DNA of 24,987 nt. Origin: a virus. Under the pieces are notes generated by a model. That model was not told the origin of the DNA and ran no database searches. It saw only the letters and a list, made by a program, of their open reading frames with translations. Every line of letters starts with the position of its first letter. Position 1 is the first letter of the stretch. Of the stretch, positions 1 through 24,987 are shown piece by piece. The position numbers were made by a program, and so were the translations under genes. The stretch spans positions 1 through 24,987 of the IMG/VR virus record IMGVR_UViG_3300017743_000114; one strand, written 5' to 3'.

Positions 1-1372
1 CATAAACAGTTTGAACGGCGTTCTGGGAAGATCCAGTAGTCAAGGCTGTTGTGTCGAAACACACCTGATAAGAGTAGTAGTAGTTTATGTCGGAAAAGTC
101 ACTAGAGGTGTCGGTTCCGTGAGTGCTATCAACAACAATCCTGTACTCATGGGGCGTGGCCTCCGCTGTTAAATCGGTAGATCCGTCTGTGGCAACAGTA
201 ATTGAGTTCGTGTTTATAGCGAGCGAGATATTATTCTCAGTGGAACCATTTCCTAAAGAGGTGAGATCCGTAGTAGAGTCTGGAGTTGTTATTTCTCTGT
301 AGTTACTACCTATTTTGACCTGAACAACAGAGTCAATTAGCGGATCATAAAGCTCGTCTCTTCTTACGTCATAACGAAGAGTAGACTGAACATCACCATA
401 CTCCCTGGTTGTAGAGGTTGTACCCGTTGCGGCAGAAATAGAAGAGTTGCTCCTCGTTATTTGTTTGTCGCTAATAAGAGGCGAGTTAAAGCTATTGGCT
501 GTTGTGAATTCGTTTGCTGTTTGTTCAGTTGTACCGCTAGTGCTGTCCGTCACCCTAAGTCGAAAATGGAATACGTTGTTACTAGCCCAGGCCTCTCCAG
601 TGCTATAGACCTTTGAGAGATTCGAGGCCCCAAAAGTAACCTCAGAAGATGTGTACGATTGAACCGTTGTCCAGGATCCAGTAGGGGTTGACTGAGTATT
701 AGCAAGTTGGTACTCAAGCACAGCCGTTCCCGTAGCGCCCTGGTTGGCAATACCAAAGTTTATAGAAGATATAGTTACAGAAGAGGCACTTGAAGGGTGC
801 TGCCAGTCAGGTCCAGAAAGACTAAAGCTAGGGCTTGGGTTAATAGCGTCCGTGAACGCATCAACTAAAAGCTCTGAGGCGGTTTTTCCATTAGCGGGAA
901 TGGTGTCTCCGTTTTTGTACTTCCCAAAAGTCTTTACAACCCCTGAAACAGTAGGCATGTTTGCCACATAGTTCTGAGTAAAAGTCACTTGGCCTCCGTC
1001 TGCTCCGTCAGCTCCGTCCGCTCCGTCAGCTCCGTCCGCTCCGTCTGCTCCGTCAGCTCCGTCAGCTCCGTCGGCTCCATCAGCACCATCTGCTCCAGGC
1101 GCACCATCCGCGCCCGCAGGCCCAGCAGCTCCGTCAGCACCATCTGCTCCAGGCGCACCATCCGCCCCATCATTACCAGCAGGTCCTTGAGGGCCAGTTG
1201 CCCCAGCAGGTCCAGCCCCAATAGCTCCAGCTACAGAAACGTTATTATTTGCAGCCTGATTTAAAACCACGACCTTAGTGTCGGTACCTCCTTTTACGAC
1301 AGATACTTTAATGATATCTCCGTTCTCACTAGATATCTTTATGCTTTTTGGTTGTTCTACACTTATCGGCAT
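1..1372 (-). CDS. Collagen-like tail fibre / appendage protein (C-terminus outside window)
   Basis: Open from an ATG at 1372 to the window edge, 457 codons without a stop, so the gene is partial. Residues about 1-55 form a leader beginning MPISVEQPKSIKISSENGD. Residues about 55-125 are Gly-X-Y collagen-like repeats (GPAGATGPQGPAG, then repeated GAD triplets). The rest is Thr/Ser-rich and looks like beta-structured, Ig-like fibre modules. Gly-X-Y segments in phage proteins usually form trimeric rods in tail fibres or other virion appendages. It begins 9 nt after the stop of the 131-aa gene and lies downstream of the portal in the same late operon, which fits a virion role. There is no clear Shine-Dalgarno. 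The exact virion position is inferred, not seen. Confidence 0.75.
   Translation of the reverse strand, partial: MPISVEQPKSIKISSENGDIIKVSVVKGGTDTKVVVLNQAANNNVSVAGAIGAGPAGATGPQGPAGNDGADGAPGADGADGAAGPAGADGAPGADGADGADGADGADGADGADGADGADGADGADGGQVTFTQNYVANMPTVSGVVKTFGKYKNGDTIPANGKTASELLVDAFTDAINPSPSFSLSGPDWQHPSSASSVTISSINFGIANQGATGTAVLEYQLANTQSTPTGSWTTVQSYTSSEVTFGASNLSKVYSTGEAWASNNVFHFRLRVTDSTSGTTEQTANEFTTANSFNSPLISDKQITRSNSSISAATGTTSTTREYGDVQSTLRYDVRRDELYDPLIDSVVQVKIGSNYREITTPDSTTDLTSLGNGSTENNISLAINTNSITVATDGSTDLTAEATPHEYRIVVDSTHGTDTSSDFSDINYYYSYQVCFDTTALTTGSSQNAVQTVY
998..1165 (-). repeat. In-gene tandem repeat encoding Gly-Ala-Asp triplets
   Basis: Nine-base units of the form GGAGCNGAC are repeated in tandem at about 998-1080, and a 32-bp exact direct repeat lies at 1080-1111 and 1134-1165 (period 54 bp). 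All units are in frame and encode collagen-type Gly-X-Y, so copy-number change would alter rod length without a frameshift. Confidence 0.85.
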
Positions 1373-1381
1373 AATAGTATC

Positions 1382-1777
1382 TTAAGCTGCTGTTTCTGAC
1401 ACGTCTTCAATAACTCTTACTGTTCCGTAGATTAAAGTAGTTACAACTGCTCCTGACTTCTGTTCGATATCATAAGCATAGAGTCCAGATGGCATCGTCT
1501 TCATTGTGGTCGCAGCCAAGGTGAGATCAATATACTTTGCGGTAACGTCGTCAGAATCTGCCGTTACTGTAATCACAAATTCTACAACAGGGTCGGAGGT
1601 GTTTGCGACTGGGTTGCCCGTGTCGGAATTTCTAACCTCCATTAAAAAAACATCTCCAGCGGTAAAACCAACAGTATCGTCAGCATTGGTTATATTAAGT
1701 CTCAAGGAAAAGGTATCACCCTTCCTGCAAGTGATGTCAACCCTTTCAGATGTATCTAAGTTTATTTTTGTAGCCAT
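1382..1777 (-). CDS. Small beta-rich virion-associated protein (unnamed)
   Basis: 131 aa, compact, with alternating hydrophobic/polar beta-strand character, no Cys-based sites and no membrane segment. The pattern (a G-D-T-F-S-L-R-L-N-I early strand, a central M-E-V-R-N strand, then P-S-G-L-Y-A-Y-D-I and a final G-T-V-R-V strand) resembles small Ig-like or BppU-N-terminal-like phage baseplate/neck proteins. That resemblance is a structural impression, not a family match. The start lies 1 nt after the portal stop, and the collagen-fibre gene follows after 9 nt, so all three are likely co-transcribed late genes. I do not recognise a specific family. Confidence 0.7.
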   Translation of the reverse strand: MATKINLDTSERVDITCRKGDTFSLRLNITNADDTVGFTAGDVFLMEVRNSDTGNPVANTSDPVVEFVITVTADSDDVTAKYIDLTLAATTMKTMPSGLYAYDIEQKSGAVVTTLIYGTVRVIEDVSETAA

Positions 1778-1778
1778 C

Positions 1779-4160
1779 TTATTCGTTGATTATTTGTGGT
1801 GTTTCATCCCCTTGTCTTTGAGCTATGAGCTTGCTTTGCTCGGCAGACTGCTTTTTAACTCTATCGTCTTTGCGGTCCTCTTTAAGGACTTCAAGTTTTT
1901 CTTTGAAGTTTTCGTCAGTCTCTTTGAAGCCAAGGGTAGCTTGAGCTTTAATAATTTCAATCTCTTTCCTAAACCCGTGCTTTACCTCTTCTAGTTGAGC
2001 CTCCAGCTGAGTCTTAAGCTGCATCTCTTGCGCTTTTAGCTGAGCTTCCATTTGCATCTCTTGCTGCCTAGCCTGAGAAGCAGACTGTGCTGACTGCTGT
2101 TGAACCTGAGCTTGCTGCTGGGAGTTCTGCTGAGCCATCTGCTGGTTGCTAGCCATTCGCTTCTTCCTTCTAACGATCAAAAGCCTCTCAGCCTGGTTTA
2201 CGTCCCTAAGCTGTCGTATAGCAAGGGCGTCCTCAAGGTCTATCTCTTTTTGAGACAAGGCTATCTGTATGTTCTGCTCCAAGAACTGTCTCTCGTTCTC
2301 TTCCATCTCTTTTACAACCTTTACGCCGAAGTTAAACATCGACAGGTTTCTGAAGGAAGACAACACTTTCATGTTCTCCTTGCCAACAGCGTTTTCATAC
2401 ATAGAGTATAGAATAGAGTCTGGATGAATAACCTGCAAGCACTTTACCACATCGCTACAAACTTTCTTGTACAGAACCATAGAGGAGTTCGTGATGTCAT
2501 ATATAGCGTTGTTTGCAGCAGCAAGAGCTTGTTGCCTAACTCCCACCAGGGCGTCTCCTTTAGGTGAAGAGGCGTCCATCACCTCGTTGATTCCCGTGGA
2601 GTCTCTGATCATCCTGAGGTAGTGGTTATACAAACCAGTTAACTCGTTAATGTTACGGATGCTGTTGCCGATCTCTCGAATAGGAGGGTTTTGAAAACCT
2701 CCTTCTGGGTTCTTGCTTCTATAGTAGAACACACCAGTCTGCTCGTATATGTCGTGCAGCTCAAGCGGCTGAAGTTCTCCGCCCTTTCCTAACTGTACGT
2801 TTTCCAGTCCCTCAATATCAATGATGATACCGTCTGGTTTTGCCTTCGCTACAGCCTGTTGAATCTTTAAGTGAGTAAGCTGAAGTTGATCGGCGAACCC
2901 GATGCAGCTATCCACCATAGACTTAGGCATCATGTCCATCATGTTCGTAGCACAAACAGAATAAGATAAGGATGCTTTTGTTATGTCGTGAATGTTTTTT
3001 GGTATGTTGGTCTTCTTTCCATAACCAAAGACCATATCACAACCAAGGATGTAGTATCCACCGTAAACACATGTGTTGTCTAACCTCACAGAGTCTCTGT
3101 TGAAAACAGAGTTTTGTGGTTGACTATAGTTGTTTCCCTTGTCGTAAAACCCTACATTTCCGTACTGGTTTTCTTTTGACTCGTAATAGGTTGAATCTAC
3201 CGAGAGAAACTCAAATTCAAGCACCTTTACAGTGTGCTCTTCCGTGTCCATACCAGGTCTATTTGAAGTCTTGTTATACAGCCCAGATGTATTGTTCTTC
3301 TGACCAGAACTAGCCACCTTCTTGTAATCCTCTTCGGTTAGCTCATTACCAGCAATTCTTTTAAGCTCAGCAATAGGCATTGTTTTTACATGACCAGCAT
3401 AAGTCATGTCTCCGAAAGAAGGGTCTTCTGTGTAGCTGTGGATAAAGTCAGACGGATCAACATATTCGGTTTTGATTCCGTAGCTAGGGTCGTTAGTTCT
3501 TTTAACAACAGCCATACCAAGTATGGTCATGTCGTTCACGCACCTTCTAAAAACAGAATCATTAAAGTCGTTCCACTCCAGGGTCAGGTTAGTGGCTATC
3601 TGAGCGGCGATTTCTGAAGAAGCCTTAACGTTGGTACCCATGAATATTTCAGCCTCCTCAAGGGTTTCTGGAATAGATTCGGGATCTCCAGCTACCTCAA
3701 CTCCAAGCTTGCTTTTAATACCCTGAAGAGCCGCCTTGGATTTTACAGCAAATTCAATCTTCTTCTTCTCTAAATCCTTTTCCGAAGTAGATAGAGGGTC
3801 GATAGCCTCCAGGTTTGGGTAAGGAGACAAAGAAAGAATCTTGTTTACTACAATGCGGACAAACTTGGGAAGGATTGGAACTGGGGTAAAGTCCAGGTTC
3901 AGCATACTTCCGTCGCCGTTATTAGGGTCAAGAGACGTAAGCAAGGATCTGTATATAGCCGTGTCTTGGGTTCCGTTAGCGTACTTCCTGTTCTTCTCGA
4001 AAGTTCGGTTCCTGTTCTTGTAGGTGGACCCGTCCTGATCCATTTTACCCCACTGCTGATATATAGCCTTAGCGTATCCCAGTCCATACTTCTTTCCTCC
4101 TTTTTCTTCTGGAGGGCTAAGCGGATTAGGAAAGCCTGATTTTTTGTTGTTGATGTTCAT
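1779..4160 (-). CDS. Portal protein
   Basis: 793 aa from the ATG at 4160; an in-frame TTG two codons upstream is less likely. The portal forms the dodecameric ring at the capsid vertex through which DNA is packaged and ejected. The call rests on overall length, position directly after TerL, and portal-like features: an N-terminal region with ILPKFVRIVVNKILSLSPYP (about residues 95-115), a mixed alpha/beta central body, and long C-terminal helices. The last ~130 residues are strongly Gln/Lys/Glu-rich and predicted coiled coil, an expected barrel/crown-type tail for large portals of Bacteroidetes podoviruses. A TATATTTG -7 element lies in the gap after TerL (4192-4199), so the portal may have its own promoter as well as read-through from TerL. 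Confidence 0.8.
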   Translation of the reverse strand: MNINNKKSGFPNPLSPPEEKGGKKYGLGYAKAIYQQWGKMDQDGSTYKNRNRTFEKNRKYANGTQDTAIYRSLLTSLDPNNGDGSMLNLDFTPVPILPKFVRIVVNKILSLSPYPNLEAIDPLSTSEKDLEKKKIEFAVKSKAALQGIKSKLGVEVAGDPESIPETLEEAEIFMGTNVKASSEIAAQIATNLTLEWNDFNDSVFRRCVNDMTILGMAVVKRTNDPSYGIKTEYVDPSDFIHSYTEDPSFGDMTYAGHVKTMPIAELKRIAGNELTEEDYKKVASSGQKNNTSGLYNKTSNRPGMDTEEHTVKVLEFEFLSVDSTYYESKENQYGNVGFYDKGNNYSQPQNSVFNRDSVRLDNTCVYGGYYILGCDMVFGYGKKTNIPKNIHDITKASLSYSVCATNMMDMMPKSMVDSCIGFADQLQLTHLKIQQAVAKAKPDGIIIDIEGLENVQLGKGGELQPLELHDIYEQTGVFYYRSKNPEGGFQNPPIREIGNSIRNINELTGLYNHYLRMIRDSTGINEVMDASSPKGDALVGVRQQALAAANNAIYDITNSSMVLYKKVCSDVVKCLQVIHPDSILYSMYENAVGKENMKVLSSFRNLSMFNFGVKVVKEMEENERQFLEQNIQIALSQKEIDLEDALAIRQLRDVNQAERLLIVRRKKRMASNQQMAQQNSQQQAQVQQQSAQSASQARQQEMQMEAQLKAQEMQLKTQLEAQLEEVKHGFRKEIEIIKAQATLGFKETDENFKEKLEVLKEDRKDDRVKKQSAEQSKLIAQRQGDETPQIINE

Positions 4161-4191
4161 TTGCAATGAGTCGAGTTCTTATAACTCAATG

Positions 4192-4199
4192 CAAATATA
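4192..4199 (-). promoter_or_regulatory. Bacteroidetes-type -7 element upstream of portal
   Basis: Minus-strand TATATTTG matches TAnnTTTG. It lies in the 45-nt gap between TerL and portal, about 32 nt before the portal ATG. The intended leader contains a small hairpin, GAGTT-ATAAG-AACTC (4172-4186). No TTTG is seen at the -33 position; TAAAG occupies it, as it does at the 12821 element. Confidence 0.45.
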
Positions 4200-4205
4200 G
4201 TAAAA

Positions 4206-6326
4206 CTAGGAGTGCCACACTTTAGGCTTGAAAGTCCTTATAAACTGCTTGTTTGTAAAATTAGATTGCTTCTTTTCTTGCTTTACTTTTTGAGCAGCTA
4301 AAAGAGCGAGCCCAGAACTTATGGTAAGGTCAAACTTAGTTCTGTTGTCTATCTTGTAGCCAATCCAATCTTCTAGGGTCTTATTAAAGTACATGTTTCC
4401 GAACTCGTCGGACTCTGGCTTGATGCCTACGTGGTTATGTATGTAAGCCTCAATAGCTTGCGCGTGAGACTGTATCACGTCCTGGGAGTTAGATGGTATG
4501 CCCTTAGTCCTTACGTTTTTGGATGATCCAGGAACCTTTAAGAAGTCAGGACGGTCCATTAAGTAACCGTCGTAACCTCTTGATTCAAAGTACCTTACGA
4601 TACCGTACTTATTGTTCTCTACAAGTAGAGGGTACCCGTAAAAGAAAGCGCACATCAAGACATCCTCATAGAAGATACTGGCTAGGTCTGGGCGAGAAGC
4701 GTATTCCGCAACGAACATGTTGGCAGGGCCCTCCATATTGAACTTGTTGTACATGTGTAAGGCGCCCTTAGATCCTCTGCCGTCAACCGTCGAATCCAGG
4801 TCGTAGGAGTCAACACCTCCGCAGCCTATGTGTCCGTTTGGAGCAACCTTCTTGCCTCCTTCTTCTTTCTTTACGTTCTTGTTTTTAGGCATCCAGGAAA
4901 CCCTAAACCTGCCGTTTGGGTCAGGAGAAAAGGCCACCTCCTCATCTTTTTTAACCCACACAAAGTTACCTTTCACTACAGGGTTAGGAAACAGGTCGTC
5001 GTTGTATTCTATCTGCTGGTAAATCTTACCCAGGTTAAAGAGGCTGCCCTGAATACTATCTCTAAACGCTTCGTCTTCAGTAAACGGGAACTGACGAACT
5101 ATTTCGTTTAACTCGGAGGGATCGTCCTTAAAAGACTGACGATCATTCTTCAAGTATCGTTTACTACCCTCTTCGATAGCGTCACCATCTATGCCTTGTA
5201 TGTTTTGAGGAGGGTCGTCAACAACGGAATTTCCGTATACATCGAAAAAACCTTCAAGCGCATCATAAGCTGGGATGAATATTCTGTATAGTCCAGATCT
5301 AGTTCGTCCGTTATTATTTCTTTCAGTAGGTTTTGAGTCTTTCCACAGCTCTCTGTATTCGCTACCGCCTTTACTCATTGGGTTAACGGTAGATCCCACA
5401 AGGGCCTTCCCAACAATCCTCTTACCGACTATCAAACAGGTTCTTTCTATCCTCCAAGCCTCTCTGATGTCAGTGGGCTTCTCCCACTTACCAGCTTCGT
5501 CAAGATATAGCATATGAAGCTTCTCCCCGTCATAAGCGTTATTAGTAGTGTTCTTCCAGTTGATAACCGTATTAAGAGCGTCACCCCTGTGGGACGTTTT
5601 GTTGTTTTTAGTTATCCGCTTGGACGGTTCACGAAACGCCAACTCCATACGGGGGTTTGTAGTACCGTCCTGGATGGGCTTGAAAAAGAATGGATAGCTG
5701 CGAAAGATCGCAACCACCTTCTTCATGAAAATGTTCTCCTGCGAGTCTTTACCAGTTTTCGACTGTATGCCAAGAAGCTTCTCTTTAACTTGACTAGCTT
5801 CATCCACCAAGACAGCAGAGCATATGTTAGTGTAGCCAGAACGACGACACTTAGTATAAAGCTGACCGAAACAACGAGGATCAACTTCACAAGCAGCCAT
5901 GTGCGTAAAGATGTCTTTTTGGAAAGCAAGGTATGATGGGTATCCGATATCAATTTTAGACCATTGTAGAAACATATAGTGTCTCCCTGTAATATACGTA
6001 GGTTCCCCATTATTGTAAAACCATACACCGTCACGCCTACGCTGAAACTCTTGTTCGATGTAAGAACGAAACTTGTTGCGAAACTCGGCAGGTTTTTCGA
6101 ACCACTCATCCATACTGCGTATCCTTTGCATCTCCTCTGGCATAGGTGAGCGTTTCCACATTTGCAACCTCTTTGGCTGATCATGGAAGAGAATTTTCGA
6201 TTTGGTCGGTTTCTTTGGTAGTACCACGAGTAGCCCGTGGAGTTCGACAACTTCTCCTTCTGTACCGTTAGGGTCGATCTTAATCCCCTTAGTTTCATAC
6301 CCTTTTATGTCGATTAAAACGGACAT
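4206..6326 (-). CDS. terL: Terminase large subunit (packaging ATPase/nuclease)
   Basis: 706 aa from the ATG at 6326, which overlaps the stop of the upstream zinc-ribbon gene as TGATG; an in-frame TTG one codon earlier is less likely. TerL hydrolyses ATP to pump DNA into the prohead and cuts concatemers. Visible motifs: a deviant Walker A KCRRSGYTNICSA (about 159-171), Walker B LYLDEAGKWE (273-282, D278-E277 region), a coupling motif GSTVNP (311-316), and the RNase H-like nuclease start CGGVDSYDLD (502-511, first metal Asp about 506) followed by AEYASRPD (540-547) and LLVENN (567-572). Length and motifs fit the large TerL type seen in Bacteroidetes phages. No small terminase subunit is recognised in the window. 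Confidence 0.93.
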   Translation of the reverse strand: MSVLIDIKGYETKGIKIDPNGTEGEVVELHGLLVVLPKKPTKSKILFHDQPKRLQMWKRSPMPEEMQRIRSMDEWFEKPAEFRNKFRSYIEQEFQRRRDGVWFYNNGEPTYITGRHYMFLQWSKIDIGYPSYLAFQKDIFTHMAACEVDPRCFGQLYTKCRRSGYTNICSAVLVDEASQVKEKLLGIQSKTGKDSQENIFMKKVVAIFRSYPFFFKPIQDGTTNPRMELAFREPSKRITKNNKTSHRGDALNTVINWKNTTNNAYDGEKLHMLYLDEAGKWEKPTDIREAWRIERTCLIVGKRIVGKALVGSTVNPMSKGGSEYRELWKDSKPTERNNNGRTRSGLYRIFIPAYDALEGFFDVYGNSVVDDPPQNIQGIDGDAIEEGSKRYLKNDRQSFKDDPSELNEIVRQFPFTEDEAFRDSIQGSLFNLGKIYQQIEYNDDLFPNPVVKGNFVWVKKDEEVAFSPDPNGRFRVSWMPKNKNVKKEEGGKKVAPNGHIGCGGVDSYDLDSTVDGRGSKGALHMYNKFNMEGPANMFVAEYASRPDLASIFYEDVLMCAFFYGYPLLVENNKYGIVRYFESRGYDGYLMDRPDFLKVPGSSKNVRTKGIPSNSQDVIQSHAQAIEAYIHNHVGIKPESDEFGNMYFNKTLEDWIGYKIDNRTKFDLTISSGLALLAAQKVKQEKKQSNFTNKQFIRTFKPKVWHS

Positions 6327-6514
6327 CAATAACTCTGGCCGTGTGAATTCATTCTGCCCAACGAAGGTACGCCTTTTTTAGGGTTTTTGATCTCCATTTG
6401 TTCGCCGCATTCGCACTGCCCTTCAGGGTAGTAAACACTACCATTCTTGAACTTCATGGTAAGGCTTTTTACAGATTTCTCTGCTTTACATTTCTCGCAA
6501 ATAAGATCAGGCAT
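6326..6514 (-). CDS. Small zinc-ribbon protein upstream of TerL
   Basis: 62 aa with two metal-binding knuckles, C6-x2-C9 and C34-x-C36, separated by a basic stretch. This is consistent with a single zinc ribbon binding nucleic acid or protein. Its stop overlaps the TerL start (TGATG), so the two are translationally coupled and the product may act with packaging. Small terminases are usually larger and helical, so I do not call it TerS. Function unknown. Confidence 0.7.
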   Translation of the reverse strand: MPDLICEKCKAEKSVKSLTMKFKNGSVYYPEGQCECGEQMEIKNPKKGVPSLGRMNSHGQSY

Positions 6515-6529
6515 GGTTTTTAATTTAAT

Positions 6530-6606
6530 TGGTACACCAGACAGGATTCGAACCTGTGACCGTCTGCTTAGAAGGCAGATGCTCTATCCAACTGAGCTAC
6601 TGGTGC
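6530..6606 (-). tRNA. tRNA-Arg (anticodon TCT), CCA encoded
   Basis: Reverse-strand cloverleaf: acceptor GCACCAG/CTGGTGT (one G-U pair), D-arm GCTCAGTTGGATAGAGC, anticodon stem TCTGC/GCAGA with loop CTTCTAA (TCT reads AGA/AGG), T-arm ACAGG-TTCGAAT-CCTGT, discriminator A and an encoded CCA (6532-6530). It sits in the late operon between the glycosyltransferase-like gene and the zinc-ribbon gene. RNase processing of the operon transcript is expected. It probably supplements reading of AGA codons. Confidence 0.97.
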
Positions 6607-6609
6607 TTT

Positions 6610-7437
6610 TTATTTTAAACTTTTTTTAAGTCTTGGTAAATGAGCGGGGCGTTTTACGTGGTCTGCGTTCTTGCCTTTTAATGGTATGTTTTCAAACAAC
6701 GATTTAGACGTAATGAACCTCTCCTTTAATTCTCTGGCAATTGATTCTGGAATTAAACTGGTCCATTCGTTAGAAGCGATAGGTGGAAAATAAGGAGCTT
6801 GAAAATTGCCTTTAGAGTAAAAAGTTCTTCTTTTTTGGCTTATCTGATTACACCCATCTGTATGGAGGCCGTTAGGAAAATAACTATACTTAAAATGCTT
6901 GGTTATATTATTACCGTTTCTAATCCAACCATCTATCCCGCTTTTGGGCCAAGGTCCTTGAAGTTTTTTAATAAATTCCGTCCTTGTAGACATGAATAAA
7001 GACGTCTTTTCGGGATCTGCCATTTCAAATACAGCAGAAGAAAAGTCATTAACGTTAAGAAACATACCATAAGACCAGTCCACCCATTCATATCCTTCGT
7101 TTAGTTTATCTACACTGTCTTGTATTCTTTCTGGATGAGAATAATTATCAGAAGCAACCAAAGCGAAGTAATCAAACTTAGCTTCATTGGCGATAATAGA
7201 CCACTTTTTCGACAAAGGAACGTGCGCTACTAATTGAATGAACTTAATGTTTATACACCCAGCTTTTTTCAACCTTTCCCTGTATTCGTCAAGATATTTT
7301 TCGCCACTATAGTAGGCAGAAACTTCTTCGCAAACTATAAGTTCCCAAGGATGTTCGGTTATCTGACGGCACAAAGCCTCTAGCTGAAGCCATAGTATCT
7401 TGTTTGACCTAAAGGTCGGAAGAGCCATCGTTATCAT
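6610..7437 (-). CDS. GT-A type glycosyltransferase-like protein
   Basis: 275 aa. The N-terminus is a typical GT-A nucleotide-sugar fold opening: strand MITMALPTFRS, then W-E-L-I-V-C-E-E (about 31-38), then a D-x-D-like position in LVASDNYSHP (about 93-102). These proteins transfer sugars from nucleotide-sugar donors. In phages they modify virion proteins, DNA bases or host surface glycans. The acceptor cannot be read from sequence. The start overlaps the preceding small gene by 29 nt, and the tRNA follows 4 nt after the stop. The C-terminal ~60 residues are basic and not recognised. The family call is from fold pattern, moderately sure. Confidence 0.65.
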   Translation of the reverse strand: MITMALPTFRSNKILWLQLEALCRQITEHPWELIVCEEVSAYYSGEKYLDEYRERLKKAGCINIKFIQLVAHVPLSKKWSIIANEAKFDYFALVASDNYSHPERIQDSVDKLNEGYEWVDWSYGMFLNVNDFSSAVFEMADPEKTSLFMSTRTEFIKKLQGPWPKSGIDGWIRNGNNITKHFKYSYFPNGLHTDGCNQISQKRRTFYSKGNFQAPYFPPIASNEWTSLIPESIARELKERFITSKSLFENIPLKGKNADHVKRPAHLPRLKKSLK

Positions 7438-7606
7438 GATCGTATTTTAATTCTACGGGTGTTGAGTAGGACAAATTCATGTTTTCTAAATATGCAGCAG
7501 CAAAGTCATAGTCGTCCCAATATACAAGACCGCTGGCTTTATTTAGAGAATCTTTCTGCGAACCCTCCTGAGTAGTCTTTGTCTTTTTCGATTTCTCCAT
7601 TGTCAT
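7409..7606 (-). CDS. Small hypothetical protein overlapping its neighbours
   Basis: 65 aa, Lys/Thr/Ser-rich at the N-terminus and acidic at the C-terminus (ends D-H-D-N-D-G-S-S-D-L). It overlaps the upstream 96-aa gene by 68 nt and the downstream glycosyltransferase-like gene by 29 nt, in different frames. It fills an otherwise gene-free 100 nt in a tightly packed operon, which is the main argument for it being real. No family recognised. Confidence 0.45.
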   Translation of the reverse strand: MTMEKSKKTKTTQEGSQKDSLNKASGLVYWDDYDFAAAYLENMNLSYSTPVELKYDHDNDGSSDL

Positions 7607-7829
7607 TTAGTTCTTTAACCATTTGTTCTAGCCTCTGGCGCTCCACCAAAAGCTCTTTACAGTCGATGGCAGTTTGCTTTATGGATTGGAGCTCGGCCTT
7701 ACGCGCGGATCCTCCAGCCTCAGGATCGACAGGCTTTTTTACCTCTTCGATCATGTTGTCGATAGCAACCTCCATGCTATTCATTAGCCTTTTGGCCGCC
7801 GATATAGTAGTGAATTCAAGCTTCGACAT
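7539..7829 (-). CDS. Small helical hypothetical protein
   Basis: 96 aa from the ATG at 7829, giving MSKLEFTTISAAKRL; an ATG at 7841 would add four residues and lengthen the overlap with the GroES-like gene from 14 to 26 nt. Predicted mostly helical with a coiled-coil-like segment around LLVERQRLEQMVKELND. No catalytic motif. It sits in the middle-late operon after the co-chaperonin. Function unknown. Confidence 0.6.
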   Translation of the reverse strand: MSKLEFTTISAAKRLMNSMEVAIDNMIEEVKKPVDPEAGGSARKAELQSIKQTAIDCKELLVERQRLEQMVKELNDNGEIEKDKDYSGGFAERFSK

Positions 7830-8400
7830 AGTATATATCATCTAGTCTTGTCCTGTAGAAGGTGTCTCCGTCGATTTTGAAGGAGTAGTCAGAGTCTTTC
7901 TTCACCCCAACTATATCTCCTTTATTCACGCCTAAGTCTTTTAGCTTTTTATTTTCAAAAGCGACTTTAGCTGTTTTAACTTGAGGCTCCTTGAGTTTAA
8001 CAATTTGTATGCTACTTGAAGAAGCTTCGGGCTTTTGCTCAACATGACTGAGAATTGACCAGGAAGAGAGAGCAGAGATTTTACCAGTCCTTTTAGACTT
8101 GTAAGCAAAAGCTTGAGAACTAACGGCATGGTCAGGATGATAATGAACAACAAAATGATTGTCGTCAACAGGAAGAGGCTGAGCGTCAGCCATAACAACG
8201 AGGTGATGAAAGTAAAGGGTGTCCCCTTCTTCAACGCCTGTTTCGTGTTTCGCAGGAACAGCAACAACTTCTCCTTCATTTACTCTGTTTTTAAATGGTT
8301 CAAATTTGGTGTCTATATAAAGCTTTAGGCCACCCTCTGTTTCTATCTCGTCTTCAAACTTTTTTTCGAGATAAACAATAAAGTTATTTAGACTTTTCAT
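7816..8400 (-). CDS. GroES-like co-chaperonin, apparently duplicated fold
   Basis: 194 aa. Residues about 1-65 match the GroES pattern: LNNFIVYLEKKFEDE (roof strand and loop), ETEGGLKLYID (mobile-loop-like), NEGEVVAVP, GVEEGDTLYFHH. The C-terminal end repeats the second half of the fold: GVNKGDIVGVKKDSDYSFKIDG followed by FYRTRLDDIYYV, like the GroES ending DGEEYLI-ESDILAV. A His-rich segment (FHH, HFVVHYHPDH) and a Ser-rich linker lie between. GroES normally has about 95 residues, so this looks like two fused or duplicated domains. By analogy with T4 gp31 it could cap host GroEL to fold the capsid protein. The role is inferred. Confidence 0.72.
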   Translation of the reverse strand: MKSLNNFIVYLEKKFEDEIETEGGLKLYIDTKFEPFKNRVNEGEVVAVPAKHETGVEEGDTLYFHHLVVMADAQPLPVDDNHFVVHYHPDHAVSSQAFAYKSKRTGKISALSSWSILSHVEQKPEASSSSIQIVKLKEPQVKTAKVAFENKKLKDLGVNKGDIVGVKKDSDYSFKIDGDTFYRTRLDDIYYVEA

Positions 8401-8401
8401 G

Positions 8402-8638
8402 TTAAAAGTTTAAGTCAAATTCAATTATGCACGGCATGTCCTCCACGCTTTTCCATAGCATTGTAGATCCGTCGCGCTCTATATACACAAGATATCTTTT
8501 TATTGATTTCTTGAAAAGCAGCTCATCGTCTAAAACAATAGCAGACACCAAGCCATTGCCTGCTCTCATGCCTACATAATAAGCCATGCCTTCTTTCGGG
8601 TTTGGCCCGATAACAATCTTTCTAATAAGTCCTTCCAT
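8402..8638 (-). CDS. Hypothetical protein
   Basis: 78 aa, mixed alpha/beta, start MEGLIRKIVIGPNPKEGMAYYVG. The start overlaps the upstream stop (TAATG at 8636-8640), and the stop is 1 nt from the GroES-like start, so it is translationally embedded in the operon. No motif or membrane segment seen. Function unknown. Confidence 0.7.
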   Translation of the reverse strand: MEGLIRKIVIGPNPKEGMAYYVGMRAGNGLVSAIVLDDELLFKKSIKRYLVYIERDGSTMLWKSVEDMPCIIEFDLNF

Positions 8639-8934
8639 TAGTTCAGGGATATTCCTAAATCACCCAAGAGGCTGTCTAATGAGTCGTCATCTGAATAAGC
8701 GGTATCCATAACCTGCTTCAATGTCTCTAGCTCATCCCTGTTCTCAAGGTTGAAACTGTACATTGTCTTCATTTCTGCGCTGTCATCATCACCCTGAACG
8801 GCGTCGAAGTCTATAACTCCTACGACTATAGAGGCAAGGGTGCGGTCTTTCATTTCGAACTCATCAATCGTCTCTTCCATCTTCTTGACGAGAGAGTACA
8901 TTTCGGCAAAGAAGAGGGTATCCTTAGGGTTCAT
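8638..8934 (-). CDS. Acidic hypothetical protein, first gene of the operon
   Basis: 98 aa, strongly acidic, with an Asp/Ser-rich tail (YSDDDSLDSLLGDLG). Possibly DNA-mimic-like in charge, but this is only composition. It is the first gene after a divergent promoter region; a minus-strand TATATTTG lies about 20 nt upstream (8954-8961). Coupled by TAATG to the next gene. Function unknown. Confidence 0.7.
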   Translation of the reverse strand: MNPKDTLFFAEMYSLVKKMEETIDEFEMKDRTLASIVVGVIDFDAVQGDDDSAEMKTMYSFNLENRDELETLKQVMDTAYSDDDSLDSLLGDLGISLN

Positions 8935-8938
8935 GATG

Positions 8939-8961
8939 TAAATTTGTTTAAGTCAAATATA
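8939..8961. promoter_or_regulatory. Back-to-back -7 elements between divergent genes
   Basis: Plus-strand TAAATTTG (8939-8946) faces the winged-helix-like gene at 8975, and minus-strand TATATTTG (8961-8954) faces the gene starting at 8934. The two elements lie within 23 bp of each other, so polymerase binding or a repressor here would affect both directions. A good -33 TTTG is not visible for either, so these are candidates. Confidence 0.45.
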
Positions 8962-8974
8962 CGACACATTTTAC

Positions 8975-9394
8975 ATGCCTAGGTCAACGGTTAGAAAAAC
9001 AAGATTGTTTAGAGATGTTTCTATGCTTCCAGAAAAGTATGTGAAGCATAATTACTTAAAGAACATAAGGGGTGCTACGGACATGTTCTTGGATGGAAGC
9101 GATCTGACCAAAAGCTACCTGTACTTTATACTGTTTATATATGATCTTGAATTCTTCACGATATCCTGGGTGGCTAGCGAATATGGAATGAATAAGAAGA
9201 ATCTAGCTGACAGGATGATATACCCATTAGTTTCTATGGGGTATTTGTATAAACACTTTGACAGGCTCACCCCTTCGTCAACGGCTGATGATCACTTGTT
9301 TCGTGATGAAACCAAATTTAATTACCGAGTGAGGTATGCCCTGTCTCAGAAAGGCAGATTAGCGGTACAGCGGTTTTACTCTTGTTTAAAGTAA
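8975..9394 (+). CDS. Winged-helix-like putative DNA-binding protein
   Basis: 139 aa, basic N-terminus. The section FFTISWVASEYGMNKKNLADRM..PLVSMGYLYKHFDR (about 57-95) reads as a helix-turn-helix plus wing, and the later RVRYALSQKGRLAVQRFY resembles the end of MarR-like folds (G-R-L-A). It is a lone plus-strand gene inside a minus-strand late block, starting 40 bp from the divergent operon and overlapping the convergent glycosyltransferase-like gene by 19 bp. The placement suggests a regulator of the neighbouring operon. The function is inferred from fold pattern and position only. Confidence 0.6.
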   Translation: MPRSTVRKTRLFRDVSMLPEKYVKHNYLKNIRGATDMFLDGSDLTKSYLYFILFIYDLEFFTISWVASEYGMNKKNLADRMIYPLVSMGYLYKHFDRLTPSSTADDHLFRDETKFNYRVRYALSQKGRLAVQRFYSCLK

Positions 9395-10134
9395 CCAGAG
9401 TCCAGCATTCTAATTTCTTCAAAAAGCTTAGATATAATGGCTCTAGGGGCTCCAGAGTCATAAGAGGAAGATAGATAACTAGAATAGGTATTTATGTCAT
9501 CTTTTGATTTTATGTCTATACAGTCTAATTCATTGGGGGTTACAGACTCAATGCAGGACATTCCGTTTTTAAGGCATAGAGAATTATTTATACTCCCGTC
9601 GAAGTCGTGGTTTGCCTTGTTTCTCTCAGAGGTAAAAACATCATCAAAATCAACAGCCTCTTCAATACTTTTTCTTGAAAAGAACTGACCGCAAGAACAT
9701 ATGTGATGCTTTTGTCTAGTCCACAACACGGTTCTGTTCTTTTTAGGGTTTTTGTGAGTTACGGTAAAACAAGGAGACCCAAAAGAAACAGGCGACTCTT
9801 CTTTTAGTTTGTTTAAAGCTTTCGTCCAATAAAGACTAGAGTTTAAATTGTTGCTACCTAACCAGCAGATATAGTCTGTTTTCTTTTGGAGTGAAGTGGT
9901 CCAAGCAAATTTAAATTTTTTGTAAAGAGGCTCGTTTTCAAAACTGTAGTGATCTAAGCCCATAGAATCGCAATAGGATTTTTGGCGTTCATCATTTCCC
10001 ACCACAACAGTGTGAACCTCATACCCATTATTCTTAAACCTATCCGAAACCTTAGACATATGCCAAAGAGACATGCGTGTTAATTCAGGTCGCTTATGGT
10101 AAAGCATGAAAAAAACAACAGACTTTTTTTTCAT
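9376..10134 (-). CDS. Second glycosyltransferase-like protein
   Basis: 252 aa. A GT-A-like opening, KKKSVVFFMLYHKRPELT, then VHTVVVGND (about 40-48) and WLGSNNLNSSLYWTKAL (about 91-107), fits a nucleotide-sugar-binding domain with a degenerate D-x-D. A Cys/His patch (HHICSCGQFF) may bind metal. It is distinct in sequence from the one at 6610-7437 apart from the shared fold pattern. The start overlaps the M15 peptidase stop (TAATG at 10132-10136). It may glycosylate virion or host surface structures. The substrate is unknown. Confidence 0.55.
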   Translation of the reverse strand: MKKKSVVFFMLYHKRPELTRMSLWHMSKVSDRFKNNGYEVHTVVVGNDERQKSYCDSMGLDHYSFENEPLYKKFKFAWTTSLQKKTDYICWLGSNNLNSSLYWTKALNKLKEESPVSFGSPCFTVTHKNPKKNRTVLWTRQKHHICSCGQFFSRKSIEEAVDFDDVFTSERNKANHDFDGSINNSLCLKNGMSCIESVTPNELDCIDIKSKDDINTYSSYLSSSYDSGAPRAIISKLFEEIRMLDSGYFKQE

Positions 10135-10595
10135 TAAGCTAATGTATAATATATACCTTTCTCGTTCCTACGGGCTCGTTTGATCTGCTTCCTGTTCTTA
10201 CCACCTTCTTTAAATGACACATGAACCCAGGCAGGGTTTTCGTCATCACCGAACTCCCAGATCATTTGGTCCCATTCCAGGTTCTTCTTAATGAAGTCGA
10301 ATATCTCTGAGTTGTTAACCTTCCCATACATATCGGCGTCTATGTCAATAGCCTCCCCGATCATATGCTGAGAGTATTTACTCCCTCCAATCGCTTTGTT
10401 CAACTCCTTTGATCTAAACCCAGAGGTAACCCCGATGGGTACACCGAAGTGATCACGCACTGGCTGAAAGATATGGTCCGCTACAGCCTGGAGGTTGTTG
10501 ATTGCCCACTGATCAGGGGTGTTGTCTATCCCCTTTCGGGTCGCGGTGTTTGATTTCACCACCTCCTTTAGCGTAAGGTTTTTGCTTAATTTCAT
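10134..10595 (-). CDS. M15A-type zinc peptidase (putative endolysin)
   Basis: 153 aa, about the usual length for the peptidase M15A family, which cleaves peptide cross-links or D-Ala ends in peptidoglycan. Motifs: SGFRSKELNKAIGG (58-71), then SQHMIGEAIDID (75-86) giving zinc ligands H77 and D84, and WVHVSF (123-128) with H125. There is no signal peptide, so release would need a holin; the small membrane protein encoded at 10772-10969 on the opposite strand is one possibility. Transcribed from a minus-strand TAACTTTG element at 10677-10684 with a ~75-nt leader, and coupled to the next gene. Confidence 0.88.
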   Translation of the reverse strand: MKLSKNLTLKEVVKSNTATRKGIDNTPDQWAINNLQAVADHIFQPVRDHFGVPIGVTSGFRSKELNKAIGGSKYSQHMIGEAIDIDADMYGKVNNSEIFDFIKKNLEWDQMIWEFGDDENPAWVHVSFKEGGKNRKQIKRARRNEKGIYYTLA

Positions 10596-10676
10596 TTTTC
10601 TGAGCCACCCAAGACGGGTTGATTCTTTTAATTCGAGGGTTGTGATAATATTTCTTCAATCTATGATTGAATATAG

Positions 10677-10725
10677 CAAAGTTAGAAAAAAAATTTGCGA
10701 TATCGGAAAGTTTGTCTTACCTTGA
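10677..10725. promoter_or_regulatory. Overlapping divergent promoters
   Basis: Minus strand: TAACTTTG (10684-10677) toward the M15 peptidase gene. Plus strand: TTTG (10694-10697), a 20-nt spacer, then TACCTTGA (10718-10725), a degenerate copy of the early promoter class; GGAAAGTTTGTCTTACCTT matches the promoter at 14613 over most of its length (17 of 21 positions). The -33 of each lies over the other promoter's start region. Confidence 0.6.
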
Positions 10726-10771
10726 GATCAGCAAACCGAATTTACGAAACAATTTAAAACAGTTATTTGCT

Positions 10772-10969
10772 ATGAACAATTCATTCTTTATCCCCGCTAC
10801 ACTGGTAGCAATCTTTTTCGCTGTGTCTGCAATCTGCATCCTCGATACAGCACCCCGTCCAACTGGCGATGTCGTCAAAAGCCAGGCTCAATTATTTGAG
10901 AACCACATTGTAGAGGGCATGATTGCCCGACAACAAGCTAAGCTGGACGCTATTAAAAAGCAGCTTTGA
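10772..10969 (+). CDS. Small single-span membrane protein
   Basis: 65 aa from the ATG at 10772, chosen because an upstream ATG at 10667 would lie before the predicted promoter. Residues 4-24 (SFFIPATLVAIFFAVSAICI) are one hydrophobic span, followed by a Pro/Gly turn and a charged helix (EGMIARQQAKLDAIKKQL). This looks like an N-in/C-out anchored peptide of holin, spanin or host-interaction type; the sequence does not decide. No proper lipobox is present. It is isolated on the plus strand and converges with the Cys/Gly-rich gene, overlapping it by 17 bp. Confidence 0.65.
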   Translation: MNNSFFIPATLVAIFFAVSAICILDTAPRPTGDVVKSQAQLFENHIVEGMIARQQAKLDAIKKQL

Positions 10970-11777
10970 TTACAGGCTGATCAGCTTGCAGGAAGAACCC
11001 TCTTTGAGTAGGGTCTTTATAAACCTCGGACATTACCATTGAGTTGATCGCACCGCGATTCTGATTCCTGGTAAACAGTTCGGGGTTTTTCTGTGCCAGC
11101 TCCTTCATGAACTCCATTGCATATGGATCTCTGGCGTTCACTCCTGCTTCTTTCATGAGCTCAAACACCTTTGGTGTAGCATACATGTCTTTTCCGTCTT
11201 GTCTAAACCCTTGGGCGAAAGCATCTTTCGCGCCCCCTATCGTTCTGTATCCAGCATCTGGGTTCGTAGCGTCCTTCCTGGTATAAGCTCTTACGTTAGA
11301 CGTAGTAGGCTCAAACATAATTGGCTGTGAAGAAGACTCCTCTCTAGACTGTTCTTCTTTTCTTCCCCCTCCCATAAGCATTCTGGCTAGGTCTTGTCTG
11401 ACTGGTTGAGGTCCTCTTGATCTAATGGCCCTCATGTTTTCACCTCTTCGGGGTTCTTCTGGTGGCTTCTCATAGCCTTCAATAGCTCTCAAGGCAGCAG
11501 CCAGTCCTGGCATAACCACATCTGTAGACTTTTCACTACCCTGAGAAGGCGCTGATCCTGACTCTTGTGCTGCATTATCTGCTGCAATATCGCTTACGAT
11601 AGTTGATAGAACTTCTTTTATTGGATCTCCTTCAACTGGACCCCCTACAGCGTACTTCTTTACCATACCGCCAGCCATATACTTCTTTAGCATTGCACCA
11701 GCTCTGTACTTATTACAGCCTGAGCATTTAGGCTTTCCGCAGCCGCAGCCACCAGAGTTAGATTTTCTTGCCATCAT
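10953..11777 (-). CDS. Cys/Gly-rich probable virion protein
   Basis: 274 aa. The N-terminus has a CGCGKPKCSGC cluster (about 11-21), then KKYMAGGMVKKYAVGG, an in-tandem K-Y-x-x-G-G motif seen in phage structural or scaffold-like proteins of marine and Bacteroidetes phages. The middle is charged, low complexity and Arg/Glu/Ser-rich; the last ~100 residues look folded (VFELMKEAGVNARDPYAMEFMKEL). It sits in the late operon after the Ala/Gly-rich gene. A TATATTTG -7 element ends 4 nt before the double ATG at 11777-11772. Role unknown; the Cys cluster may bind zinc or an Fe/S-like metal. Confidence 0.65.
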   Translation of the reverse strand: MMARKSNSGGCGCGKPKCSGCNKYRAGAMLKKYMAGGMVKKYAVGGPVEGDPIKEVLSTIVSDIAADNAAQESGSAPSQGSEKSTDVVMPGLAAALRAIEGYEKPPEEPRRGENMRAIRSRGPQPVRQDLARMLMGGGRKEEQSREESSSQPIMFEPTTSNVRAYTRKDATNPDAGYRTIGGAKDAFAQGFRQDGKDMYATPKVFELMKEAGVNARDPYAMEFMKELAQKNPELFTRNQNRGAINSMVMSEVYKDPTQRGFFLQADQPVIKAAF

Positions 11778-11781
11778 ATCG

Positions 11782-11789
11782 CAAATATA
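11782..11789 (-). promoter_or_regulatory. -7 element abutting a start codon
   Basis: Minus-strand TATATTTG followed by CGAT and then ATGATG. The expected transcription start would be at or within a few bases of the initiation codon, implying a leaderless or near-leaderless mRNA. The TTTG -33 is not evident. Confidence 0.4.
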
Positions 11790-11800
11790 ACTATATTTTT

Positions 11801-12580
11801 TTATTCAGGATAATAGCTGTTGGAGTAGTACATCCCCTGAGGCTGTTGGTACTGAGGGCCTCCAGAGTTAACTGCGCCCCCAACGTTTGGATCAAACCCA
11901 TAGCTCATCTGAGAGTTGTCCTCCATAGACACTTCAGGTAGCGCCATTGGCTGTGGTTTTAGGGTTTTATATATGTCCATACCCACATCTACTACAGGCT
12001 TAACAGTGTCTACCACCTTCTTTACCTTCTGAGCTCCCTGTAGGATCTTTGCACCCGTGCTCAACGCTGTCGTCCCTGCCGTGGTAGCTGCCGTGGTACC
12101 AGCTCCAGCCACACCAGCCGCTCCAGGAGCTGCACTTAAACCAGCCAGTAATCCGCTAGTAGTAGTAGCACCACTCACACCTGCTGTCGTACCAGCCGCT
12201 GCTGCACCCGCTCCAGCTCCAGCTCCAGCACCTGCTGCACCAGCACCAGCAAACGCACCCAATGCACCTGCCGTAGCCACTGTTCCTACCGCTAAAGCAG
12301 TTCCAGCAGCTATGTTTCGGGTTCTTTTCTTGCCTAACTCGTCAAAATAGCGGTCAGCATTCTGTTCTTGGGCATTGTATTGCTTATACCCCTCGTATCC
12401 GTCTTTAATCTGGTCTCCACGGCGCTTAGCCTTACGCTTAGCACGTCTATTGATACGATCCTGCTTGTTCTGCGCTCTTTTATACTTTCGGAAGTCCTTT
12501 CCTTCGAGATCCCCACCAGCTAACTCAGCGGCTGCTTCGCGATCCCTCTCGTTTCCCACTCTATATTTTAATCTAGACAT
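11801..12580 (-). CDS. Ala/Gly-rich probable internal virion (ejection) protein
   Basis: 259 aa. Basic, Arg/Lys-rich N-terminus (RINRRAKRKAKRR), then about 100 residues of almost pure Ala/Gly/Thr with weak hydrophobicity (about 90-185), ending in a Pro/Gln/Tyr-rich tail (YYSNSYYPE). This architecture is common in podovirus internal proteins that leave the head with DNA and interact with the membrane. Similarity to a named family is not seen. Its first codons overlap the stop of the basic HNH-like gene by 8 nt. Confidence 0.6.
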   Translation of the reverse strand: MSRLKYRVGNERDREAAAELAGGDLEGKDFRKYKRAQNKQDRINRRAKRKAKRRGDQIKDGYEGYKQYNAQEQNADRYFDELGKKRTRNIAAGTALAVGTVATAGALGAFAGAGAAGAGAGAGAGAAAAGTTAGVSGATTTSGLLAGLSAAPGAAGVAGAGTTAATTAGTTALSTGAKILQGAQKVKKVVDTVKPVVDVGMDIYKTLKPQPMALPEVSMEDNSQMSYGFDPNVGGAVNSGGPQYQQPQGMYYSNSYYPE

Positions 12581-12815
12581 TTCTTTTAGATCCTTTTAGT
12601 CGTGATGCTTCTCTAATACCCCTGTTCTGGGAGGCTGTCATTACTCTTGCCTTTCCTTTCTTATGGTGTACATCCTTACCATCACCCTTTTTAACCTTAC
12701 CCTTCTTAGCAAAGAGCCTACGTAGCTTATTTCTTAAAGCACGGCGCTTTTTTTGTTTGCCAGACTTCTGGAACTTCTTGTATTCCTTATTATAATTGCG
12801 CTTCTTGGCTTTCAT
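12573..12815 (-). CDS. Small very basic HNH-like phage protein
   Basis: 80 aa, about 40% Lys/Arg. The core KKGDGKDVHHKKGKARVMTASQNRG (about 44-68) corresponds to the D-[IV]-H-H-x-D-G-N...V-M-S-x-x-x-N-R pattern of small phage proteins related to HNH endonucleases, but the catalytic-loop G-N and following Asn are absent (K-G-K instead), so it may not cut DNA. It is the first gene of the leftward late operon. A TATCTTTG element ends 5 nt before its ATG. Confidence 0.65.
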   Translation of the reverse strand: MKAKKRNYNKEYKKFQKSGKQKKRRALRNKLRRLFAKKGKVKKGDGKDVHHKKGKARVMTASQNRGIREASRLKGSKRNV

Positions 12816-12820
12816 AGGAT

Positions 12821-12828
12821 CAAAGATA
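12821..12828 (-). promoter_or_regulatory. -7 element of the leftward late operon
   Basis: Minus-strand TATCTTTG followed by ATCCT and ATG. It is identical to the -7 of the early plus-strand promoters, but the -33 position holds TAAAG, not TTTG, with the usual 20-nt spacing; the same TAAAG occurs before the portal element. Expected transcripts would be leaderless or nearly so. Confidence 0.5.
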
Positions 12829-12894
12829 CGATAATACAGTTTTTGCGCCTTTACAACTTAATTAGTTTGACTGACGCTCCGTAGCTACTGTTTT

Positions 12895-13594
12895 ATTACT
12901 TACATAAGTAATCCTAAAGACAGCCTCGTAGGTTTAAAACATCTATGAAGCTTTATCGCTGAATAGCTTTGGCGAAGTTACAACTTTTTTCTTAGAAAGT
13001 CAAGTCAGCAATACACTTTAATTGAACCCTATAAGTCACTAAGTGACAGCTTCTTAACCCGTATATAGTGGTGGCGCGTTGATAACTATGTTGATAAGCC
13101 ACGTTCGAAAAAGGGGCCAGCAATACAGATCGTGGGGATTATATGTATCATGAGTTGGTTGGGGTATCACCCCAAAACCAGATGCTTAAACCCCGTAGGT
13201 ATAATGCAAGGGGGTTTTTGCCAAGGATTCTGGCTTTTAACCACAGCTAGTAAGCTGTGTTTAAGTAGGATGACCACCTTTGGTAGGACTCAAACAGCAG
13301 TAAACGTAGTTTAAACAGCAATCAATCAGCTTGGAACAATCCCCCCTCTTAACCTCTGGTTAAGTATATACCTTCATTTATGAAGGTCCAGTGGCTTCGA
13401 GGAAAATCTCTCCAATGTGTATGAAATCCCTTTAGGGATCGCGTCATTGGTAGTCAACCCGTGAGTATTAGCAAGCTAATACCGTAGGTTGAATGGAGTA
13501 GAGATAGAGTATATGAAGAAGGAGTCTTATGACTTCTTCATTTACTCTTTATCTCTTAAGGTTGGTTTTGGAAGTCGACCATCCTTGAGGAACT
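12895..13594 (+). ncRNA. Candidate large structured non-coding RNA, tiled stem-loops
   Basis: The 792-nt gap between divergent genes (12816-13607) has no credible gene. From about 12895 it is tiled with perfect hairpins: ATTACTTA/TAAGTAAT (12895-12912), GTCAC/GTGAC (13035-13047), TTGGGG/CCCCAA (13159-13175), CACAGCT/AGCTGTG (13242-13259), CTTAACC/GGTTAAG (13348-13364), ACCTTCAT/ATGAAGGT (13370-13387), CCAATG/CATTGG enclosing ATCCC/GGGAT (13412-13450), TCAACC/GGTTGA enclosing GTATTAG/CTAATAC (13454-13492), a 55-nt three-tier hairpin (13501-13555) and CTTAAGG/CCTTGAG (13555-13589). Strand is inferred from the following gene and from purine-rich loops. It could be a free RNA of the GOLLD/ROOL type or a very long structured leader. 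A weak TAGCTTTG at 12964 is the only internal -7 match. Confidence 0.5.
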
Positions 13595-13607
13595 CAAAAT
13601 CTCTACC

Positions 13608-14282
13608 ATGTCGAAGACATTAGAAAACAAATCAGCTATGCTGAAAGACCTCAAGAAAGCTGTAAACAGCTTTGTTTACTCTCCAACGGAGAGCAAGTTG
13701 GCAAACTGCCGACTCCAAGTTACTGAACTTGTTCAGTTCCTTCAGTCCATCGAAGTTCCGAAGGAAGAGGCTAAGAAGCCAAAGGCTTCTAAGTCAAAGT
13801 CCAAATCCAAGCCGAAGGCTACTAAGTCTTCGAAGAAGACGGGGCGGAAGGCTGAAATCGAAGCCCTTCTATCTTCTGGTAAGAAGATGAAGAGAGCAGA
13901 ACGTTCCGTTCTGAACAAGGAGTTGTTTGCTCTGCAAACAGCAGAGAGACGCTCTTCGAAGAAGAGCAAGTCGAAGACTGTCCGTCGTCCTAAGAGGACG
14001 TCAGAAGCTGGTCTTGAGTTAACTCAAGCTAAGGACGGCATCGGAATTGGCAAAGCCAAAAAGACAAAAGCTGTTGCTCTTGACGGTAGTCAAGCTATGC
14101 CCTTCGAGCCTAGGAAGGAGGTTGAAGTAGTCGAACCAAAGGTTCGTAAGAAGGAGTTCATGAAAATGACCCTCTTAGAGGGTGAGACTGTCGAGGAGTG
14201 CATGGCTCGACTCCGCTCCGCTCAGATAGAGGCTGCCCGCCTTGAAGCTGAAGCTTTGATTGCTGACACTGCTCCCTTCTGA
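13608..14282 (+). CDS. Lys/Ser-rich hypothetical protein encoded by hairpin-studded DNA
   Basis: 224 aa. Residues 1-50 look helical. Residues 55-140 are Lys/Ser/Arg-rich (KASKSKSKSKPKATKSSKK; later SSKKSKSKTVRRPKR), like a nucleic-acid-binding tail. The C-terminal ~50 residues are helical and acidic. The start follows CAAAATCTC-TACC-ATG, the same leader motif as three promoter-driven genes. The protein could bind the structured RNA just upstream; that is inference from position and charge. The coding DNA carries a perfect 5-8 bp hairpin roughly every 35 bp (see the repeat entry), unlike typical genes here. Confidence 0.75.
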   Translation: MSKTLENKSAMLKDLKKAVNSFVYSPTESKLANCRLQVTELVQFLQSIEVPKEEAKKPKASKSKSKSKPKATKSSKKTGRKAEIEALLSSGKKMKRAERSVLNKELFALQTAERRSSKKSKSKTVRRPKRTSEAGLELTQAKDGIGIGKAKKTKAVALDGSQAMPFEPRKEVEVVEPKVRKKEFMKMTLLEGETVEECMARLRSAQIEAARLEAEALIADTAPF

Positions 14283-14333
14283 TAACGTAGTTATCACTTC
14301 ATTAGTTATTAAACCCTTTAAATCATAGATTTA
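13632..14333 (+). repeat. Array of short perfect hairpins inside and after a coding gene
   Basis: Stem/loop/stem units include 13656 AAAGCTG-TAAA, 13679 CTCTCC-AAC, 13697 GTTGGCA-AAC, 13722 ACTGAAC-TT, 13774 AGAAGCC-AAA, 13826 GTCTTC-GAA, 13871 ATCTTCT-GGTA, 13897 CAGAACG-TTC, 13924 TGTTTGC-TCT, 13951 GCTCTTC-GAA, 13986 CGTCCT-AAG, 14013 CTTGAG-TTAA, 14047 TTGGC-AAA, 14079 CTTGAC-GGTA, 14132 CGAACC-AAA, 14169 ACCCTC-TTA, 14190 GTCGAG, 14280 TGATAAC-GTA (over the stop codon) and 14319 TAAATC-ATA (ending on the next ATG). Each is followed by its exact complement (13697 has one G-U). Sequences differ between units, so this is a repeated structure, not a repeated sequence. Confidence 0.85.
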
Positions 14334-14587
14334 TGTCTCAACCAATTTTTGCCTTTGTCTTCCCGTTCGATAGCGGGGCTGAGTTTCGCTGTAAGCGGAA
14401 CTTCCCAGACGCGGAGAGTGCCGCGAACTGGGCTGTGGAAATCATCCTCAAAGAGGGTGATGAGTATTGCCTCTTCAGAGAAGTGCCATCCTCGGACTAC
14501 GTGTTCGAGCCTGCCCTTGAGTCCCACTCGGTGGTGCGGTGGCATGATGACGCTCCAACATGGGAGGTGTACGATATCATCGACTAA
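14333..14587 (+). CDS. Hypothetical early protein
   Basis: 84 aa, acidic, Trp/Phe-rich, beginning MSQPIFAFVFPFDSGAEF; mixed alpha/beta, no membrane span and no motif. The start codon lies at the 3' edge of a perfect hairpin (TAAATC-ATA-GATTTA), which could modulate initiation. The stop is followed by another hairpin, TACCC-TAAA-GGGTA (14589-14602), without a T-run. Function unknown. Confidence 0.65.
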   Translation: MSQPIFAFVFPFDSGAEFRCKRNFPDAESAANWAVEIILKEGDEYCLFREVPSSDYVFEPALESHSVVRWHDDAPTWEVYDIID

Positions 14588-14612
14588 CTACCCTAAAGGG
14601 TATAAAATTAAA

Positions 14613-14685
14613 TTTGGAAAGACGGAAAGTCTGTCTTATCTTTGTAACCGACGGCAATGTTGCTGTCATTCAAAATCTCAATCCT
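14613..14685 (+). promoter_or_regulatory. Early promoter P1 with conserved leader
   Basis: TTTG (14613-14616), 20-nt spacer, TATCTTTG (14637-14644). The leader starts with a hairpin GACGGCAA-TG-TTGCTGTC (14650-14667, one G-U pair) and ends CAAAATCTCAAT (14671-14682), CCT, ATG. The same architecture recurs at 16279 and 18174. Confidence 0.88.
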
Positions 14686-14853
14686 ATGCTCAACAGCACA
14701 GATACACAGCGCAAGAAAGCGCAAATGGCTTCGGCTCTCTTCAACGATGTTCAACTCCTTGGCTCTGCAATCACTTGCACGGCAGGCTTCGATGCCCTGT
14801 CCTGCGACGATCAGATGCGCCTTGAGGACTTAATCGGTGGTGAAAATGTATAA
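14686..14853 (+). CDS. Small early protein
   Basis: 55 aa. The ATG at 14686 is chosen because it is the first after promoter P1 and is placed exactly 3 nt behind CAAAATCTCAAT, as in the two sister transcripts; longer forms would begin before the promoter. Helical N-terminus (NSTDTQRKKAQMASALFND) and an acidic end. No motif. Possible host-takeover peptide, by position only. Confidence 0.65.
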   Translation: MLNSTDTQRKKAQMASALFNDVQLLGSAITCTAGFDALSCDDQMRLEDLIGGENV

Positions 14854-14983
14854 TCATTTTCTTGAATTCTCCCTTGAGGAGATGGTAGATGCCTATGTCT
14901 ACTTCAACTACATCCACGACTACGAAGGCTGTCAGCTTGTTGCTGATGCCTACGATGCTCACACTTCTTTAATTTTCAATTAA
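14846..14983 (+). CDS. Small acidic, Tyr-rich early protein
   Basis: 45 aa, overlapping the previous gene by 8 nt; starts MYNHFLEFSLEEMVDAYVYF. Rich in Tyr, Phe, Asp and Glu. Its first codons lie in a GAAAATG/CATTTTC hairpin (14841-14860) that also holds the upstream stop, suggesting coupled translation. No family recognised. Confidence 0.5.
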   Translation: MYNHFLEFSLEEMVDAYVYFNYIHDYEGCQLVADAYDAHTSLIFN

Positions 14984-14995
14984 TCTTTTTCAAAT

Positions 14996-15427
14996 ATGAA
15001 TACAATGTTCTCAACACACGCTGTTCGCCTTGCCTATGGCAGAACCCTTATGGATGGCGGCTCATCCCTACTCACGTCAGACGGATACGACTTTGAAGTC
15101 CCTTATAAGGGCTTCATGGTGGGCGGTCTGTCAGGAGAAACCAAAATCCCTTTGGATATCTGCGATTCCAACACGTTCCACACCATCTGGCTCAAGTATG
15201 CTACCGAGGTGCGCAAGCTAATCAAGGAGTCCAGACTTAGCGGAGTCTCGTATGCTGTAGGCACTTGGGTTGACAATGACTGCATCGTCTTCGATGTATC
15301 TGAAAAGGTTAACAGTTCTCGCTCTGCCTATGCATTATGCAAGGACAGAAACGAGGATGCCTACTACGACGTAGGGGAAAGCAAAAGTGTTTTCATAGAC
15401 AAAGAAAATGACAATGCAGAAGCCTGA
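14996..15427 (+). CDS. Hypothetical early protein
   Basis: 143 aa; mixed alpha/beta with repeated Gly-Gly/Ser turns (MDGGSSLLTSDGYDFEV, FMVGGLSGETKIPLDI) and a helical middle (WLKYATEVRKLIKESRLSG). No membrane span or metal motif. Starts after an A-rich TCAAAT leader, 12 nt from the previous stop. Function unknown. Confidence 0.65.
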   Translation: MNTMFSTHAVRLAYGRTLMDGGSSLLTSDGYDFEVPYKGFMVGGLSGETKIPLDICDSNTFHTIWLKYATEVRKLIKESRLSGVSYAVGTWVDNDCIVFDVSEKVNSSRSAYALCKDRNEDAYYDVGESKSVFIDKENDNAEA

Positions 15428-15683
15428 AGAAAAGAAGTTCTATATGCTATGCTCATACAAGGAAGCAGGCAGACCTGTAGGTGATGACGAGCTACGTGAT
15501 GCCTTTGATGAGGCTGTTTACGAAGCGGCTTACTTTGAGCCTGAGGTGGGCGATGATGGAGAGGTTGACCAACTCGGATATCTCGAAGACTTGGATGACG
15601 CTGAAACCAGCGTGGCTGAGTCCATGCTCGACAGGATGAGTCCTAAAATCAAATCAATTTTATTATCTCATGAAGAAGCCTGA
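15408..15683 (+). CDS. Acidic hypothetical early protein
   Basis: 91 aa, about one third Asp/Glu, helical; overlaps the previous gene by 20 nt (14 nt if the second Met at 15414 is used). The charge pattern is like many phage inhibitors that mimic nucleic acid, but no specific similarity is seen. Confidence 0.6.
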   Translation: MTMQKPEEKKFYMLCSYKEAGRPVGDDELRDAFDEAVYEAAYFEPEVGDDGEVDQLGYLEDLDDAETSVAESMLDRMSPKIKSILLSHEEA

Positions 15684-15843
15684 ATACAAGCCCAATATGA
15701 CAGACGCTGAATACTCTGTATTCCTAGAAGCTGTCCTCAATCGCTTCACTGCGCAATGCAGAGGCGAGATACCCGTCGATCCCGTAGAGGAGCGACCTAA
15801 ACCAAACAAATTTTTGAATCCATTTTTAATGATGTCGCAATGA
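15670..15843 (+). CDS. Small hypothetical early protein
   Basis: 57 aa, MKKPEYKPNMTDAEYSVFLE at the N-terminus, Pro-rich and basic toward the end. Overlaps the preceding stop by 14 nt and the next start by 4 nt (ATGA). A perfect GAATAC-TCT-GTATTC hairpin lies in its coding sequence (15708-15722). No family recognised. Confidence 0.5.
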   Translation: MKKPEYKPNMTDAEYSVFLEAVLNRFTAQCRGEIPVDPVEERPKPNKFLNPFLMMSQ

Positions 15844-16013
15844 GCATATGGGATACGATGTATAAGACCTACGGGGATGAAATGAACATGACGAAAGAGC
15901 AGTTCTACGAGATGACTATAGACGAACTTGAGCAACTCCTGTATGCAGATGAGGAGTGGGTCGAGGGTGTTGGATGGGTGAATACGAAAACAGGTAAAAA
16001 AATAGAACAATGA
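15840..16013 (+). CDS. Small acidic hypothetical early protein
   Basis: 57 aa, MSIWDTMYKTYGDEMNMTKE start, helical, with a W-V-E-G-V-G-W-V-N-T turn. It is linked by ATGA overlaps at both ends (TGA/ATG at 15840-15843 and 16010-16013), a strong sign of a translated cistron. No family recognised. Confidence 0.55.
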   Translation: MSIWDTMYKTYGDEMNMTKEQFYEMTIDELEQLLYADEEWVEGVGWVNTKTGKKIEQ

Positions 16014-16270
16014 AAACAAAGTTTATGAACAAGCGGATAATTCGCAAGGGTACACAGGTAGTGTATCGTGGGGGCTTCGGCTCTGACCCACAGAAAATTG
16101 CAGTAGTCACAGGCGTAGAGCGCACGGAATACCCTCGCGAGAAATACGGGGATGAGGTGGAGAGCGTGAACTTGGATGAGCATTACGTACTGACCCTGAA
16201 CAACGGACACTGGTGTTACTCAGACCAAGTTGATGGAGTGGTTGTAATCCCCTCAGAATCAGCGGCTTAG
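16010..16270 (+). CDS. Hypothetical early protein
   Basis: 86 aa; basic first third (MKTKFMNKRIIRKGTQVVYR), then beta-rich with a small-barrel flavour (QVVYRGGFGSDPQKIAVVTG...HYVLTLNNGHWCYSDQVDG), like SH3-type or KOW-like barrels. The fold reading is an impression. The start overlaps the previous stop (ATGA). The gene ends 8 nt before early promoter P2. Confidence 0.6.
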   Translation: MKTKFMNKRIIRKGTQVVYRGGFGSDPQKIAVVTGVERTEYPREKYGDEVESVNLDEHYVLTLNNGHWCYSDQVDGVVVIPSESAA

Positions 16271-16278
16271 AAAATAAA

Positions 16279-16346
16279 TTTGGATTAATGGATTCTGTCC
16301 CTTATCTTTGTATCGACAACAACGTCAAAATCAAAATCTCAATTAC
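16279..16346 (+). promoter_or_regulatory. Early promoter P2 with conserved leader
   Basis: TTTG (16279-16282), 20-nt spacer, TATCTTTG (16303-16310). The leader has a weaker GAC-AACAAC-GTC stem (16315-16326) where P1 and P3 have strong ones, then CAAAATCTCAAT (16332-16343), TAC, ATG. Confidence 0.88.
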
Positions 16347-16739
16347 ATGAAATGTACACACAACACATTGACCCACTTGCTAGGCGCATGGGACAGACTA
16401 GAAGTAGTCGGAATCAACCCCGACAATCACAAGTCCATACTCACAAGCACATTACTACCTCATCGCAATGAGTTCGGAAAGAGGCAAGTCAAAATAGCTA
16501 TCGAGTATCGAATCGAAGATGGCTTTGCAAGAGCCGCTCCATATATACATGCCTTCCTCGTCATGTACGATCAGAACGGACACCGCAGAAGCGTCATCAA
16601 GAATGGCTCATGGGGTTGTCATGGTGAGGATATGATGGAGTTCAAGTTGTGGTTTTCAAAAAAGATGCGGGCTGCTCATGATATGCAAGAGGAGCGCATC
16701 GAGAATGCACAGGACAGCATCACTGACTTCCTGTCATAA
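16347..16739 (+). CDS. Hypothetical early protein
   Basis: 130 aa from the first ATG after promoter P2, 3 nt behind the conserved leader motif. Contains a strand-rich middle (KRQVKIAIEYRIEDG) and a helical, charged C-terminus (WFSKKMRAAHDMQEERIENAQ). No catalytic motif or membrane span. It is followed by 531 nt without a gene that appear to be structured RNA, possibly on the same transcript. Confidence 0.7.
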   Translation: MKCTHNTLTHLLGAWDRLEVVGINPDNHKSILTSTLLPHRNEFGKRQVKIAIEYRIEDGFARAAPYIHAFLVMYDQNGHRRSVIKNGSWGCHGEDMMEFKLWFSKKMRAAHDMQEERIENAQDSITDFLS

Positions 16740-16744
16740 ACATA

Positions 16745-17242
16745 CAAGCAACTACATCAATCACCTTGCTGAGATGTAGCCAAGTTTACAAGTAGGGTTG
16801 CCCGATACCTTGTGGGTACAACGAATCAAGGTAGGTGGGGGTGTGCAGGTTGAGATGTACACCCTCCCCGCAACATAGCGATAATGACCCTGCATGAATA
16901 CAGGGGACGGCATCGGCAACGATTCGCTTCGAAGGTCTTGGTGGGCTTAGCTTACCTTTAAAATTCAGAGACAGCCTTCGATAACCTCGGCAGAGGGGCG
17001 GACACGGTTGAAGGTGGGTTCAATCCCCACTATCGCTACAATGGTACTGACCACTAAATCAGGTAGGTCAGCTAAGTTATACCTGAACCACTGAGCGCGA
17101 AAGCGTGGATAGAAGGGATAAACAAAGCCAACCTTATTGGACGGTGTTGCAAATCACCATGAAGACCACTGCGTGTGGTGTAAGCTGTGGGTGACGAGGC
17201 TTGCACCGATGGGAGAGAAACCTAAACATCGTCCTTTTTTAT
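16745..17242 (+). ncRNA. Candidate structured non-coding RNA with tRNA-like module
   Basis: The 531-nt gap 16740-17270 holds no credible gene. Pairings seen in order: CTACATC/GATGTAG (16752-16779), GTTGC/GCAAC (16797-16874) enclosing TACCTTG/CAAGGTA (16806-16833) and GGGTGT/ACACCC (16839-16864), a tRNA-like module (16877-17040), an H-type pseudoknot (CTGACC/GGTCAG at 17047-17071 interlocked with CAGGTA/TACCTG at 17060-17085), a CGC-GAAA-GCG tetraloop hairpin (17096-17105), and a multi-branched end closed by GGACGGTG/CATCGTCC (17139-17234) directly followed by TTTTTT. The last looks like an intrinsic terminator and fixes both strand and 3' end. It may be processed from the P2 transcript. Known class not recognised. 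Confidence 0.6.
16877..17040 (+). other. tRNA-like acceptor/T-arm module
   Basis: A perfect 7-bp acceptor stem AGCGATA (16877-16883) / TATCGCT (17031-17037) is stacked on a canonical T-arm GTGGG-TTCAATC-CCCAC (17014-17030), followed by A-CAA instead of A-CCA. No D-arm or anticodon arm is present; instead CCCTG/CAGGG, ATCG-GCAA-CGAT, TCGAAGG/CCTTCGA enclosing GGTGGGC-TTA-GCTTACC, and CCTC-GGCA-GAGG fill about 130 nt. CGGACACGG before the T-arm resembles the tmRNA 3' domain, but the tmRNA 5' GGATTCGAC signature and an Ala-Ala-ending tag frame are not visible. Confidence 0.6.
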
Positions 17243-17270
17243 TAATTCAAAATCTTAAACACATAACACA

Positions 17271-17591
17271 ATGATGACAGAAAAACAAGCCTTAGCCTTC
17301 ATGCAGAAGGTAGATGCAAACGCCCCATTCTGGGTGGAGCTGCATGACGAAGACCGACCTACGATGAATATCAACGGCAGAGACGTACCGCGATGCCTAT
17401 ACAATCTTATGCTCACCAAGCGCGACATCAGGTTGTATGCAGACCATGACATGAAGCCTAACCGACACTGGAAGATAGGTGACGTGAAGAAATACTTCGG
17501 ACTCAAGGGCGGCAAGGGTAAAATCAAGGACGCCATCTTCACAATCCACGACGAGTTTATTGGACGAATAGAAAACCAAGACAATGATTAA
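17271..17591 (+). CDS. Hypothetical early protein
   Basis: 106 aa, double Met start; a leader with CAAAATCT (17248-17255) and A-rich sequence precedes it, with no Shine-Dalgarno. Basic C-terminus (WKIGDVKKYFGLKGGKGKIK). Its G-D-V-K-K-Y-F-G-L-K-G-G-K-G-K segment could bind nucleic acid; nothing more is seen. First gene after the terminator-like end of the structured RNA. Confidence 0.65.
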   Translation: MMTEKQALAFMQKVDANAPFWVELHDEDRPTMNINGRDVPRCLYNLMLTKRDIRLYADHDMKPNRHWKIGDVKKYFGLKGGKGKIKDAIFTIHDEFIGRIENQDND

Positions 17592-17598
17592 TTTAAAA

Positions 17599-17748
17599 AT
17601 GACTGAGCAAACCTTCACTGCCGTAGCTGATTGGGCAGAGCGTATCCAAATGATGACGCAAGACAACAATCTTATCAATGCACAGGATATCGTACACGAT
17701 GTGTTCGGTATGCTACGAGACGACGAACACTTCTTACCACGACTATGA
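17599..17748 (+). CDS. Small hypothetical early protein
   Basis: 49 aa, helical, MTEQTFTAVADWAERIQMMT start, acidic end. The next gene starts on its stop (ATGA at 17745-17748), supporting translation. No family recognised. Confidence 0.55.
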   Translation: MTEQTFTAVADWAERIQMMTQDNNLINAQDIVHDVFGMLRDDEHFLPRL

Positions 17749-17951
17749 CAAAGAAAGAATTGATTGACTTCATGTCAGACTACCCCGATGATGCACTCGT
17801 AGTAATCGAGGTGCATGACACCACACTCTACGAAGACCTCTATGACTTTACATTCGACGGAGTATCATGGAAACGCTTTGACTTCAAAGCCAATACAGAA
17901 CAAGAAATGCATGAACTGCGCTTATGCGCTATAAACCACAGCGAGAAATGA
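17745..17951 (+). CDS. Small hypothetical early protein
   Basis: 68 aa from the ATG in the ATGA overlap at 17745. MTKKELIDFMSDYPDDALVV followed by I-E-V-H-D-T and a strand-rich end is a pattern seen in many short phage proteins (a helix ending in P-D-D-A-x-V plus a small sheet). Function unknown. Coupled to the next gene by ATGA. Confidence 0.65.
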   Translation: MTKKELIDFMSDYPDDALVVIEVHDTTLYEDLYDFTFDGVSWKRFDFKANTEQEMHELRLCAINHSEK

Positions 17952-18193
17952 CAAACTTTGAACAACACATCGGGTATGAATTGCCTCAGGCGATACTCGA
18001 TCACATCGACGCACACTCAACGGAGGAACTCATGCGACAAGCGGAGAAGCTTAAGTTTGATTCAATCTGTCCCGTGCTTATGGAGAATGACTCGCCTGAA
18101 CTGCGAAAGGAATTAAAAGAAGCAAGCGAACTACTATTCAAATACATTGATTTTCAGTTAGTTACAGATGAAATTTGGAATTCTGAAAACTAA
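17948..18193 (+). CDS. Small acidic helical early protein
   Basis: 81 aa from the ATG overlapping the previous stop (17948). Almost entirely helical and acidic (QAILDHIDAHSTEELMRQAE). The 3' end of the gene contains the -33 and spacer of early promoter P3 (18174-18197), so coding and promoter sequence overlap. No family recognised. Confidence 0.6.
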   Translation: MTNFEQHIGYELPQAILDHIDAHSTEELMRQAEKLKFDSICPVLMENDSPELRKELKEASELLFKYIDFQLVTDEIWNSEN

Positions 18194-18240
18194 GCCTTAT
18201 CTTTGTATCGGCAATGTTGCCAAATCAAAATCTCAATCTA
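18174..18240 (+). promoter_or_regulatory. Early promoter P3 with conserved leader
   Basis: TTTG (18174-18177), 20-nt spacer, TATCTTTG (18198-18205). The leader opens with a GGCAA-TG-TTGCC hairpin (18210-18221) and ends CAAAATCTCAAT (18226-18237), CTA, ATG. Its -33 lies inside the preceding gene. Confidence 0.88.
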
Positions 18241-18753
18241 ATGAAATTATATGCATCCCTACATGGAGTATGTGGACTAGCCGAGGGCTACTCCGATACC
18301 ACGGTTCAGTTCTTTAAGACACTTGAACAAGCCAAGGAACACAAGGCTAGGCTTCTTGCCCTCCTGATGAAGGAAGAACACGAAGAGATAATCACCCATG
18401 CAGACGGCACACAGGACATCATCGTGATGAATGACCTAGAGAGTGAACATGAGATACTCAAGATAATTGAGGTCAACCCACTATGGGATACAGAGCCAAA
18501 ATCAAGGTACACACGAGAGTGGTTGATGTGGAATCAGATGGACTGCGAGGTAATGTACGATGGTGAGTACCTACCCACAGACATGGGGTGTATCAAGGAA
18601 GCTACCGATGCCCTGCATGGAACTGCTGAGTCGATGCCGATGGATGAGTGGGCTGACTTTGTTGGTGGTATCTACTACCGAGGTGAAGCCATGCTTGATG
18701 CAGACGATGTGTGCATCCACTTCTTTCGAATCCCTAAATCAGACACACTATGA
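18241..18753 (+). CDS. Acidic hypothetical early protein
   Basis: 170 aa from the ATG placed by promoter P3 and its leader. It has a helical segment with FKTLEQAKEHKARLLALLMKEEHEEI and a Trp/Asp-rich second half (EWLMWNQMDCEVMYDGEYLP; DEWADFVGGIYYRGEAMLDADD). Strongly acidic overall. No catalytic motif. Being the first gene of a strong early transcript suggests an abundant takeover protein; this is inference. Confidence 0.7.
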   Translation: MKLYASLHGVCGLAEGYSDTTVQFFKTLEQAKEHKARLLALLMKEEHEEIITHADGTQDIIVMNDLESEHEILKIIEVNPLWDTEPKSRYTREWLMWNQMDCEVMYDGEYLPTDMGCIKEATDALHGTAESMPMDEWADFVGGIYYRGEAMLDADDVCIHFFRIPKSDTL

Positions 18754-18899
18754 ACGAGGAATACAACTGCGAGTTTTGCGATAAGCAAATGACTGAGGAA
18801 GAGCACGACTTCTGCGATATATGTGGCGATTGCCTAGAAGAAAATGAACAAGAAGCAGAAGATGACATCGTTCTTCTCGTCAGCCGCACTACCAAATGA
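18750..18899 (+). CDS. Small zinc-ribbon protein
   Basis: 49 aa with C7-x2-C10 and C22-x2-C25-x2-C28, a treble/ribbon-type metal site, followed by an acidic helix. ATGA overlaps join it to both neighbours (18750-18753 and 18896-18899). Such tiny zinc proteins are common in phage early regions and may bind host proteins or nucleic acid. Confidence 0.65.
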   Translation: MNEEYNCEFCDKQMTEEEHDFCDICGDCLEENEQEAEDDIVLLVSRTTK

Positions 18900-19093
18900 A
18901 TAAGAAATACCACATGAAACAAGAAATTATTGACCGCCTCGAATACGTAGAGGAAACATATGCAGGTGAGATAGAGACATGGCGAGATCCCGTGACGGGG
19001 AGTTACTACCACATACCCATCTCGGTACATAGAGATTGGGACAACTCAGAAGCAGTTGAATGCTCTGGTCGTTGGCCTACTTCTCACTTTTAA
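18896..19093 (+). CDS. Small hypothetical early protein
   Basis: 65 aa, MNKKYHMKQEIIDRLEYVEE start, then strands ETWRDPVTGSYYHIPI and a Trp-rich end. ATGA-coupled to the zinc-ribbon gene. No family recognised. Confidence 0.6.
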   Translation: MNKKYHMKQEIIDRLEYVEETYAGEIETWRDPVTGSYYHIPISVHRDWDNSEAVECSGRWPTSHF

Positions 19094-19114
19094 TAAAACG
19101 ACAAACAAAACAAA

Positions 19115-19327
19115 ATGAAACACGAACGCAAAGAAGAACACATACGGAACATAGCTTTCTGTATCCGTGACGGAGCATCAGGCTATGTAACTGACAACTT
19201 CAGGATTGAAGACCTACCCACCCCACAGAGGACAGGCACTATGACACAGCAGGATACATACTCCAAGCACAAGGCACGACAAATCTTCGAGGCTTTCCTC
19301 GAACAAAACCCCGAAACAAATGACTGA
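19115..19327 (+). CDS. Small hypothetical early protein
   Basis: 70 aa, basic N-terminus (MKHERKEEHIRNIAF), helical C-terminus (YSKHKARQIFEAFLEQNP). A-rich leader AAACAAAACAAA before the ATG, no Shine-Dalgarno. Overlaps the next gene by 8 nt. Function unknown. Confidence 0.6.
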   Translation: MKHERKEEHIRNIAFCIRDGASGYVTDNFRIEDLPTPQRTGTMTQQDTYSKHKARQIFEAFLEQNPETND

Positions 19328-19562
19328 CATAAACGAAGACGGTATCTACACTGGCACTGAAGTACAGTGGGGTGTGGAGGACATAACACGAATTCTTTTT
19401 GAGCGAGGTAAATATGCGTCAAGCAGGGAAGACCTTGAGCGAATACTGAAGGCATCCTTTCAGGACAACGAGATGGTAATGAATGCAATCCACGAATCTA
19501 TCGTAATAACAATTGACTACATGCTCGACGAGGGCGAACTTAAACTAAACGACAATGAGTAA
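19320..19562 (+). CDS. Small acidic hypothetical early protein
   Basis: 80 aa, helical and acidic (ITRILFERGKYASSREDLER, later VITIDYMLDEGELKL). Overlaps neighbours by 8 nt at both ends. No family recognised. Confidence 0.6.
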   Translation: MTDINEDGIYTGTEVQWGVEDITRILFERGKYASSREDLERILKASFQDNEMVMNAIHESIVITIDYMLDEGELKLNDNE

Positions 19563-19731
19563 CTACGCAGTATACCGCGTCTTCCGTGACTGGGAGAAGC
19601 GACCAGAAGTCCTAATGGATGGACTCACACGAGAACAAGCACAGACTATCGTGAAGAACACACCGAGTGATGACAGAAGCATGGTGGTGTTCGATGAAGA
19701 ACCAAAAGATAAACAATGGGGCAGACGCTAG
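19555..19731 (+). CDS. Small hypothetical early protein
   Basis: 58 aa, MSNYAVYRVFRDWEKRPEVL then a helix and a final strand (DRSMVVFDEEP). This Y-x-V-Y-R-x-F start, a helix of T-R-E-Q-A-Q-x-I-V type, and a closing V-V-F strand form a compact beta-alpha-beta pattern common in short phage proteins. 8-nt overlap with the gene before it. Confidence 0.6.
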   Translation: MSNYAVYRVFRDWEKRPEVLMDGLTREQAQTIVKNTPSDDRSMVVFDEEPKDKQWGRR

Positions 19732-19904
19732 TGTGTGTCCGATCAAGTGTACACGTCAACCCAACACAGGACTTCAATGAGTGGGCGGAGTACACATTCA
19801 ATCAAGTTAAACAAAATTATAAATCAAAAATCTCATGTACAAAGTTAGATTCCACCTCGGACGAGGCGAACATTTCATGCACTGGCAAATCAAATCCAAG
19901 CTAA
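19716..19904 (+). CDS. Possible small protein in a doubly overlapping frame
   Basis: 62 codons starting inside the end of the previous gene and running 70 nt into the next one. It fills an otherwise empty 103-nt gap, but its C-terminal half is low complexity and shares sequence with the better-supported 144-aa gene. A weak candidate; the gap may instead be the leader of that gene (it ends CAAAAATCTC-ATG). Confidence 0.25.
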   Translation: MGQTLVCVRSSVHVNPTQDFNEWAEYTFNQVKQNYKSKISCTKLDSTSDEANISCTGKSNPS

Positions 19905-20269
19905 ATACAGGCGATGGCACTGGTGCTAAAGAAGTGGTAAGCTACGTAGACCCACAAGACAATCAGCTAGCTATGCTAGGCTGTAAGTTAAGCGTACAAC
20001 CAACAGCGGCTAAGAAGATTCACGACGGTGCTAACAAGACTGTGTGTGCATGGATAGAGTGCGAGGCTGTCCAGGTACTGGAGGTCAATCGGCTCAAGCC
20101 AAATGAACAAGACTACCGCATCAAGTTCAACCCGCGTCAAAGTCCTAACTGGACTGACGGATACAACAACATCGTTAGCGGTAACGAATACGAAATACTA
20201 TTTACAAATGACAGGACTCTATGGGTGGTTGGTGACGCTTATGAGTGTGGAACTTCCGACTTGGTTTAA
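19835..20269 (+). CDS. Hypothetical early protein
   Basis: 144 aa, beta-rich, beginning MYKVRFHLGRGEHFMHWQIK. The ATG directly follows CAAAAATCTC, a variant of the leader motif used at P1-P3. Mid-protein repeats of strand and turn, several Trp, no metal site. Function unknown. Its 3' end overlaps a possible 33-aa gene in another frame. Confidence 0.7.
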   Translation: MYKVRFHLGRGEHFMHWQIKSKLNTGDGTGAKEVVSYVDPQDNQLAMLGCKLSVQPTAAKKIHDGANKTVCAWIECEAVQVLEVNRLKPNEQDYRIKFNPRQSPNWTDGYNNIVSGNEYEILFTNDRTLWVVGDAYECGTSDLV

Positions 20270-20309
20270 CAACAAGTTTGGATGGTTCTTTAAAAACGGA
20301 AACAAATGA
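20208..20309 (+). CDS. Possible tiny amphipathic/membrane peptide, overlapping gene
   Basis: 33 codons in the +1 frame of the 144-aa gene, MTGLYGWLVTLMSVELPTWF start: hydrophobic, Trp/Phe-rich, ending in Lys/Asn. Its stop forms an ATGA overlap (20306-20309) with the next gene, the same junction used by many genes here. Supported by junction and composition only. Confidence 0.35.
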   Translation: MTGLYGWLVTLMSVELPTWFNNKFGWFFKNGNK

Positions 20310-20524
20310 GCGAGCCAAGGATATCAATATATACAAATCAGTCAGCTGAACACACGAAGAACGATGGGCGTAAGCTGTTCATTGAGTTCATGCAGATAAT
20401 GAAAGAAGAGATGGACGGAAAGGTGATACTCCCTTTAATGACTAATGACATGATGAACAAGTTCAGGGAGTTTGAAATAAAAATTAATAAACTATACGAA
20501 GATGGGATGGAATACGGATTCTGA
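20306..20524 (+). CDS. Small helical early protein
   Basis: 72 aa, helical, Met/Lys/Glu-rich (FIEFMQIMKEEMDGKVI; MMNKFREFEIKINKLYED). No motif. A 23-nt overlap joins it to the following 47-aa gene. Confidence 0.6.
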   Translation: MSEPRISIYTNQSAEHTKNDGRKLFIEFMQIMKEEMDGKVILPLMTNDMMNKFREFEIKINKLYEDGMEYGF

Positions 20525-20645
20525 AATTACACAACAGCTCTGGAGCTATGAGCGAGACGGCAAGACATACTACACCCCGTCTGGTTCATACGCTGAGAAG
20601 ACAGGGGTTAACATTCAACAAGTATTATGTATCACTTATGACTAA
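20502..20645 (+). CDS. Small hypothetical early protein
   Basis: 47 aa: MGWNTDSEITQQLWSYERDG, then a Tyr-rich middle (KTYYTPSGSYAEKTGVNIQQ). The start lies in the end of the preceding gene, and the stop overlaps the next start by 8 nt, matching the packing of neighbours. No family recognised. Confidence 0.5.
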   Translation: MGWNTDSEITQQLWSYERDGKTYYTPSGSYAEKTGVNIQQVLCITYD

Positions 20646-20952
20646 CGAACAAGCAATCCAAATCGTATTGGAAAACAAAGACCCATCTAACGCAGAACGT
20701 CTAGCAGCTATGTATGCTTGCGACGATATACTTGAAGCAGACATTGACGTATGGCTAAGCAAAGATGTATCAGAGTATCTACCTCAGTTCCCTGATATCG
20801 CAGAGAGTTTAGTCGAAGACTTACTCAAGGAAGACAGCATATCCGTGGAGCGTGTAGCTAACAGCCTTACCGAAGTGTCAAGGTCTATGTATCACTACGT
20901 TAAATTTTACGAAACACTCAGCAGTTACGACATAGCATTGTCAGAACGCTGA
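20638..20952 (+). CDS. Acidic helical hypothetical early protein
   Basis: 104 aa from the ATG at 20638 (MTNEQAIQIVLENKDPSNAE). A longer in-frame form from 20548 would overlap the 47-aa gene almost completely, so the shorter one is preferred. All-helical, acidic, E/D plus Ser/Leu. Last gene before the structured element and the replication operon promoter. Confidence 0.65.
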   Translation: MTNEQAIQIVLENKDPSNAERLAAMYACDDILEADIDVWLSKDVSEYLPQFPDIAESLVEDLLKEDSISVERVANSLTEVSRSMYHYVKFYETLSSYDIALSER

Positions 20953-20956
20953 CAAG

Positions 20957-21049
20957 GGGAGAGACGGATGGTGTGCAGAGAGATCCTGCAACACGCCGTG
21001 TGCTGGAGACAGCACAACATTGAGAGCGTTGAGAAACAAAGTCTCTCCT
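20957..21049 (+). ncRNA. Candidate compact structured RNA before replication operon
   Basis: About 93 nt closed by GGAGAGAC (20957-20964) / GTCTCTCC (21042-21049), extendable by two G-U pairs. Inside are GTGTGCAG/CTGCaACAC (8 bp, one bulged A) and TGTGCTG-GAGA-CAGCACA (7 bp with a GNRA tetraloop). No gene fits here, and promoter P4 starts 4 nt later. It could be a small RNA, a 3' end of the upstream transcript, or an origin-type structure. Confidence 0.5.
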
Positions 21050-21052
21050 TTC

Positions 21053-21084
21053 CTTGCATTAATAACAATTAAACTTTAAATTTG
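21053..21084 (+). promoter_or_regulatory. Promoter P4 of the recombination/replication operon
   Basis: CTTG (21053-21056), 20-nt spacer, TAAATTTG (21077-21084), 14 nt before the ATG of the DnaA-like gene. Same geometry as P1-P3 but without their shared leader. Confidence 0.75.
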
Positions 21085-21098
21085 AACCAGCAAATCCA

Positions 21099-21467
21099 AT
21101 GAATGATGACATCAAAAGGCTACAAGAGGAGTACTATGCTACCCTCAACCTCACCCCCAACATATCCAGGAAAGCACCACAAGTTCAGGCACGAGCCGCA
21201 CTGATGGTCGCTATGGCTCACTACATGACCAAGACAGAAGTGGGCAAAAGCTTTGGCAGAGACCACAGTACGGTCATACACCATCAACGTCAGCATGAAG
21301 GCAATCTGTTTTCGTGGGATGGGTACGAAGAGAAGTACCTGCTAGCTGTAAGGCTATGCAGTGTACACCTCCAATACAACAGCATCGAAGAGAAGCTTAC
21401 AACAATTAGAGTCCAAATCAAAAGGCTAGAGGGTCTAGCTGAAAATCTAAAACAAGAACTCGTATGA
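21099..21467 (+). CDS. DnaA domain IV-like DNA-binding protein
   Basis: 122 aa. Residues about 24-66 match the C-terminal DNA-binding domain of bacterial DnaA: helices ending with the signature GRDHSTVIHH (53-62), the basic recognition helix that reads DnaA boxes. DnaA itself is ~450 aa with an AAA+ ATPase; here only the binding domain is present, followed by a Glu/Lys-rich helix (IEEKLTTIRVQIKRLEGLAE). It could bind the phage origin or block host initiation. First gene of the operon from P4; its stop overlaps the next start by 4 nt. Confidence 0.85.
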   Translation: MNDDIKRLQEEYYATLNLTPNISRKAPQVQARAALMVAMAHYMTKTEVGKSFGRDHSTVIHHQRQHEGNLFSWDGYEEKYLLAVRLCSVHLQYNSIEEKLTTIRVQIKRLEGLAENLKQELV

Positions 21468-22030
21468 GTAATTACAAATTCAAGACCACGAACATTCGTG
21501 GCAAGCAGTACGTTGAAGTCAACGAACGAATCAAGTTCTTCCGACAGGAGGAGCAGTATAAGAACTGGAGCCTTATCACAGAGTTTACTGTGCTAGACGA
21601 AAGTCAATGTGTATGCAAGGCGTCGATCGTAGACGCTGACAATCGCATCATATCAGTAGGTCATGCACATGAAGTGCAAGGCAGTAGCAACATCAACAAG
21701 ACTAGCTACGTAGAGAACTGCGAGACATCAGCTATCGGTCGTGCATTGGCTATGCTTGGCATCGGCATTGACACATCAATCGCTTCGGCTAACGAAGTGT
21801 CGGATGCTATCGCCAAGCAGGATACTGCCGCACCAACCAAGGCTGAGAAGATGATTAAGAAAGTGCAGGAGAAGTTTGATACTGACCCGCCTGAGAATAT
21901 CATGGACAAGGCTGTTGCTTACATCAAGTCGCAGACCGACAAGAAGAAAGCATATGAGTCTATCGTAGGTAAGTACGGAGGCAGCCTTACCGACAAGCAA
22001 ATGTCTGGATTACAGAAGTTTGTACGATGA
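21464..22030 (+). CDS. Rad52/ERF-type single-strand annealing protein
   Basis: 188 aa. The core VENCETSAIGRALAMLGIG (83-101) is the characteristic E-T-S-A-I-G-R-A-L segment of ERF/Rad52-superfamily phage recombinases, preceded by strands ITEFTVLD and CKASIVD typical of that fold. It anneals complementary single strands in phage recombination and repair. A C-terminal helical domain (from ~120) is less conserved and may bind SSB or the nuclease. Next to the exonuclease and SSB-like genes, forming an annealase-exonuclease pair. ATGA overlaps link it to its neighbours. Confidence 0.8.
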   Translation: MSNYKFKTTNIRGKQYVEVNERIKFFRQEEQYKNWSLITEFTVLDESQCVCKASIVDADNRIISVGHAHEVQGSSNINKTSYVENCETSAIGRALAMLGIGIDTSIASANEVSDAIAKQDTAAPTKAEKMIKKVQEKFDTDPPENIMDKAVAYIKSQTDKKKAYESIVGKYGGSLTDKQMSGLQKFVR

Positions 22031-22335
22031 GTAAGTACCCAGTACTAAGCCGTAAGCTAACTAACATAGCTACGTTTTCAAGCTTTCGACGTCAGTGTCT
22101 CACGGCTAGGATGCCTAAGAACTGGGTTGATAACGACAACGAAGAGCCAATATGTACAGGGTTGTATTTCATTAAACACAAAGACTTCCTAGGTGATGTA
22201 GACATCGCAGAGTATCACATCAACACAAAGGGTAAAGCCTTCTGGTGTACTGCTGGAAAGCCTACCCACTGGGCTGAGATAGAAACCTATGAGTACATGC
22301 TTGAAGACGGCACGCCATTATACGAAGACCAATGA
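22027..22335 (+). CDS. Hypothetical protein in recombination operon
   Basis: 102 aa; MSKYPVLSRKLTNIATFSSF start. The C-terminal part FWCTAGKPTHWAEI resembles the T-H-W end of small phage DUF551-like proteins; the similarity is short and uncertain. Overlaps the annealase stop and nuclease start by 4 nt each, so translation is coupled. Function unknown. Confidence 0.55.
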   Translation: MSKYPVLSRKLTNIATFSSFRRQCLTARMPKNWVDNDNEEPICTGLYFIKHKDFLGDVDIAEYHINTKGKAFWCTAGKPTHWAEIETYEYMLEDGTPLYEDQ

Positions 22336-23114
22336 ATATATCAGATAAATTAATGGAGCGGTACGGCAAGTCTCACTTGTCGTACTCGTCTCTCAAGCAA
22401 GCCCTAGGCGATATGGCTCAGTTCGATCGCTACATGAAGGGAGAGGTCAAATACAAATCAGACGCGCTAGACTTCGGTACTATGTACGATATGCTGTTGT
22501 TCGAACGGGACAAAGCTTTCGAGAAGTACACGGTAATGTCTCCGTCTGCCATCGTAACCACTCTATCCGACAAGGCTCAAGCCTCTAAGAAACCTACACT
22601 TACTGCCGAGTACAAGGCTAAGCTAACGGAAATCAAAGAGGAGGCGGCCGAGGAGGGGAAGACAATCGTGTCAGGAGATGAATGGAAGATGGCTAACGAC
22701 ATGATCGACAGGCTAGCCACATGCGGTTTGCTTGAATCTCACCTCAAGGGTGACTATCAGGTAGGATTCCTTGAAGAGCTGCATGGCGTACAAGTCAAAG
22801 GGTTTCTAGACTGCTTAGGCGATGGATTCATTAGCGACAGTAAGTCAGCACGTAGTTCAGAGAAGTTTCGGTATGCTATCAAAGACTTCTCATATGACAT
22901 CCAAGCTTACATCTACACAGAGGTGTTTAGCATAAAAGATTTCTATTGGGTTGTACAAGAGAAGACTTATCCGTACCTTCCTGCCCTCGTTAAATGCTCT
23001 GACTCTACCCTGTTTACAGGAGAGATGAAGTTTCATGACGCACTCAAGCGTATCACAAACTTCTTGGAGCAGGACTATAACCCACAAACAGATTACCTAA
23101 ACTATGAAGTATAA
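22332..23114 (+). CDS. PD-(D/E)XK exonuclease (RecE/YqaJ-like)
   Basis: 260 aa. HLSYSSLKQALGDMAQFDRY (15-34) and ALDFGTMYDMLLFE (45-58) are the typical N-terminal helices of phage PD-(D/E)XK exonucleases. The catalytic region is VQVKGFLDCL (153-162, Asp160) followed by GFISDSKSAR (165-174, D169-x-K171), then YDIQAYIYTE (188-197, Gln191). It degrades dsDNA ends to give 3' tails for the annealing protein. A near-perfect 25-bp hairpin (GTACGGCAAGT/ACTTGTCGTAC, 22361-22385, one G-U) sits in its coding sequence. Coupled by ATGA to the upstream gene. Confidence 0.78.
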   Translation: MNISDKLMERYGKSHLSYSSLKQALGDMAQFDRYMKGEVKYKSDALDFGTMYDMLLFERDKAFEKYTVMSPSAIVTTLSDKAQASKKPTLTAEYKAKLTEIKEEAAEEGKTIVSGDEWKMANDMIDRLATCGLLESHLKGDYQVGFLEELHGVQVKGFLDCLGDGFISDSKSARSSEKFRYAIKDFSYDIQAYIYTEVFSIKDFYWVVQEKTYPYLPALVKCSDSTLFTGEMKFHDALKRITNFLEQDYNPQTDYLNYEV

Positions 23115-23181
23115 AAAAGCAATCAAGGTAGTAGTAAAACTAGCATTAATACATTTTTTCATAACCAACATAATTCATTAA
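23104..23181 (+). CDS. Possible 25-residue membrane peptide
   Basis: A 25-codon frame starting inside the nuclease stop region and filling the gap to the SSB-like gene. The start MKYKKAIKVVVKLALIHFF has a basic N-terminus and a hydrophobic core, enough for one short span. No leader signal other than the overlap; the same DNA may only be the leader of the next gene. Weak candidate. Confidence 0.3.
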   Translation: MKYKKAIKVVVKLALIHFFITNIIH

Positions 23182-23184
23182 AAG

Positions 23185-23487
23185 ATGAGTGAACAAACAA
23201 AGAAGTACGAAAGCGTACTAGTAGGTTGGGCCGATGAGCCTAGCTACAATGACAATGGCGAGTTAATGGGATGGTCTTTCCGTCTCAAGGATAACGAGCT
23301 TAAGGATGCCATCGACCAGTACACCACCAAGCGTGATGCACAAGGTCAGGGCGGCAACGTTAGATTTCGACTATTTATGTCGAAGAATGGCAAGCCATGC
23401 CTAAGTGTGTGGGATCCTAATAGCGAGGCTGCTCAAGAGCGGCGGACATCAACTAAAGCAGAGGGGTCATCTGACCTTCCGTTTTAA
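23185..23487 (+). CDS. SSB-like protein (C-terminal DLPF tip)
   Basis: 100 aa ending S-S-D-L-P-F, like the acidic-Pro-Phe tip by which SSB proteins recruit partners. The body has OB-like strands (YESVLVGWADEPSYND, NVRFRLFMSKNGKPCLSV) and a flexible Ser/Thr/Gly-rich tail. It lacks clear full OB-fold landmarks, so the call rests on the tip, length and position after the annealase and nuclease. A likely single-strand binding protein for replication/recombination. Confidence 0.55.
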   Translation: MSEQTKKYESVLVGWADEPSYNDNGELMGWSFRLKDNELKDAIDQYTTKRDAQGQGGNVRFRLFMSKNGKPCLSVWDPNSEAAQERRTSTKAEGSSDLPF

Positions 23488-23509
23488 TTAATACAGCTTG
23501 GTTAAGCGA

Positions 23510-23539
23510 GGGGGTGTGGGTTTCGGCTCCACCCCTTTT
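23510..23539 (+). terminator. Intrinsic terminator after the SSB-like gene
   Basis: GGGGTG (23511-23516) pairs with CACCCC (23530-23535) around a TTTCGG-containing loop, followed by TTTTC and a second pyrimidine run. This would end or attenuate the P4 transcript before the next gene. Confidence 0.65.
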
Positions 23540-23555
23540 CTTTCCCCTTTTGATT

Positions 23556-23804
23556 ATGGGACGACCTATATACTCCATGACCGCGAAGGTCACTACGATT
23601 AAGAACAAGCGACCACAGTCTAGAAGCGTGTGGATCGTAAGCCAGTACAACGAACCTATGGACATTATGAAGAAGGATGGAAAAACAATGTCAAGGCTTG
23701 AGCGTGAATTGTTTACTGCGAAGGCTAAGAACAAGACAATTGTGATTGATTCCATAACTTCGATAAAACAAGTTGGAACAACATCAAGACCACATGAAAC
23801 ATAG
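23556..23804 (+). CDS. Basic hypothetical protein
   Basis: 82 aa from the ATG at 23556; the earlier in-frame ATG at 23514 lies within the terminator hairpin. Lys/Arg-rich (MGRPIYSMTAKVTTIKNKRP), then a helical middle and a strand KNKTIVIDSITSIKQV. No family recognised. Overlaps the DUF3310 gene by 11 nt. Confidence 0.6.
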   Translation: MGRPIYSMTAKVTTIKNKRPQSRSVWIVSQYNEPMDIMKKDGKTMSRLERELFTAKAKNKTIVIDSITSIKQVGTTSRPHET

Positions 23805-24114
23805 CGACAAACAAGTAGGCGGTAAGCACTACAAGGAAATGAAGATTCAGCCCACTGATTTCATAGCGGCTAACGACATACCCTTCATAGAGGGGAATGT
23901 AATTAAATACGTATGCCGACACGAATTCAAGAACGGCAAGGAGGATGTCCTGAAGGCTATCCACTATTTAAATCTACTAATCGAATACAAATACTCGGAT
24001 GAACGTAACGATATACAAAGACCTGTACAAGAAGTCCAAGGCGGATGCCCATGTGATTCCGATTGTGACTGCCCTCAAAAGAATACAAGAGGGGACTTCT
24101 GCGCCAACGATTGA
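23794..24114 (+). CDS. DUF3310-family protein with Cys-rich tail
   Basis: 106 aa from the ATG at 23794 (an upstream ATG at 23773 is possible). SDKQVGGKHYKEMKIQPTDF (about 4-23) then NVIKYVCRHEFKNGKEDVLK and AIHYLNLLIEY matches the short DUF3310 domain found in many phages; some are annotated as nucleotide kinases, but the activity is unproven. The last ~40 residues (from the SDERND segment on) include C-P-C-D-S-D-C-D-C-P and lie over the start of the primase gene in another frame, so this tail is probably lineage-specific. Confidence 0.75.
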   Translation: MKHSDKQVGGKHYKEMKIQPTDFIAANDIPFIEGNVIKYVCRHEFKNGKEDVLKAIHYLNLLIEYKYSDERNDIQRPVQEVQGGCPCDSDCDCPQKNTRGDFCAND

Positions 24115-24987
24115 AGCTGTTCGCGGTGGAGAAAAAGATTTTAAAAAGAGCCTGCCCGTTGTACTATTCAGCGGTGAGTTTGGCGACAGAAAAGACCAAT
24201 CAATTGAAAAACATAGCGGATACATTGTTCTGGACTTCGATCATATTGATGTTGACGTATCCAAAGCTCTTCTCAGTACTGACCCGTATGTATACAGCTG
24301 CTGGGTATCTCCGTCGGGTGATGGACTCAAAGCGTTAGTCAAGATAACTCACCCCGAAAGGCATCGTGATCACTTCCGTGCGTTGCGCACATACTTCGGT
24401 AAGCAGTACGACCTAGAGGTAGACGAGTCGGGAATTAACGAGTCCCGCGCATGCTTCGAGTCATACGACCCAGACATCATCATCAAGGATGAGTCAAGCA
24501 GCTTCGGAGCATTTGCTACAGAGAAGAGTGAATCTCAGGTAGCTGTCTCACAATTAGGGGTTTACACAGATTACTTAAAGTTAAATCTAGCCGCACGTAT
24601 GATACGTCAGTGCGATGACGGGGAGAAACATGCCACCCTGCTTCGTGCTGCTAGACTGTGTGGTGGCTATGTAGCCGCTGGGCGCATGGAAGAGGACGAG
24701 GTAGTCCGTGTACTTACCCGTGAGATACTCAAGCGTGATGTAGATGATGAGAAGCATACCATCAATACCATACGAGACGCCATCGAAAAGGGTAAGCAAG
24801 ACCCTATCCGAGCTACCATCGACGACGAGAAGAAAGCTCAGCGTGAGATGCTCGTTAATGATGGGGACATGTCTTTCATATCCTCGGACGATGAGGACTT
24901 CAGGTGGATTGATGATTACGCCAATGGACGCATACCTGTAGGTTTGGACACTGGTGACAAGGATCTCGATCAGTATTTCAGGTACAA
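23999..24987 (+). CDS. VirE-N/primase-type replication protein (C-terminus outside window)
   Basis: Open from the ATG at 23999 to the edge, 329 codons. The N-terminus matches the BT4734/VirE N-terminal domain typical of Bacteroidetes mobile elements and phages: LPVVLFSGEFGDR (52-64), GYIVLDFDHID (74-84), VSPSGDGLKALVKI (103-116) and YDLEVDESGINESRACF (137-153). A PriCT-like helical segment follows (AARMIRQCDDGEKHATLLRA), and the last visible part (GRIPVGLDTGDKDLD) resembles the entry to a DnaB/KaiC-type helicase domain, so the full protein is likely primase-helicase. The start overlaps the DUF3310 gene by 116 nt in a different frame. Confidence 0.82.
   Translation, partial: MNVTIYKDLYKKSKADAHVIPIVTALKRIQEGTSAPTIEAVRGGEKDFKKSLPVVLFSGEFGDRKDQSIEKHSGYIVLDFDHIDVDVSKALLSTDPYVYSCWVSPSGDGLKALVKITHPERHRDHFRALRTYFGKQYDLEVDESGINESRACFESYDPDIIIKDESSSFGAFATEKSESQVAVSQLGVYTDYLKLNLAARMIRQCDDGEKHATLLRAARLCGGYVAAGRMEEDEVVRVLTREILKRDVDDEKHTINTIRDAIEKGKQDPIRATIDDEKKAQREMLVNDGDMSFISSDDEDFRWIDDYANGRIPVGLDTGDKDLDQYFRY

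Follow-up and report, generated by a model that had tools for sequence, protein, structure and literature searches.

The hairpin locus and its genomic setting

We analysed 24,987 bases of viral DNA (positions 1–24,987 of IMG/VR virus record IMGVR_UViG_3300017743_000114), the whole of which we call the window. It encodes a terminase and a portal protein. By terminase, at about 33–40% identity, it is closest among cultured phages to Flavobacterium Elemovirus, Maribacter phage Panino and Cellulophaga phages, and the terminase of the environmental podovirus genome MW202828 is 48% identical to that of the window; judging from these phage relatives alone, the hosts are probably Bacteroidota. Leftward genes to the left of about 12.9 kb are structural (late), and rightward genes to the right of 13.6 kb are early or replication genes, including an exonuclease and a protein with a DnaA C-terminal domain. 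The hairpin locus described here (Table 1) is the point at which late and early genes diverge, and the cumulative GC skew reaches its lowest value there as well. Elsewhere in the window, a minus-strand open reading frame at 985–1221 and its complement have a low-complexity, tandem-repeat look (VRLEQMVLTEL.. and SSVRSVSSV..).

The AlphaFold model of the 224-residue protein encoded by the first early gene shows a helical hairpin, with basic stretches modelled at low confidence. Searches of PHROGs, Pfam and PDB folds gave no informative match for this protein, neither the first nor the second early gene has relatives among 50,697 phage records, and the first has none among the cellular genomes searched.

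Table 1. The hairpin array and its flanking elements, with positions in the window
Feature	Position	Strand	Description
DnaA-box-like 9-mer TGTTGATAA	13089–13097	-	1 mismatch
Conserved block CAATACAGA..TGGGGATTAT	13121–13149	+	Just ahead of the first hairpin; kept in aligned homologues
Leader part of the array	13159–13482		Hairpins 13159–13175, 13242–13259, 13348–13364, 13370–13387, 13426–13439, 13465–13482
Long imperfect hairpin before the start codon	13500–13556	+	About 60 nt, about 20 paired positions
Hairpin-saturated gene	13608–14282	+	224 aa, Lys/Ser-rich, helical N-terminal domain; 17 perfect hairpins with stems of at least 6 bp
Overlapping hairpins	13656–13739		13656–13673/13662–13679; 13716–13731/13722–13737/13725–13739; plus 13679–13693
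Hairpin AGAAGCC(AAA)GGCTTCT	13774–13790		Encodes KKPKAS; unit repeated in longer homologues
Densest run	13826–14028		13826–13840, 13871–13888, 13897–13913, 13924–13940/13930–13946, 13951–13967, 13986–14000, 14013–14028
Hairpins	14079–14183		14079–14094, 14132–14146, 14169–14183
Hairpin TGATAAC(GTA)GTTATCA	14280–14296		On the stop codon; unchanged among aligned homologues
Hairpin TAAATC(ATA)GATTTA	14319–14333		Ends at the next ATG
Next gene	14333–14587	+	84 aa; perfect stems of at least 6 bp absent in the window, G-T-containing hairpins present
DnaA C-terminal DNA-binding domain protein (PF08299)	21099–21467	+	E 2.3e-7, just below the curated cut-off

A dense array of perfect mini-hairpins

Between 13608 and 14333 we count 26 perfect inverted repeats with stems of at least 5 bp and loops of 3–8 nt, and 19 with stems of at least 6 bp, which corresponds to one per ~37 bp. 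At the latter threshold the remaining ~23.7 kb of the window hold 31, or about one per 760 bp, in agreement with the chance rate of one per ~680 bp given in the initial annotation. Counts per 500 bp rise from about 0.7 elsewhere to 5 in 13001–13500, 13 in 13501–14000 and 6 in 14001–14500. The gene itself was proposed in the initial annotation to be saturated with mini-hairpins, and the excess is real at the coordinates given and exceeds what was proposed: it survives the codon-preserving shuffles that the annotation had named as a control, which yield 1.66 ± 1.22 hairpins with stems of at least 6 bp (maximum 6), so that none of 500 shuffles reaches the observed 17. No excess of such stems was found in 18 other window genes tested in the same way, and eight homologues of the gene have 6–21 hairpins against 1.3–3.1 in their shuffles.

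Further details of that annotation fared unevenly. The stems do differ at every site, and the hairpins on the stop codon and ending at the next ATG are both there. The extent was right for the gene but too narrow, as the array also includes the non-coding leader from 13159, and the description of the loops as purine-rich does not hold in general, leader loops mostly starting with a pyrimidine (TAC, TTT, TCT, TT). The complementary codons (AAGCC/GGCTT) of KPKAS-type repeats speak for chance, or for an artefact arising from the assembly or from a bias in Lys/Ser codons. However, codon shuffles of the same protein fail to give the hairpin count, the leader array falls outside coding DNA, and the array recurs in 42 loci on many different metagenome contigs; these observations refute the artefact reading, to which we assign practically no probability.

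Conservation of the array without conservation of its sequence

Relatives of the gene were collected from IMG/VR and from terminase-anchored contigs, giving 42 non-redundant loci from related phages, in which the array lies at the same genomic place. Counting stems of at least 6 bp with spacers of 2–4 nt, we find 719 hairpins across leader and gene where about 29 are expected: 266 against 16.9 in the 650 nt preceding the gene, where the expectation comes from block shuffles, and 453 against 11.7 in the gene. Even L137–L140, which share only about 40% identity with a relative that is itself remote, carry 11–14 hairpins in 134–181 codons, and in a 63.5-kb relative the array locus is the sole hairpin hotspot. 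Homologues that keep the protein but lose the stems, the outcome that the initial annotation had set out as contrary to its claim, are thus not what is seen among these relatives. The weakest arrays are those of L088 and of L042 (gene 1096–1737, minus strand) and L043 (gene 1673–2362, minus strand); in the latter two the protein has a different N-terminus and few hairpins remain. A tie between the array and the N-terminal helical domain was considered and set aside, as it rests on these two related exceptions, both of which keep some hairpins. In L009 and in the L083 group the gene carries the array, and the leader little or none of it. No comparable array was found in the cultured relatives Elemovirus, phi38:1 and phi13:2 or in MW202828, which were scanned in part incompletely. 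Two further observations concern gene content: the terminase of the L007 contig (G001) reads as two open reading frames (26692–27837 and 28034–28828), perhaps owing to a frameshift or an insertion, and a 61.5-kb relative contig (L104, and L105 at 84–440) seems to carry part of the gene a second time, towards its opposite end.

The gene is under purifying selection, with dN/dS of 0.14–0.43 against homologues. Between the window and L056 or L058 synonymous sites are saturated (dS 1.3–1.4), and all of them keep 16–18 hairpins with loops of 3–4 nt. The stems themselves turn over. At one aligned position the stem is TCTTGC, CTCCTTC, CACCTTC or CTTCTGC depending on the relative; in place of ACCCTC(TTA)GAGGGT at 14169–14183, L006 has a shifted CTCTCCT(GGA)AGGAGAG, reached through synonymous changes of the T-L-L-E-G codons; and leader stems read ATCCC..GGGAT in some relatives and GCATC..GATGC or GTGTTAAC..GTTAACAC in others. 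Of 57 aligned pairs in which both bases have changed, 40 form Watson–Crick pairs, where a third would be expected, so that the covariation looked for in homologues is present. Because corresponding hairpins have different stems and dS exceeds 1 between distant members, it is the property that is conserved and not the sequence: dense, perfect mini-hairpins of narrow size extend over the leader and first early gene and are retained while their stems are replaced.

A candidate origin or promoter beside the array

A perfect DnaA box, TGTGGATAA, lies about 510–630 nt upstream of the gene in 7 of the 42 loci, six of which are close relatives; within 2.5 kb, perfect boxes occur only upstream of the array, and the window version has one mismatch. 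The block at 13121–13149 is a candidate promoter or origin-unwinding element, and together with the DnaA boxes it makes a replication origin, or an early promoter, plausible at this locus; the phage protein with a DnaA C-terminal domain is in keeping with an origin. Since the array begins right after this possible early promoter, it also matches the 5′ part of the presumed early transcript. The long hairpin before the start codon covaries in 26 of 27 homologues, with G-C alternating with U-A and an outer stem almost free of G-U; in several relatives it directly adjoins the ATG, and relatives contain GAATTC(TAT)GAATTC within it.

Geometry of the hairpin unit

Two unit types recur, a stem of 6–7 bp around 3 nt and one of 7–9 bp around 2 nt. 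Spacers of 2 and 3 nt dominate the array, against a flat distribution in background DNA of the same clade. Pooled upstream stems number 32, 41, 30, 3 and 2 at 5, 6, 7, 8 and 9 bp for 3-nt spacers, and 16, 9, 15, 26, 18 and 1 at 5, 6, 7, 8, 9 and 10 bp for 2-nt spacers, the counts of distinct stems being partly non-independent by descent. These distributions imply a total unit length of about 15–20 nt with a sharp upper edge. The closing pair of the triloops is 5′-pyrimidine/3′-purine in 175 of 188, mostly C-G and far from the shuffled fractions, and C-GNA-G or its complement forms the most frequent triloop group; the loops are not of the GNRA or UNCG type. Both GNA triloops in DNA and GNRA loops in RNA are documented to prefer C-G closure (PMC5815330), and the preference seen here can thus be no more than supportive. 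We also considered the 2-nt spacers as RNA tetraloops and rejected this: the closing preference lies at the inner pair and not at the next one, which agrees better with a genuine spacer of 2 nt.

The same geometry is found in the promoters of the N4 virion RNA polymerase, which have a 5–7 bp stem, a 3-nt loop and a C-G closing pair, are extruded from supercoiled DNA and serve the phage early region (PMC4496689). Hairpin promoters of this type would also fit the prevalence of C-GNA-G or its complement among the triloops. N4, however, has three promoters of conserved sequence (PMC4496689), whereas here no conserved sequence accompanies the hairpins, stems differ everywhere, loops are loosely biased, and some 25 hairpins in leader and gene, many of them inside the gene, far exceed the need for promoters. 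No candidate for an N4-like or crAss-like virion polymerase emerged from PF00940, a PDB search or a motif search, none of them a sensitive exclusion: PF00940 was not found in three relatives or MW202828, though control genomes were equally silent, and the giant open reading frames of the 63.5-kb relative have no DxD[GI]D motif. We regard N4-type promoters as very improbable.

Pairing at the level of DNA or RNA

The initial annotation suggested that coding and non-coding parts form one hairpin-array RNA. Leader and gene do constitute a single array, but its RNA nature finds weak support or none. Under such an explanation, the 5′ early mRNA (leader, first gene and start of the second) would fold into consecutive mini-hairpins that shield the message, set its timing or let it regulate itself, or to which the Lys-rich, basic protein encoded there binds, as the annotation also proposed. 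The coincidence of the array with the leader and first early gene fits this, as do the conserved hairpins at the stop codon and at the start codon that follows it, and a mean folding z-score of about −2.4 in the array against −0.7 outside. Stem covariation also fits a structured mRNA, but DNA-level arm copying predicts the same. Single-stranded RNA phages have highly structured coding RNA, with hairpins throughout that are kept by covariation, and in their RNA G-U pairs are tolerated and one strand is favoured. The array resembles them in having covariation-kept hairpins across a coding sequence, and differs in that leader and gene show neither G-U tolerance nor a strand preference.

Indeed, the arms in leader and gene are strictly Watson–Crick. 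Across the 42 loci, one-mismatch 7-bp stems carry G-T and A-C about equally (9 vs 8 in the leader, 14 vs 14 in the gene), next to 104 perfect 7-bp stems in the leader (2.9 expected) and 109 in the gene (about 3 expected). One-mismatch, decayed stems are not in excess in the leader, and imperfect stems are slightly so in the gene. An excess of G-T over A-C in an early, smaller set (28 vs 10, 7-bp stems) proved in the 42 loci to come from the downstream part only. There, in hairpins of the next gene and the intergenic stretch, G-T exceeds A-C by 20 to 5 (p = 0.004), and G-U is retained while neighbouring pairs covary (AGACGGA/TCTGTCT, TAACGGA/TCTGTTA). The + strand is therefore favoured in that part, which supports an RNA role and argues against a purely DNA reading. 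The hairpins at 14333–14690, with conserved G-T on the + strand, are unlike those of the array and may be ordinary RNA hairpins.

Within the array, further features speak against RNA. Folding z-scores are alike for both strands (−2.41 vs −2.51); triloops and 2-nt spacers take the place of tetraloops; and some hairpins share arms (13656–13673/13662–13679 and 13716–13731/13722–13737/13725–13739) and are mutually exclusive, so that not all can form simultaneously. About half of the two-sided compensations are of transversion type, as common as those of transition type. Where stems are identical, 10 of 18 doubly different 2-nt spacers in the leader are exact inversions, with about 2 expected, and so are 4 of the 9 gene spacers of 3 nt that differ throughout. 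Such inversions, like compensation of the transversion type, require a DNA-level process, and arm homogenisation with spacer inversion is described as the trace left by a polymerase that switches template at hairpins in DNA (PMC8604942). Taken together, Watson–Crick-only arms, unbiased compensation and spacer inversions point to the formation and copying of hairpins in DNA rather than to a simply folded mRNA. An Rfam covariance-model search of 12500–15100 returned nothing credible, the best scores lying far below the gathering score. We consider the RNA-level explanation rather unlikely, while acknowledging the weight of the downstream hairpins.

Selection or mutational by-product

A DNA-level process need not imply use. 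A template-switching hotspot, with replication stalled or restarted near an origin, might keep writing hairpins that have no function of their own. Template switching is known to leave spacer inversions and strictly identical arms (PMC8604942, PMC6649704), decayed one-mismatch hairpins are not in excess upstream, and the overlapping hairpins resemble successive copying. Copying alone, however, would not predict the sharp ceiling on stem length. The array also stays at one place throughout deeply diverged relatives, and with the protein under purifying selection a continuous mutational load would have to be tolerated. Synonymous change per site is also slower in stems (0.088) than outside (0.146) or in loops (0.275), a moderate difference for the stems, which were defined from the same sequences as the rate test, with inherited events counted repeatedly. 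The slower change in stems and the stop of growth at 7–9 bp suggest that the hairpins are kept for use beyond mutational writing, and a mere by-product seems to us unlikely.

Discussion

Our preferred interpretation, held tentatively and at somewhat less than an even chance, is that the mini-hairpin array is maintained at the DNA level beside a candidate origin, at the late/early divergence point of uncultured phages with probable Bacteroidota hosts. From the sequence patterns we infer DNA-level formation with arm copying, plus a use near the origin or in the early region. In such a scheme, the locus would often be single-stranded or supercoiled, during origin firing or early transcription, letting the hairpins extrude; polymerase snap-back or template switching would copy arm onto arm and flip spacers, keeping the arms perfect; and a DNA-level step using the hairpins would ensure their retention. 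The most plausible user would be a replication protein, or the basic protein encoded by the array itself, binding the origin-proximal hairpins. It is doubtful, though conceivable, that the first early gene serves at once as the code for a basic protein with a helical domain and as DNA to be bound, in the form of some 25 size-limited single-strand hairpins, by its own product or by a replication enzyme, with arm copying renewing the hairpins.

The literature that we searched describes no system matching this pattern, and the array pattern is accordingly what would be new, with partial parallels elsewhere. Coding palindromes in the mitochondria of Nematomorpha are likewise perfect inverted repeats in functional protein genes, perfect or absent and not half-decayed, with dynamic gain and loss, and their authors proposed arm conversion by template switching (PMC6649704). 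Those palindromes, however, are scattered across mitochondrial genes and reach 284 bp, whereas the phage array is a single locus in a DNA phage, with about 25 units of some 15–20 nt that also occupy the leader. In yeast, template switching at short inverted repeats shares the arm homogenisation and exact spacer inversion, but consists of rare events in 39 genes (PMC8604942), whereas the phage array is dense and is conserved as a property throughout a clade.

The locus offers a clear natural case in which the shape of a nucleic acid rather than its sequence is conserved within a working protein gene, and its units vary so little in size that a physical partner or limit suggests itself. The locus opens to test how a coding sequence can accommodate structures by the dozen, each independent of the others, at what rate hairpins in DNA are renewed as a phage replicates, and whether phages put DNA-hairpin arrays to use at an origin or in the early region. 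Should the gene indeed double as bound hairpin DNA, structure would here be inherited while sequence is left free.
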